Positions 1-64,000 of a stretch of 64,000 nucleotides of DNA are shown piece by piece. Position 1 is the stretch's first letter. The number at the start of each line of letters is the position of its first letter. A program made the position numbers and the translations under genes. The notes under the pieces were generated by a model, which worked only from the letters and a program-made list of their open reading frames with translations, was not told the DNA's origin and made no database searches. This DNA comes from Candidatus Aramenus sulfurataquae (GTDB lineage: Archaea > Thermoproteota > Thermoprotei_A > Sulfolobales > Sulfolobaceae). The stretch is from contig ASRH01000004.1 in assembly GCA_000565255.1 (NCBI GenBank), positions 1 to 64,000 of the forward strand. Direction: 5' to 3'.

Positions 1-35
1 AAGCCCTGGATCCTTGGCCGCTAGACTACCCGGCT
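1..35 (-). tRNA. tRNA-Glu, 5' part only (cut by window edge)
   Basis: Read on the minus strand, the first 35 bases begin AGCCGGG TA GTCTAG and continue through a D arm ending AAGGAT and the 5' side of an anticodon stem (CAGGG CTT). This is the layout of archaeal tRNA-Glu and closely parallels the tRNA-Asp at 3932-4006. The anticodon lies outside the window, so Glu is inferred from similarity to Sulfolobales tRNA-Glu. The first pair of the acceptor stem cannot be checked, so the 5' end may be 34 or 35. Confidence 0.6.
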
Positions 36-376
36 AACATAATTATAGGGGCTAAGTGGCTAAAAATCTTTACTTCATGGAAGTTCCCCTTTCTAGTTCT
101 TTTGTCATTCCGATTACCCACAGAACAAAATCATTCCCTTAATAAGGTCATAAGTCTTCTATTGAATTATCTGTCTTCCTTCGACCCTTAATATCATAAC
201 ACGGAAAGTACAACAATCACAAGCTAGCAAGCCTTAACTTCCTTATTCTCATTAATAGGAAATAGAGGCTGGTTCTCTGTCGCTTTATAGAGGTTTCTTA
301 GGTAACTAGTTATTAATTTCGAGCTTAACGGCTTAAAATATAAGCTAAAAAAGTTTGTATCTAGATTATAATTTTC
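36..376. other. gene-free stretch upstream of the ATPase relic
   Basis: I see no credible coding frame or RNA gene here. An AT-rich box (TTAAAATATAAG, about 331-342) would place a transcription start near 364, just before the GTG of the broken ATPase gene at 377, so an old promoter is still visible. Confidence 0.5.
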
Positions 377-1732
377 GTGGTACAACGATTTATCGATAGA
401 GAGAGGGAGCTACAGTTCCTTGAAGAAAAGTACAGAGAAAATAAAGCCCAGCTGATTGTTCTATACGGAAGAAGAAGAGTTGGGAAAACAGAATTGGTTA
501 AGCAGTTCATCAAAGATAAAGAAGCAATATTCCACTTATCTACAAACGACGGGATACAGAATAACGTTAAGAGAATTAAGGAAGCGTTTGCCCGCCTCAC
601 CGGTAAAAACTACTTTATATCGCTAAACGTCTCCTTAGATGAGCTATTAATTTACTTCGGCGATGAGATCAGCAATAGAAGGGTTGTTCTAGCGATAGAC
701 GAGTTCCAGTATTTGACTGAAGCTGACAAAAGCGTCATCTCACAAGTGCAAAGGGCGTGGGACGAAAAACTAAGCTCAACCAGACTGTACTTACTGATCA
801 CAGGCTCTAGCGTGGGGATGATGGAGAACGAAGTATTGTCAAGTAGGTCACCGCTTTATGGAAGAAGGACAGGAATTTGGAAGTTGAGCAAATTGCCGTT
901 CCCCGCTCTCTCTAGTTTTTCCCCGGCAAGGACATAGAAGAGCTAATAAAGATCTGGAGCGTAGTTGACGGAATACCTTTTTGCATTCTTCAACTCGACC
1001 CTAGTCTCAGCATAGAGGAAAACATAAGAAGAAAAATAATGGAGTAAGGGAACGTACTATACGATGAACCTCTCTACCTTCTTAGGGAAGAATTTAAGGA
1101 GCAAAGGGTATACCTTAGCATATTAAGGGCCATTTCTAAAGGCTATAACACGATAAGCAAAATCTCAGAAGTAACAGGCTTAGATAAGGGTAACTTGATA
1201 AGCTATCTAGACAGACTGGAGGAGAACGAGATTGTGGAAAGGGTAATACCATATGGAAAGAAGAGAGGATGGTGGGAAAATTAAGGATAACTTCTTTGAT
1301 TTCTGGTTTAAGTTCGTGTACGAAAACATAAGCGACTTAGAGATTGATAGAGTTGAAGAGGTTATGGAAAGGATTAACTTGTGGCAGTATTTCTCTTTAA
1401 AGTCTGAGAAATTAATAAGGGAGCTAATAAAGGAAAAGCTGATCCCACTGCCGTTTAAATTTGAATATGTTGGCAAGTACTTACACAAGGGAGAGGAGGT
1501 GGACGTAATAGCTGAAGGAAAGGAAGCATTGTTTATGGCGGAAATTAAATGGTCGAATAACGTAGAGTGCAGACCTTTGATTAATAAGATGAGAAAAATT
1601 ATGAGCAAATTAAACGAAGAAGGTAAAAAGAACGAGTATTATGGAGTGATCGCTAAATCGTTCAAAGAATGCGACGCAGACGTGGCATTTGACATTAATA
1701 AGCTGTCTCAAGCGGTAATGAAACATAGTTAA
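377..1732 (+). pseudogene. broken archaeal ATPase with DUF234 C-terminus
   Basis: A GTG start opens a P-loop ATPase of the archaeal COG1672 family: RERELQFLEE at the start, Walker A GRRRVGKTE near residue 32, Walker B VVLAIDEFQ near residue 97 and ITGSS after it. After 560 bases the frame is lost at a T5C4 homopolymer (916-924); the next frame resumes at once with FFPGKDIEEL. That frame meets a TAA at 1045-1047, continues through an HTH-like stretch (NTISKISEVTGLDKGNL) and is lost again near 1270-1290, where the original frame resumes as the DUF234 domain ending at 1732. The result is two opposite one-base frameshifts plus one nonsense codon in one recognisable gene. Such ATPases are often found in mobile or toxin-like contexts. 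A sequencing error could explain one shift but hardly all three lesions. Confidence 0.85.
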
Positions 1733-1831
1733 GCTTACTCGAAACAGCGAAGAGCTAGCTACGCTAAGTTTGAAGCGCGTGAAGAGGAAAGCAAAGCACT
1801 TACGCAAGGCTGAAGTTAAATTGCGACAATT

Positions 1832-2245
1832 ACTGAAAAAGTAAAAGACCTAAGCTATCTAAAAAGGAGGACTGAAAACTTCAAGCAGCAAAAGAGTACT
1901 GGAAAGAGATGTGCTTCACGATATTACGAATGCAGGCTAACGAAGAATTTGCCAAATAGTAGAGTAAAGCTATTCACTAGATTGCGCAATCTGAACTAAT
2001 TAACCACAGATGTGCTCAAGCGTTTTGAACGTAAACAGCGAATCTCTAAGTTAAACACGTAATTAACAAGAAGAAGTATTAGCTTTCAAGTTTTCAATTA
2101 ACAAGACTATACTTGCGCTAGATTAAGGTAGTTAACATTCAGTTTCGAACACGTCCTTGCCCTGGAGGAGATAAAGGTTAGAAAGAATTCTTTGTGTTGA
2201 TAAAAGCTAGATAACTTCAAAGAACATTTACGCCGCAAGTTATAG
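1832..2245 (+). mobile_element. possible degenerate TnpB (IS200/IS605-type) remnant
   Basis: A single frame from 1832 to 2245 can be read through several stop codons. Its translation has a Lys/Arg-rich part with LKRFERKQRISKL, then FEHVLALEEIKVRKN, then KLDNFKEHLRRKL. Order and spacing recall the basic ERK region, the LEDL motif and the following helix of TnpB proteins. The similarity is by eye and weak, no terminal repeats were seen, and random basic sequence is a serious alternative. Together with its broken neighbours it suggests an old insertion site. Confidence 0.25.
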
Positions 2246-2264
2246 TGTTAACTAGAAAACGCCG

Positions 2265-3701
2265 TTAGAAAAGCTTCTCAATAAAGTTAACAACGTCGTC
2301 TATGCCGGTAGTTATTTGACTTGCGACGTTAGCTACTTGCTTTGCAACTGCATCAACGCCCTGGGCTATCATGTTGTCGGTAATCTCTGGGTTTGAAACT
2401 ATGTCGTAAGCTCCCTTAACGCCTTTCTTCCGTAACTTTTCTAACGGTTCTGAGGCAAATACTATCCGCGTCACCCAATTGTCAAAGATCTGCTCACTGA
2501 TTCCTTGGGAAACCGCAAACTTCTTCAGTTCAGCGTAGGTCCATTCCTTTGGAGGAGGGGTATATGAAAGTATGCTAACGCCGGGCTGCGCTAAAGTCAT
2601 TATATTGTCTATACTAACACTAGTTGGCTGAGTAATTACCTCTACGTTATTCACAAAGCCGTATAAGGCTAACTTATCGCACAATGCTGGGTTATCGCAA
2701 TTTGTAGCTGAGAATATTGGAGAACCTATTAACGAGTCCCCAATCTTTTCGAACGCTGTGCTTTTTATGCTACCGTTAGGCAATTGTATCAAAAGGTTAT
2801 ATGTCATGACATTTTCAGAATCTGCAAAACTTGGCCCTATTAAGAAGGGGGCTGTAATTCCAGAAGTTGGGATTCCAGGCAAAATTGCGGGAGTTGGAGC
2901 TAACGCGTATATACCAGAGGCATACTTGATAGAATTTCCCAAGGCTTTAGTGATTTCGTAGTGACTGTGTTGATCATAACGGTATGGCGGAATTCCTGCG
3001 ATAAGTGGAGCCCCAGCTATAGCCTCAAGCAATGAGGAATAATAATTATACACAGTCATAATATTTACTGCGCTTATTCCCATACAGTTCCTTATGGGCG
3101 GATTAGCTCTATATCTATCTATGTTGCTAGCTATTAGAGGTATTACGCCCAATTTTCCAGTGTAAGGTCACTGTTGCAGTAAAGTCCTGTAATACTTGGA
3201 CCCAAAACTAGTACCACCTTGGAAAACCTCTCACTTGCCAGTTTGAGAAGATATGAAATAGTCTGGTACTCCTCCAACGTAGTATAGGACATCCTTCAAT
3301 CCATCCCACGTTGGGGAGGGAACCTTAACCAGAATTCCGTGCCTAAAGAGTTTATTTATTAAGTCTCTTATACCGTCGAGTTTGCTCGATTGATGGTCAT
3401 TATAAGCCTGTTAATACCACTGATTTACTTGATTATACAAGTTCTGTACTATCCTATTAGGCACCAGAACTGCAGGAACGTATTCATATAATCTGTTATT
3501 CCTGTCTTCTTTATACCTGTTTACATCGCATCCTGCCTCCTGTGGAATTGGAAGGGCTTGCGTAGCAATGAGTATCTCTGGAATGAATTCTGCCGCAATT
3601 CTTAATATAGTTCCTATTAGATCGCCCATTTCTGTTGAACGCGAAAATTCACTTAATGCTTGTTCGAGTTCCCGTTCAATTTCCTATTGTTGCTGAGACA
3701 C
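2265..3701 (-). pseudogene. unrecognised protein gene with four in-frame stops and no frameshift
   Basis: One reading frame runs from a GTG at 3701 to the terminal stop at 2265 (479 codons), interrupted only by TAG (3684-3686), TAA (3411-3413), TGA (3231-3233) and TGA (3168-3170). All segments between stops look coding. The start is VSQQQ then EIERELEQAL, followed by a hydrophobic stretch (residues about 25-50), a Pro/Gly-rich middle, an APTPAILPGIPTSG segment, and an amphipathic C-terminus (VDAVAKQVANVASQI). Each stop could come from one C-to-T or G-to-A transition in CAG, CAA or TGG. I do not recognise the family. Its place beside tRNA-Asp and its composition would suit a viral or plasmid structural protein, but that is inference. 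Confidence 0.55.
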
Positions 3702-3930
3702 AAATATAAGTAGCTTTACTAGTTATTGGTTAATTATGTTGTTTGATTGTAGCGTGTAAAAACTATTTCACTAGATCGTGAGTTCCCAAAGACATTCAAT
3801 GAATGACCCGTGAAAGAAGGATAAAGTAGAATTCAGTGCTTAAGAGGCAAAACCGTTCAACTTCCTCAACTTACTTCTCTTTACATGCCCAGATCGCTTA
3901 CGACAAGTTTAAGAAACATAATAGGAATAG

Positions 3931-4006
<76 letters not shown>

Positions 4007-4139
4007 ATACTAATATTATTACAGTGGTTATTTAAAGTTTACTCACTGTTGTTACCCCTTCACTCTATTAAATCTTTCCTTCTACAACATCACGTCAAAT
4101 AGGCAATTGGATTTTCAATAAATAAGAATTTAAAAACAG

Positions 4140-4236
4140 CGCCGGGGGCGGGATTTGAACCCGCGCAGGGAAGACCCCCACTGGCTGACCGGCAGAGTCT
4201 CCAGGCCAGCCCCTTGGTCCGCTCGGGCACCCCGGC
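4140..4236 (-). tRNA. tRNA-Ser (GGA) with a 12-nt intron
   Basis: This is a class II tRNA with acceptor GCCGGGG/CCCCGGC and a long variable arm. The anticodon stem CTGGC/GCCAG closes around loop CTGGAGA only if 12 nt (4187-4198) are removed at the canonical position after nucleotide 37. The precursor forms a longer helix (GGCTGGCC with GGTCAGCC) suited to the archaeal splicing endonuclease. It starts 27 bp after the rps10 stop, so it is probably cotranscribed with rps10. Confidence 0.95.
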
Positions 4237-4263
4237 ACTATAACAAAAATATGAAAGGGACCT

Positions 4264-4572
4264 TTATATAAGTTCTATCTCAATGTAAACGTCTTCCGGA
4301 ACTCTGACCCTCATAAGTTGCCTCATAACTCTCTCATCAGCGGCTATGTCAATGACCCTCTTATGGATTGACATCTCCCACTTCTCCCACTTCTTCTTTC
4401 CTTCGCCGTGTGGCAGCTTCATCACCGGCACCTCCATTCTCTTTGTAGGTAAAGGTATTGGTCCCCTCATGCTTATTCCCGTCTTGTCTACTATCGCCTT
4501 GATCTGATTAACAACGTAGGTCAAATCGTTGACGTTTGTACTCCAAAGCCTTATTCTCGCTTTTGTAGGCAT
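4264..4572 (-). CDS. rps10: 30S ribosomal protein S10 (uS10)
   Basis: The 102-residue product has the usual archaeal length. It starts [11 protein letters not shown] and contains [31 protein letters not shown], split here as GPIPLPTKR then [13 protein letters not shown], the signature loop of uS10. It belongs to the small-subunit head. It lies 21 bp downstream of tuf on the same strand and precedes tRNA-Ser, the known crenarchaeal order rps7-tuf-rps10-tRNA-Ser. Confidence 0.98.
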
Positions 4573-4593
4573 AAAAGGACACCGTAAAAAAAC

Positions 4594-5901
4594 TTACTTG
4601 ATCTCCACTTTTGCTGGCTTTACGTCTGTAATAACTCCTACTCCGACTGTCTTGCCCATGTCCCTCATAGCGAACCTGCCAAGCGGTGGGAACTCGTTGT
4701 ACTTCTCTACGCATAGTGGCTTAATGGGCTTAAACTTCACTATTGCAGTGTCACCTTGCTTGATGAACTGCGGATTCTTCTCAGCCTCCTTGCCCGTCTT
4801 GGGGTCGATCTTCGCTACTATCTCTGAAACCCTACACGCTATGCTAGCTGTGTGGACGTGTAGGACGGGGCTGTAGCCCACAGCTATGGCGGTTGGATGC
4901 CATATGACGATTATCCTGGCTGTGAACTCATCTGCCACTGTGGGTGGGTTAGTAACATGGCCTGCCACGTCTCCCCTCTTTATGTCTTTCTTCTCTACTC
5001 CCCTTACGTTGAACCCTATGTTGTCGCCTGGCTCTGCCTTGTCCAACTTAGTGTGATGAGTCTCAATAGACCTAACCTCTCCTACCTTCCCAGCTGGCAT
5101 GAATACTACTTTGTCACCTACCTTCAACACTCCGCTCTCTACCCTTCCCACTGGGACTGTACCTACGCCGGACTTGGAGTAGACCTCCTGGATGGGGATC
5201 CTCAAGGGCTTGTCTACTGGCTTCGGCGGGATCTGCAACGCGTCTAGGGCTTCTTCTAGGGTGGGCCCATTGTACCATGGCATGTTGCTTGATTTCTGGG
5301 TTACGTTCTCTCCGGTGATTGAGACAACTGGAATGAACTTTACCTTGCTCATGTCGAAGCCGAAGCTCTTCATGAACTTAGATACTACGTCGACTACCTC
5401 CTTAAACCTCTTCTCGTCGTATGGAGGCTCTGTGACGTCCATCTTGGTTACTGCCACTATGATCTGGTCAATACCCATTGTCCTGGCAAGAATTATGTGT
5501 TCCCTGGTCTGCCCTTCAGCGCTCATTCCGGCCTCGAACTCGCCCTTCCTAGCAGAGACCGCAAGTATGGCGGCGTCTGCTTGGCTAGCCCCTGTGATCA
5601 TGTTCTTCACGAAGTCCCTGTGCCCTGGAGCGTCAATGATCGTGAAGAAGTACTTCTTAGTCTCGAACCTCATGAAGGTCAAGTTAATGGTTACGCCCCT
5701 TTCCCTCTCCTCCTTTAGCCTGTCCAGCAAAAAGGCATACTTCTCTGACTCCTTCCCTAACTTCTTTGCAGCCTCCTCAGCTTCCTTGATGGTCTTCTCA
5801 TCTAAAAATCCTCTTTCCATTAGTAGTCTTCCGACTAAAGTGCTTTTACCGTGGTCTACGTGACCAATGACGATTAGGTTAAGGTGTGGCTTCTGAGACA
5901 T
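4594..5901 (-). CDS. tuf: elongation factor 1-alpha
   Basis: This 435-residue GTPase delivers aminoacyl-tRNA to the ribosome. G1 is GHVDHGKST near residue 13, switch I ends RERGVTINLTF, G3 is DAPGHRDFVKNM near residue 90, G4 is VTKMD near residue 151, and the two beta-barrel domains fill the rest. It ends KPAKVEIK. It has its own TATA-like TTTTATTAATC near 5943-5953, with a leader of about 20 nt and a GGGAAATG start region. rps7 lies upstream and rps10 downstream on the same strand. Confidence 0.99.
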   Translation of the reverse strand: MSQKPHLNLIVIGHVDHGKSTLVGRLLMERGFLDEKTIKEAEEAAKKLGKESEKYAFLLDRLKEERERGVTINLTFMRFETKKYFFTIIDAPGHRDFVKNMITGASQADAAILAVSARKGEFEAGMSAEGQTREHIILARTMGIDQIIVAVTKMDVTEPPYDEKRFKEVVDVVSKFMKSFGFDMSKVKFIPVVSITGENVTQKSSNMPWYNGPTLEEALDALQIPPKPVDKPLRIPIQEVYSKSGVGTVPVGRVESGVLKVGDKVVFMPAGKVGEVRSIETHHTKLDKAEPGDNIGFNVRGVEKKDIKRGDVAGHVTNPPTVADEFTARIIVIWHPTAIAVGYSPVLHVHTASIACRVSEIVAKIDPKTGKEAEKNPQFIKQGDTAIVKFKPIKPLCVEKYNEFPPLGRFAMRDMGKTVGVGVITDVKPAKVEIK

Positions 5902-5960
5902 TTCCCTTACACACTCCTCAACGCATTTTAGTGTGATAGGATTAATAAAAGTTTAGCTAT

Positions 5961-6542
5961 TTACCTTGAGCTTAAAGCTATCCTCTCTATCTCTTCTTTC
6001 TTTCTCAGTGCGTAGCTCTTAGTGTCCCCGGAGGCCGCGGCAATTATCTCCTCGGCCAGTGCCTCATCGATGGGCTTCGGGTTGTTAAATGAGGCCGACC
6101 CGGCTCCCTCGACTATGTGCCTCAAAGCCAAGTCCACCCTCCTTTGGGGGGAGACGTCGACTGCTACGTAGTAGACTATTCCGCCGTACATTATCCTGGT
6201 TACCTCTTCCCTGGGGGCTACGTTCTCTATTGCCCTCACAAGCACTTGGATTGGGTTCTGGCCTGTCCTGGCGTTTATTATCTCGAACGCGGCCTTTACA
6301 ATGTTGTACGCCAACATCTTCTTTCCCTTGTTCTTGCCAGGCCTCATCATCTCATTAATTAGCCTCTCCACTATACTAATCCTGGACTTGCCGAACCTCC
6401 TGTGCTCGTGCCTGCCTCCAGAGTGGGGTAAGTATACTGGCATCAACGAGATGTACTTCTTTAGGCTGGGGTCTCTGACTTCAACCTTAGTGTCCCATTC
6501 GCCAAATATCTTTACGTCCAGATTGCTTAGCTCGTTCTCCAT
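5961..6542 (-). CDS. rps7: 30S ribosomal protein S7 (uS7)
   Basis: The product is a 193-residue uS7 of the small-subunit head. It contains [21 protein letters not shown], here cut to [15 protein letters not shown], and [20 protein letters not shown], and ends [10 protein letters not shown] as in Sulfolobus. I chose the ATG at 6542: a TATATAA box (6574-6580, minus) places the start of transcription near 6551, between this ATG and an in-frame GTG at 6557. The promoter region is shared, back to back, with the DUF151 gene at 6626. Confidence 0.96.
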
Positions 6543-6625
6543 AATTGTTCTTGTCACTTAATACAAAAGGAGGTTATATATCTATTCATGTTCGTTTATT
6601 AGTTATTTTTGAGTATAATATATCA

Positions 6626-7081
6626 ATGTCTGAGCAGAGCGACTACATAAGGGTTAACAACGTGGACGCGTTCTTTTACCCCCTAAACGGGGTAACCGTC
6701 ATCGTGTGCTATCTAGAGGACGGCAGGGAGTTTAACCTGTTTTACGTGCCCGCGGAGATCGTGATGGCCATAAATAAGATCAAGAAGCAGAGCGAGGAGA
6801 GCATAAACCTAGATAAGAGGGAGACCATCTACGACATTCTCTCCTTTGTCCCAGAGATCTCTGAGGAACTGGCGAAGCGCATAAACAAGGTAGTCATAGA
6901 CGACATGATAGACACGGTTTACGTAGCTACAGTAGAGCTGAAGTTCGACGGTGTAATAATCCAGAAAAGGATGATACCTAGCCACGCCATATATCTAGCC
7001 TTGATTACCAACAAGCCAATATTTGTAAAAAGGAAGCTGGTAGAGGAGCAAGAAAGGGACAGAGAACAAGAGAGGAAATAA
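6626..7081 (+). CDS. DUF151 / bifunctional nuclease-domain protein
   Basis: From the ATG at 6626 the product has 151 residues. The second half (VYVATVELKFDG, then IPSHAIYLALITNKPIFVKRKLVEE) matches the DUF151 core, in which a short strand precedes a (P)SxAIxLALxxxxPIFV helix-strand motif. The C-terminus is charged and probably disordered. Members are linked to nuclease activity or stress responses, but the function in archaea is unknown. The gene sits on the opposite strand inside the ribosomal/RNAP block, converging on rps12 (10-bp gap) and divergent from rps7. The start fits a TATA near 6594-6600, giving a nearly leaderless mRNA. Confidence 0.7.
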   Translation: MSEQSDYIRVNNVDAFFYPLNGVTVIVCYLEDGREFNLFYVPAEIVMAINKIKKQSEESINLDKRETIYDILSFVPEISEELAKRINKVVIDDMIDTVYVATVELKFDGVIIQKRMIPSHAIYLALITNKPIFVKRKLVEEQERDREQERK

Positions 7082-7091
7082 TCCCTTCAGT

Positions 7092-7532
7092 TTACCTGAC
7101 TGGCTTAGTCTTCTTGCCCTTGTATAATGCGTCAAGAGATACGCCGTTCACCATTATTACCTTATACCTCACTCCTGGCAAGTCTCCCATTGACCTTCCT
7201 AGGGTACCTCCTATCCCCGCTATTACCACTTCATCGTGCTCGTCAACGAAGTTAACGCCACCGTCCCCTGGAACGAAGGCGGTCACTACCCTACCGTTCT
7301 TTACGAGCTGAACCCTCACGCACTTCCTCACAGCGGAGTTAGGCTGTCTGGACTCAATACCTACCTTCTCAAGCACAATACCCCTTGCCATTGGAGCACC
7401 TTCTAGCGGGTCGAACTTCTTTTTCAGTTGTAACATCCTTGTCTTGAAGGCCCTCTGGCTCCACCTGAACTTTAGCCTCTTGAGCTTTAACTTCCTAGCT
7501 GCAAACAAACCTTTCGGAGATTTACCCGGCAA
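7092..7532 (-). CDS. rps12: 30S ribosomal protein S12 (uS12)
   Basis: The 146-residue uS12 of the decoding centre starts from TTG (MPGKSPKG). It carries the conserved loop [14 protein letters not shown] near residue 83 and the [16 protein letters not shown] segment typical of the archaeal and eukaryotic form. It is the last gene of the rpoH-rpoB-rpoA1-rpoA2-rpl30e-nusA-rps12 run and lies 10 bp after nusA. Confidence 0.98.
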
Positions 7533-7542
7533 TTTTGCACCC

Positions 7543-7995
7543 CTAGACTATTACTACTGTGTCTATATCCATGTATCTTTTTAAAATTAATTTGGCCCTA
7601 ACTACGTTTTTGCCTCCTTTACCTATTGCCAAACCCTTGTCTTGGGGATCCACCGTTATGTAGACGGCCTTCTTTGAGTCGCTTTCCACTACCTTAACGC
7701 TCCTCACCCTCGCCGGCGCCATTAGGTTCTTCACCAGTTCCTCCAAGTTCTCACTGTAAGCAACTATCTCTATATCCTTGCCTATAATCTTCCTTAGCTT
7801 CTTTACGTTAACTCCGCCTTTACCTATCGCTATTCCCATAAACGTTGGGTCGACAAGAAAGATTATCCTGTTGTTTTCGTTGTCTATTATGCAGTCCTTT
7901 ACCGTTACTTTCGTTACGTCTTGGAACAAAGACATGTAATTCATTTCTTCTTGCGTGAGCTTTATTTCGGGCAAAAACACAACACCTCTTCTCAT
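7543..7995 (-). CDS. nusA: NusA-like transcription factor with two KH domains
   Basis: This short archaeal NusA (150 residues) lacks the bacterial N-terminal RNAP-binding domain and S1 domain. Two KH folds are marked by the loops [12 protein letters not shown] (about 57-68) and [12 protein letters not shown] (about 121-132). The first ATG overlaps the rpl30e stop as ATGA. A TTG nine codons in ([10 protein letters not shown]) may be the true start, because relatives begin MPEIKLT. It lies between rpl30e and rps12, consistent with a role in RNA binding during transcription. Confidence 0.95.
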
Positions 7996-8315
7996 CCGGT
8001 CTGCTGTTGAGTTAACAGCTCAAGGATTCTGGAGTTACCAGGCTCCTCCACCCCGATCGTTGATATCATAAATGGCTTACCAACTAGAGTTCCTAGATCC
8101 CAACCACTTCCAGGGTACTTATAAAAAGGTATCCCTGAGACCTTGCAGTAGTGAACTATGTCGTCCATTATGTCGCCCCTCAGCGTCGACACCACGATCA
8201 CTGCTTTTAGCTTTCCCATTTTTAGTTTTTTCAAAGTTCTTCTGCTTCCGATTACTACTTTACCTGTCTTTAAAAGGTTTTTTATCTCGGATTCGACTGT
8301 TATATTTTGAGACAT
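7992..8315 (-). CDS. rpl30e: 50S ribosomal protein L30e (eL30)
   Basis: This is a 107-residue member of the L7Ae/L30e RNA-binding family. It contains [19 protein letters not shown] at the N-terminus, [10 protein letters not shown] in the centre and [21 protein letters not shown], the signature of archaeal L30e. It starts 4 bp after rpoA2 and overlaps nusA by 4 bp, so the operon is translationally coupled. Confidence 0.97.
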
Positions 8316-8319
8316 TTAA

Positions 8320-9504
<1,185 letters not shown>

Positions 9505-12147
9505 TCACCTCCTCCAGCCGGCCACCCTCTCAATTATTCTATCCACGTCCACGGTCTTACCGTGGGCGCTATACATCGGATGCACGCCATCTCCTCCATA
9601 TAACGTTTGTATTACTTCGCCATATAAAGTTCTTACCGAGCCGTCGTATTCTGCCCTTAAGTCGGCCAGCGCGTTGATAAGCCTCCTCTGCATATAACCG
9701 CTCTGCGATGTTCTAACTGCGGTGTCTACTAAGCCTTCCCTACCTGCGGCCGCGTGGAAGAACGTCTCTATTGGACTGAGTCCTCTTCTGAAGGAGGAGT
9801 ACACGAAACCTCTGGCCTCAGGAGAGATATCACCGGGCTTAAAGTGGGGCAACGTTCTCTTGGAATACCCTCTGTATATCCTCTCTCCCCTCACTGATTG
9901 CTGTCCTAGCATTGCCGCCATTTGTGTTATGTTCAGCACGCTACCCCTAGCCCCTGTCCTAGCCATAATGTAGGCGTTATTGAATGGGTCCAAGTACATG
10001 GTAGCTATTTCTCCTGACGCGTTTCTGAGCTTGTCTAGGGCGTCAAGTATGTAGTTCTCCAGGCTTTCCTCAAGGTTCCTGCCAGGCAAAGGCTCCAGTT
10101 CCCTTCTATTGTACTTCTCTATAAGCTCTAAAACCTCTTTATTTGCCTCTTTAGCCTTCTCCGCTATCTTGTCTATAGCTTCCTTAGGTATAGTAACGTC
10201 GTCCAACGTCATTGTTAGACCGTGGAGCTCGATGTACCTTATGAAAGCCTTGAATAAGTTGTCCATTAGCCAGAGGACGTAGTCCTCTCCATATTCCCTC
10301 ACCAACCAGTGCAAGATACTTTCGGGTTGTTGGTTTCCTATAGCTTTTTTATCGAACACACCCTCCAATAGCTTACCCTTCTTTATTACTATGTAGGAAT
10401 CGTGCGGACAGTCCTCGTCCTTGCATACCCTAACGCCGCTCGATATGTTAGCTTGACCGTGGAAGTTGAAGTCCTCGGGAATAAATAGACTAACTATCTG
10501 CTTCCCGGTGTAGAGCCTCTTGGGCGCTAGGATTGCTGGCTCCCCTAACTCCTTCTGCAGGTCTACGACCCCTAGGATTATCTGAACCTCTTCCTCGGTG
10601 AGCACGGTGGACTTTACAGTCAGCAAGTAGGCCCCGCTTATGTAATCTTGGGCGGAACCTATGATTGGACCACCGTACCTTGGGGTCAAAATGTTGCGAT
10701 GGACTATCATTATCTCCCTGGCTTCGGATATTGCCTCCTCAGACTGTGGCACGTGGAGGTTCATCTCGTCTCCGTCAAAGTCAGCGTTATAGGGCGGGCA
10801 GACTAATAGGTTAAGCCTAAACGTCCTTCCAGGCAATACCCTTACCTTGTGCCCCATCATTGAGATCCTGTGCAACGAAGGTTGCCTATTAAATATGGCA
10901 ATATCTCCGTCCATCAAGTGCCTCTCTACTATAAAGCCTGGGGCCAAGGTAGAGGCGAACTCCTTCCTGTCCTTCACGTAACGTAGGTCTATCCTTCTAC
11001 CGTCGTTCCTTATGACGTAATTTGCGCCCGGCCACTTCTCGGGCCCGTTTATCACTAGTTCCCTGAGCTTGTCTATGTTCCACTTGGTGACCTTCTCCGG
11101 TACTGTTAGAATCTTAGCTATGTCAACTGGGACGCCGACTTCGTCTATGCTTATGTTTGGGTCTGGCGATATTACAGTCCTAGAAGAGAAGTCGACCCTC
11201 TTCCCTGAGAGGTTACCCCTGAACCTCCCCTCCTTACCCTTTAGCCTCTGGGCTAATGTCCTCAACGGCCTTCCAGATCTGTGCTTTGACGTTGGCAACC
11301 CAGGAATCTCGTTGTCGAAATAAGTGGCTACGTGGTACTGTAGCAGGTCCCACAAGTCCTCAACTATTAGCTGTGGCGCTCCTGCGTCAATGCTCTCCCT
11401 AAGCCTTTCGTTTATCCTAACGATATCGACCAGCTTGTGGGTCAGGTCATCCTCTGCTCTTATTCCACTTTCTATCATTATAGACGGTCTAATGGTGATG
11501 GGGGGCACGGGGAGTACGGTAAGCACCATCCACTCTGGCCTACTGTGTTCCTTATCGTAACCTAGAAGCTCTATGTCCTGGTCCGGAATCTTCTCCAGCC
11601 TGTCTCTTATATCAGAGGGCGTAAGCCTAATTACTCCCTCTTTCCTCTCCTCGTAAAAGTTGTATGGTTTCTCTAGCTTTATCTTGAACTGTTTCTCGCC
11701 GCAGTGGGGACAAATAGCGTTCTTCATTGACGCCCTCTTCACGTACTCTATTACTCTCTTTGCTGCCGAGGGCCACCTGTTTTTTATTGCACTGTATATC
11801 TTGTAGTACCTCTCTAGTTCCTCTTCGCCCAACTTTATCCTTCCACAACGTCTACAAGTGGCCCTAAGAAGATCGTACACGTGTTTTACGTATCCCACGT
11901 GAAGAACCGGCCTAACTAGCTCTATGTGTCCAAAGTGGCCTGGACAGCTCCCTATTACGTTACCACAAGTTGGACATCTCTGGCCTGGCTCAATTACCCC
12001 TAGCCTAGGATCCATTACGCTTCCTTCTATCGGCGTACCGTCCTCATCGTACACGTCTGGAGTGATTATTGCCGTTACTGACATTCTCCTTATCTCGTCG
12101 GGAGATAAAATACCGAATTTTATGCCCTTTATTACCTTTTCACTCAT
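9505..12147 (-). CDS. rpoA1: RNA polymerase subunit A' (Rpo1N)
   Basis: This 880-residue N-terminal part of the largest RNAP subunit has an N-terminal zinc site [17 protein letters not shown], a second CxxC pair (CRRC, ICPHC) and the catalytic NADFDGD loop, which binds the active-site Mg. The ATG at 12147 is preferred over the GTG at 12156 because GGTGATC lies at proper spacing before it. That ATG is nested in the last codons of rpoB, so the two genes overlap by 8 bp. Confidence 0.99.
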
Positions 12148-15100
12148 TGTGATCACCTTTCACGCTTACCTTATCTCCCAGGATAAGCCTAGGAGAAATC
12201 ACCATGCTCATGAGCTCTTGAATTAAGAGCTTAAACGCGTAAGAGACCGTGACTGGATATAAGTTACTCTTGTCTCCGTGAATGGGGCACACCAACTTGC
12301 CCTTATTCCTGTCGTAATATCCTATGTACCCACACTGTTCACAGACGTAGACTGTGGTTTTATCCGAGTTGTCCAAGAGCCTGTCCTTTAGTACCATTGC
12401 AACACCGTAACCTATTAGGCAATCCCTTTCCATTTCACCGAACCTGAGACCTCCTTCCCTAGCCCTTCCCTCTGTTGGCTGTCTGGTAAGTATCTGAACT
12501 GGACCTCTGCCTCTACCGTGCATCTTGTCTGCTACCATATGATGGAGCTTCTGGTAATACACGACCCCAAAGTTTATTCTACCCCTCAACTTCTGCCCTG
12601 TCCTTCCGTCATAGACTACCTCTGTACCGTCCTTTAGGTAGCCGTACTTAAGGAGCTCGTTCTGGAGCTCCTCTATGGACACGTTGTAGAATGGAGTGCC
12701 ATCCACTGTATGTCCGGACAACGCCGCGTACTTGCCGGCAAGTGCCTCCATTATTTGCCCTAAGGTCATCCTTGACGGAAGGGAGTGTGGATTGAGTATT
12801 ATGTCCGGTACTATTCCCTTTACCGTATACGGCATGTCGGCTTGAGATAGAAGCATTCCTATTACTCCTTTCTGTCCGTGTCTGGTAGCTAATTTATCGC
12901 CAAGCTCCGGTATCCTTGGATCCCTTACCCTTACCTTTACGAGCCTGTTTCCGTCTGACGTCTCTGTTATTAGCACTAGGTCTACTATTCCCTTTTCGCC
13001 GTGCCTAGCCACTATTGACGTGTCCCTCTTTGACTGCTCTGGGGAGAGTTCCTTAAACTCTTGCAAGAACCTCGGAGGACTTACCTTGCCTATGAGGACA
13101 TCTCCTCCTTTCACGTCAACCTCTGGAGGAACTACCCCATTTTCGTCAAGTAAAGCGTAATATTCCTTCCCCTTGTACCCCTTTAGTCCTTCCTCTGGCT
13201 TTTCTATCTTGTCCTCTTGTCCTCCAGGGTACTTGATTTCTTCTGCCGAATAAAGCCTAAAGAACGTAGACCTGAACATCCCCCTTTCTACTGACGACTT
13301 GTTCATTATTATCGCGTCCTCCATGTTGTAGCCGGTGAACGACATTATGGCCAGAATAGCGTTGGTTCCCGAGGGCCTTTCAGTGTAGCCAATCGCCTCC
13401 AGAGCCCTTGTCTGGACTATTGGCTTCTGGGGATAGTGAAGTAGGTGGGCCCTACTGTCGGTTCTCAGCTGATAATTAGCTGCGTAGAGCCCGAGGGCCT
13501 GCTTGGCCATTGCTGACTGATAGGTGTTTCTGGGAGACTGGTTGTGCTCAGGGTAGGGTATGATTGAGGCAGTTATTCCCAGAATTGCAGGTGTCCATAT
13601 CTCTAGGTGAGTATGAGATGAGGTTAGCTGGTCTGGCTCTACCGCAATGTAGGCGTTTTCTTCCTCCTCGGCGTCCAGGAACTCTATCTTCCCCTGTTTA
13701 ACCAGGTCGTTAAAGGTCAGCTCTCCGTTCTTCAGCTTTGCAATATCCTCTTCAGTGACTAGGGGTTTGCCGTCCTTAACTACTATTAGTGGTCTCCTAA
13801 CTCTACCTCCATCGCAGTTCACATATACTTCGTTGTAGTACTCTGTGGATATGAACGCAACATTTACCTCGTCGCTCAGCTCCCCGTTCCTTCTCCTCTC
13901 CCTCACCTTGTTAGCTAACTCTCCTCCATCTGGATAGTACCCAATTAGCCTACCGTTTAGGATAACCCTGCTCCATTGCAGGTACTGTGAGGGATCCTCT
14001 CCTTCACTTGCCCTATTTAGAATGTCCTCTATGGGAACTACGCCCATCTCGTACAAGCTCTTCTCAACTATTTTCTCGTTTATACCCACGGATATCTGTG
14101 CCAGTAGAGCTAGGTTCTTCACTAGACCGCTGTTGGGTCCCTCTGGCGTCTCAAAGGGGCACATCCTTCCCCATTGGGTTCCGTGAAGATCCCTTGCCTC
14201 AAAGTTGGGCTGTCCTCTTGCTAAGGAGGAAATTACCCTCCTGAGGTGGCTCAACATGGAGAGCCAGTTTGTTCTGTCTAACAATTGACTTACTCCTGTC
14301 CTACCTCCCACCCAATTTCCGGTGGCGAGGGCATGTCTTATCCTCTCGGTTATAATATCTGGCCTCACTAAGGCGTTTAGGGCAAGCCTCCTTCCTCTCA
14401 CCTTTGATTTCTCTAGCTGGTAAACTAAGTCCTTGACGAAAGCCTTAAACGACACCCTAAACAAGCTGGCAAAGAGGTCTCCAGCCAACTTTAACCTCTT
14501 GTTAGCGTAGTGGTCTTTATCGTCCGGAGTTCTCCTGCCTAGGTAGAGCTCAAGTAACTTGGATACCGCAAAACCTATGTAATATGCCTTCCTTATCCTG
14601 TCAGATGGCGAGGTGCCTATGTGAGGTAAGAAGTACTTGTCGAGTACTTGCTCTGCTTTCTGGATCCTCATTTCTCTCTTCTGGCCTATTGCGATCCTAC
14701 TACCTATGAAGTCCAAAGCGTCCTCCTTGGTGGTTATCGAGCTCGCTTGCTCGATAGACGGCATTAGCTCGTTCTGTATCTCGTTATCGAAGCTGACAGA
14801 GTATACTATATCCCTATCAGTTACTATCCCAAGAGCTCTCATTAGTATAGCGAAGGGTATTCTGCCTGGAACCGACGGAAAACTGACGTGGATTGTAGAA
14901 TCCCTTAGCCTTTCAATTGTTATTGGAACTCTGTACCCTGACGTGCTGGATATTATCTTAGCAGTGTGGGTTATGTTGGAACCCGCCTTACCAGTGTCAA
15001 CAAGAACCCTGTTGGTGGCCAGGTCTTCTTGAGTTACTATAACTCTCTCACTACCGTTTACTATGAAATACCCTCCTGGGTCCTTAGGATCTTCACCTAT

Positions 15101-15511
15101 CTCTATGAGCTTTTCCGCTGATAGATTGGAAGTCGGATCAGCCACCGACTTTAGCATTATCGGTAGGTCGCCTATGTAAACTTCTATTGGTTCACCCTCG
15201 ATGTTGTTCTCTACTGGTATCATAGTTAGATAGATGGGGGCAGCGTAGGTCAAGTTCCTGAGCCTAGCCTCCATAGGTGTTATTTCCCTGTCTCCCCTGT
15301 CAGCTTCCCTAACCCTAGGCTTTCCTATCCTGATTTTTCCCAGCTTTATCTTGAGCCCAGGGATCTCGGTCTCAATCTCGCCCTGCTCGTCTATTATCTC
15401 TTGTAACTTGTTCTTTATGAAGTCGTTAAAAGAGTCCAAATGTTGCCTAACTAAACCTCTGGACTTGAAGAACGCTTCTACTATGTTCCACCTGTCCTCA
15501 ATTGAGAGCAT
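12140..15511 (-). CDS. rpoB: RNA polymerase subunit B (Rpo2), unsplit
   Basis: The 1123-residue second-largest subunit is encoded by one gene, the crenarchaeal form rather than the B'/B'' split of many euryarchaea. Visible landmarks are [20 protein letters not shown], the [21 protein letters not shown] segment (in part), [13 protein letters not shown], and a C-terminal zinc ribbon [12 protein letters not shown] followed by CPIHGD. It starts 7 bp after rpoH. Confidence 0.99.
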
Positions 15512-15518
15512 CTAGAAT

Positions 15519-15770
15519 TCACCCACTTATTACATATCTATAAGTAACTATCTCTCCTCCTGTCCTTGACTTCCTAGTGATCTTCACTATGTCGCCTGGC
15601 TTAGCCCCAATAGCTCTTGCCACTGGGTCCGTAGCCTTCAACCAGGGTAGTTGTTCTGGACCTATTCCGAGCTGCTTCAACACCGTGTAAGCCTCCTCCA
15701 CTGAAAGGACCTCGTGTTTAGGGACAAGATCGTGTATTGTAGGATCTAACTTTTTAGAAGCTGAACGCAT
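15519..15770 (-). CDS. rpoH: RNA polymerase subunit H (Rpo5)
   Basis: The 83-residue subunit starts [20 protein letters not shown] and contains [18 protein letters not shown] and [12 protein letters not shown], the hallmark of Rpo5. A TTTTTATC box (minus, 15796-15803) puts transcription about at 15773, so the ATG at 15770 is nearly leaderless and is preferred over the in-frame GTG at 15779. It is the first gene of the long RNAP/ribosomal transcription unit running to rps12. Confidence 0.97.
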
Positions 15771-15828
15771 ACAGTACACCTAGAGTAATATTGTGATAAA
15801 AAGCCTATCTATCTGGGAATATAAAAAT

Positions 15829-17109
15829 TTAAGCTAATGTTTTCATCTGGCTACGTGCCTTTTCTATCATATTTTTAGCATTAATTAAAAGTTCCTCATA
15901 ACTCATTTTTACTCTGGCCATTCCTTGTTGAATCGCTTTAGTCCCAACTGCTGCCGCAACCCTTGGGAAAACCTCCCACTCAGTCATCTTTGGTATTATG
16001 TAATTCTCGTTAAGTCCTTTCTCTCTGGCAAAGGCCACAAGCTCCCTTGCTGCCTCAATTACCATCTCGTCGGTAATCGTCTTCGCCCTTACGTCTAAGG
16101 CACCCCTGAAGACCGCTGGGAATATTAGGGAGTTATTTATCTGGTTAGGCAAATCGCTCCTTCCGGTTCCAACTATTCTTGCGCCCGCCTTCTTGGCCTC
16201 ATCTGGCCATATCTCTGGAACAGGGTTGGCTAAGGCAAACACTATCGCGTCCTTATTCATCTTCGCGATAAGATCCTTGCTTATCGTTCCTGGGCCCGGC
16301 TTAGAGGCTGCGATGAGGACGTCTGCTCCCTCAAATGCTTTCTCGACTAAGGTTACGTTATCCTTATTGGTTTGCCTAAGTAACTCATACTTCCACATGT
16401 TTTCCTCTTTCATCTGCTCCTCGTCATCCCTTCCCCTGTACAAGACCCCCCTAGAGTCTACTAGAATCATGTTACCGTATGGGACACCGTATTTGTAGAG
16501 TAGTCTGGCTGTCGCTATGTTGGCTGCCCCTGTTCCAAAAAGTACAACTTTGATGTTGCTGGGTTTCTTCCCTACTACCTCAAGCGCTCCAATAAGACCA
16601 GCTAACGTTGCTCCCGCAGTGCCCTGTTGGTCATCATGCCAGACTGGAATCTGAAGTTCCTCCCTAAGCCTATCCAGTATGTAGAAACACTTAGGCGACT
16701 CAATGTCCTCAAGGTTTATTCCCCCAAACGCAGGTTCTAGGATTTTGACTGTCTCTATAATCTTATCGGCGTCAGTTGTGTTCAGGGTAAGAGGGACTGC
16801 ATCCACTCCTCCGAGGTACTTGAAAAGTAAAGATTTACCCTCCATCACTGGCATTGCGGCCTCTGGACCGATATTGCCTAGTCCTAGAACCCTTGTTCCG
16901 TCAGTTACTATTCCTATAACGTTCCACCTATAAGTGTACTGAAAGGAGAGGCTCTTGTCTTGGTGGATTGCCCTGGATACTGCTGCAACTCCTGGAGTGT
17001 ATAGTACTGAGAAGTCATCTAAGGAGTTCACCGGAACCTTTGGTATTATCTGAATTTTTCCCTTATATTTAGATGCGACCTCTATGGCCATCTTGTCGTA
17101 ATCTACCAC
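15829..17109 (-). CDS. mae: malate dehydrogenase (decarboxylating), malic enzyme
   Basis: The enzyme decarboxylates malate to pyruvate using NAD(P). The protein has the malic domain ([15 protein letters not shown] near the N-terminus, then [17 protein letters not shown] and [20 protein letters not shown]) and an NAD-binding domain with [17 protein letters not shown]. At about 426 residues it is the short, archaeal/bacterial type without a phosphotransacetylase domain. I use the GTG at 17109: a TTTTTAA box near 17141-17147 places transcription near 17118. An ATG at 17091 is also possible. It is transcribed alone, divergent from infB. Confidence 0.93.
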
Positions 17110-17200
17110 GAGAATCCCACTAAAAGAAACGAGCAGTGGCTTAAAAATAATAACTATCAAACGAAAGAGAATTTGTGATTAGACTCACAAGGTGATCCAC

Positions 17201-19006
17201 ATGAGTACTTCCACGGTGTCTACTAAGAGATTAAGACAGCCAATAGTAGTTGTGCTAGGCCACGTAGATCACGGTAAGACCACGCTCTTGGACAAAATAA
17301 GGGGGACTGCAATCGTCAAAAAGGAGCCCGGAGAAATGACCCAAGAGGTCGGAGCAAGTTTTGTGCCCAGTTCCGTTATAGAGAAGTTAGCGGAGCCCTT
17401 AAAGAACGTAATCCCAATTAAGCTAGAAATACCGGGACTACTGTTTATCGACACTCCGGGTCACGAGCTCTTCTCCAACTTGAGGAGAAGAGGAGGGAGC
17501 GTAGCTGACATAGCGATATTAGTCGTAGATGTTACAGAAGGTTTCCAAAAGCAGACCATTGAGTCTATAGAGATACTCAAAGAAAAGAAAGTACCGTTTC
17601 TCGTCGCTGCCAATAAGATCGACAAAATACCCGGATGGAAGCCCCACGAAAATGAACCTTTTCTTAACTCCTTCACTAAGCAGTCCCCAGCAGTACAACA
17701 AAGACTGGATAACGCTATTTATAACTTGGTTCTCCAGTTAGCACAATTAAACTTCAACGCCGAGAGGTTCGACAGGATAAAGGACTTCACAAAGTACGTA
17801 GCAATTGTCCCAGTCTCCGGGAAAACTGGGGAGGGAATACCGGAGCTCTTAGCCTTACTGGCCGGACTCACCCAAAGGTACCTAAGGACGAGGATAGGGT
17901 TCGCAGAGGGACCTGCCAAGGGGGTAGTGCTAGAAGTTAAGGAAGACCCTGGTTTCGGACACACAATCGACGTGATTATATATGATGGGGTGCTAAGGAA
18001 AAACGACGTAATAGTTCTTGGTGGTATCAACGGAGTTATCGTAACTAAGGTGAGAAACCTTCTCCTACCCGCACCCCTACAAGATATGAGGATCTCAAAA
18101 ACAGGATACAGAAGCGTTGGCGAGGTCTACGCTGCTGCAGGAGTGAAGATTATTGCTACAGACCTAGAGTACGCTGTAGCAGGGTCTCCTATATACGCTG
18201 TGGAAAGCGAGGAAAAAATAGACGAATACAAGAAATTAATTGAAGAGGAGCTGGCCAAGGTAAGATTCCAGAAAAACGTGACTGGGATAGTGGTAAAGGC
18301 TGACAGCTTAGGAGCGCTTGAATCGCTAGTTGACGCGCTAGAAAAGAAGGGTATTCCAGTTAGGTTAGCCGATATTGGACCGATAAGCAAAAGAGACGTA
18401 ATAGAGGCTGAGATGTCAGCAAAGGAAGTAGAGGAATATGCAATAATAGCGGCATTTCGCGTGAAGCCCCTTCCAGGGGTGGAAACGGGAAAGGTAAAAC
18501 TAATTTACAACGACATAATTTACCAACTCATCGACGACGTGGAGAAGTACATAAACGACGTAAGGGAGAGTAGAAAGAGGAAAACCCTTGACACCCTAAT
18601 TTTACCAGGGAAGATAAAGATACTCCCTGGCTACGTGTTTAGGAGAAGTGATCCAGTAATTGTAGGAGTTAAGGTTCTGGGAGGTATAATTAGACCAAAA
18701 TTCCCCTTAATAAACAAGGAGGGAAAGAGGGTAGGGGAAGTGCTACAGATTCAGGATAACAAGAAATCCGTTGACAGAGCAACTCAAGGCATGGAGGTGG
18801 CAGTCTCTATAAAGGGTAACGTAATGGTAGGGAGGCAAATCGATGAAGGAGACGAGCTCTACACTGACGTTCCAAAGGAGGACCTCGAAATCCTCTTCAA
18901 GAACTACAAGGACGTGGTCACAGATGACATGAAGGAGGTAATCAAGGAACTTATAAAGATAAAAAGAGCTTCAGATCCCCTATATGGCTTAGGCCTTCAG
19001 CTCTAG
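17201..19006 (+). CDS. infB: translation initiation factor aIF5B (IF-2 like)
   Basis: This 601-residue GTPase promotes subunit joining. G1 is [20 protein letters not shown] (near residue 18), followed by [11 protein letters not shown]3 [12 protein letters not shown]4 [11 protein letters not shown], then domain II and the C-terminal domains, as in eukaryotic eIF5B without the long N-terminal extension. The ATG at 17201 is preceded by AAGGTGAT, a good Shine-Dalgarno, so it is preferred over the GTG at 17192. Its last 18 bases overlap the end of ndk on the other strand. Confidence 0.98.
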
Positions 19007-19420
19007 GATTTCTTCTTCCCTGAAAAATATAGACATTTCCCTTCTCGCCTTTTCTTCTGAGTCAGAGGCGTGGATAACGTTCTCGCCCTTGCTCAGAGCA
19101 AAGTCTCCCCTAATGGTCCCAGGGGAAGCCTCTTTCGGGTCGGTGGCTCCTATCATTTTCCTCATTACTGCTACTGCCTCGTCTCCTTCCACCACCATGC
19201 AAACTACCTGACCGGAAGTTATGTAGGAGATTAGTTCTGGGAAGAAGGACTTACCCTTATGCTCTGCGTAAAGTTCCTCAGCTCTTTCCCTGCTTATCTG
19301 TACCATCTTCATGGCAACTATGTTGAGTCCCTTTCTCTCTATCCTTGATATTATTTCCCCAACTAGCTTTCGCTTTACACCGTCTGGCTTAATCATCACG
19401 AAAGTTCTCTGCGTGACCAT
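18989..19420 (-). CDS. ndk: nucleoside diphosphate kinase
   Basis: The 143-residue enzyme balances nucleoside triphosphates. [13 protein letters not shown] is the opening, and the active-site histidine lies in the [15 protein letters not shown] motif near residue 116. It follows rpl24e directly (1-bp spacing) and ends 18 bp inside the infB end on the opposite strand. Confidence 0.98.
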
Positions 19421-19606
19421 TTACCTTACCCTCGAGTATGATGTAGTCCACTTAAGCCTCTTCGCGTCCTTATGGTACTTTAACATGTATTTCCTGCACT
19501 TGCTAGAGCAAAACCAAAGAATTGCACCGTCGTTTTTTACGTACATTATGCCAGTACCGGGAACTATTGTTGCTCCACAAAAGCTACACGTGTGACTGGA
19601 AGGCAT
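19421..19606 (-). CDS. rpl24e: 50S ribosomal protein L24e (eL24)
   Basis: This 61-residue zinc-binding ribosomal protein has CSFCG near residue 7 and CSSKCRKYML near residue 33, the four cysteines of eL24. GGTGAGAAAG precedes the ATG. It forms a two-gene unit with ndk and is divergent from rps28e. Confidence 0.97.
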   Translation of the reverse strand: MPSSHTCSFCGATIVPGTGIMYVKNDGAILWFCSSKCRKYMLKYHKDAKRLKWTTSYSRVR

Positions 19607-19635
19607 TCTTTCTCACCATAATTTTTTTAGTGAGG

Positions 19636-19645
19636 TATTTAAAGG
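19636..19645. promoter_or_regulatory. shared palindromic TATA element for rpl24e-ndk and rps28e
   Basis: TATTTAAAGG has a self-complementary TTTAAA core centred near 19640.5. Moving 26 bp each way gives start sites near 19667 and 19614, and each ATG (19676 and 19606) follows about 8-9 bases later with a GGTG motif. One TATA box could serve both directions. Confidence 0.5.
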
Positions 19646-19675
19646 AATTGCTAAAGATAAGGTAAGTGGTGTGAA

Positions 19676-20955
<1,280 letters not shown>

Positions 20956-22371
20956 ATGCCTAAGATTGGACTTGAAGTTCACGTGCACCTTAATACCTTA
21001 AAGACCAAGCTGTTTTGCTCATGTTCATCGGATTACATTAACAAGGATCCCAACACTAACACTTGTCCTGTGTGTCTAGGATTACCAGGGGCCATACCTG
21101 TATTGAACGAAAAGGCTTTGACTTACGCCATCATGGTTGCCTTGGCTTTGAACTGCGAAATTGCCCCAGCGCTGGTTTTCAGCAGAAAACATTACTTCTA
21201 CCCTGACATGTCCAAAAACTACCAGATTTCCCAATACGATGGGCCCGGTAGCATGGCCGTTGCAAAGTCGGGAGTGCTGGAGATCACAAATAAGAAGATA
21301 AGGATAAGAAGGATAAACATTGAGGAAGACCCGGCTAAGATAATTTACCCAACTGGTTCAATGCTAACCAGCAAGTACACTCTCTTGGACTACAATAGGT
21401 CTGGAATAGGTCTCCTGGAGATAGTGACGGAGCCTGACATTGAGAGCCCAAAGGAAGCTAGGGAGTTCTTGGAAAAACTCAGGTCGATATTGGAGCATTT
21501 GGGAGTGTGTAACTGCGACATGGAGGGAGCAATGAGGGCCGACGTTAACGTATCGGTAGAAGGTGGAGAAAGAGTAGAGGTGAAGAACGTGGGATCCATC
21601 AAGGACGTCGAAAACGCGATAAAATACGAAATAGCGAGGCAAAAGGCAGCGATAATCCAAGGGTTAAAAGTTGAAAGGGAGACTAGGCACTGGGACTCGG
21701 AAAGGGGAATAAGCGTCCCAACTAGGACAAAAGAAACAGATGAGGACTACAGATATTTCCCTGATCCAGACCTCCCCCCTTATCCTATAAGCAAGGACTT
21801 AATCAAAAAAATTACTGCGGAAATGCCAGAATTGCCAGACGCAAGAGTAAAAAGACTCGTAGAACAATACGGAATTTCACGGAAGGAGGCTTCAATACTT
21901 GTTATGGATAAAGCGCTAGCTGATTTTTACGAGAACACAGCAAAACTATACAAGGATTACAAGAAGCTAGCTAACCTAATTTTAAACGACTACTTAAGGT
22001 GGCTGAACGACAAGAACATCAGAGCGTCAGAATCAAGGGCGACACCAGAGGCTATAGCTAAGCTTCTTAGCCTACTGGACAAGGGAGTAATAACTATCAA
22101 GATAGTAAAGGAGGTACTGCCGGAAATTGTGCTTAAGGGAGCCGATCCAGACCAGCTTATCAAGGAGTCGCAGTTAACCGCTATCAGAGATCTTGAGTAC
22201 CTAGAGAAAGTGGTGGAGGAAGTAATAAAAGAGGATAAGGACGCGGCGGAAGCCGCTAAAAACGATCCAAAGGTCATTAACTTCTTGGTTGGTAAGGTAA
22301 TGAAGAGGACGGGCAAGAGGGCAGACCCACAGCTTACCAACGAGTTGATAAGGAAAAAATTGGGCGTATAA
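20956..22371 (+). CDS. gatB: Asp-tRNA(Asn)/Glu-tRNA(Gln) amidotransferase subunit B
   Basis: This 471-residue GatB begins IGLEVHVHLNTLKTKLFCSC and has the zinc cysteines (CSCSS, CPVCLG), the kinase-like SRKHYFYPDMSKNYQISQYD and YRYFPDPDLPP motifs, and the C-terminal YqeY-like tail domain. With GatC and GatA (not in this window) it amidates misacylated tRNA. It follows cdd without a gap. Confidence 0.97.
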   Translation: MPKIGLEVHVHLNTLKTKLFCSCSSDYINKDPNTNTCPVCLGLPGAIPVLNEKALTYAIMVALALNCEIAPALVFSRKHYFYPDMSKNYQISQYDGPGSMAVAKSGVLEITNKKIRIRRINIEEDPAKIIYPTGSMLTSKYTLLDYNRSGIGLLEIVTEPDIESPKEAREFLEKLRSILEHLGVCNCDMEGAMRADVNVSVEGGERVEVKNVGSIKDVENAIKYEIARQKAAIIQGLKVERETRHWDSERGISVPTRTKETDEDYRYFPDPDLPPYPISKDLIKKITAEMPELPDARVKRLVEQYGISRKEASILVMDKALADFYENTAKLYKDYKKLANLILNDYLRWLNDKNIRASESRATPEAIAKLLSLLDKGVITIKIVKEVLPEIVLKGADPDQLIKESQLTAIRDLEYLEKVVEEVIKEDKDAAEAAKNDPKVINFLVGKVMKRTGKRADPQLTNELIRKKLGV

Positions 22372-22456
22372 GTTTCTCTGCGTGGGTTTCACATCATTTT
22401 TCAGCACTTAAAAACTCGAACATCTACAAACATATCTTGTCCAGGGGTATAAAGCT

Positions 22457-23176
22457 TTGGCACTAAGGCAGACTAAGGACGGGGAGCTTAGGGAAAGGTT
22501 ACTGGTAGTGGATCTATTAAGAGAGCTGAAGAACATCTATACTTACAAGCAGCTTTCTTCATTGCTAGGAATCCAAGAAAGCCTCCTCTGTAGATACGTT
22601 AATGGCGTTACAGTACCCAGCGAAGTGCAGTATAACAACATTATCAACAAAGTGAAGAACAAGGAATTTTTATTATCATTTATTAAAAATAGGATAAGAA
22701 TATTTGGAGATGGTTTCATTGACACATCTTCCTTGCTCTTTTACCCCAATTTATTGAGGCTAGTGATAGAGCTGACGTTAAGGAACCTTCCCAAAATCGA
22801 AACAGTAACAAAGGTGTTTGGAATAGCTAGCAATGGAATTCCATTCGCCTCAATGGTAGCTACTGTACTAGACAAGCCACTTATTATAGCTAAGAAGCAC
22901 AAGGACACCTTGGAAATGGAGTACTATGACGAGAGTATTAAGGAGAGCGAAGGGGTTGTAAGTAGCCTATACTTGAGAAAAGACCTAATCAGCAAAACGG
23001 ATAAGGTCATCATAGTGGACGACGTTATTAAGTCAGGGAGGACAATAATGGCGTCCAATAATTTGCTCAAAAAGGCCGGTAGCGAAGTCGCTTTAGCCTT
23101 CGCCATAGTATCCAAAAGAGAGGCGCTGGATAACCTTTTAAGAACGATGGATGTAATATCGTTGCTTACTCTATGA
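22457..23176 (+). CDS. HTH-phosphoribosyltransferase regulator (GfcR-like)
   Basis: The 239-residue protein couples an N-terminal helix-turn-helix (YTYKQLSSLLGIQESLLCRY, about 29-48) to a type I phosphoribosyltransferase domain with PRPP loop KVIIVDDVIKSGRTIM near residue 181. The architecture is that of archaeal PyrE/PurR-like regulators such as haloarchaeal GfcR, which sense PRPP or a nucleotide rather than catalyse. The start is TTG with AGGGGT upstream. A strong TATAAAG at 22448-22454 is too close to serve this start, so a downstream start is possible. It overlaps the next gene as ATGA. Confidence 0.75.
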   Translation: MALRQTKDGELRERLLVVDLLRELKNIYTYKQLSSLLGIQESLLCRYVNGVTVPSEVQYNNIINKVKNKEFLLSFIKNRIRIFGDGFIDTSSLLFYPNLLRLVIELTLRNLPKIETVTKVFGIASNGIPFASMVATVLDKPLIIAKKHKDTLEMEYYDESIKESEGVVSSLYLRKDLISKTDKVIIVDDVIKSGRTIMASNNLLKKAGSEVALAFAIVSKREALDNLLRTMDVISLLTL

Positions 23177-23709
23177 GCCTAGCTAGGGTATCTAACGACG
23201 TTTTTAAGTTAGGTCTACCAGGCAGAAACGTGTGTTACTTGGTGAATCAGAAAAACTACTACGTACTGATAAACTCTACCTCGGGGGAACTTCTAACTGA
23301 TGTAATAAGGAGCATACTTGAAGTGATTGACGATAAACAAAAGCTAAAGTACGTAATCCTAACCGACTGTCAAAGGGATTCAGCCGGAGGAGCTTGTGGA
23401 ATTCACAAGTTCTTCGGGGCAGGCATAGTAGTTCACTATCCCGATTCCGTTGGAATCAAACACGGAATTTGCGGAAAAGATCGCATAGAGGGTTGCGAGA
23501 TCTACATGGAACTCAGAAGAGACGTAGAGAGAATAGGCGACCTTGAAGTAATATGGACGAAATCCCCAACGCCCGGATCTGTCATAGCTCTTTTTAGAGA
23601 TCTCGCATTTGTGGGGAACGATAAGGTCAGCTTTCTGGGTGAAAACATTAATATGATATGCGATAACATAGATTGCTGGAGGATAGATGGTTTACGAGGA
23701 GGTCTGTGA
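23173..23709 (+). CDS. metallo-beta-lactamase-like protein lacking the metal motif
   Basis: The 178-residue protein follows the beta-lactamase fold: NVCYLVNQKNYYVLINSTSG (strands 1-2), KLKYVILTDCQRDSAGGACG at about 66-85, then GAGIVVHYPDS, and SPTPGSVIALFRDLAFVGND near 138-157. At the place of the metal motif HxHxDH it has DCQRDS; the GG after it and the later TPG-VGN strands are kept. The usual zinc ligands are therefore mostly absent. It is probably non-hydrolytic, or has other ligands: Cys residues are frequent (CQRDSAGGACG, GICGKDRIEGC, MICDNIDC). It is coupled to the HTH-PRTase upstream and overlaps the Cys-rich gene downstream. Confidence 0.55.
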   Translation: MSLARVSNDVFKLGLPGRNVCYLVNQKNYYVLINSTSGELLTDVIRSILEVIDDKQKLKYVILTDCQRDSAGGACGIHKFFGAGIVVHYPDSVGIKHGICGKDRIEGCEIYMELRRDVERIGDLEVIWTKSPTPGSVIALFRDLAFVGNDKVSFLGENINMICDNIDCWRIDGLRGGL

Positions 23710-23851
23710 TTCCTGCGGAAGGAGCAGGATTACTAAGCTCTGTACAGTCAAAAAGATTAATGTGTGTTATACTTGTTGCGTAGAGTGCTATTTCAGAAGC
23801 AAATGTAACGCTAGGGTGTGGTTTAGAGAGTTAGTACCCGTTAGAGTTTAA
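23687..23851 (+). CDS. small Cys-rich, probably zinc-binding protein
   Basis: A 54-codon frame begins at ATG 23687, 23 bases before the end of the preceding gene, and ends at TAA 23849-23851. The product has CDSCGR near residue 7, Cys 19, then CYTCCVEC at 27-34 and RSKC ending at residue 40: eight cysteines in 34 residues, the pattern of a treble-clef or double zinc knuckle. GAGG lies just upstream in the preceding gene. I do not recognise the family. The overlap implies translation together with the beta-lactamase-like protein. Confidence 0.65.
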   Translation: MVYEEVCDSCGRSRITKLCTVKKINVCYTCCVECYFRSKCNARVWFRELVPVRV

Positions 23852-23896
23852 AAAGTAATTAATTAAGGAAGAGTCAAAGAATAAATAAAAGAAGTT

Positions 23897-25648
23897 TCAC
23901 ATCGCGCTAAAGTGCTTATACGTCTCTTTGTATATCTCTCCTTTTTCTAATGTCGAAGCTACCCTCTTGTACTTCATAGCATCTCCTATGCTATTCTCGC
24001 CATGCTTTCTTATCCACTCATCTAGAGGTATCTGGTACTCTTTCAGCACCTTGTCTCTGTATAAGTCGTTTAATACGTTATACGTGCAGAAAGGTATCAC
24101 TCTGCCGTCTGGAACCACGTAGTGTATATCACACCTCATGACCCTTTGTACGTCGTAGTTGTAGAGGTCCATGAAGTGCATCGTACCTAGGAAGAGAGTC
24201 CTATAGTGCCACTCGCCAAGCGCATCGTAGTTGTGGTTTACGACTATGTTGTAGAGCATCTTGTATACGTCAAAGTCCTTTGGCCCCTTCTCTTTATCAA
24301 TGAACTTCCTTATGTTTGCTAACATCTTCACTCCTACCCAGTATTTGCTGGCGCCTTCCTTCAACTCCTCTGTCTTTTCCTTGAAGTACTCTAGTAATCC
24401 CTCTAGGTCAATGAACTTAGAAATGGGTATAAAGTGGGGTTCTCTGTTTCTCCACTCTACGTATACATATGTACCGGCACCGCAAGTTGGGTGGTTGGCC
24501 ATCTCGAACTGCTCCTTACCAGTAAGTGCCTCAACTAGCCTGGAGAATACCACGGAAGTGCCTATTGGATACCAGCTATCCCTAGTTATCTCTCCATCTG
24601 TCTGCTCCTCTATGTTCTTCAGGACTTCGGGGATGGTTATCCTGAACTTGGCCCTCATGTTCCTCTTCATCATACCGGTTAAGCTAACTGGCTGGAAGTT
24701 GACTGACCTTACCACGTCAATGTTCCTTGCGGCAAACTTTACTATGTTGCCGAGGTCGTGATCGTTGACAGTCTTTATAACTGTGGGCACAAGCACTACG
24801 CTAGTCATTCCAGCCCTTCTAAATACCTCCAGTGTGTAAGGTATCTCCCAATGATTCTTCGGGTTCGTCTTTCTTGTCGTTCCGTCGAAACTCATGTAAA
24901 CAGTGTTCACCCCAGCCTCCCTTAAGGCCACGGCATACTTTATTGCCTTGTCTGGATCCTCCATGTAAAGCTTAGCGAAGGTCCCTCCCCATGTGTTAAG
25001 CTGTATATGCTTCACGCCCTCCTCTCTCAAAAGCCTCACTATCTCTACCAAGTCTTCTCTCAAGGTGGGCTCTCCGCCTGTAACTTGTATAACGAGAGTA
25101 ATGTCCTGCCTCTTGAGCTGTTGTACCATGAACCTTATTTGCTCCAGAGTGGGCTCGAACACGTAGCCAGCCTTTTCAGCGAAGAAGAAGCAATACCAGC
25201 AGGACAGATCACACCTATTCGTGATCACCAAGTTGACTAGGGCAGAGTGCTGGTGATGCATTGGACAGAGGCCGCAGTTGAACGGGCAAGGGGACTTTAG
25301 ATCTACATAAGGTACCTTGGGCCCCTTGCCTTCATATTCCCAATAGTCGAACTTATAATACATTCCCACGTCTCCGTAGTATAGGTCCTCAAATTCTCCA
25401 TGCTCTGGGCATATCTTCCTTATGTACATCTTTTCATCCTTCTCGAAGATCGTTGCTGGAAGAAGTCTGTAGCAAGCTGGACAAAGGGACTGCGTAACCC
25501 TAATTAACTTCTCGTTTGGAGCCAACTTGGGCAAAGGTCCGCCTATCTTTATTTCTCTGTCTCCAAACTTTACAACTCCGTTCTCGTACTTAGAAGGTGC
25601 AGGTAATAATCTAAAGCCCTTATTGTTTTGCTCTTCCACTTGAGCCAT
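23897..25648 (-). CDS. tes: radical SAM enzyme, probable tetraether lipid synthase
   Basis: The 583-residue protein has an N-terminal Cys region ([37 protein letters not shown]), then the radical SAM motif [17 protein letters not shown] near residue 156, [16 protein letters not shown], and a C-terminal Cys-containing domain ([20 protein letters not shown]). This set of clusters and the [17 protein letters not shown] segment are those of the Tes/GDGT-MAS family (MJ0619-like), which joins two archaeol chains into tetraether lipids. Sulfolobales membranes are mostly tetraether, so the role fits. A TATA-like ATACTTAAATAC lies 35 bp upstream. Other MJ0619-like radical SAM methylases are the alternative. 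Confidence 0.75.
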
Positions 25649-25718
25649 GCGTATCTTAAGGATAAGTTACTTTCAAAGACGTATTTAAGTATATTCTCCA
25701 GATAATCAGATTATTAGG

Positions 25719-26660
25719 TTAAAACCATCCTTTAAAGTTGTCCCAACCTGCTTCATCTAATCTTTTGCCCTTATAGGTTACTTCATTACTTCCACTGGTC
25801 ACCTTACCAACTACGAATGGCCTCATTCCTATTGACTTTAGCTTAGATATCACCTTTTCAGTGTTGCCTTTCCTTACCGCTATTAAGCCTTCATACTCCT
25901 CACCAGAGTACCTCAGTATGTCAAGATAAGTGTAACCATAATTACTCATAAGCGATATTACGTTGTCGTCAATTGGTAGCTTTGTCACCTCTATACCGAC
26001 GTTAAATCGCTTGACCACGTTGTACATACTGATTAGAACTCCGTCGCTCACATCAGTAGAATAGGAAATAATCGGGCACAGCTCGCGCAACACGTTAAGA
26101 GCGTGTATGTTAACTACCGGGTGCTTTACCTTGATCTCGGCTTCGTGGAGAATAGGTATCTTGAAACCGTTAAGGTATGAAATGAACACGTTAGACGTTA
26201 GACCTACAGGATTCGTCAAAACCAGCTCGTCTCCTTCCTTTATGTCGTTATATCTCTCACAAACTAATTCTCCCACTCCCATTACGTCAATCCACCCCGA
26301 AGATGAGCTCCCGTTTGTGTCTCCTCCCGCATATTCTGCGTTATAGTAAAGCGAGGACTCGTATATACCTCTTATCAGCTTTTCTGCTTCACTCGCTTCC
26401 GTTTTGCCTGGAAGGCCAAAGGAGGCCATTATAATCTTGGGTTGTGAAAGCGAGTAGACTAGGTCGCTTACAACTCCTGTCACTGCCTTCCATCCGACGT
26501 CGTAATAATCCATAAATGGAAATAAGTAAGAGAGCTGAAAGCCGTCTATCTTATACCCTAGCCCGTTCTTAAAGAAGACGTCCTCCAAAACTTTGTTTCC
26601 TATGAACGACCTTATTACCTTATTTATAAATTCATGTTCGCCTATGTCCTCTAGCTTCAT
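25719..26660 (-). CDS. AIR synthase-like protein related to ThiL
   Basis: From the ATG at 26660 (preceded by AAGTGAT) the product has about 313 residues. KLEDIGEHEFINKVIR, DVGWKAVTGVVSDLVYSL, YAGGDTNG and YSTDVSDGVLI match thiamine-monophosphate kinase. The N-terminal GDDAA metal-binding motif and the DTLVEGVHF segment of ThiL are not visible; the equivalent region reads IDGFQLSYLF. Hence the family is clear but catalytic activity is not. HypE and selenophosphate synthetase share the fold and are alternatives. No other thiamin gene lies nearby. Confidence 0.6.
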   Translation of the reverse strand: MKLEDIGEHEFINKVIRSFIGNKVLEDVFFKNGLGYKIDGFQLSYLFPFMDYYDVGWKAVTGVVSDLVYSLSQPKIIMASFGLPGKTEASEAEKLIRGIYESSLYYNAEYAGGDTNGSSSSGWIDVMGVGELVCERYNDIKEGDELVLTNPVGLTSNVFISYLNGFKIPILHEAEIKVKHPVVNIHALNVLRELCPIISYSTDVSDGVLISMYNVVKRFNVGIEVTKLPIDDNVISLMSNYGYTYLDILRYSGEEYEGLIAVRKGNTEKVISKLKSIGMRPFVVGKVTSGSNEVTYKGKRLDEAGWDNFKGWF

Positions 26661-26676
26661 TTGTATCACTTTAACG

Positions 26677-26765
<89 letters not shown>

Positions 26766-26770
26766 GTTAA

Positions 26771-28144
26771 TTATTTTACTGCTACGTTTTTTAAATTAAC
26801 GCCCTCTAGAACTCTGCGGTAATACTCAATTGCCCTTCCTATTAAGGCATTTACTTGCCCTAAATATTGAGTATAGTCGAGCGACTTTCTTATTTCGTCT
26901 GGCGACATGTACTTCCTTACCGTCTCGTCCTCCATAGCTACTTCCTCCAGGGTCTTCCCAGTGCTCCTAACAGTCTTAGATAGCCTTGAAACAATCTCGT
27001 GAGCCTTATGCCTCGCCATTCCCTTTAGGGTTAAGTTTATCATAAGGCTCTCAGCCATGATGAGGCCGTTTGTTATTTTCAAGTTCTTTTCTATGTTTCT
27101 CTCGTCAACGACGAGGTTCTCTAGAATTTCCAACGTGCTTTCCAGCATTTCGTCTATTATGATTAGGACGTGTGATAGGATAATCCTTTCCGAAGAACTA
27201 TTGGTCAGATCCCTCTCGTGCCACAAAGGAATGTTTTCTAACTCTGAAACCACCAGCCCTCTGAGAACCCTTGCTAGACCGCTTACCTTTTCCGCTGTGA
27301 CCGGGTTCTCCTTCTGTGGCATCGTACTGCTACCCACTCTGTTCCCTACTCCCTCTTTAAGCTCTCCAATTTCCGGTCTCATTAGTTCCCTGATTTCCAA
27401 TGCTAATCTATCTAGCTGGGACCCGAGAATGGCAAGGTTGGACACAAGTTCCGCAAAACCGTCTCTAGGGGCTACTTGAGTGGATATAGGATGCGGATCT
27501 AACCCTAAATTCTCCATTACCAGTTCCTCGACCTTTAACCCGTAACCGTCCCACGCGGCCATTGTGCCTACCGCGCCAGATATCTTACCCCTTACTACCC
27601 TCTTCTCTGTTTCTTGCAACCTTTCTAGCGACCTAGAAAGCTCGTAAACGTAGTTGGCGAACTTGAAGCCAAGCGTAATTGGAAGGGCATGTTGACCATG
27701 AGTCCTCCCGACCATTACAGTATTTCCGTACTTTTTCGAAAACTCAACAAGCTTATCCAAAACTGCTATTAACTTTCCCTTTACTATTGCTAAGGCTTCC
27801 TTGAACATTAAGGCGTACGCTGTATCCACAATATCGTAACTGGTAGCGCCAAAGTGCACAAACCTCCCGTGCTCCCCCGCCCTCTCAGCTAAAGCTACTA
27901 CCATTGCCATGACGTCGTGGCCCAATTTCTTCTCCAGCTCATCTATCTCCTCAATAGTAACTTTCTTTGATGCTTCTTCCACTTCCTTTACGTCCTCTTC
28001 ACTCGCAACTCCCAGTCTAGCTAATGCCTTGAGTAACGCTATCTCCACTCTCATCCTGGTCTCAATGACGTGTTCCCTTGAGAATATTTTCCTCATCTCT
28101 TCGCTTCCATATCTCCAGTCTAAGGGACAAATGTCGTCCATCAT
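26771..28144 (-). CDS. purB: adenylosuccinate lyase
   Basis: This 457-residue fumarase-superfamily enzyme acts twice in purine synthesis (SAICAR to AICAR, adenylosuccinate to AMP). It contains [15 protein letters not shown] near residue 140 and the signature loop [17 protein letters not shown] near residue 267. It is divergent from purP, 57 bp apart, so purine genes on both strands share this intergenic region. Confidence 0.97.
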
Positions 28145-28201
28145 GGTTAAGCTTAATTAAAGGTTTAATAATATTTGCACTTCCTTTTCCTTAGAATAGC
28201 G

Positions 28202-29200
28202 ATGATAATTGCGGCCATTGGCAGTCATTCTTCGCTCCAGATCTTGAAAGGAGCCAAAAGAGAGAACTTCACCACAGCGATAATAGTAGAAAGGAACAGG
28301 GAGAGCTTTTACAGAAGGTTCAGCTTTATAGACAAGTTTTTGCCCTACGGAAACTACGACGAAGCGCTTAACCACGTAAACTCGCTCAAGGACGCTGTAC
28401 TGGTTCCCCACGGAAGTCTTATAGAATATTTGGGCATGGAAAGGACGAAGAAAATTAGCATACCAATTTTCGGCAACAGGAACCTTTTCGAGTGGGAGTC
28501 CAACCAAAAGAAAAAGATGAGCCTTTTAGAGAAGTCCGGCATAAAGGTTCCCCAGTCCTTTGAGAGCGTAGAGGACGTGGACAGACTCGTCATAGTTAAA
28601 CTGCCAGGAGCTAAAGGAGGCAAAGGTTACTTCTTAGCGAGGAACAAGAGCGAGCTCAAGGAAGGAATTAGCAAGTTGCTAGAGAAAAAGGCAATTAAGA
28701 GTGTTGATGAGGTAATAATCCAGGAATATGTAATAGGAATTCCCATGTACTTCCAGTTCTTTTACAGTCCAATCCTACATAGAGTCGAGCTTACTGGGAT
28801 AGACATAAGGTACGAAACGAACGTGGATGGGCTCCGCAGGTTACCGTGGAGTATGGACATATCCCCCACGTTTGTGGTTGCAGGAAATATACCAGTGGTG
28901 GCCAGGGAGAGCCTATTGCCCAAGGCCTACGACTACGCGGACAAGCTCGTTAACACCACGAAAGAGCTAGTCCCACCGGGTATGATAGGACCGTTCTCTC
29001 TGGAGTCAGTGGTAACTGACGATCTTGAAATAGTGGTCTTCGAGTTTTCCGGTAGGATAGTTGCTGGAACCAACTTATACATAAACGGCAGTCCCTACTC
29101 CTGGCTCTACTGGGACGAACCTATGTGTGTAGGAAGGAGGATAGCAAGAGAAATAAATATGGCAATGGAAAGAAACAGACTGAGTGAGGTAACTACATGA
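28202..29200 (+). CDS. purP: PurP, FAICAR synthetase
   Basis: This 332-residue ATP-grasp enzyme makes FAICAR from AICAR and formate in archaea. It starts [19 protein letters not shown]. The ATP-grasp glycine loop is [14 protein letters not shown] near residue 140, and the end reads [18 protein letters not shown]. The ATG at 28202 is preferred over 28175 because the protein then begins at the conserved strand and fits the TTTAATA box near 28163. Its stop overlaps the next gene as ATGA. Confidence 0.93.
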
Positions 29201-30240
29201 GGATTGCCGCACTAGCTAGCCACTCTGCCCTAGACGTTTTTGACGGAGCGAAAGACGAAGGTTTTGAGACAATTGCCCTATGCAAAAAGGGAAGGGAAAG
29301 GCCTTACCTAGAGTTCAAGACAATAGTAGACAAGTGCTTACTGCTTAACGACTTCAAGGAGATATACTCCGAGGAAGTCCAGAAGAGGCTAATAGAGGAC
29401 GAGGCCATTATTGTGCCCAACCGTAGCATGGCTGTGTATTTAGGTTACGACAACTTGGAGAAGATGAATACTAGGTTCTTCGGTAACAAGTTCATGTTAA
29501 GGTGGGAGGAGAGGATTGGAGAGAAGAACTACTACAGGTTGCTTGACGAGGCTAAGATAAGGAGGCCTAGGATCTACACTCCAGACAACATAGACGGTCC
29601 CGTCATAGTAAAGTTGCCTGAAGCCAAGAGGAGGGTGGAAAGGGGATTCTTCTTTGCTAAGGATAAAAAAGACTTCGACAATAAACTCCACCAACTCCTT
29701 AAGAGCAATGTGATTGACGAGGAAAGTTTGAAGGACATGGTAATAGAGGAGTTTGTAATGGGCGCCTACTTTAACGTCAACTACTTCCACAGCGTAATGT
29801 TTGACAGAACCGAGCTCATCAGTGTGGACAGGAGGATACAGAGCGACTGGGACTCTTTCTACAGATTGCCTGCAGATATCCAACTGGAGCTAAATAGAAC
29901 TCCGAGGCTCATAGAAGTGGGCCATGAACCAGCTACCATAAGGGAGAGCTTGCTTGAAAAGGTTTTTGAAATAGGCTACTCCTTCGTAGAGGCTACTAAG
30001 AAACTTCAGCCTCCTGGGATAATTGGTCCATTTACTCTTCAGCTAACCGTTACTCCAGACCTAGATCTTGTCGTGTTCGACGTGGCTCCAAGAATAGGAG
30101 GCGGAACAAACGCTTACATGGGAATAGGTAGCCAATACTCTAAGCTCTATTTCGGGAAGCCAATAAGCCTTGGAAGGAGAATAGCGATTGAAATAAAGAC
30201 CGCCATGAACAGCAGAAATATAGATAAAATTACTACCTAA
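29197..30240 (+). CDS. second PurP paralogue
   Basis: This 347-residue ATP-grasp protein is clearly related to the gene before it: [19 protein letters not shown] opens the protein, [12 protein letters not shown] aligns with [12 protein letters not shown], and [18 protein letters not shown] closes it. The ATP loop, however, reads [16 protein letters not shown], with the glycines of AKGGKG replaced by Arg/Val/Glu. It may be a FAICAR synthetase of the PurP2 type or have another substrate. It is coupled to purP by a 4-bp overlap. Confidence 0.8.
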
Positions 30241-30363
30241 TTGTAATTATAAAACTGTCTCTCTAAGGGTAGTGATGCATCAGAATTGAGAGTATTTATC
30301 ATCACAAATTCTTGTTAGATATTTTTTTATATGACAAGTCTATACAAATCAAAACGGTGCCTA

Positions 30364-31380
30364 ATGCTAAATATACTTGTGGGTGGTTTTTACGGAGACG
30401 AAGGCAAAGGCAAAGTAGCTTCTTATTTGGGCCTTACCGATTCTCCCAGTTACGCTGTAAGAACTGGATCAATTAACGCTGGCCATACAGTAACACTTGG
30501 AGGTAAGAGCTGGAAAATTAGGATAATACCCTCTGCCTTTGTTAACAATAAGACGAAATTGGCTCTTGCGCCTGGAGCGCTAACCACAATGGAGCAGTTG
30601 TTCTACGAGATCCAGACCACAAACTCTGAAGGCAGGTTAATTATTGATCCACACGTAGGAATAATTACAAAAAAAGAGATAGATGATGAGAGAAATGATG
30701 AAAACTTGATGAAAACCGTGGGAAGCACTGGGCAGGGAGTAGGGTACGCAGAAGCTAGGAGGATTCTCAGGTTACTTAAGCTCGCCAAGGATTACAAGGA
30801 ATTGGAGAGATACCTAGGTAGCGTACCAGATTTAATAATAAGCGAGTTAGAGAAAGGGAACTTAGTCTGGGTAGAGGGTACTCAAGGTACTTTCCTAAGC
30901 TTATATCACGGGGAGTACCCTTACGTCACCAGTAGGAACTGTACTTCATCTGGAGTTTTAAGTGAGATAGGCGTTGGTCCAAAGTACGTAAATGAAATCC
31001 TCATTGTTTTCAAGGCTTATGTAACAAGGGTAGGTAATGGATATCTGGAGGGAGAGCTCAGTGAAGAGGAGGCTGCCAGATCGGGCCTCCTGGAAGTGGC
31101 CACGGTGACAGGAAGGAAGAGGAGGGCTGCCCCATTTAACGTTAAACTCGCAAAGGAGGCTATAAGGATAAACTCTGCTACTCAAGTTGCCATAACCAAG
31201 ATAGACTCCCTCTTTAAGGAAGCCTACAAGGTAAGGGAATACGAGAAGTTGCCTCTGCAAGCAAGAAAGTGGATCGAGGAGATAGAGGCAGAACTGAAGA
31301 CTCCTATAACGCTGATTGGCACGGGAGAAGACAGTATGGACATGGTGGATCTGAGAAAGGAAAGGGTAGGTGAGGCTTGA
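30364..31380 (+). CDS. purA: adenylosuccinate synthetase (short archaeal form)
   Basis: The enzyme joins IMP and aspartate. It begins [20 protein letters not shown] (GTP P-loop with catalytic Asp), then NAGHTV, and has [12 protein letters not shown] and TKIDSL (guanine specificity) later. At about 338 residues it is roughly 90 shorter than bacterial PurA, as in other archaea. The ATG at 30364 fits a TTTTTTATAT box at 30322-30332 that places transcription near 30354; the upstream ATG at 30331 would lie before that start site. With purB it completes IMP to AMP. Confidence 0.95.
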
Positions 31381-32780
31381 TGTACGACCTAGTAATTGTA
31401 GGTGGCGGCCCTGCGGGGCTGTTTGCGGCTTACGAAATAGCTAAGAACCTTAACGAGGGGAGCAACTACAACATAGTCCTAGTAGATAAGGGTGCTAGAG
31501 CGCTAAAGAGGAGTTGCCCCCTTCTCTCGCCTAAGGAAAAGTGTACCTTCTGTAACCCATGTCATATTAATTACGGTATAGGTGGGGCGGGAACGTTTAG
31601 TAGTGGTATAATAAACTTGAGGCCAGACATAGGTGGAGAGCTTCACGAAATCCTGAGGAGCTGGGACGCTGCCCAAGAGCTCATAAATTACGTCGACGAG
31701 ATTTTCGTGAAATTTGGGGCCCCAAAGGACAGGCTATTCAAGCCTAATCTAGAGAAAGTGAAGGAGATACAGAAGAGGGCAGCCAAGGCAGGAGCTGAAT
31801 TCATACCCATAGTTCAGAGACACATAGGAACGGACAAGAGCCCAGAAGTCATAGAAAACATAACAAACTTCATAGAGAAAAAGGGAATAAAGATCTCTGA
31901 GCTGACCGATGTTTACTCAATAGAGAAAAGAGGGGAGACGTTTAACCTAAAGACCAGCAAGGGCGAAATGGAAAGCAAACTCCTCTTAGTAGCTCCAGGC
32001 AGGTCTGGGGCAAAGTGGTTCTACGAGCAAAGCAAGAGGCTTGGGATAGACATGGTGCCTGGCCCTCTGGACATAGGAGTAAGGGTAGAGGTTGAGTCTT
32101 TCGTCATGGAGGAGCTTACCTCAGCTGTATGGGATCCGAAAATAGTACTGTACACAAGGAAATACGACGACAAGGTGAGAACCTTCTGCGTAAACCCGAG
32201 AGGGTTTATAATGAAGGAAGTCTACGATGATGGAACAATTGGGGTTAACGGTGAGACCTACGTAGACAGGAAGAGCAACAACACCAATTTCGCTTTCCTA
32301 GCCACCATAAAACTTTCAGATCCTCTGGAGGACACCATCGAGTATGGCAAGAGCATTGCGAGACTTATGACAAGACTAGGGGGAGAAAAACCAATCTTGC
32401 AGAGGCTTATAGACTTTGAAAAGGGAAGGAGGAGCACTTGGGAAAGGATAAGTAGGTCTACAGTAAAACCGACGCTAAAGGACGTAACTCCTGGAGATAT
32501 AAGCATGGGGCTGCCATACAGAGTAGTCTCAGACCTCATTGAAGGACTAGAAAGGCTTGACAACCTTGCCTCGGGACTTTACTCGTCGAACACCCTCTTG
32601 TATGCGCCAGAAATAAAGTACTATAGCATGAAAGCCGTTGTGGACAGAAACATGGAGACCGTTGTGGACAACTTGTACGTCGCTGGAGACGGCGTTGGGC
32701 TCTCGAGAGGAATAAACGTTGCAGCGGCCACCGGAGTACTCGCAGCTCGCGGAATACTGGCTAAGCTTGGTATTGGATAA
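31380..32780 (+). CDS. uncharacterised FAD-dependent dehydrogenase (COG2509-type)
   Basis: This 466-residue flavoprotein begins [20 protein letters not shown] (dinucleotide-binding loop), has a Cys-rich stretch [16 protein letters not shown] near residue 45 followed by [11 protein letters not shown], and ends [22 protein letters not shown] (FAD-binding). The family is widespread and its substrate is unknown. The stop of purA overlaps the start (TGATG), with GGTGAGG at good spacing, so the two are cotranslated. Confidence 0.85.
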
Positions 32781-32813
32781 ACGTTTTTATTTAAACGAAT
32801 GACTTTTCTTCAT

Positions 32814-33779
32814 ATGGACATACCAGAACGCGACAAACTTTTACTTATGGAACTGGAGTACAATTTTCCTGAGGATCCAAGGCCCTTTGAGAAAATAGCG
32901 TTAAAGCTGGGTATGAAGGAGGACGAAGTTATAGCCAAGGTAAAGGAGTATATCGATAAGGAAGTTATTAAACGCGTGGGCATGTACGTGAACTTTAGGT
33001 CGAAGGGAATGGAGGGTGCATTGGTCGCTGCTGACATCCCCCTAGAAAACCTAGAGAAGTTCAGGAAAATGGCCTTAGGCATTAGGGAGCTCACTCACAA
33101 TTTTATAAGGAACCATCCTAGGTACAACGTATGGTACGTTATAAAGGCCGAGTCTAAGGACGTCCTTGATAGGAAGATAGAAAACTTAATGCAGGAGGCT
33201 GGAGCAAGGGACTACGTTATTCTTTATTCCAAGAGAAACCTAAAGCTCAGCGTCAAGTACGATATTATCAGGGGAATCTCCTGGAGTAAGCCAGAGGGAA
33301 TACCAGACAAGGTGCCAACAGCTGAAGACTTAGGGCTGGATAGGGAACTGCTAAAGGCCTTATCTATGCCTCTTCCTATAACAAGCAGGCCCTTCTACGA
33401 GATATCTCAAAAGTTTGGGTATAAAGAAGAGGAACTGGTAGACCTAATAAAGGAGCTTAGGGGACTCCACGTGATAAAGGACTACGGGGCTACCTTGAAC
33501 GGCGAAAAGGTGGGAATAAAGGAAAATGCCATGCTGCTCATAAACACGGACAACGTAGAAGACTCGTGCGTCCAAATAGCCGAGAAGTTATACGAGGCGA
33601 CTCACGTAGTGCTCAGAGAGAGCAATAAACCGTGGGACTACTTATGTTACTGTATGCTTCACGGAAAGGATAAGAGCGTAATAAGGGACGCAGCTAAAAA
33701 CGCTATCCAGATAACTAACGCCAAGAGCTACATGTTGCTCTATAGCCTCGAGAACTTAAAGCCCGGCATAGTCATGTAA
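32814..33779 (+). CDS. siroheme decarboxylase-like, fused AhbA/AhbB architecture
   Basis: The 321-residue protein has two similar halves, each a winged helix plus an AsnC-type ligand domain. Half one has [17 protein letters not shown], then [19 protein letters not shown]; half two has [18 protein letters not shown], then [23 protein letters not shown]. The RYNVW and W-Y-C-MLHG motifs are those of AhbA and AhbB, which decarboxylate siroheme in the alternative heme pathway; an Lrp-type regulator is the alternative. The ATG at 32814 fits TTTATTTAAA (32786-32795), giving a leaderless mRNA. The 3' end overlaps pheA on the opposite strand by 8 bp. Confidence 0.75.
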
Positions 33780-34584
33780 GCTTTTTGTATGTTCCCTTAT
33801 TTTTTAGTTCTAGTACTACCTTTCTGATCTCTTTTTCAAGGGATAGTAAATCCACCTTATTCTCGAACTCTAAGTAGAAATAGTAGTGCCAAGGAGTGCT
33901 CCTGATAGGCCTAGAGTATATCATAGTTAGGTTAACGTTCCACTTGTAGAATTTTTCTAATACTCTGTAGAGGCTTCCAGGCTGGTCGGGGATCGTAAAC
34001 ATAAATATTCCTCTCTCTCCGTGTGCGTAGAACTTCTTTGATATCACAACGAATTTAGTTATGTTAACGCCATCCTGAACCTTATCGTAAAGAACGTCCA
34101 AGCCGTACAGCTTGGCAGCAAATCTAGAGCATATAGCGGCAGACTCTACGTCCCTTAACGCCATAAGGGCTGCCTTAGACGTGCTTTCAACGGGTATAAA
34201 CTCCTTTATACCTAACTTCTCAAGTGTGTTCTTGGCTTCCCTAATAGCTTGAATGTGAGAGTAAACCCTCCTTACCTTACCTATCTCTGACCTTGAAGCC
34301 AAAACGAGATCCACTGGTATTTCTACAGAATATAGCACGTATAATCTATCATATTGAAACAAATTATCTAGGGTTTCGTTAACGGGGCCTTCTAGGCTAT
34401 TTTCTATTGGTACTACACCTAAGCTACTCTCGCCTTCGTCTACTTTCTTAAATATTTCGCTAATAGTAGATTGTGGTACCAGATTTCCTCCCAACAAACT
34501 AGCTGCTTGATGTGAGAAACTGCCTTCAGGGCCTAGATAGTAAATTCCATCTGACCACTCTCGGGATATAAGAATACCTCTCAT
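33772..34584 (-). CDS. pheA: prephenate dehydratase
   Basis: This 270-residue enzyme converts prephenate to phenylpyruvate. [14 protein letters not shown] opens the protein, [17 protein letters not shown] is near residue 60, and [12 protein letters not shown] carries the catalytic Thr and Phe. A C-terminal ACT domain follows ([20 protein letters not shown]), so phenylalanine feedback is likely. I chose the ATG at 34584 because CTTATAAACT (34611-34620) places transcription near 34590, downstream of the ATG at 34605. Confidence 0.95.
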
Positions 34585-34660
34585 TTTTAAGCATTGCTCA
34601 AACATTGCATAGTTTATAAGTATTCTCGCTTTGAGTACTTCTTTGGACTTTGCAAAAAAT

Positions 34661-35875
34661 TCACTCTATAACCTTAGCCTCTATCCCTTCCTTAGCTAGT
34701 CCATATATTAATACGCCTAAGTCTTCAGTGCTAGCTACCTCGAACATTACGTAAATCTTCGTGTAGCCAGACGGAACGTCACTACTAATCCTGTCGTGCA
34801 CTACGTCCCTAATGTTTCCCCTTATTTTAGTCACGTAAGTGAGAACCTTGTTCAAGTATCCTGGCTTGTCTGGTACTATGACCCTTATCTTCACTATTCT
34901 CTTGGTCTTGTATAGCATCTTGTCCACTATTTGAGTCATTAGAGATAGGTCAATGTTGCCACCGCTCAGTATCGGGATAACCTTTCTCCCGCTAGGAACC
35001 TTTACCTTTCCAGACAGTAGCGCTGCAAGGCTAGAGGCGCCTGCTCCTTCAACCAACGTCTTATCTCTCTCAAGCAGAAGGACTATCGCATTCGATATTT
35101 CCTCATCATCCACAAGCACTATGTCGTCTACAAGCTCTGATATGAACTCAAACGTAAGCTTAGAAGGTGACTTCACTAATATACCGTCAGCTATAGAAAA
35201 GGAGGGCTCTATTTCCACTAGCCTAGAGAGGTCCTTAGAGATCTTTAACGATGGGGAGGCCACGGACTGCACTCCTATTATCTTAACATCCTTGTACCTT
35301 GCCTTTAAGGCCAGGCTTACCCCAGATATAAGACCCCCTCCGCCTATTGGAACAATGACGTAATCCGGCCTCAGCCCATATAGCTCAACTCCTAGCGTGC
35401 CCTGTCCTAGGATAACGTTAATGTCGTCATACGGGTGAATCAAAGTTGCTCCGGTATCCCTTATAATTTCTTGAGCCTTCTCCATGCTTTCGTGGATATA
35501 CCTACCATAAAGAATAACGTTCGCCCCATAGTTCCTCGTTGCTAAATACTTAGAAACCGGAGCTGTCTCGGGCATCACCACAGTTGCTTTTATACCTAGA
35601 ATACTAGAAGCGTAGGCGACTCCCTGTGCGTGATTGCCAGCTGATACCGCTATAGCTCCCCTCTTTTTCTCCTCATCAGATAGCGATATCAGCTTGCTGA
35701 AAGCTCCTCTTACCTTGAATGACCCAGTCTTTTGTAAGTTCTCCATCTTTAGGTATACTTCGGCACCACTCATTCTGGAAAACGTCGTGGAGTAGTCTAG
35801 GGGAGTCTCGTGTATATAGCGAGCTATTGTTTCCCTAATCTTAAGGATCCTTTCCTGATACTGTTGCAGATCCAT
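34661..35875 (-). CDS. ilvA: threonine deaminase (threonine ammonia-lyase)
   Basis: This 404-residue PLP enzyme deaminates threonine to 2-oxobutanoate for isoleucine synthesis. The PLP lysine lies in [10 protein letters not shown] near residue 54, the glycine-rich loop is [14 protein letters not shown] near 175, and [10 protein letters not shown] is near 304. A C-terminal ACT domain ([18 protein letters not shown], approximately) implies feedback control. It is 11 bp downstream of the HIT gene. Confidence 0.95.
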
Positions 35876-35886
35876 TAGGGAGACCC

Positions 35887-36378
35887 TTAAGTTTCCTTAA
35901 ACGCTTTGGTGAGTTTTTCGTATGTTGTGTCCAATATCTCTGAAATTACCTTAGTATTGGATATTATAGGCATGAAATTGGCGTCACCGTTCCACCTAGG
36001 AACTACGTGAACGTGAATGTGCGACTCTATTCCAGCTCCTGCTGTTCTACCTATGTTCATACCTATGTTGAAACCTTCTGGACTATATACCCTCTTTAAC
36101 GCTAGGACGGACTTTTTAACTAGTTTGAAAAGATCCAGATACTCGTCTTCTTCCAATAACTCTATTGACGAAACGTGCCTATAGGGCACAACCATTACGT
36201 GACCTGGGTTGTAGGGAAACTTGTTTAAAATAACATAGGCTTTTTCTCCCCTGTAAACCACTAGGTTTTCCTTGTCGTTTCCCTCCTTTATAACGTCGCA
36301 GAACAAGCAAGATCCTTGTTTGTTTTTGGACGCATTAGATACGTAAGTGGCCCTCCATGGAGCCCACAAGACTTTCAT
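35887..36378 (-). CDS. HIT family nucleotide hydrolase/phosphorylase
   Basis: The 163-residue protein starts [20 protein letters not shown], contains [10 protein letters not shown] (zinc-site half), [17 protein letters not shown] and the histidine triad [15 protein letters not shown] near residue 115. It resembles AP4A-phosphorylase-like HIT proteins that split dinucleoside polyphosphates. It probably shares a transcript with ilvA. Confidence 0.92.
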
Positions 36379-36410
36379 AGGGGATATTTTAGCAAGAAAC
36401 TAAAATAGCT

Positions 36411-37394
36411 TTAGTCCTCGGCGTCCCTAATGCCCTCCTCAGTTATCGCGAATACCACTTCTCCTTCAGGCAGGTGAGGTGCGTCTACCACTCTTGCGAT
36501 CCTCCTGTTCCCCCTGCTCTTCTTAACCTGAATCCTTATACCAGGGGTATGGTATAAGGTGTGACCTCCGACTGCGACGGTAGGATCTCCGTAAAACATA
36601 TCTGGCCTAGCCATAACTTGGTTCGTGACAACTACTGCAAGGTCGTAAACTTCCGCAAGCCTAGTTAATTGGTGTAAGTGCTTATTTAGCTTCTGTTGCC
36701 TTACAGCCAAGTTTTCCCTTCCTGCATACTCAGCCCTAAAATGGGAAGTGACGGAGTCGACTATTACGAGCTTGATGGCAGGATCCTTGCTTATGAGCTC
36801 CTGGAGGTCGTCCACTATGGCCATCTGGTGGTCAGTGTTTATCGCCCTCATATAGTAGATGTTGTTCATGACAGTATCTGGATCTAGCCCTTGTGCCTTT
36901 GCCATAGCCTCTATCCTTTCCCACCTGAAAGTTCCCTCAGTGTCAATGTAAACTGCCTTACCCGCTAACCCTCCTTTCTCTGGTGGTAATTGAACGTTTA
37001 CCGAGATTTGGTGGCATATTTGGGTTTTACCGGAGCCAAACTCGCCAAAGAACTCTGTCATTGTCCTTGTCTCTATTCCGCCACCAAGTAAACCGTCGAG
37101 CGCTTGACTACTCGTAGTTATTTTCTTTACGCGTGCCCTCTCCTTCTTTACTTCTAGGGCAGTCTTAAACCTTATATCTAGTGCTTCTCTAGCTTCCTTT
37201 ATTAGCTTCTGAGCAGTTGTTAACGGTATACCTACGGCAGTGCTCAGATCTTGCGGCGAAGCAACGGCAATTGACTCCAAGGTAGTGTATCCGGAGTCCA
37301 TGAGCTTATTGAGTATAGCTTGCCCTACCCCAGGCAGGTCACTGATGCTTTTCAGCTTCTTCTTCTCTTCCAATTGATCTGCCACTTTTTCCAC
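36411..37394 (-). CDS. radA: RadA recombinase
   Basis: The 327-residue archaeal Rad51/RecA homologue has an N-terminal helix-hairpin-helix ([19 protein letters not shown]), the polymerisation motif FKTALE near residue 97, Walker [10 protein letters not shown], Walker [21 protein letters not shown] (in part), and the L2 region [11 protein letters not shown]. The start GTG 37394 fits TATAAAAATAG at 37421-37431. A GTG at 37385 with a better Shine-Dalgarno is possible. Confidence 0.98.
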
Positions 37395-37433
37395 CTTCTA
37401 AACCTAATCCTTTGGCTTTCCTATTTTTATATT

Positions 37434-37949
37434 TTATCCACCGCTCCTTAAATACCATCCTATCTCTTTTTCCGGTATTATCCTAGTCCCGTTCTTAGTT
37501 CTATCCAGGTTAACAAAGCCCAAAAATTCCCCTCTAGTGGAAATGAGAAGGCCATTTGTAAAATAATACCTTTCCCTTACAGTTATTTCCCTCCCATAGA
37601 GCAGTTTCTGAACTAAGGGCTCTGGTAGTAATACCTTGTTTTTACAGTACTTAACCATGATGTCGCCCATGTTAAGCTGGGGATATACCTTGCCTCCCTT
37701 TACCTTCATGATTGACACTCCCACAAATTCTACATTCAATCCCTTCTCTAGTAGTTCTGGGAGGAGCGTTGACTTAGACGCGATAAATATTTGGGAGAAG
37801 TCGGACCCCTCAGCCTCCACCACAGTATAATTGCCAAACATTCTGCATGGGAAACTACAGTTATACTTGAGAGCTATATCGTCTAAGTAGACCTTAACTT
37901 CATGTGTTCCTATGACCTTGAATCTAACTACCTTTTTCTCAGATGGCAA
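37434..37949 (-). CDS. PUA-like RNA-binding protein, partner of the adjacent methyltransferase
   Basis: The 171-residue product has no clear catalytic motif. The second half (NMGDIMVKYCKNKVLLPEPLV, then TNGLLISTRGEFLGFVNL) resembles the beta-barrel of PUA domains. Its start lies 22 bases inside the end of the NSUN methyltransferase gene, so the two are cotranslated; in relatives, PUA domains are often fused to this methyltransferase. A guide role in tRNA or rRNA recognition is inferred. Confidence 0.5.
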   Translation of the reverse strand: MPSEKKVVRFKVIGTHEVKVYLDDIALKYNCSFPCRMFGNYTVVEAEGSDFSQIFIASKSTLLPELLEKGLNVEFVGVSIMKVKGGKVYPQLNMGDIMVKYCKNKVLLPEPLVQKLLYGREITVRERYYFTNGLLISTRGEFLGFVNLDRTKNGTRIIPEKEIGWYLRSGG

Positions 37950-38935
37950 ACGAAGAACCCCTCGGTCTTGTGTTGGTGGGGATAGAACCTAATACAGTTC
38001 TCCACCTCTCTCGAGAAATCAACTCCGTTGAAACTGATAATTCCCTTAGACGCTGGATATCTCTCCGTTGGAATTACTTCCATTCCTAGTTCTTCTACTG
38101 CGTAATTAACTACAAACTCGTCCTCTTCGGGGGCAATGCTACACGTGGAATATACTAGCTCCCCCTTCTCCTTCAATAGGCGATATGCCGTGTCCATTAA
38201 TTCTAATTGCGCCATGCTAAACTGGTACAGCTCCTCAGGCTGGGTCTTACTTTTCCTAGTGGGGTCTCTGGGTATTATTCCCTCGCCAGAACACGGTGCG
38301 TCCAAGAGAACCTTGCTGAACCTAAGGTCGTAATTAACTAACTCCCTAGAGTCCATGTTGAGCACCACCACGTTTAGAGCACCTAGCCTATTTATGTTAG
38401 AGACGAGAGGCCTTACTCTGGACTTTTTCCTTTCTACCGCCACTATTAACCCCCTGTTTCCCATTAGCTGGGACATCTGAGTGGTCTTCCCTCCAGGGGA
38501 AGAAGCCATGTCAAGCACTACATCTCCTTCCTTGGGATCTAATATCTCAGCTGGGACCATCGACGCTAACCCTTGAATGTAATAGTACCCAAGCATGTAC
38601 TCCAGCGTGGATCCTAATGACGGCTTAGGGGGTTGCGCCTTTACTACGTAGCCGAACTTGAGCCAGTCCACCTTCTCTAGGACAAAACCCTTGCCCTCAA
38701 GTCTCTCAACTAGCTCTTCGCATTCTACTTTAAGCGTGTTGCATCGTATCGACTTCCGAAGCGGAAAGCTACAGGATTCTAGGAACTCCTTTGCCTCGTC
38801 CCTGAACATATTAATATACCTTTCTACCATGTAGTCTAGAAACCCGTACTTTCTAGCGAGAAACCTAGCCTTAGCAGTGACCGAGTACCTAAATAAGTCT
38901 TTATACCTAGAAATGTAATCTTCAATAGTACCCAT
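37928..38935 (-). CDS. NOL1/NOP2/Sun-type RNA cytosine-C5 methyltransferase
   Basis: The 335-residue SAM enzyme has motif I VVLDMASSPGGKTTQMSQL near residue 142, motif IV LLDAPCSGEGIIPRDP (catalytic-release Cys) and motif VI GELVYSTCSIAPEEDEFV (catalytic Cys). The N-terminal 100 residues resemble the RNA-binding part of this family. Its ATG is one base away from the cyaB ATG on the other strand, so its TATA (TTTAATTTTAC, minus, near 38961-38971) lies inside cyaB. Confidence 0.93.
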   Translation of the reverse strand: MGTIEDYISRYKDLFRYSVTAKARFLARKYGFLDYMVERYINMFRDEAKEFLESCSFPLRKSIRCNTLKVECEELVERLEGKGFVLEKVDWLKFGYVVKAQPPKPSLGSTLEYMLGYYYIQGLASMVPAEILDPKEGDVVLDMASSPGGKTTQMSQLMGNRGLIVAVERKKSRVRPLVSNINRLGALNVVVLNMDSRELVNYDLRFSKVLLDAPCSGEGIIPRDPTRKSKTQPEELYQFSMAQLELMDTAYRLLKEKGELVYSTCSIAPEEDEFVVNYAVEELGMEVIPTERYPASKGIISFNGVDFSREVENCIRFYPHQHKTEGFFVCHLRKR

Positions 38936-38936
38936 A

Positions 38937-39494
38937 ATGCCAAGTGTAATAGAGAGAGAGGTAAAATTAAAGCTTAAGAACGCGTCAGTGGACAGGCTTA
39001 AGGAAAATTTACTGCAAGATGGAATAAAATTTGAGGGAGAGGAAAGACAAGTTGACGTCTACTTTAACTCTAGCTATAGGGACTTCAGGAGGACCGACGA
39101 GGCTTTGAGGATAAGGGAAACCAATGGAAACGTCGAGCTAACATACAAGGGTCCAAAGATCTCTACTAGGAGCAAGTCCAGAGAGGAGATAACAGTGAAA
39201 GTAAGCGATAGGGACTCTATGACTAAGATACTTGAGAGACTCGGCTTTAGGCCAGTGGCCACACTTTCCAAGGTCAGGTATTCGTTTTCTGTTGGGAAAT
39301 ATACAATTTGCCTCGATAAGGTTGAAGGACTAGGAGACTTCGTGGAAATAGAAGGAATAGACGTAGACGAGGACGAGCTCCTAAACTTCGTAAAGGAGTT
39401 CACCGCAAAGTACGGCATTGTCTCGGAACAAGAGAAGAGGTCATACTTGGAATTACTGGTGGAGAAACTTGAGGCAAATAGCAATTCTCACTGA
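38937..39494 (+). CDS. cyaB: CYTH-domain protein (CyaB-like adenylate cyclase or triphosphatase)
   Basis: The 185-residue protein has the EREVKLKL opening (ExExK motif), DVYFNSSYRDFRRTDEALRIR, VELTYKGPK and EEITVKV, then KVRYSFSVGKYTICLDKVEGLGDF (in part): the tunnel-fold residues of class IV cyclases and thiamine/inorganic triphosphatases. Which reaction applies cannot be told. A TATA-like TTTATACC at 38900-38907 lies in the methyltransferase gene. Its end overlaps the next gene by 26 bp. Confidence 0.88.
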   Translation: MPSVIEREVKLKLKNASVDRLKENLLQDGIKFEGEERQVDVYFNSSYRDFRRTDEALRIRETNGNVELTYKGPKISTRSKSREEITVKVSDRDSMTKILERLGFRPVATLSKVRYSFSVGKYTICLDKVEGLGDFVEIEGIDVDEDELLNFVKEFTAKYGIVSEQEKRSYLELLVEKLEANSNSH

Positions 39495-40272
39495 CTTCGG
39501 TATTTCAGATAACTACAACGGAGTAATGGAGGCAGTAATAAGGAAGATAAACCCAGAGGTCACAATAACGTACATAACGCCTAACGCCAGGAACTTCGAC
39601 GTAATATCAGGAGCGTATTTACTTTACACCGCGTATAAGTACTTCCCTAAGGGTACAATCTTCTTGGTCGTGATAGACCCCGGGGTAGGGACTTCGAGGA
39701 AACCCTTAATAGTGAAGACTAATAAGTACTTCTTCGTAGGCCCAGACAACGGTGTACTATACCCGGCTATCCACGATGACGGGATTAGGAAAGTGGTTGC
39801 CATATCCAACAAGAGGCTTTACTTATCCAAGCAAACGTCCTATACTTTCCACGGAAGGGACATATTCTCCGTAGCCTCAGCCTTTCTCTCCCTAGGTATT
39901 GATGTCTTAACTTTCGGCGAAGAGGTTGACCCCAATAGTTTGGTAAGACTAGAGTTTAAACAAGAGGATAGGGGGAATTCCGTGTGCGGTACGGTTATTT
40001 ACGTTGACCACTTCGGCAACGTGGCTACGTCTATAAGGAAAGAAGCGAGAGGGGTAAAAGGCGTTACCATAAGGGACAGGAAGTTTAGCGCTAAGAGGGT
40101 GAACACTTTTGGAGAAGGGAGACCAGGGGAGCTCTTAGTCTACACCAACAGCTACGGGTTTCTTGAAATAGGAATTAATAAAGGCTCGGCTTCACAATTC
40201 ACTGGGGCCGAAACAGGTGACGAGGTTTGCGTAGAGCTTTATACCCAGGAAGATTCCAGCCGTTCCACCTAG
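39469..40272 (+). CDS. SAM hydroxide adenosyltransferase (DUF62 family)
   Basis: From the TTG at 39469 (GGTGGAG upstream) the product is about 267 residues and starts [49 protein letters not shown] and [11 protein letters not shown] are the family signatures. Members hydrolyse S-adenosylmethionine to adenosine and methionine. The earlier ATG at 39418 gives a tail not conserved in the family. It is part of a run cyaB-DUF62-NMNAT with overlapping ends. Confidence 0.88.
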
Positions 40273-40751
40273 GCCACTTAGAAGTCGTTAAGTGGACGTT
40301 GCAAAGGGCTGATCAAGTTATAGTACTAATAGGGAGTTCGCAGGAGAGTCATACTCTATCAAATCCTTTCACGGCTGGAGAAAGGATAGAAATGATTAGG
40401 TATGCCCTAGACGAAGAAGGAATAGAACCGTCCCGGTATTTCTTAATCCCAGTGCCCGACATAATGATGAACAGCGTGTGGGCGTATCACGTTAAGACTT
40501 ACGTTCCGTCGTTCGACGTGGTGGTGGCCAGGAACCCGTTAGTAATTAGGTTGTTCAAAGAGGCCAACGTAGAGGTTGTAGAGCCACCAATGTTCTACAG
40601 GGAGAAGTACAACTCCACAGTTATCAGAAAGATGATGATAAACGGAGAGGACTGGGGAAAGCTTGTGCCAAAGAGCGTTTACAATTATATAAAAAGCATA
40701 AAAGGAGATGATAGATTAAGAGAAATAGTAGGAACTGACAAAAAGAGGTAG
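40227..40751 (+). CDS. nadM: nicotinamide-nucleotide adenylyltransferase
   Basis: This 174-residue archaeal NMNAT makes NAD from NMN and [23 protein letters not shown] carries the HxGH nucleotidyltransferase motif near residue 14, and [13 protein letters not shown] the C-terminal STxIR-like motif. It begins with TTG inside the last 46 bases of the DUF62 gene. Confidence 0.95.
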
Positions 40752-40756
40752 CAGGG

Positions 40757-41677
40757 ATGACCCAAATAAAAACCGAAACGTATTACAACGTTTTCCCTTG
40801 GCATACTAACCACTTTGGTTCCCTCCACGGCGGAATTTACATGAGCTGGATGATAGACACTGCAGGAATACTTATGTCCAGCATAAGCCAAGGAAACTAC
40901 CTATTGGCTTCAGTGGACTACATCTACCTTTTTAAGCCGGCGAGGTTAGGCGACGTACTGAGGGTGGAAGCAAAGGCCAACGCTAGCTGGAAGAGCTCGG
41001 TGGAAATAGAGGTAAAGAGTTGTATCAAAAGGGGGGACAAGGAGGAACTAGCAGCAGCCTCCCTCATGACTTACGTTGCAGTTGACGAGAACAACAGGCC
41101 GAGGAAGCTGAACATCGTCATTCCGCCAGACTCGGAGGCAGAGGAGAGGAAGCTAAAGAGGATGGAGAGGAAAAAAGCTATGGATCCTGAGGAACCGTCT
41201 AAGTTTGCAACATTTTACAAGAGTTACATAAGGACCATATATCCAGAACATGGCTTCGGCAATGGGATCTTATACGCAGGAAAGATGTATACTATGTTAG
41301 ACGAGGCTTTGGCAATAGTGGCTAAGCTTTACACTAAGGGAAATACGTTTACCGCCTCTGCAGGACCTGCCGATTTCATATCTCCAGTTAAAATAGGGGA
41401 CATCCTAGAGATCCAAGGGTTCGTACAGTATACTGGCAACACGTCGCTAGACGTGGGCGGAAAGGTTTACGCCATCAACCACTATACTGGCGAGAAGAGG
41501 TTAGCAACCACGACCACCTTCTCCTTTGTCGCAATTGACGACAACGCCAAGCCTAGGCCGATACCTAAGCTTACCCCCTCGAACGAAAAGGAAAAGCTAC
41601 TGTTCGAACTCTCTTCCAAGGAAAGAGAAGAGAGAATAAAGATGTCCAAGAAACTTCAGGAGAAACTAATGTGTTGA
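40757..41677 (+). CDS. double-hotdog acyl-CoA thioesterase
   Basis: The 306-residue protein contains two hotdog domains. The first has [22 protein letters not shown] near residue 17 and [18 protein letters not shown]; the second has [21 protein letters not shown] near residue 163 and [17 protein letters not shown]. This is the layout of BFIT/ACOT-type acyl-CoA hydrolases. The substrate is unknown. Its last 22 bases overlap the DUF99 gene on the other strand. Confidence 0.88.
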
Positions 41678-42180
41678 CCTATTCCCCTCCCTATTACGTG
41701 CGAAGTCCTTATTGGCTCTGGGTATCTGGTGAACACTTGGTAGTACTCTATTATCTTTTTTGCTAGAGATAGGTCCAGGTCCGTCTTCACGTAGACGTTT
41801 CCCTTCTTTGTAGGTATCTGAACGAGGGAGTTCAGAAAAGACATTATCCTCTCCCTCCTGTCTGGAAAGTACCTCCTCAAGGCATTGTCTATATCGCATA
41901 TGTTGGGCTTCCTTGCATAGAACACTATGTAGTTTCCTTCGGGTATCACGTAATTAAACCCGCCAACAATTACGCTAAAGAGTATGGTCACGTCCCCCCT
42001 CCTAAGCCTTTTATAGGCTTCCGTCCCGTCGTCTCCGTCCACTGTAATGAACTCTACGTCCACATCAACTAGTTTCATGCCCTTATAAGTGGAAGAGACC
42101 AAGGGAGCCCTTCCCCTTTTCCCCTTATAGCTTATGGGAAAGTACCCATCATCTACCCCAGAGACCAGCAACTCTCTCAT
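41656..42180 (-). CDS. DUF99 family protein (endonuclease V-like fold)
   Basis: The 174-residue protein contains GVDDGYFP near residue 7, [23 protein letters not shown] and [11 protein letters not shown], the DUF99/COG1628 signature. The family is archaeal, shares the endonuclease V fold, and has no established role. The start overlaps the end of orc1-1 by 32 bp, so it is probably cotranscribed with the origin-binding protein. Confidence 0.85.
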
Positions 42181-43339
42181 CGTTCTCCACCAACGCCTTG
42201 ATTGCTATCTCCCTATCTACTGCGAGGGTTATCTCTTTTGTCTTTCCATACCTACCCCTGTTAACTACCTTAGCCGTAACTATGCCTACCATGTCAAGCT
42301 CGTTAATTATGTCGCTTACCCTCCGCTGTGTGACCACCTCCATCCCCAGCTGTTCTGCAAGCTCTTTATACTTGTCGTAAACCTCTCCTGTGGTCATCGC
42401 GTCCTTTCCATTGTGTCCCTGAAGGATAGCAAACAACACGAGCTTTGAGTGAAAGGGCAAACTGGAGATCACCTCGTACACCCTGTCCCTCTCTATCTCG
42501 ACCCTTGCCTTTTCCACATGTTCCTCTGTCACGACCTTGGCCCTTTCTCTCTCGGCTATTTCACCAGCGACCCTGAGAAGGTCCAAAGCCCTCCTAGCGT
42601 CTCCGTGATCCCTCGCGGCTAGGGCTGCACAAAGCTTTATTATAGATTCTGAGATGACCCCCTCCCTAAAGGCCGCCTTTGCCCTCCTCATGAGAATGTC
42701 CTCCAACTCCTCCGCGTTATATGGCGGGAAGACTATCTCCTCCTCGCTCAAACTACTCCTCACCCTTGGGTCGAGGTTATCAATGAACTTCACGTCGTTG
42801 GTTATTCCTATGATGGAGACCTTACTCTTTCCGATCTCAGAGTTTATCCTCGTCAACTTGTAAAGAACGTCGTCCCCGTGCTTCTTCACCATGGCGTCTA
42901 TCTCGTCTAAGACAATGACGAGGATCGTATTGGTTGAGGAAAAGGCCTTCACCATCCTCCTGTAGAGCTCCGCCGTAGAGATCCCAGTAAATGGAACCTT
43001 TTCGCCCAACCCCTCTATTATATCGGCCAGGATCCTGTAAGGTGTATCGCTCTGCCTCGTGTTCACGTAAATGTAGAGGAAGTTCTTGAGCCTCTCCATA
43101 AGGGCTTTCAGCACAAACTTTGTTACGGCCGTCTTGCCCGTACCAGTAAGGCCGTAAATGAACACGTTGCTAGGCCTTTCTCCCCGGTAGAGTTGGGCCA
43201 GGATACTAGCTAATCGCCTTATCTGCTCTTCTCTATGCGGCAGTTCGCTTGGGACGTAGTCTGGCAGGAGAAGCTCCCTGTTCTTGAAAATCGGAGAAGA
43301 CCTCACGTTGTTTAAAACGTCGTCTATGATGCTACTCAT
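42149..43339 (-). CDS. orc1-1: origin recognition protein Orc1-1 (Cdc6-1)
   Basis: This 396-residue AAA+ initiator has Walker [11 protein letters not shown] near residue 65, Walker [13 protein letters not shown] near 139, sensor GITND, an arginine-finger region [12 protein letters not shown], and a C-terminal winged helix ([20 protein letters not shown]). The N-terminus ([23 protein letters not shown]) is the Orc1-1 type that binds ORB elements at oriC1. A TATA-like CTTTTAAG near 43367-43374 (minus) gives an almost leaderless mRNA. The ORB elements begin 62 bp upstream. Confidence 0.97.
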
Positions 43340-43400
43340 TTGATATCTTGATTAACTCGGCAACGCTTAAAAGGGATATCATTTAACTCCCCGGTAAATA

Positions 43401-43424
43401 ACCCCTCTGTTTCCACTGGAGAAC
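43401..43424 (-). repeat. origin recognition box, ORB copy 1
   Basis: On the minus strand this reads CTCCAGTGGAAACAGAGGGG, the archaeal ORB core with the dyad half and the G-string. It is nearly identical to copy 2, 41 bp away. Confidence 0.9.
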
Positions 43425-43441
43425 GTAAGGAAAGCTGAGAC

Positions 43442-43464
43442 ACCCCTCTGTTTCCACTGGAGAG
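43442..43464 (-). repeat. origin recognition box, ORB copy 2
   Basis: The minus strand reads CTCCAGTGGAAACAGAGGGG, identical in the core to copy 1 and in the same orientation. The 41-bp period is about four helical turns, so both would face the same side of the DNA. Confidence 0.9.
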
Positions 43465-43550
43465 TTAGGCTTTGTAGACTGAATTTAGCGACGCTAAAAA
43501 TCGAGTTTGTATAACGAGTTTTGTTATCAGTATTCAAGATAGCCAGAATA

Positions 43551-43573
43551 GTTTCCAGTTGAAATAGAGGGGG
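43551..43573 (+). repeat. origin recognition box, ORB copy 3 (inverted)
   Basis: The plus strand reads TTTCCAGTTGAAATAGAGGG followed by GG, a diverged ORB in the opposite orientation on the far side of the AT-rich segment. Confidence 0.85.
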
Positions 43574-43844
43574 CCGTCGGTTCAGAGTGAAATACTACAT
43601 ACACCTTTCAGCTTTATTTCCTTTCTGTTAAGTATCTCATTTGAAAATGTCTTGTCAAAATCATCCCTTCTCACATTTCCAGCCCTCATTTCTGGGAATA
43701 ACGTGAATCTATGGCATATTGCTACATTACCATTTAATCCGTTATATAGCGGGAAGTTTTTACAGAATTAGTGACAAGTTATGAAAAAATGTCTGAAAAC
43801 TGACGTGAATACTAATAAATAGTTAGCGAGATCTTGGCTTAACA

Positions 43845-43852
43845 TTTATATA
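43845..43852 (+). promoter_or_regulatory. TATA box of a possible small RNA beside the origin
   Basis: TTTATATA followed by CC is a strong Sulfolobales TATA box with no coding sequence downstream. Counting 26 bp from its centre gives 43875, the first base of the GTGTGAGGA repeat. Confidence 0.4.
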
Positions 43853-43874
43853 CCTTAAAAGTGAAAAATAATTT

Positions 43875-43945
43875 GTGTGAGGACGAGAAAATCAAATCTG
43901 TTCTATTTTCATCCTCATAAAATAAATTCATCCTCACACTAAAAT
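43875..43945 (+). ncRNA. candidate hairpin RNA or repeat element near oriC1
   Basis: GTGTGAGGA (43875-43883) is perfectly complementary to TCCTCACAC (43931-43939). Inside, GAAAAT (43887-43892) pairs with ATTTTC (43905-43910), and a second TCCTCA (43912-43917) can compete for the same 5' arm. The RNA could thus switch between two stems. On the minus strand the two 3' arms form direct repeats of TGAGGATGAA. The element begins exactly where the TATA box predicts transcription. A paired protein-binding site is the alternative. I do not know any family matching it. Confidence 0.35.
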
Positions 43946-44057
43946 ACTTTTCCACAAAAAGAAATTCAATTTGTATCGAAAATAACAAAATCGTTGTCCA
44001 CACACGGAATTTTAGGGGAAAGTTTTTATTATGAGTTTAAACATCATTTTCCGTAGT

Positions 44058-44131
<74 letters not shown>

Positions 44132-44527
44132 CTTGGGGGCTAAACTCCCCACAATCTAGTATGATTATAGTAAGGTTCTTTAAATGAACTCGAACCATTA
44201 GTTTGGCGAATATAGTGACACAAGGACCTCTCTCTCGCCTAAGTTTTTTGGTGATAACCCCTTATGTAGAAGTGAAAGAGATGTTTTGTAAATCATTTTT
44301 ATGAATACACATGGTTCCTAATTCTTTGAGAATAACGATTTAAAAAATGTTTTCGTAATATGTTACATCTTGGCAAAAATTGGCTTCTTAGCGCCCAACC
44401 TTCTCGCTCTAGTGGCTACAACTTAACGAGATTTTACTCGGAAACGTGAAGCCCTGCTTGGAACTTCATCACAAAAGACACGAATCCCTAGCTATCATGT
44501 ATCGTGTTAGTTTAAGTCAAGGTGTAC
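44132..44527. other. gene-free stretch after tRNA-Ala
   Basis: No credible frame or RNA gene is seen. Just after the tRNA, TGGGG (44134-44138) and CCCCA (44147-44151) form a short hairpin that may help end or process the transcript. The rest is AT-rich and unstructured by eye. Confidence 0.4.
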
Positions 44528-45838
44528 TTAAGGCCTTCGTTTAGGATTCATACTAGACAGTATCTCTCTTAATCGCTTGTACACTTCCTCGAACTCGATT
44601 TTCTCCTCTTCACCCAATTCCAGGAATATGGGCTTGGTCAAGTGCCTATAGTACCTAGCCTGATAAGTGCCCAGGCTAAGCCCCCTTGGAATCTCTACTT
44701 TCACCTTCTCTCCTTGAAACTTATAACCGCACTTTTTACACCTAAATCCCTTTCCCTTACCTAAGGACTCAGAAGGCCCTCCGCACTTGGGGCACCGAGG
44801 GTTTCTGTACTCGTAAGCGTTTAGCGATACTACTCTTATCCTCTCTGCCTCTATCACTTTACCCAGCTCAGTAGAGGGTTTAACTGCGCCGACTATTTCT
44901 ACTTGGTCTCCCTGTTTCAGCAACTGAGCTGCGAGGTTTAACTCCCCGGTTTCCTTGTAAACGATCATGTGCAATTCATTACACGAGATTACGACGTCTC
45001 CTCCCCTTCGTACTTCAGATTTCTCGACTGTGCATAGCCCCCTAAAGGTTTGGTAGAACTTGTCCCCTGGTCTAATCAAGTGGGCGTCCGTGCCTTGGTT
45101 TGACTTAAATATCATTGCGTCAGATATCGGTTCCTTAGTCTTCACTACTTCTAGCCCTAAAAGCAAATGCGTTACGCTAGTTCCTCTTATACCGTAGAGC
45201 ACCGGGTCCTTCCCATGGGGGGTAATGAGGGATTTGCGCTTTACGTAGTCGTAGTTTGCGAAAGTCTTGGGAAACGTTAACTCGTCGAAGTACGTTACGC
45301 TCTTCTCGTCGACTTCCCTATCCTTGTCGAGGTAGTCCTCCTGTCTGTAAGTTATTAGCTCGTAAGTTACTTTACCCTTAAATCCAATGGAGGCCAAAGA
45401 CCCTATAATTCCCCTATAACCTCTTACCTCAGCTCCGGACCTTTCTGCTACCCTCTTTGCCAGGTCCAAGGTGACCACGTCTGACACCGCCTTTACGTAA
45501 ATGGAATACAGTTCGTCTGACCTTTCCTCTTCAAGAACTGCTATTCCTGGCTTTCTTTTGAACTCGAGGCCTCTAGAGAACCAGTTAACGTACTCTAACG
45601 ACTTTTCCCACACAAGGTCTGCCAGCTCCCTCTTAGTACCGTCAAACTCAACAGTGATCCTGACAGCGGCGTTGCCCCTCGTCTTCCAAGGAATGTTTGG
45701 GTTAAGCCTTATTAAGTACGGAAAGTCAACTACGCGTATGCCGTTACTAATGAAATAATTTATTAATAAAGTAGAAAAATGAGTTGTACATCCTCCAATC
45801 GGGGAGTCGTGGTCGTCTACTCCTATTACGTACTTCAT
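44528..45838 (-). CDS. tiaS: tRNA(Ile2) 2-agmatinylcytidine synthetase TiaS
   Basis: This 436-residue enzyme modifies C34 of tRNA-Ile2 (CAU) with agmatine so that it reads AUA. The N-terminal GVDDHDSPIGGCTTHFSTLL, WKTRGNAAVRI, and central HLIRPGDKFYQTFRGLCTVE match the family, and the C-terminus has an OB fold and a zinc ribbon (CPKCGGPSES then FRCKKCGYKF). It is essential in archaea. Its ATG overlaps the AsnC-domain gene as ATGA. Confidence 0.95.
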   Translation of the reverse strand: MKYVIGVDDHDSPIGGCTTHFSTLLINYFISNGIRVVDFPYLIRLNPNIPWKTRGNAAVRITVEFDGTKRELADLVWEKSLEYVNWFSRGLEFKRKPGIAVLEEERSDELYSIYVKAVSDVVTLDLAKRVAERSGAEVRGYRGIIGSLASIGFKGKVTYELITYRQEDYLDKDREVDEKSVTYFDELTFPKTFANYDYVKRKSLITPHGKDPVLYGIRGTSVTHLLLGLEVVKTKEPISDAMIFKSNQGTDAHLIRPGDKFYQTFRGLCTVEKSEVRRGGDVVISCNELHMIVYKETGELNLAAQLLKQGDQVEIVGAVKPSTELGKVIEAERIRVVSLNAYEYRNPRCPKCGGPSESLGKGKGFRCKKCGYKFQGEKVKVEIPRGLSLGTYQARYYRHLTKPIFLELGEEEKIEFEEVYKRLREILSSMNPKRRP

Positions 45839-46095
45839 TTCTTGACAGATTTCCCTTCCATTATTATCATAGTTAGCGTAGACCTTACCTTCGGCAGTTT
45901 CCTTATGGTAGAGCTAACGAAGTTTCTGAGGTAGTCCATATCCGAAGCCTCAACCTTGGCCACGATGTCGTAAACTCCGTAAACTATGTACGCCTCAGTT
46001 ACCTCGTTGTAATTCTTTAGCTTTTCGAAAACTTCCTCTTCTCCTCCAGCGTCTGTATTTATGAGGATTATCGCGGATACCAACTTACCTACCAC
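45835..46095 (-). CDS. stand-alone AsnC/Lrp effector-domain protein
   Basis: The 86-residue product is only the RAM (ligand-binding) domain: SAIILINTDAGGEEEVFEKL, then YIVYGVYDIVAKVEASD. There is no helix-turn-helix. Such proteins bind amino acids and can join full-length Lrp regulators. The GTG at 46095 or a TTG at 46083 (which would give MVSAIILIN) could be the start. It is divergent from tsr3 over 36 AT-rich bases. Confidence 0.85.
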   Translation of the reverse strand: MVGKLVSAIILINTDAGGEEEVFEKLKNYNEVTEAYIVYGVYDIVAKVEASDMDYLRNFVSSTIRKLPKVRSTLTMIIMEGKSVKK

Positions 46096-46131
46096 TAGTT
46101 TAATAAATTATAAAGTTATAAGAATTTTACG

Positions 46132-46638
46132 ATGTCAATTAACATTTACGTTATCGAGTTTGACGAGGATGATCCTAAAAAATGTACAGGGAAAAGGATG
46201 ATAAAGTTTGGTTATGCTAGAAAGTCTTACAGACCATTTGGAATTGTTTTAAACCCCCTGTCACAGATTCCCGTGTCTGCAGAAGACAGGGAGACGGTGA
46301 AGAGGTGGGGCATTACCGTAATTGACTCTTCCTGGAACAAGTCGAACGAGGAGTTCTTTATGAAGTTTAACAATAAGTTCTCTAGGAGGTTGCCGTTCCT
46401 CTTGGCAGGTAACCCAATAAACTACGCCAAGCCCTTCAAACTATCGTCAATAGAAGCTGTGGCGGCAGCGCTTTACATAGTTGAGGAGGTGGAGCTGGCT
46501 TACGAAATAATGAACAAGGTAAAGTGGGGTCATACTTTTCTTGAGCTGAACAGGGATCTCTTGGAACTGTATAAAGGTAAGGGGAAAGAGGAGATCTTGA
46601 ATATAGAGGCTGAAGTTATGAAGGGGCCGCAGCAGTAA
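46132..46638 (+). CDS. tsr3: Tsr3-like rRNA aminocarboxypropyltransferase (DUF367)
   Basis: The 168-residue protein has IEFDEDDPKKCTGKRMIKFG, the LNPLSQIPVSAEDRE segment, DSSWNK and LLAGNPINYAKPFKLSSIEA, which define Tsr3. It transfers the aminocarboxypropyl group from SAM to a small-subunit rRNA pseudouridine. Its last five codons (KGPQQ) and stop lie within the 3' arm of helix P1 of RNase P RNA on the opposite strand. Confidence 0.95.
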   Translation: MSINIYVIEFDEDDPKKCTGKRMIKFGYARKSYRPFGIVLNPLSQIPVSAEDRETVKRWGITVIDSSWNKSNEEFFMKFNNKFSRRLPFLLAGNPINYAKPFKLSSIEAVAAALYIVEEVELAYEIMNKVKWGHTFLELNRDLLELYKGKGKEEILNIEAEVMKGPQQ

Positions 46639-46929
46639 CCCAGCTTCTGTAAATTGGGGGATTTGACTTAGCGTACCAGAGGAGGATCGAGCCCAAGCTC
46701 ATCTCCTCCTCAACTTGCTCCGTGGAGGACTGCCGTTTCATTCCCCGAGGTCGATCTCATGTATCCCAGCACGTCGCCGCGCTGGGAGTCCAATCACCTT
46801 CATCTCCGACCTCAGGGATGTCGTTTCTGTGCAGTGGCCAAGGGGACTGCCCTTGTCCCTATTGGGACTCCACTGGGCTAGGAGGCTGGAGTTTCCTCAG
46901 CTTTACCCGTGACCCCCTACTGCGGCCCC
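46623..46929 (-). ncRNA. rnpB: RNase P RNA (archaeal type A)
   Basis: Read on the minus strand, 5' GGGGCCGCAG pairs with 3' CTGCGGCCCC to form P1. Conserved regions follow in order: GCTGAGGAAACTCCAGCC (CR-I), CACAGAAACGACATCCC, AATGAAACGGCAGTCCTCCA and GGAGCAAGTTGAGGAGG (CR-IV area), and ACAGAAGCTGGGTTACTG (CR-V). At about 307 nt the length is typical. Both ends overlap coding sequence: the 5' arm lies in the end of the HTH-CBS gene (same strand) and the 3' arm in the end of tsr3 (opposite strand). Confidence 0.95.
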
Positions 46930-47486
46930 TTATTATTATTAATTAAGTAGCTTATTAAATCACTCCTAGTAATTATACCCAGTGGTTTTAGCTTCTTGTC
47001 CACAACTAGTGTCACAGAGTATTTTGTGAGGAGCTTCATGACTTCCCTGACTGGCGTCTTAGGGTCTATGAGAGGAGGTAGGGGGGCCAGGATATCCTTT
47101 ACCGAGATTTCGTTCGGGCTCTTAACGGCTAACTTTCTCAGAATAACGTAGTCGTATATTATCCCCACCAGTTCAAAGGATGAGTTGACTACCGGAACTT
47201 GGGATATGCCGTGCTTTTCCATCTTGCCAACTATCTCCTTTACACCCTCGTCTAACGTTGCCACTATTACAGGGGAGCGCATGACCCTTTCGGCATACTC
47301 GTTAATCTCCATGAGGGTGGTAAGTTCGTCAAGTATTTTCTTTACGACTGAAAGTTTTGGATCTATCTTCCCGTTTTCTATCTTCGCTATAAGGGATTGG
47401 GAGACGCCCACTCTCTTGGCTAGCTCTGCTTGAGTTATGCCTAGGCTTTCCCTAAGCCTCTTGATCTCTCTTACGTCAAAAATCAT
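46917..47486 (-). CDS. HTH (XRE)-CBS domain transcription regulator
   Basis: The 189-residue protein joins an N-terminal XRE helix-turn-helix (LGITQAELAKRVGVSQSLIAK, about 15-35, in part) to two CBS domains (VSQVPVVNSSFELVGIIYDY and VTLVVDKKLKPLGIITRSDLI, in part). Ligand sensing, perhaps of adenosyl compounds, is expected. It ends NNNKGPQ, where the last four codons and stop overlap the 5' end of rnpB. Confidence 0.9.
   Translation of the reverse strand: MIFDVREIKRLRESLGITQAELAKRVGVSQSLIAKIENGKIDPKLSVVKKILDELTTLMEINEYAERVMRSPVIVATLDEGVKEIVGKMEKHGISQVPVVNSSFELVGIIYDYVILRKLAVKSPNEISVKDILAPLPPLIDPKTPVREVMKLLTKYSVTLVVDKKLKPLGIITRSDLISYLINNNKGPQ
46950..46961 (-). promoter_or_regulatory. TATA box of RNase P RNA inside the HTH-CBS coding region
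   Basis: The minus strand reads ATTTAATAAG (46951-46960), centred 26 bp before the predicted 5' end at 46929. It lies in the last codons of the HTH-CBS gene, so those codons also encode a promoter. Confidence 0.6.
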
Positions 47487-47497
47487 GGCCCTGTTCC

Positions 47498-47671
47498 TTA
47501 AATGGGAACTAGTCTAGAAAGGGCTATGACTATCCCTATAACCACAATGCTACCTATTATCACTACTTTAGGGTCAATCTTAACTTTTTCGTGTTCCTCT
47601 TCGTAATACCTCACTAGGCCAGCCATAGACATAAGTGGAATGTTCTCCTTCTTTTTCTTTGTAGGTGGCAT
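47498..47671 (-). CDS. secG: preprotein translocase subunit Sec61-beta
   Basis: A 57-residue frame from ATG 47671 reads MPPTKKKKENIPLMSMAGLV, then RYYEEEHEKVKIDP, then one hydrophobic span (residues about 36-54). The SMAGLVRYYEEE motif and single C-terminal membrane helix are those of archaeal Sec61-beta, part of the SecYE channel. It begins 3 bp after the GGGP synthase stop, so it is cotranscribed with the lipid gene. Confidence 0.93.
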   Translation of the reverse strand: MPPTKKKKENIPLMSMAGLVRYYEEEHEKVKIDPKVVIIGSIVVIGIVIALSRLVPI

Positions 47672-47674
47672 CCT

Positions 47675-48433
47675 TTATTCCCTTACTTTAACTTTTCCCA
47701 AACTTTCTATTATGCTTATCGCCCTATGCGGGTCCCTTTCTATTACGTTTCCAGTAACTATTATGTTAGCACCGGCCCTAGCTAGTTCCAGCGCCCTTTC
47801 TGGAGATCTAATGCCCCCTCCTACTATGACGTTCACTGAGGAGAACCTCTTCACAATCTGGACCATCTCTGGCCTTACAGTCTCTGGAGCTCCAGATCCA
47901 GCCTCTAGGTAAACGAACTCCATACCCATGTACTGTGCAGCCAGGGAGTAGGCAACAGCCAGATCCACGTTATCATATGGGATTACCCTAGCTCTCCCTA
48001 CGTGTGCTGCAGTCCCTCCATGACCTACAATGAGGTAGGCCGTGGGTAGCGTTTCTAGTTCGAGCTTCTTGATAAGTGGAGCAGCTGCCACTTGGGCGCC
48101 CACAACGTAATACAAGTCGTCTGAGTTAAGGAGAGACATAAAGAAGATTGCGTCGGCCTTCTGCGAGATCAAGTTTATGTTGCTCGGGAAGATTATCTTT
48201 GGGATCGGGAAGTCGTCAAGTAGGTCAAGGATGGCGTCAAGTTTGCTGCTTGAGACGCCTAACGTGCCGCCAACCAGAAAGGCACTGGTACCGTGTTCGT
48301 AAAGCTCCTTGCTCACGTCGTAGAGCGACGATAGGTCGTCTACCTTGTCTGGATCTATTAGGGAAAAATGTAGGACTCTGCCTTCGTCAATTAGACTCTT
48401 GATGTAGTTCCTCACTTTCCCTTTCAGTTTCAT
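47675..48433 (-). CDS. geranylgeranylglyceryl phosphate synthase
   Basis: This 252-residue TIM-barrel prenyltransferase makes the first ether bond of archaeal lipids. It has [46 protein letters not shown] and [20 protein letters not shown], in the family order. I use the ATG at 48433 (GAAGGAG upstream); a GTG at 48445 and one at 48415 are alternatives. Any of them overlaps the end of the elf1-like gene. Confidence 0.95.
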
Positions 48434-48707
48434 TTTCTCCTTCACTATTATCTTCTGGATTCTCTTTTATTTGCAACTTACCATCCAAGTAGAGGTCTAG
48501 GAACTTCCCGTAGGCGTTAGCCTCGTCGTAGACAGGAGGTACCTCCACCTCTGCGTACAAGTTACAGCTTCCACATCTTATTTTTGCTAATCCATCCTTT
48601 ATTTCCACGGAAATGGATATCCTACCGCATCTAGGGCACTCAAACGTCTTAGGTAGCTTTGGTTTGGGCTTTATTATCTTAGTCCTCTTCTTCCTCTTAC
48701 CACCCAT
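48387..48707 (-). CDS. Elf1-like zinc-ribbon protein
   Basis: The 106-residue protein has a basic N-terminus ([19 protein letters not shown]), a zinc ribbon CPRCGR then [26 protein letters not shown], and an acidic tail (about 25 residues of E/N/S). This is the layout of the eukaryotic transcription elongation factor Elf1. It overlaps the GGGP synthase gene by about 47 bp and follows the 50-residue membrane protein gene by 6 bp. Confidence 0.85.
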
Positions 48708-48713
48708 ACTTGT

Positions 48714-48866
48714 TTACCTCTTCCTCTTAGAAGATTTCTCGTTTCTAATTAATACCTCTTTCTTTCCGGAGCTGACTAGGACTTCAGCGAAAATACCATA
48801 CGCTATTCCTGCAAATACGACTATAACGGTGGTTATGAGAACTATCTCGAGGATATTAATCGTCAT
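48714..48866 (-). CDS. 50-residue single-span membrane protein
   Basis: The frame starts at ATG 48866, which overlaps the SWIM gene stop as ATGA. Residues 4-29 (ILEIVLITTVIVVFAGIAYG and on) form one membrane helix, followed by a basic tail ending KSSKRKR. No family is recognised. It is embedded in a tight run SWIM-protein, membrane protein, elf1, GGGP synthase, secG, suggesting a link to membrane or secretion functions. Confidence 0.7.
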   Translation of the reverse strand: MTINILEIVLITTVIVVFAGIAYGIFAEVLVSSGKKEVLIRNEKSSKRKR

Positions 48867-49210
48867 TGTCTAACTAGTAATTTTCTGAGTTTTAATGATT
48901 TTCCGTAAGCGTGAATCTCCAGGAGAACTTCAAATACCTCCTTAGAGCTGGCCCTCAATGTTCTGTAGTTCTCCTTCTCCATGGCCATTTTCAGGGCCAA
49001 TACGTGGTAGCAGAAACCGTCGCCCCTGTATATCTTTCTGAACACGAAAGATTTGCAGTCGCAGGAGTCCTCGTCTAGTATGTGGTCTTTGCTTTTGTCC
49101 TTTCCCAAGAAGACGAAAATTGAGAAAAAGGAGTCGGAGGACACAAGCTTTACTATTCTTCCTTGCTTGACCGAGATTTCAGCTTTTTTTAAAGACCTCG
49201 AGTCTTCCAT
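48863..49210 (-). CDS. SWIM zinc-finger protein
   Basis: The 115-residue protein contains CDCKSFVFRKIYRGDGFCYH (about 50-69), the CxC...CxH pattern of a SWIM domain, followed by a helix (VLALKMAMEK). SWIM domains bind DNA or partner proteins and in archaea often work with SWS1-type recombination paralogues. The start overlaps the end of rpiA by 32 bp. Confidence 0.75.
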   Translation of the reverse strand: MEDSRSLKKAEISVKQGRIVKLVSSDSFFSIFVFLGKDKSKDHILDEDSCDCKSFVFRKIYRGDGFCYHVLALKMAMEKENYRTLRASSKEVFEVLLEIHAYGKSLKLRKLLVRQ

Positions 49211-49862
49211 CTGGACTACCTAGGACTATTTCATCGTACAAGTGGCTACAGAAAATCCCTGTCTCAACCACTCCCGGTATACGCTTAAGTTCCTCGTCTA
49301 ACTTACAAAGGTCTTCTGCCCTAGTTAACACTAGGTCAAGTATAATGTTTCCGTTATCTGAAATGACAGGTCCTATTTTTCCCTCACCCTCCCTTACTAA
49401 TACATCATATTTTTCCCTCACCCTCCCCACAACATAGCTAACGCTCACTGGTACCACTTCTACTGGGACCTTAAATGGGGGCGAGGTCTTCAGCTTCGAG
49501 GACTCCCCTATGAACACTCTGTGGCCAGAGAAAAAAGAAAGGAGTTTCTCCCTAAGTAGGGCTCCCCCTCCGCCCTTTATCATCACGTAGGAGTCGCCTT
49601 GAGGGTAGACCACGTCAAAGCTGTCCACGTATATCTCTGGTCTCACTCCATTAAACAGCGACAGCACCTTCCCTCGATAGGAAGAAACTAACAGTTCCGT
49701 GTCTATGGAACTCGTGACAAAGGTCTTGCTCTCAAGAAGACCGTTCCTTGCAAGAGCCTCTACAAGCTTCCTAACCGTCCTGCCAGTACCTAAACCTATT
49801 ATGTTCCTATTGGGAACTAGCTGTAGGGCGTAATTTGCGACAACTTCCTTGGGATCGTACAC
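49179..49862 (-). CDS. rpiA: ribose-5-phosphate isomerase A
   Basis: From the GTG at 49862 the product is 227 residues, the normal RpiA length. IIGLGTGRTVRKLVEAL (phosphate loop), IKGGGGALLREKLLSF (catalytic region; the usual Asp-Glu-x-D stretch is reduced) and FIGESSKLK are visible. The open frame extends 150 bases upstream but would run through tRNA-Arg. TTTTTATA at 49885-49892 (minus TATAAAAA) puts transcription near 49863, giving a leaderless GTG start. Confidence 0.92.
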   Translation of the reverse strand: MYDPKEVVANYALQLVPNRNIIGLGTGRTVRKLVEALARNGLLESKTFVTSSIDTELLVSSYRGKVLSLFNGVRPEIYVDSFDVVYPQGDSYVMIKGGGGALLREKLLSFFSGHRVFIGESSKLKTSPPFKVPVEVVPVSVSYVVGRVREKYDVLVREGEGKIGPVISDNGNIILDLVLTRAEDLCKLDEELKRIPGVVETGIFCSHLYDEIVLGSPDGRLEVFKKS

Positions 49863-49894
49863 TTTATATTTACTGTTGCCAAGCTTTTTATAAG
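49862..49894. promoter_or_regulatory. interlocked divergent promoters of rpiA and tRNA-Arg
   Basis: TATAAAAA (minus, 49885-49892) is 26 bp from the rpiA GTG. On the plus strand CTTTATATTTAC (49862-49873) is the likely TATA for tRNA-Arg, which would then carry a leader of about 11 nt. Each TATA lies on or beside the other's start site, so simultaneous use looks hindered. Confidence 0.5.
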
Positions 49895-49903
49895 TTTTGT
49901 GAA

Positions 49904-49978
49904 GGACCCGTAGCTCAGCCAGGACGGAGCGCAGGCCTGCGGAGCCTGAGGTCCCGGGTTCGAGTCCCGGCGGGTCCG
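49904..49978 (+). tRNA. tRNA-Arg (GCG)
   Basis: Acceptor GGACCCG pairs with CGGGTCC, the D arm is AGCTCAGCCAGGACGGAGC, the anticodon stem CAGGC/GCCTG surrounds CTGCGGA (anticodon GCG), and the T arm is GGGTTCGAGTCCC. No intron or encoded CCA. Confidence 0.96.
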
Positions 49979-50091
49979 CTCTGTGGATATCCCTACACCT
50001 TCGCTTTTTCAATGAAGAATTTAGCTAGACATCTAAATCCTTTTTCTAATGATCCAGAAAGTTTATCCGTCATTAAATTCGGGCTTCTTGT

Positions 50092-50149
50092 CCCTCAGAA
50101 GCCGTAAAGGCTATCCGCACTTCAATTAAAGCTTCCGGTCATCACTTTC
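50092..50149 (-). ncRNA. candidate C/D box sRNA
   Basis: On the minus strand AAA is followed by a consensus box C (GTGATGA, 50139-50145), about 47 nt later by box D CTGA (50095-50098). Between them lie TTGA and GTGCGGA, weak D' and C' boxes. The stretch before box D (CCTTTACGGCTT) would be the guide. An AGTATAAGT box at 50168-50176 predicts transcription from about 50146, right at box C. The size fits archaeal 2'-O-methylation guides. I did not identify a target; the internal boxes are weak. The rest of the 390 bases between tRNA-Arg and 50368 shows nothing else. Confidence 0.45.
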
Positions 50150-50367
50150 CGTTATGAGTAGCATCGACTTATACTATTTATTCTTATCCAAGGTCATCTG
50201 TTAAAAAATATCTGATAAAGAACTTTTTTATCATTCTAGTTTTACACAATTTAAGTTAATTCATAACGATTTTTTAAGATAGTTGCCATTCCCGATTACG
50301 CATGGAAAAGGTTTAAGGTCAGAAAAAAATAAGTACTATCCGTTCGAGGTTTCCAGTGGTGCTCGCA

Positions 50368-50451
50368 ATGGAGGAAGAGTGGGAAGAGGACCTAGAAGAG
50401 GAAGAATGGGAAGACGAGCTCGACGAAGACTGGGAAGAGGAAGAGTGGTAA
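50368..50451 (+). CDS. 27-residue Glu/Trp-rich acidic microprotein
   Basis: ATG 50368 opens a 27-codon frame made almost only of Glu, Asp and Trp with two Leu; tryptophans fall at 5, 14, 22 and 27 within runs such as EEEEW. GGTG lies 6 bases before the ATG, an ideal Shine-Dalgarno, and GTTTAAGG at 50311-50318 is a possible TATA. Composition alone makes chance unlikely in a region otherwise AT-rich. It precedes ABCE1 by 51 bp. I do not recognise the family; binding to a basic protein or ribosomal surface is a guess. Confidence 0.55.
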   Translation: MEEEWEEDLEEEEWEDELDEDWEEEEW

Positions 50452-50502
50452 AACTAAGTTAATTTAAAAAAGGCTTTTTATTAACACGGAATGGTGTAAA
50501 CA

Positions 50503-52305
50503 TTGAGAGTTGCCGTCATTAATTACGACTTTTGTAAGCCAGACAAGTGTAGCATAGAGTGCGTTAGGTTCTGCCCAATAAATAGGTCCGGGAGTAAGGC
50601 CATAGAGTTATCGGAAATAGTAAAAGGAAAGCCAGTGATTTACGAGGAAACATGTATAGGATGTGGTATATGCGTCAAGAAGTGCCCCTTTGAGGCAATA
50701 AGTATCGTTAACTTGCCAGACCAATTCGGTTCAGATGTTGTACACAGGTACACGGTGAACGGATTTGAGCTCTTTGGTTTGCCTACCCTAAAACAAGGAT
50801 ATGTCATAGGAATACTAGGAAAGAACGGTTCTGGAAAGACCACGATCTTGAAGATCCTAGCCGGGGAGCTCATACCTAATTTCGGAGATCCATCGATTAA
50901 GCTTACACCAGTCCAAGTTTTGGAGAGGTTTAAGGGCAAGGAGATCTACGACTACTTCAATAATCTCTACTCAAAAAAACTGAAGGTTGTACACAAGATC
51001 CAGTACGTGGAATACGCGGCGAGGTACCTAAAGGGCACAGTAAGGGAAATACTGTTAAAGGTGGACGAGAGGGGAAAGGTAGACGAAGTTAAATCTTTGC
51101 TATATATGGAGAACTTCTGGAACAAGCAAGTACAGTACTTAAGCGGAGGGGAATTGCAGAAGCTCCTCGTTGCTGCAGCGCTGCTCAGAGAGGCTGACGT
51201 GTATGAATTCGACGAGCCTTCTTCTTACTTAGACGTTAAGGAGAGGATAAACGTAGCTAAGGGAATAAGGGAGCTAACTAAGAACAAGTACGTGGTGGTA
51301 GTAGACCACGACCTAATAGTATTGGACTACCTAGCAGACTTCGTCTCCATAATCTTCGGCGAGAGCAGTGTGTACGGAAAGGTGTCGAAGCTCTACTCCA
51401 CTAGGGTGGGGATAAATAACTTCCTAAACGGATATCTCCCTGCTGAGAACGTGAAGTTCAGGGAAGACGAGATAAAGTTCCTGCTTAAGGAGCTAACGGA
51501 TCTCGACTTCTCGAAGGACGTAAAGGTTAAGATGAAGTGGTCTAGAATAACAAAGAAGCTAGAGGACTTCAGCTTGACAGTTGACGAAGGGGAGGCGAGG
51601 GAAGGAGAAGTTATAGGCATAGTAGGACAAAACGGTATTGGGAAGACCACTTTCGTGAGAATATTAGTTAACGAGATAGCTCCTGATAGCGGGGAAGTGT
51701 ATCCGCAAGGGATAACGCTTGCATATAAGCCACAGAAGCTGGTCCCAGACTACGACGGCACTGTGCAACAATTCTTAGAGGCCTCTAGCAAGGACGTCCT
51801 ATCAACTTCCTCGTGGTTCTTCGTGGAAGTCGTAAAGAGGTTGAACTTACATAGGATTCTGGAGTCTCAAGTTAAGGACTTGAGCGGAGGTGAGCTCCAG
51901 AAGCTTTACGTTGCCAGCACTCTCGCTAAGACGGCGGACTTATACGTGTTTGACGAGCCCTCCTCTTACCTTGACGTGGAGGAGCGTTACGTAGTAGCGA
52001 AGGCTATAAAGAGAATAACGAGGGAAAGAAAGGCAGTTGCCTTTATGGTAGATCACGACATAGCCCTCCACGACTACATATCTGACAGACTTATGGTGTT
52101 CCTAGGCAAGCCGGGTTCAGAAGGACACGGGTATTCTCCAACTTCGTTGAGGAAAGGGATGAACACGTTCCTAAAGGAGGTTGGGTTAACGTTTAGGAGA
52201 GATGCCGATTCAGGCAGGCCTAGGGTTAACAAACCAGGAAGTTACTTAGATAGGTTGCAGAAGGATAGGGGAGAGTACTATTCCATCGAGGTAATAAAGG
52301 AGTAG
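50503..52305 (+). CDS. abce1: ribosome recycling ATPase ABCE1 (Rli1)
   Basis: This 600-residue protein has an N-terminal ferredoxin-like Fe-S domain (CKPDKCSIECVRFCP, CIGCGICVKKCPFEAI), then two ABC modules: Walker A GILGKNGSGKTTIL near 108 and GIVGQNGIGKTTFV near 375, with signatures YLSGGELQKL and DLSGGELQKL. It splits ribosomes after termination. The start is TTG with GGTG upstream; relatives begin MRVAVINYD. Confidence 0.98.
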   Translation: MRVAVINYDFCKPDKCSIECVRFCPINRSGSKAIELSEIVKGKPVIYEETCIGCGICVKKCPFEAISIVNLPDQFGSDVVHRYTVNGFELFGLPTLKQGYVIGILGKNGSGKTTILKILAGELIPNFGDPSIKLTPVQVLERFKGKEIYDYFNNLYSKKLKVVHKIQYVEYAARYLKGTVREILLKVDERGKVDEVKSLLYMENFWNKQVQYLSGGELQKLLVAAALLREADVYEFDEPSSYLDVKERINVAKGIRELTKNKYVVVVDHDLIVLDYLADFVSIIFGESSVYGKVSKLYSTRVGINNFLNGYLPAENVKFREDEIKFLLKELTDLDFSKDVKVKMKWSRITKKLEDFSLTVDEGEAREGEVIGIVGQNGIGKTTFVRILVNEIAPDSGEVYPQGITLAYKPQKLVPDYDGTVQQFLEASSKDVLSTSSWFFVEVVKRLNLHRILESQVKDLSGGELQKLYVASTLAKTADLYVFDEPSSYLDVEERYVVAKAIKRITRERKAVAFMVDHDIALHDYISDRLMVFLGKPGSEGHGYSPTSLRKGMNTFLKEVGLTFRRDADSGRPRVNKPGSYLDRLQKDRGEYYSIEVIKE

Positions 52306-52342
52306 ACTAAAATTTAATACCTCTTCGAATAGAAGTGTTTTT

Positions 52343-53491
52343 ATGAAGACTACAATAAGCGTTATAAAGGCGGATATAGGTAGCTTGGCAGGCCATCACG
52401 TAGTTCACCCAGATACGATGGCGGCCGCCAATAAGGTACTGGCGGAGGCCAAGAGACAGAACGTAATTATCGACTATTACATCACGAACGTCGGAGACGA
52501 TATGGAGCTCATAATGACGCACACAAGGGGACCATTAGACACTAAGGTTCACGAGACCGCGTGGAACGCTTTTAAAGAGGCCTCTAAGGTAGCTAAGGAT
52601 CTAGGGTTGTATGCAGCTGGACAGGACCTCCTATCAGACACGTTCTCTGGTAACCTTAAGGGAATGGGTCCGGGCATGGCAGAGATGGAAGTTGAAGAGA
52701 GGCCGTCAGAGCCTATAGCGATCTTCATGGCAGACAAGACTGAACCAGGGGCTTTCAACTTCCCCCAGTACAAGATGTTTGCTGATCCCTTCAATACGGC
52801 AGGATTGGTAATTGATCCGACTATGCATGAGGGATACAAGTTCGAGATACTAGACGTTTTTGAAGGACAAAGCGTTACTCTCAACGCCCCTGAGGAAATA
52901 TATGACCTCTTAGCCCTCATAGGTACTCCATCAAGATACGTAATAAGGAGGGTTTACAGGAAGGCAGATAATAACATAGCTGCAGTCACGTCCATTGAGA
53001 GGCTTAACTTAATAGCGGGCAAATACGTGGGCAAGGACGACCCTGTAATGATAGTGAGGTTACAACACGGATTTCCAGCACTTGGAGAGGCACTGGAGGC
53101 CTTCTCCTTCCCGTACCTTGTGCCAGGGTGGATGAGGGGAAGCCATTACGGTCCTCTGATGCCTGTTTCCCAGAGAGACGCAAGGGCGACAAGGTTTGAC
53201 GGTCCGCCAAGGCTAATAGGCCTAGGATTTAACGTAAAGGAAGGAAGACTTGTAGGTCCTAGCGACCTATTTGACGATCCAGCGTTCGACGAGGCTAGGA
53301 GACTAGCTTCAACTATAGCGGAGTACATGAGGAGACACGGTCCTTTCATGCCTCACAGACTAGAGCCAGAGGAGATGGAGTACACAACTTTGCCGGTAAT
53401 TCTAGAAAAGTTGAAGCCCAGGTTTAAGAAAGAAGCAGACGTTACAAAGGCAAAACCAAGCATATACGACAAGAGCCAAGGCATGGACTAA
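52343..53491 (+). CDS. fbp: bifunctional fructose-1,6-bisphosphate aldolase/phosphatase
   Basis: This 382-residue archaeal gluconeogenic enzyme makes fructose 6-phosphate from triose phosphates in one active site. ISVIKADIGSLAGHHVVHPD opens the protein, then DDMELIMTHTRG, DTFSGNLKGMGPGMAEME and RGSHYGPLMPVS with the metal and Schiff-base region. It lies 37 bp after ABCE1. Confidence 0.97.
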   Translation: MKTTISVIKADIGSLAGHHVVHPDTMAAANKVLAEAKRQNVIIDYYITNVGDDMELIMTHTRGPLDTKVHETAWNAFKEASKVAKDLGLYAAGQDLLSDTFSGNLKGMGPGMAEMEVEERPSEPIAIFMADKTEPGAFNFPQYKMFADPFNTAGLVIDPTMHEGYKFEILDVFEGQSVTLNAPEEIYDLLALIGTPSRYVIRRVYRKADNNIAAVTSIERLNLIAGKYVGKDDPVMIVRLQHGFPALGEALEAFSFPYLVPGWMRGSHYGPLMPVSQRDARATRFDGPPRLIGLGFNVKEGRLVGPSDLFDDPAFDEARRLASTIAEYMRRHGPFMPHRLEPEEMEYTTLPVILEKLKPRFKKEADVTKAKPSIYDKSQGMD

Positions 53492-53529
53492 ATTTTTAAA
53501 TAGACAATCTAAAATTGAGTGAGATTACC

Positions 53530-53763
53530 ATGGGTAATATATATACGCGTGATATTAAGAGGGTGGCGGAGGAACTTTACGAAAAGTACAAGGACGAGGT
53601 CACTGAAGATTTTGGAAAGAATAAGGAACTTGTCTCCAGATACCTTGAAGTGTACTCTAAGAAGGTAAGGAACAGGATAGCAGGGTACTTAACAAGATAT
53701 GCTAAGAAGTCGAAAAGAGCGGTTACAAGTAGGGAAGTAGAAGAGGAAGTGGGAGAGGAATGA
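53530..53763 (+). CDS. rps17e: 30S ribosomal protein S17e (eS17)
   Basis: The 77-residue protein starts [20 protein letters not shown] and has [20 protein letters not shown], the eS17 signature. The ATG at 53530 is preferred over a TTG at 53515. It is 4-7 bp upstream of the ubiquitin-like gene. Confidence 0.95.
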
Positions 53764-53770
53764 AGTTTTG

Positions 53771-54010
53771 GTGAGGTTAGTTTTTGAAGGCCCCCTCTCT
53801 AGACAATTTGGAAAGAGCGTTGAAATAGAGGGCAATTCCATTCACGTTGTTTTTAAGAAATTAAACGAGATAGGCATCGTTGACGATAAAGGCAGGATTA
53901 AACCAGGATATATAGTTTTGGTAAACGATAAGGACATAAGGGTTGTTGGCAGTAGTGAACTATCTCGAGACGACGTAGTTAAGGTAATTCCTATAAACCA
54001 CGGTGGATAA
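53771..54010 (+). CDS. MoaD/ThiS-like ubiquitin-fold protein
   Basis: About 79 residues with a beta-grasp pattern: VRLVFEGPLSRQFGKSVEIE, PGYIVLVNDKDIRVV, DDVVKVIPINHGG. It ends in Gly-Gly, the reactive tail of ubiquitin-like sulfur carriers and SAMP-type modifiers. It could serve molybdopterin, tRNA thiolation or protein tagging; no matching E1 or MoaE gene is present here. GTG 53771 or TTG 53768 is the start. Confidence 0.8.
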   Translation: MRLVFEGPLSRQFGKSVEIEGNSIHVVFKKLNEIGIVDDKGRIKPGYIVLVNDKDIRVVGSSELSRDDVVKVIPINHGG

Positions 54011-54012
54011 GT

Positions 54013-54387
54013 TTGATAGAGATAGAGAAGGTGTCATGGAACGAGAGCCTTAAAGTGGAGATAAGTTACACGGGGGAATGCGTTACTCAAGTAGTTAGAA
54101 GGCTTCCTCCACTTTCAGTGGTGAGACAAGCTTGTTATATTTTCTTTAACTCACCTAGTCAAAATATCAAGGATAAGACTATCCTTTTCCTGCTTCTGCT
54201 GAGCTCCACAGACCAGATAAAAGAGGCTATAGAGGCTAATAAGTTGAAAGAGGGGGAAGATGGGTATCTAGTAAGGTGTTGCAAAAGCGACTTAGAAAAG
54301 TATAGCCCAATAGCCATTGAAAGCCTCGACGAGAGACTAATGCTGACCTTTAACGCTATAAATTCACCCAAGCGTCACCCAAAATAA
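54013..54387 (+). CDS. Cgi121-like protein (KEOPS subunit candidate)
   Basis: The 124-residue product has VVRQACYIFFNSPSQNIKDK, then TILFLLLLSSTDQIKEAIEA and NKLKEGEDGYLV. The LSxxxQIKEAI helix followed by a strand is the most recognisable part of Cgi121, which helps KEOPS make t6A in tRNA. Similarity is by eye only. It begins with TTG 2 bp after the ubiquitin-like gene. Confidence 0.55.
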   Translation: MIEIEKVSWNESLKVEISYTGECVTQVVRRLPPLSVVRQACYIFFNSPSQNIKDKTILFLLLLSSTDQIKEAIEANKLKEGEDGYLVRCCKSDLEKYSPIAIESLDERLMLTFNAINSPKRHPK

Positions 54388-54393
54388 ACTCTA

Positions 54394-56004
54394 ATGGTTT
54401 ACATGTTATCTAGGCTCTATCCACTAGTTTTAATAGCAATATCGATAGCAATTATACTATTTTCCTTTAATATTGTTGCATTAAATGAGATTTATTATAT
54501 TCTATCGATTGTTATAGTAGTAATTATTATATCAATAACTATGCTCAGTAAAAAAGTTAAAACCAAAATAAGGGAAATCATAGTAAAAAATGATATTTTT
54601 ATTGTAAATACTGAGAACAAAACTATAACTGGCGTGGCTGCAAGACTGGTGGGTAAACAGGAGGCTGACAAAGCGCAAGTGGACGTGCAAAGGGAGCTTA
54701 ATAACCTATTGGGAGCGCTTCTCTCAAGGAGCAAGGCCAACGACGTCAGATATGTTGTTGTAACTTACGTGGGCGGAAAACAAGCGTCTTCCTCTATTAT
54801 TGTATTTAAGGAATGCGAGAATTGCGTAGAGGAAGTAGCTAAAGAGTTTCAATCGATAGCTGAGATAGCCAGTGTGGTTGCCCCTCACGTTTCCCTAGAA
54901 CCCGTTTCCGTTTCAACTGAGTCTATACCTTTACCAAGGTCTTTTGGAAACGTTACTTTCGCCAGAATTACAGACCTGAAGGTAGACTCTCCAGCTGCAA
55001 TGGAGAGACTGGTAGTCAACTACGACGTAGAGATAGGAGAAATGGTCGTAAGAAATCAAGCAGTGTCCGTGGGAATAATGGCATCAGATGTTCTCAGACA
55101 TATAGGAATATTTGGGAGCACGGGGAGCGGTAAGTCTAATACAGCCAGCTTATTGGCAAAGGAGTTAATAAACAAAGGTTTTAACGTTCTGATCCTTGAC
55201 TGGCACGGTGAATATAGGCAAAAGCTACCGGAATTCACTGTTTTTGATCAGAGCAACGTATTTAAACTGAATCCACTCAAATTTAACGATATAGACGATA
55301 CGATAGAGATCTTAAGCGACGTCTTACAGCTTACAGATCCACAGAGGTTCCTTTTGTTTGTGTTAGTGTCAAAGGTTAAGAAATCTGAAGGTAGCTTGTC
55401 CGACCTCTTCAACCTCTTGAAGAACGTAAACGATCAATCAAATTGGATAAAGGAAGTCAAATACGCGTTAGCGAGGAAACTATACCCATTATTTACCGCT
55501 AAGGGTAGGACATTGTTTAACGCCGACCAGAATCCAGATCTTAACTCTCTCTTGTCGCTAAACGGTGTAATATTCGACTTGAGCTTTATAAATAACTTGA
55601 GGCTGAGGAGGTTATACGGCCTTTTCGTCATGAAGTTAGTGTCCGACTATTATATGGCAAGAAGAGCAAACAGGAAGCTCCTTATTGTGGTTGAAGAGGC
55701 GCAAAATTACTTCCAGACAGAGAACGAGTTTATAGATAAACTAATCTCTGAGGTAAGGAAATTTGGCATAGGGCTTTGCATAGTGTCTCAGTCTCCTTCT
55801 TCGATATCTCCAAATGTAATGAAAAACACTAACGTAAAGATAGTCCACGCAATAAAGTCAGACATTGACAAGAGAATTCTGAGCGAGTCTATGTCTCTTC
55901 CATCTAACATGTACTCGATAATGGACAAACTAGACGTAGGTGAGGCTATACTTTCAGCCCCTAATATAAAAATACCAATATTAATAAAAATTAAAAAGAT
56001 TTAA
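54394..56004 (+). CDS. membrane-anchored HerA/VirB4-like ATPase
   Basis: The 536-residue protein has two N-terminal membrane helices (about residues 6-30 and 33-53), a beta-rich region, then a HerA-type ATPase: Walker A GIFGSTGSGKSNTA near 239, VLILDWHGEY near 268, Walker B LLIVVEEAQNYF near 428, and IVSQSPSSISPNVM. Cytosolic HerA in Sulfolobales is partnered by NurA; this one is membrane-bound, as is CedB of the Ced DNA-import system. Whether it is CedB or another HerA paralogue is unresolved. Confidence 0.8.
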   Translation: MVYMLSRLYPLVLIAISIAIILFSFNIVALNEIYYILSIVIVVIIISITMLSKKVKTKIREIIVKNDIFIVNTENKTITGVAARLVGKQEADKAQVDVQRELNNLLGALLSRSKANDVRYVVVTYVGGKQASSSIIVFKECENCVEEVAKEFQSIAEIASVVAPHVSLEPVSVSTESIPLPRSFGNVTFARITDLKVDSPAAMERLVVNYDVEIGEMVVRNQAVSVGIMASDVLRHIGIFGSTGSGKSNTASLLAKELINKGFNVLILDWHGEYRQKLPEFTVFDQSNVFKLNPLKFNDIDDTIEILSDVLQLTDPQRFLLFVLVSKVKKSEGSLSDLFNLLKNVNDQSNWIKEVKYALARKLYPLFTAKGRTLFNADQNPDLNSLLSLNGVIFDLSFINNLRLRRLYGLFVMKLVSDYYMARRANRKLLIVVEEAQNYFQTENEFIDKLISEVRKFGIGLCIVSQSPSSISPNVMKNTNVKIVHAIKSDIDKRILSESMSLPSNMYSIMDKLDVGEAILSAPNIKIPILIKIKKI

Positions 56005-56007
56005 ATC

Positions 56008-57672
56008 TTAGTCCTCTTCAGACGACTTCTTCTCTCCGCCCTTTTCTCCCTTGGACTCTCCGCCGCTCTTCTTGCCAGCGCTCACAATGTCGTCTATCCT
56101 GAGTATTAGCGTAGCAGCCTCCGTGGCTGCCTTTATTGCGTTCATCTTTACCAGTGCAGGTTCTACGACTCCCTTCTGCCACATATCAACTGGCTGCCCA
56201 GCGTAGAGATCAATTCCGTACCACTTCTGCGTCTCGTTTTCGTGAGCGCTCCTCAGTTTCATCAGTAAGTCTATTGGATCAAATCCGGCGTTCTCGATCA
56301 AGATAGTTACTAGACCCTCTAGTGCGTTAGCATAAGCTTCTATTGCAAGCTGCTCCTTCCCTCCTACTTGTGGAGCATACTTCCTTAACCTCTTAGCTAC
56401 TTCTATCTCTACTGCCCCTCCTCCTGCCACAACTCTTCCATCCCTTACTACATCAGCTACTGTTCCGAGGGCGTCCTTGATGGCCCTCTCAGTCTCGTCC
56501 ACTAGCCTCTCAAGGCCTCCCCTAATCAGTATGCTAATTGACTTGGGATTCTTAGCGCCTTCAACGAATACCATTTTATCTTCTCCTACTTTCCTTTCCT
56601 CTACTAGCGAGGCATATCCTAGGTCTTGCGGGGTGATCTCGTCAATGTTAGATACTACTCTTCCTCCTGTAGCCCTAGCTAGTTTCTCTAGGTCGCTCTT
56701 CTTGGCTCTCCTTACCGCTAGAACTCCTTTCTTAGCTAGGTAAGACTGAGCTACCTCGTCAATGCCCTTCTGGCAGATTATCACATTTGCGCCAGTTGCA
56801 AGTATCTTGTCTACTTTCTCCTTGATTAAGTTCTCCTCTTCTTCAAGGAACTTCTGCATCTGAGTCGGGTCGTTAATCCTGATCTCTGCGTCTAGCTCAG
56901 GCTTCTCCACTTCTAGGGACGCATCTATTAGAGCGATCTTCGCGTTCTCTACTCTCTTCGGCATTCCAGGGTGGACTACTTCCTTGTCGACTATTATGCC
57001 ATAAACCAGCTGGGTGTCATTTATGCTCCCGCCTGCCTTCTTGACTATTTGTACGTTGTCTAGATCAACGTACCACTTGTTGCCCCTCAGCTCAGCCACT
57101 TGAGTTACTGCCTTAACAACTACGTCAGCTATGTACTCCCTAGCCCCTGCGACTGCCTTGCTGCTCAAAGACGTCATTGCGACTTTCCTTAGAACATCGG
57201 TGTCGTTTATCGACACAGGCTGAGCTATTTCCTGAATAGTCTGAAGGGCTACTTCCTCTGCTTTCTTGTAACCACTAATGATAATGGTGGGATGAATTTC
57301 CTTGTAAAGGAGTTCCTCTGCCCTTCTAACCAGCTCTCCTGAGAAAATTACTGCGGTCTTAGTTCCATCAGCAGTCTCCTCGTCCTGACCCTTAGCTATC
57401 TGGACCAAGAGCTTTGCTGCTGGGTGTTGTAGATCCATCTTGTCGAGGATCGTTGCACCGTCGTTGGTTATGGTTATGTCACCTAGGCTGTCAACTAACA
57501 TCTTGTCCATTCCTCTAGGTCCATAAGTGCTCTTCAAGGCCTCTTCAACGGCCTTCACCGCAGCTATGTTAACTCTCACTGCTTCCTTGCCGTAAGTCCT
57601 ACTTGAACCCTCTTTTAAAATTATGACCGGAATTCCTTCAGGTGTAGTTGCAACTGTAGCAGTTGAGGCCAT
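56008..57672 (-). CDS. thsB: thermosome subunit (group II chaperonin), beta type
   Basis: The 554-residue chaperonin subunit starts [23 protein letters not shown]-site motifs are [25 protein letters not shown] and GDE-like [12 protein letters not shown], with [13 protein letters not shown] in the C-terminal equatorial part. The Gly/Lys/Glu-rich tail is usual. ATG 57672 has GGTGAG upstream and fits the conserved Sulfolobus N-terminus; the open frame extends 69 bases further. Confidence 0.98.
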
Positions 57673-57678
57673 ATTCGA

Positions 57679-57720
57679 CTCACCTTTTCCGCTTTCTCTT
57701 AGAAAGAGCTTATATAAAAA
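57679..57720 (-). promoter_or_regulatory. thermosome promoter
   Basis: TTTTTATATAAGC (minus) is a strong TATA box centred near 57714, so transcription would start near 57688 with a 16-nt leader carrying GGTGAG. CTTTCTAAGAGAAAG forms an inverted repeat over the start site (57694-57708) and may be a heat-response operator. The box lies at the end of the tfb3 coding region. Confidence 0.55.
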
Positions 57721-57727
57721 TTTTTTG

Positions 57728-58270
57728 TTAGCTCTCATCAACAGCTTTTTCTATTATTCTGATCATAGCCCCTAGAGGTATCTTCCTTAAAACTCTTCTA
57801 AAGTGCTTCTCGTTTACGTTAAGTTTCCGTAGGATGTCCTTCATTTTTTTGCCTTTATATCCACTTAAGTAAAAGCTCACTGCCACTCTGGTCTTGATCT
57901 TAGCTCCAGAAAGGTAACCTTCTTCATTTATTATTAAGTATATTTTGTGTGCGACGGGGTCCTTTTTTATGAGCTCTAGCGCCAGAACGCCTTCTCTGCT
58001 AATTACTCCCAGCTTTCCCCTTTCGTTGACCCTCAGCAAAAATCTACGCCTATTAAACTCATTGTTTGATATTCGGTCACGTATATATTCGGTCACGTAT
58101 TTTGTTCTTTCCGATAGCCTCATTGTACCAGTTAAGTCCACTACTTCTTCGGAAAAAGATGGGGGAGAGTAGTCGTATTTTTGCTCGTCAATTACTAGAC
58201 CGCAGTTCCCACATACAACGGAACTTTCAGTCCAGACTATGTTAGCTGATCCGCAAGAGGGACATCTCAT
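57728..58270 (-). CDS. tfb3: truncated transcription factor B paralogue (TFB3-type)
   Basis: The 180-residue protein has an N-terminal zinc ribbon (CPSCGSANIVWTESSVVCGN, in part, then CGLVIDEQ) and a short helical region equal to about one cyclin repeat. The second cyclin repeat and a normal B-reader are missing. This is the layout of Sulfolobus TFB3, which acts with the full TFB1 during the DNA-damage response. A TATATATA box (58292-58299) gives a leaderless ATG. It is followed by the thermosome gene on the same strand. Confidence 0.88.
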   Translation of the reverse strand: MRCPSCGSANIVWTESSVVCGNCGLVIDEQKYDYSPPSFSEEVVDLTGTMRLSERTKYVTEYIRDRISNNEFNRRRFLLRVNERGKLGVISREGVLALELIKKDPVAHKIYLIINEEGYLSGAKIKTRVAVSFYLSGYKGKKMKDILRKLNVNEKHFRRVLRKIPLGAMIRIIEKAVDES

Positions 58271-58357
58271 AAGTTTTTAGTCTCCTCTCATATATATACT
58301 AGTTTATAGTGGAATGTAAAGAATCGCTGAGTTAACCAAAAGTTTCCGGTGGTATGA

Positions 58358-58741
58358 GTGACAATGGAGGACGTATTGGAAGGAATAATAAGGAACGTGG
58401 GGATCTCAAAGGACTCCTCTGAAATCAGTAATTACATATCCAGCAACTATGGAAAGGACGCGTTACTCTGGGATAAAATTGTGGTCTATTTGGACCTTAG
58501 GTCTAGGGGGAAGAATCCAGTTATTTCTGGGAACTTTATTTGGCTCAAAGATAAAGGCTCAAATGGGTATAGGGCTGTGATCTACGTCTTAACAGAGAAT
58601 CAGCCTATAAATGTGACAGATCTAGAAAGAATATTAGCTATGGCCAAGTCGTTACACGTGGAGGTATACATATCGATTGTTGATAAATACGGAGATATAA
58701 CTTATTATAGCATCGACGAAACAAAGTTAGCTAAGGGTTAG
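58358..58741 (+). CDS. tRNA-splicing endonuclease-like structural subunit
   Basis: The 127-residue product has VVYLDLRSRGKNPVISGNFI in the middle and NVTDLERILAMAKSLHVEVY, then SIVDKYGDITYYSI at the end. These parallel the YxDLRxRGxxVKxG and AxSVxKxLxLAVVDxxGDVTYY motifs of EndA. The catalytic Tyr, His and Lys are not evident, as in the non-catalytic subunit of crenarchaeal heterotetrameric endonucleases. The GTG at 58358 or ATG at 58364 could be the start. It ends 3 bp before hisS. Confidence 0.6.
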   Translation: MTMEDVLEGIIRNVGISKDSSEISNYISSNYGKDALLWDKIVVYLDLRSRGKNPVISGNFIWLKDKGSNGYRAVIYVLTENQPINVTDLERILAMAKSLHVEVYISIVDKYGDITYYSIDETKLAKG

Positions 58742-58744
58742 TTA

Positions 58745-60013
58745 ATGGTATCTACCGAGCCGCCACGCGGAATGAGGGATTTAGTATTTGAGGAAGCACA
58801 GAAGATCAGACACATAGAACAGCTTTTTAGGGCTCACGTGGAGTTAGCTGGCTACAACGAAGCAATAACTCCAATAGTAGAGGAATTCGAGCTATTCTCG
58901 TTAAAGAGCGGTGAGGAGATAAGAAACACAATGTACGTATTCTTGGATAAGGCCGGTAGAGAGCTGGCCTTAAGGCCTGAAATAACCCCAAGCATTGTCA
59001 GGCTTTACCTTAATAGCATGCAACATCTTCCGAAACCAGTAAGGCTTTATTATATAGGTAGGGTCTACAGATACGACGAACCACAGCAGGGCAGATATAG
59101 GGAGTTCAGACAAGGGGGAGTAGAGCTACTCGGTTCTGACAGCCTATACAGCGACGTAGAGGTTCTAGATCTTTTGTATAGTTTTTACAAGAGGCTGGGA
59201 ATAGCCGACGACATTTCGGTAAAGATCAACAACATAGGAATATATAGATTGTTATTTAGAAAATATGGAATTAATGACTACCTTCAAGAGCACCTATTAC
59301 ACTTGATAGACAAAGGGAAGAAGGACGAGGCTCTTCAAATATTGCAGGATCACGTTAAGGACAGCGCAGGAATCGACCTTGCAACCAAGCTAATTCGGTC
59401 AGAGGTCAAGATGGAGAACGTAGATGAGCTAATCAGCTCGGTTAACGTAGAGGGATTAGCTGAAGAGGTTGAAAGGATAAGGAAGATAGTCCAGGTTCTA
59501 GGAAGTCTAGGGGTGAAACTTAACGTAGATTTGAGTTTCGTGAGGGGATTGGCGTACTACACTGGTGTGATATTCGAAGTTACCCATCCAAAGGTGAACT
59601 TTAGCATAGCGGGCGGAGGGAGATACGACGGTCTAGTGGAAGTCTATGGGGGTCCAAGGACTCCTGCAATAGGTTTCGCAATAGGTATTGAGAGAACCTC
59701 AGCCGTACTCAATTACGAGAGAAAGTCTCAACCCCAAGTCGTAGTGATAGCTTTAGATGATTCAGTTATAGACTACGCGTTAGTTATCGCCAACTTGTTG
59801 AGGGAGAAGGGAATATCTACATTATTCAATGTGAAGGAACAGCAATTAGGGAAATTGCTTATGGCATATTATGAGCAGAACGTTAAGGTTGCGTTAATTA
59901 TTGGTACTAATGAGAAATCCTCTCAAAAGGTCACAATTAAAGACCTGTCATCTAGAACGCAGGAGGTTGTAGGGATAGACGAGATTTTAGACCGTTTGAG
60001 ACAAATATTATAA
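58745..60013 (+). CDS. hisS: histidyl-tRNA synthetase
   Basis: This 422-residue class II synthetase has motif 1 PPRGMRDLVFEEAQKI and ITPIVEEFELF, motif 2 YRYDEPQQGRYREFRQGGVE, histidine-specific LAYYTGVIFEV near 269, motif 3 GFAIGIERT and the anticodon-binding domain (PQVVVIALDD on). It follows the endonuclease-like gene directly. Confidence 0.97.
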   Translation: MVSTEPPRGMRDLVFEEAQKIRHIEQLFRAHVELAGYNEAITPIVEEFELFSLKSGEEIRNTMYVFLDKAGRELALRPEITPSIVRLYLNSMQHLPKPVRLYYIGRVYRYDEPQQGRYREFRQGGVELLGSDSLYSDVEVLDLLYSFYKRLGIADDISVKINNIGIYRLLFRKYGINDYLQEHLLHLIDKGKKDEALQILQDHVKDSAGIDLATKLIRSEVKMENVDELISSVNVEGLAEEVERIRKIVQVLGSLGVKLNVDLSFVRGLAYYTGVIFEVTHPKVNFSIAGGGRYDGLVEVYGGPRTPAIGFAIGIERTSAVLNYERKSQPQVVVIALDDSVIDYALVIANLLREKGISTLFNVKEQQLGKLLMAYYEQNVKVALIIGTNEKSSQKVTIKDLSSRTQEVVGIDEILDRLRQIL

Positions 60014-60045
60014 CTTCTGCTCCTCTTTTATAGTGTTGATATAGT

Positions 60046-60633
60046 ATGGAGGAGCTTCCCTCAACTGCAATTGGAATTAAGCTAAAAGATGGAGTCATAC
60101 TCGGTGCTGTAAGGAGGCTAAGTTATGGTGGATATGTCCTGAGCAAATCAGCGAAGAAGGTCTTCTCCTTAGGAAGATTTGGCATAGCAGGCGCTGGACT
60201 GTTTGGGGACTTCCAAAGTATAGTAAGGATAATGAACGTAGAGATCAAGTATTATGAGTTGGCAAATAATAGACCCATAACTACTAAGGCAGCAGCGAAA
60301 CTACTTTCAGTTTTACTGTACCAGTATAAGTACATGCCGTTCATATCTGAAATATTGTTTGGCGGAATCGACGACGGAACACCGCAATTCTTCGTACTAG
60401 ACCCACTTGGCTCCCTCCTTGATGACATCTACGCTGCGGTAGGTTCTGGCGCGAGAGTGGCCATAGGAGTCCTAGAATCGGAATACAAAGATACCTTAAG
60501 CATAAGCGAGGGTAAAGAACTTGTAATAAGGGCTCTAAGGGCATCGATAGAGAGAGACGTGACATCAGGAGACGGTATTGACGTGTTAACAATAACAAGG
60601 GACAAGATAGACTCAGAATTTATATCAGCTTAA
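60046..60633 (+). CDS. psmB: proteasome beta subunit, probably non-catalytic
   Basis: The 195-residue protein matches the beta fold ([55 protein letters not shown]). Aligned on the first strand, the Thr1 position is Ser 6 (PSTAIGI) with Pro before it instead of Gly, and the Asp17 position is Val 22 (ILGAVRR). Lys33 (Lys 38) is kept. Loss of Thr1-Asp17 suggests an inactive or conditionally active subunit, as known for one of the two Sulfolobus beta subunits. Confidence 0.92.
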
Positions 60634-60635
60634 CT

Positions 60636-61013
60636 TTAGCTTTTTAATAAGCATACGTATACATGATCCATTACGCTTAAGTTATTACTTGAGAGGAAGC
60701 TGTTCTCAGACTCTATCCTAATCAGAGGTCCGAAAATCGAGATTAATGTAACGTACTTGTTAGGCTGCCTCTTCTCAGTCACCACGTATCCATGACCGCA
60801 GAAGTCCCTCTCACCGAACTCTGGTTTTGATTTCGCTATTACAAGTTTCACTTTCTCCCCTGGCGAGAAAACGTTAATCGACGAGATCATGTCAACGCCT
60901 ACCTTCAAATCCTCACATTCAAGGTTAATTAAGTCAATACCTCTGAGTGCTCCAGGTTCCACGGAAGTGATGTTACATGTCTTTTCGAGCTTATAGTTAT
61001 TTCCCGCGAGCAA
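60636..61013 (-). CDS. rpoG: RNA polymerase subunit G (Rpo8)
   Basis: The 125-residue product has DFCGHGYVVTEKRQPNKYVT, then LISIFGPLIRI and LSVMDHVYVCLLKS, which match the crenarchaeal RpoG/Rpo8, the relative of eukaryotic Rpb8. The N-terminus (CNITSVEPGALRGIDLINLE) also agrees. It is converging with psmB (2-bp gap) and divergent from the Sm-like gene, far from the main RNAP operon. Confidence 0.88.
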   Translation of the reverse strand: MLAGNNYKLEKTCNITSVEPGALRGIDLINLECEDLKVGVDMISSINVFSPGEKVKLVIAKSKPEFGERDFCGHGYVVTEKRQPNKYVTLISIFGPLIRIESENSFLSSNNLSVMDHVYVCLLKS

Positions 61014-61067
61014 GCTTTTTCATTTCCTTATTTAAGTTGATGTATATTAATTTAGTGGGGCAGAGCT

Positions 61068-61505
61068 ATGAGCGCTACGAGAAGAATAGTCTCGGATATG
61101 AATTCGTTATTGGACAAGACAGTTGTGGTGAGGCTAAATAATAACAGAACGTATGTAGGACAACTATCAGCATACGAGCTTAGTCCATTTATAATCAGTT
61201 TAGCGAACGCCAAAGACAATGACAATAACGTCTACTTTAAGGTTATACTTAACGGAAATAATATAACAGAAATCCTTGTGAAGACCGCTCCATTATTTGA
61301 CGTTAAAGAGTTTGCCGATTTAGTGGAAAAATCGCTCAACCTCAGGCCAGGAGACGTCAAGGTATACGAAGAAGCGGGGGTAGTGACTGTGCTGGAAAAA
61401 ATCAAGGTAACTGAGGCAGGGGTAGAAGGAAGTGGACCGTTAGCCCAGAGAGTTTTCGACATTTATAACGAATACGTTTCAAAGAAGAGGAAAGAGAACA
61501 AATGA
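61068..61505 (+). CDS. Sm-like protein with C-terminal domain (SmAP3-type)
   Basis: Residues about 10-70 form an Sm fold ([20 protein letters not shown], then [14 protein letters not shown]), followed by a C-terminal domain of about 70 residues ([20 protein letters not shown]). This two-domain form is known as SmAP3 in crenarchaea. RNA binding is likely. It overlaps tgtA by 4 bp. Confidence 0.85.
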
Positions 61506-62986
61506 TAGGGGACTTTGAGGTAAAGGACGAGGATCTAGCTGGTAGAATAGGTAGCTTAGAGACTAGGAGTCAAAGGCTGGAGTCCCCAATTTTCTTTCCT
61601 GTAGTCAATCCGCTGAAGCCTGAGGTAAGCGTAGAAGATTTGAAGAAACTGGGACTAAAGCAGTTCATAACAAACTCGTACATCTTATATAAGAATAAGC
61701 TCGTTAACGAAGACATACACAAGGAACTAAACTTCGAAGGAAGCGTAATGACGGATTCTGGAGCATATCAGATACTCCAGTACGGAAGTGTTGAGATCAC
61801 AAACAGGGAAGTCGTAGAGTACCAGTTAAAGATAAGGCCAGATATTGCCGTGTTCCTAGATTTGCCAACTGGCAACACAGAAAGTTACGAAGATGCTAAG
61901 ATTACTGTAGAGGAAACCATAAAGAGGGGAAAAGAGGCTCTAGAGCTGATTTCTTCTTCTAACGATATCGTTTGGGTTCATCCAATACAGGGGGGAAGGT
62001 TCCTAGACCTATTGTCCTACTCAGCAAAGTTTGTCGACAAAACTCCTTATAAGTTTCTGGCCTTGGGAAGTCCTACAGTGGTAATGCAGGAATATGACTA
62101 TGTGACGCTTATCGATATGGTCTTTACTGTAAGGTCTTCTATCTCAAGAGGAAAACCTCTGCACTTGTTTGGGGGAGGTCTTCCACAGATAATACCTTTT
62201 GTTGTAGCTTTAGGAGTCGACTCGTTTGATTCAGCCTCCTACATAATTTACGCTAGAGATAACAGATACATCACAAGGAGTAGAACCTATAGGCTAGAAG
62301 AAATGGATTACTTCCCATGTAGCTGTCCAGTTTGCTCTAGGTATACGCCTAAGGAGCTCATGGAAATGGACAAAAAAGAAAGAACGAGACTTTTGGCCAT
62401 CCACAACTTGTACAAAATCATCGAGGAAATAAACGAGACTAAGCTAGCCATAAGAGAAAACAGACTATTTGAATACCTCCAGGAGAAATCATACGCTCAT
62501 CCGAGCGTCTATTCTGCTTTCAGAAGGGTGCTAAAGTACGCCGAATACTTAGAGAAGTATGATCCGAGAGTTAAGGGTGAAATAAGGGGAATGTTCCTTT
62601 ACGATGAGAACTCCTTGCATAGGCCTGAAATGTTAAGGCACAAGAGGTTCTTAGAATCAGTGACTAGTAAGCACAGTAAGGCTATAATAATATGCGGGGA
62701 TAATCTTTCGGTTCCCTTTATCAATGACCCAAAGGTAAGAAGTGTTCTTCAGAGGCACTATCAAGACAGCGACGTGTACATAGCAATTCCTTTCTACGGT
62801 CTAATTCCAGCCCTTATATCGGAGTCCTATCCTCTGGCCCAGTTCGAGCTACCTTCCGAGGTATCCGAAGGCGTTATCACAGAGACGTTGAACGTCATCA
62901 AGAAGTTCCTGGTGAGTAAAAAATACGATAAAGTGGAATTCATTGAATGTGAAAACTCAAAGCTCTCACATGTAATGTCTATCTAG
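61502..62986 (+). CDS. tgtA: archaeosine tRNA-guanine transglycosylase, catalytic part
   Basis: The 494-residue enzyme exchanges G15 of tRNA for preQ0. The nucleophile Asp lies in [14 protein letters not shown] near residue 81, [12 protein letters not shown] and [16 protein letters not shown] follow, and the zinc site is [14 protein letters not shown] with a downstream His. Length is about 150 short of the full archaeal protein: the C-terminal C2-PUA part is absent here and is encoded separately at 63666-64000. It converges with PAC2, with 21 bp of overlap. Confidence 0.95.
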
Positions 62987-63682
62987 CGACGATTTACTGT
63001 ATTCCTTTTGAAGGTACTCAAGCTGTTTCTTTATTTCCTCTTCTATTCTTTTGGCATCCTCGTAAAGCTCACTTACGTCTACGTTAAGGCCAAGGATCTT
63101 ATTTATAGCCTCTATTGCGGCTGCAGCAGCTGCAGGATCTATCCTGTCTCTATCAGCGTAGGGCAAAATTACAGTGGCCGGTACTTCATATATCTCGGAA
63201 TAGACGGTATAGAGGGCTAAGGGTCCCACCATGATTAGCTGTTTATCCAAGATTGGATAGTCTAATTCCACGTTGCTTTTGGACGTCTTAATCCACTTGA
63301 GCTTCTCGTTGCTAGTTCTGTAGTTCTTGTCTAGCCCACCGATAAATATTGCGTTCTTTACCTCTAGTTTCTTGATCCAGTCTATTACCCTCTTCGAGTA
63401 CGCATTCCATTCCCTCTCAATCGGTAGCACGTGATTCAATTGGACTATTATATGGTATTCTTCGTCGTAAAATAGCTCGTAAGGAGTAGCTATTCCGTAC
63501 TCGTCAAGGAAGGTGACTGCAGTAAGGTATTTGGTTGTTATATAGCCTATCCTCTTCATTTTCCTATGTAGTATAATGTGTCTGGTAGCTAAGTAACCAA
63601 CTTCTCCAAGAGTCCTAAATCCAGTAATGTAATACGCGTGCTTAAGCTGGTTTTCGTCCACGTCCTTAAGTATTATTCTCAT
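62966..63682 (-). CDS. PAC2 family proteasome assembly chaperone-like protein
   Basis: About 238 residues with [20 protein letters not shown] near the N-terminus, [29 protein letters not shown] and [20 protein letters not shown]: the ATP-grasp-unlike PAC2 fold. Archaeal members are thought to help proteasome assembly or act as ligases; no function is proven. The start at 63682 (MRIILKD) is preferred over 63703. It lies between the two tgtA parts and 2.3 kb from psmB. Confidence 0.9.
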
Positions 63683-64000
63683 TTTTAATTCTCCCCTTAA
63701 CATTTACGGCTACTCCTTTCTTATATTCTATTGCCTCCTCTCCAGAAACCTTCATTTTCCCGTAGGCTATTAGCCGGTCTTCCTCATTTACCACCAGTAC
63801 GTAGTCCCCAGCTCTCAAGGACTTATCAGCTTGGATCACGTGTTTCGAGAAAACATTACCACCCTCTCTTATTACCTCTGCTATATCGTTAGGGACGACA
63901 ACTCTGTACTCGGGTATCTTTGTACATTCCTTGATAGTTAAAGACGACGAGTCAGTTAAGGAAAACAAGTTGTCTTGCGCCTTAAGGACAAGGTAAAGTA
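63666..64000 (-). CDS. PUA-containing part of archaeosine transglycosylase (5' end outside window)
   Basis: The frame is open to the window edge and ends at 63666. It reads [14 protein letters not shown], then [40 protein letters not shown] and [14 protein letters not shown]: the C2-PUA tail of archaeal TGT, which docks the tRNA acceptor end. It lies on the opposite strand from the catalytic gene, so it is a true split and not a frameshift. Its last 17 bases overlap the PAC2 start. Confidence 0.8.

Follow-up and report, generated by a model that had tools for sequence, protein, structure and literature searches.

Introduction

Same-strand gene overlaps in prokaryotes have been derived from the loss of a stop codon, with a replacement stop found in the neighbouring gene (PMC3887535). 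Measured against short gene-end overlaps of this kind (e.g. PMC3887535 and PMC2716372), the locus analysed here shares a 3'-end overlap of a few nucleotides, a replacement stop taken from the neighbour and a preference for short overlaps, and differs in that both ends of one gene are overlapped and the same peptide is encoded twice. A further difference is that the neighbour is here a structured, conserved RNA, so that a helix and a universally conserved motif provide the replacement stop and the added tail. The convergent, overlapping transcripts of Sulfolobus (PMC7667871) provide a second comparison; convergent genes and overlapping 3' regions are common to both, whereas in our case it is coding sequence that overlaps a structural RNA at the level of sequence.

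Here, we describe an RNase P RNA gene in a 64,000-nucleotide stretch of DNA from Candidatus Aramenus sulfurataquae, a hot-acid archaeon of the Sulfolobaceae; the whole stretch is called the window below. The RNA itself is no different from other archaeal RNase P RNAs (RF00373), with the same full-length match, conserved regions CR-I and CR-V, covarying P1 helix and single copy, and the locus stands apart only in the protein ORFs that end inside P1. We found no earlier description of an overlap between RNase P RNA and protein genes in archaea in the open papers searched, which, with many journals outside that scope, is weak evidence of novelty.

Results

An RNase P RNA gene overlapped at both ends

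The first-pass annotation of this DNA had identified the RNA as RNase P RNA, filling the whole gap between tsr3 and a gene for an HTH-CBS protein, and both statements are borne out. The covariance model of Rfam RF00373 matches 46929..46623 on the minus strand over its full length (model 1-288; 171.7 bits, E = 3.4e-49, with a curated cut-off of 84 bits), and a search of the 1.8 Mb genome reveals no second RF00373 copy. Both universally conserved regions are present in the Rfam alignment, CR-I as GAGGAAACUCC and CR-V as ACAGAAGCUGGGUUA (46636..46650, minus strand), as is P1, which joins the two ends of the RNA through 15 pairs. We regard this as an ordinary, essential RNase P RNA gene with a predicted role in pre-tRNA 5' cleavage.

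On one side lies tsr3, for a 16S rRNA aminocarboxypropyltransferase (46132..46638, plus strand), whose product matches PF04034 (Ribo_biogen_C; E = 2.9e-43, 147.1 bits) and PF04068 (RLI-like N-terminal; 40.3 bits) and is also above cut-off for NF002621; homology to the solved structure 5ap8 stops at residue 163, short of the C-terminal tail. Upstream on the RNA's own strand is the HTH-CBS gene (46917..47486, minus strand; HTH_3 and CBS domains), which sits between the RNA and a gene for a putative Sec61-beta-like small membrane protein of 57 aa (47498..47671, minus strand), so named by its resemblance to the upstream proteins of relatives. The convergent tsr3 places 16 nt inside the 3' end of the RNA and HTH-CBS places 13 nt inside its 5' end on the same strand, with the stop codons of both protein genes falling inside the model-defined RNA; since both ORFs end there, the 278-nt gap is wholly filled by RNA. 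The observation that this RNA overlaps both neighbouring protein ends is thus confirmed.

Elsewhere in the window, tiaS and a small AsnC/Lrp-type ORF (45835-46095) share 4 nt within 44528-46095 on the minus strand, opposite tsr3, and a tRNA gene has both neighbours 6 nt off with no gene overlap. The tRNA gene at 26676-26764 has about 17 extra bases at the anticodon loop region, probably an intron, and ARAGORN gives it no clear anticodon. A tRNA-Arg gene (49904-49979) overlaps the beginning of ORF 49179-50012 in antisense, and the TTG start of that ORF is probably placed too far upstream.

The two arms of P1 encode both protein ends

Duplex formation and covariation define the P1 5' arm at 46917..46931 (RNA positions -2 to +13, minus strand), which contains the last HTH-CBS codons, and the 3' arm at 46621..46635 (minus strand), antisense to the last codons of tsr3, KGPQQ. 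These arms form a perfect 12-nt inverted repeat, AAGGGGCCGCAG/CTGCGGCCCCTT, which with three inner pairs makes 15 pairs at -32.7 kcal/mol. As proposed from the letters of the window alone, P1 encodes the ends of both proteins: tsr3 finishes AAG GGG CCG CAG CAG TAA (KGPQQ) and HTH-CBS finishes AAG GGG CCG CAG TAG (KGPQ). The two stops lie in or beside P1, also as proposed, with the HTH-CBS TAG (46917..46919, minus strand) forming the three innermost pairs and the tsr3 TAA abutting the helix, where it is the antisense of the UUA (46636-46638) in ACAGAAGCUGGGUUA. KGPQ appears in both proteins because both frames enter the inverted repeat in the same phase, a match expected by chance one time in three; an inverted repeat and a shared phase suffice to produce the same tail, so that tail identity is neither independent evidence nor a second coincidence.

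A TATA-like element, TTTAATAA, marks the predicted promoter of the RNA at 46952..46959 on the minus strand (-30 to -23 relative to the RNA start). It falls inside the HTH-CBS gene, as had been claimed, within codons for D-L-I-S some 11 codons ahead of the end of that gene. In S. acidocaldarius, the distance between TATA motif and start is 24-30 bp (PMC12817955).

P1 covaries at every pair

Covariation in P1 was assessed over 17 distinct sequences, Metallosphaera (genus g2) being excluded because its P1 has a bulge. In this set, 95.6% of P1 cells pair, and double changes are found at 12 of 12 pairs, the outermost included, the compensated changes that the first-pass annotation had expected in relatives. 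The covariation score is 0.868, as compared to 0.191 for shuffled sequences and at most 0.187 when the arms are slid. That each of the 12 pairs covaries among relatives indicates that the arrangement exceeds chance, and P1 is, as judged from these alignments, a real helix under selection. A Metallosphaera P1 mispaired at pairs 8-9 was considered and rejected in favor of full pairing with one bulged base. There, an A-U/C-G exchange in P1 is also the AGG/CGG Arg codon change in tsr3. The sister species departs from the window at one of the 29 overlap bases, a synonymous CAG to CAA change in tsr3 that turns a G-C pair of P1 into G-U.

These data bear on whether the RNA might end inside P1, or the outer helix act as a processing stem only, such that the ORFs would not overlap the mature RNA. 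Pairing often runs 1-4 bases past the model ends, and archaeal RNAs can be trimmed, in keeping with such an arrangement, but covariation extends to the outermost pair, the covariance model derived from known RNase P RNAs spans these bases, and the spacing of the TATA-like element, at -30 to -23, agrees with the first G being the start (cf. PMC12817955). Even with inner ends, the tsr3 stop would overlap CR-V, and we consider this reading extremely unlikely.

tsr3 ends inside the RNA in most Sulfolobaceae

We compared 29 Sulfolobaceae genomes that have the RNA, with Tsr3 relatives taken from genome contigs searched with an alignment, which gave matches, the window Tsr3 alone having given none. 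In 22 of the 29 genomes tsr3 is convergent with the RNA, and in 20 of these, from 8 of the 10 genera, its frame ends within the RNA. The overlap is 9-12 nt in genera g3, g4, g5, g6 and g62 and 16-17 nt in g1 (the genus of the window) and g2, giving a range of 9-17 nt that is exceeded once, by an overlap of 50 nt in one g7 genome. At the locus with the 50-nt overlap (L047 in genome G084; RNA 1501-1813), tsr3 continues antisense through CR-V and adds NNPASVHRGNLT. The antisense of the universally conserved UUA often serves as the tsr3 stop codon; in other genera, the stop is the antisense of a CUA or UUA within or beside P1.

The tails of overlapping Tsr3 proteins (KGPQQ, EPRQ or EPQQ, GGP or RGP, GEP or REP, RGA, KGPQ, and REGP) differ between genera in step with differences in P1, as anticipated, and no tail of this type is present in any of the nine Tsr3 proteins without overlap, which end in KILRK, FDLGT, FGLEV, FGLSL, LNPFS or KDG types. 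In seven genomes tsr3 lies elsewhere, and in one more it is 238 nt off, with P1 intact; the same tails in relatives with separate genes, which the first-pass annotation had set against its own reading, are not seen, as displaced tsr3 genes lack them. Relocated tsr3 copies in four g4 genomes group with g6 in the Tsr3 tree (99/98), and g6 tails end in EP while those of the relocated copies do not. These four genomes are a natural experiment in which departure from the RNA accompanies tail loss. At the four loci (L064, L065, L071 and L072 in G131, G146, G141 and G152), the position of tsr3 away from the RNase P gene looks as if the native copy had been replaced by transfer, and in three of them tsr3 is directly beside a tRNA-like sequence.

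The tails might instead be functional protein motifs that P1 has adapted to encode, as could be argued from the retention of EPRQ in Metallosphaera through synonymous Pro and Arg codon changes, and from the reappearance of KGPQ in a distant genus (L050). The recurring G-P is, however, what a G/C-rich helix encodes, the tails differ by genus and are missing from all Tsr3 proteins without overlap, and P1 covaries also in genomes that have no overlap, all of which makes functional tails decidedly improbable.

In other families of the order, tsr3 and the RNA are again convergent, with most stops from 22 nt short of the RNA to 2 nt inside it; convergent pairs with small gaps are found in three other families. 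Since these pairs mostly lack a large overlap, adjacency is older than overlap. Independent tsr3 overlaps of 15-16 nt occur at two loci of another family (L207 and L224 in G118 and G095), with tails GGGAGA and GEGAGT.

The convergent order kept across families would suit a regulatory device, in which tsr3 mRNA, whose end is complementary to the RNase P 3' arm and CR-V, would pair with RNase P RNA or be transcribed against it and so couple ribosome maturation to tRNA processing. In the window, the tsr3 strand has no five-T run across the entire RNA and the next 150 nt, and the RNA strand has no four-T run over 200 nt, which makes overlapping transcripts plausible; in S. solfataricus, the overlapping 3' UTRs of convergent genes are reported to be substrates of the exosome (PMC7667871). 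Against such a device, P1 is intact in the seven genomes from whose RNA tsr3 is gone and in the one where it is 238 nt off, and T-richness past the RNA is as strong where tsr3 is non-adjacent (excess 0.130 vs 0.114). That equality also led us to reject an RNA terminator selected within tsr3. We find no evidence of regulation in these sequence comparisons, and a regulatory device is very unlikely. Very unlikely, too, is the proposal that the convergent end-overlap is kept since pairing or transcriptional collision balances tRNA processing against maturation of small-subunit rRNA.

The upstream neighbor varies while P1 and the promoter stay

HTH-CBS is directly upstream of the RNA in g1, g2, g8 and g63, with its stop at -4 to 0 relative to the RNA start in g2, +13 in g1, +20 in g8 and +30 in g63, and thus overlaps in three genera; elsewhere the immediate upstream neighbor is the Sec61-beta-like gene, which stops 6-25 nt before the RNA. 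Overlap at both RNA ends is confined to g1, with two species whose P1 5' arms are identical, and in the remaining genera one side overlaps or neither does, while P1 and the promoter stay. A TATA-like element is found approximately 30 to 22 nt before the RNA in nearly all relatives, within the final codons of the upstream gene, be it HTH-CBS or another, with weaker matches in g5 and g62. At four g4 loci (L031, L035, L041 and L048), the Sec61-beta-like stop codon is part of the element (ATTTTAA). The earlier view that protein ends, helix and promoter are fixed together is too strong, since each neighbor can leave with the RNA unchanged. The coupling is one-way: P1 dictates the tails, not the reverse.

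Invading frames nearly always use the earliest stop

For every genome, we listed the first stop in all three frames entering the RNA. Of the 20 genomes with tsr3 overlap, 19 have tsr3 in the earliest-stop frame (7 of 8 genera, g7 being the exception), and HTH-CBS is in that frame in all three overlapping genera. This amounts to 10 of 11 genus-level lineages; a post hoc hand calculation gives a chance of at least 10 of 11 of 23/177147, or ~1e-4, with the lineages taken as independent, which they are not fully, as the genera are related. Such a bias is consistent with stops having been lost and the shortest extensions then retained.

Discussion

We conclude that this arrangement very probably arose by genomic compaction through stop-codon loss, in which the essential RNA provided the replacement stop and the tails are by-products of P1. 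Comparison shows tsr3 and the RNA gene to be long-standing convergent neighbors. In most Sulfolobaceae the tsr3 frame extends 9-17 nt into the RNA 3' end and uses a stop supplied by the RNA, antisense either to the CR-V UUA or to a CUA or UUA of P1, and in three genera the HTH-CBS frame enters the 5' end as well. As both overlaps occur in g1, its two proteins receive the same tail from opposite strands of P1. The original stops in the narrow gap would have been lost by mutation and the frames lengthened to the next stop. Such short extensions were presumably tolerated because only a few residues are added past the folded domain; P1 would thereafter be kept by selection on the RNA helix, making the tail residues by-products of the RNA, and the position of the RNA promoter in the last codons of the upstream gene would follow from the same close packing.

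Two observations count against compaction by stop-codon loss. That the overlap persists throughout the family might point to a selected role, and five of six Metallosphaera tails are identical (EPRQ), the AGG/CGG Arg change being synonymous, which weak selection at the protein level could also explain.

The locus is a clean example from nature of protein C-termini written by an RNA helix rather than by protein function, and of a universal RNase P motif doubling as a protein stop codon. It also allows the invasion of structural RNA genes by gene ends to be tested by counting. For annotation it carries a warning, in that C-terminal tails at this locus carry little protein signal, and in a genetically tractable relative it could serve to measure convergent transcription against an essential ribozyme. 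The tsr3-side overlap that recurs through most Sulfolobaceae is best read not as a new device but as close packing of genes, kept within limits by the RNA.
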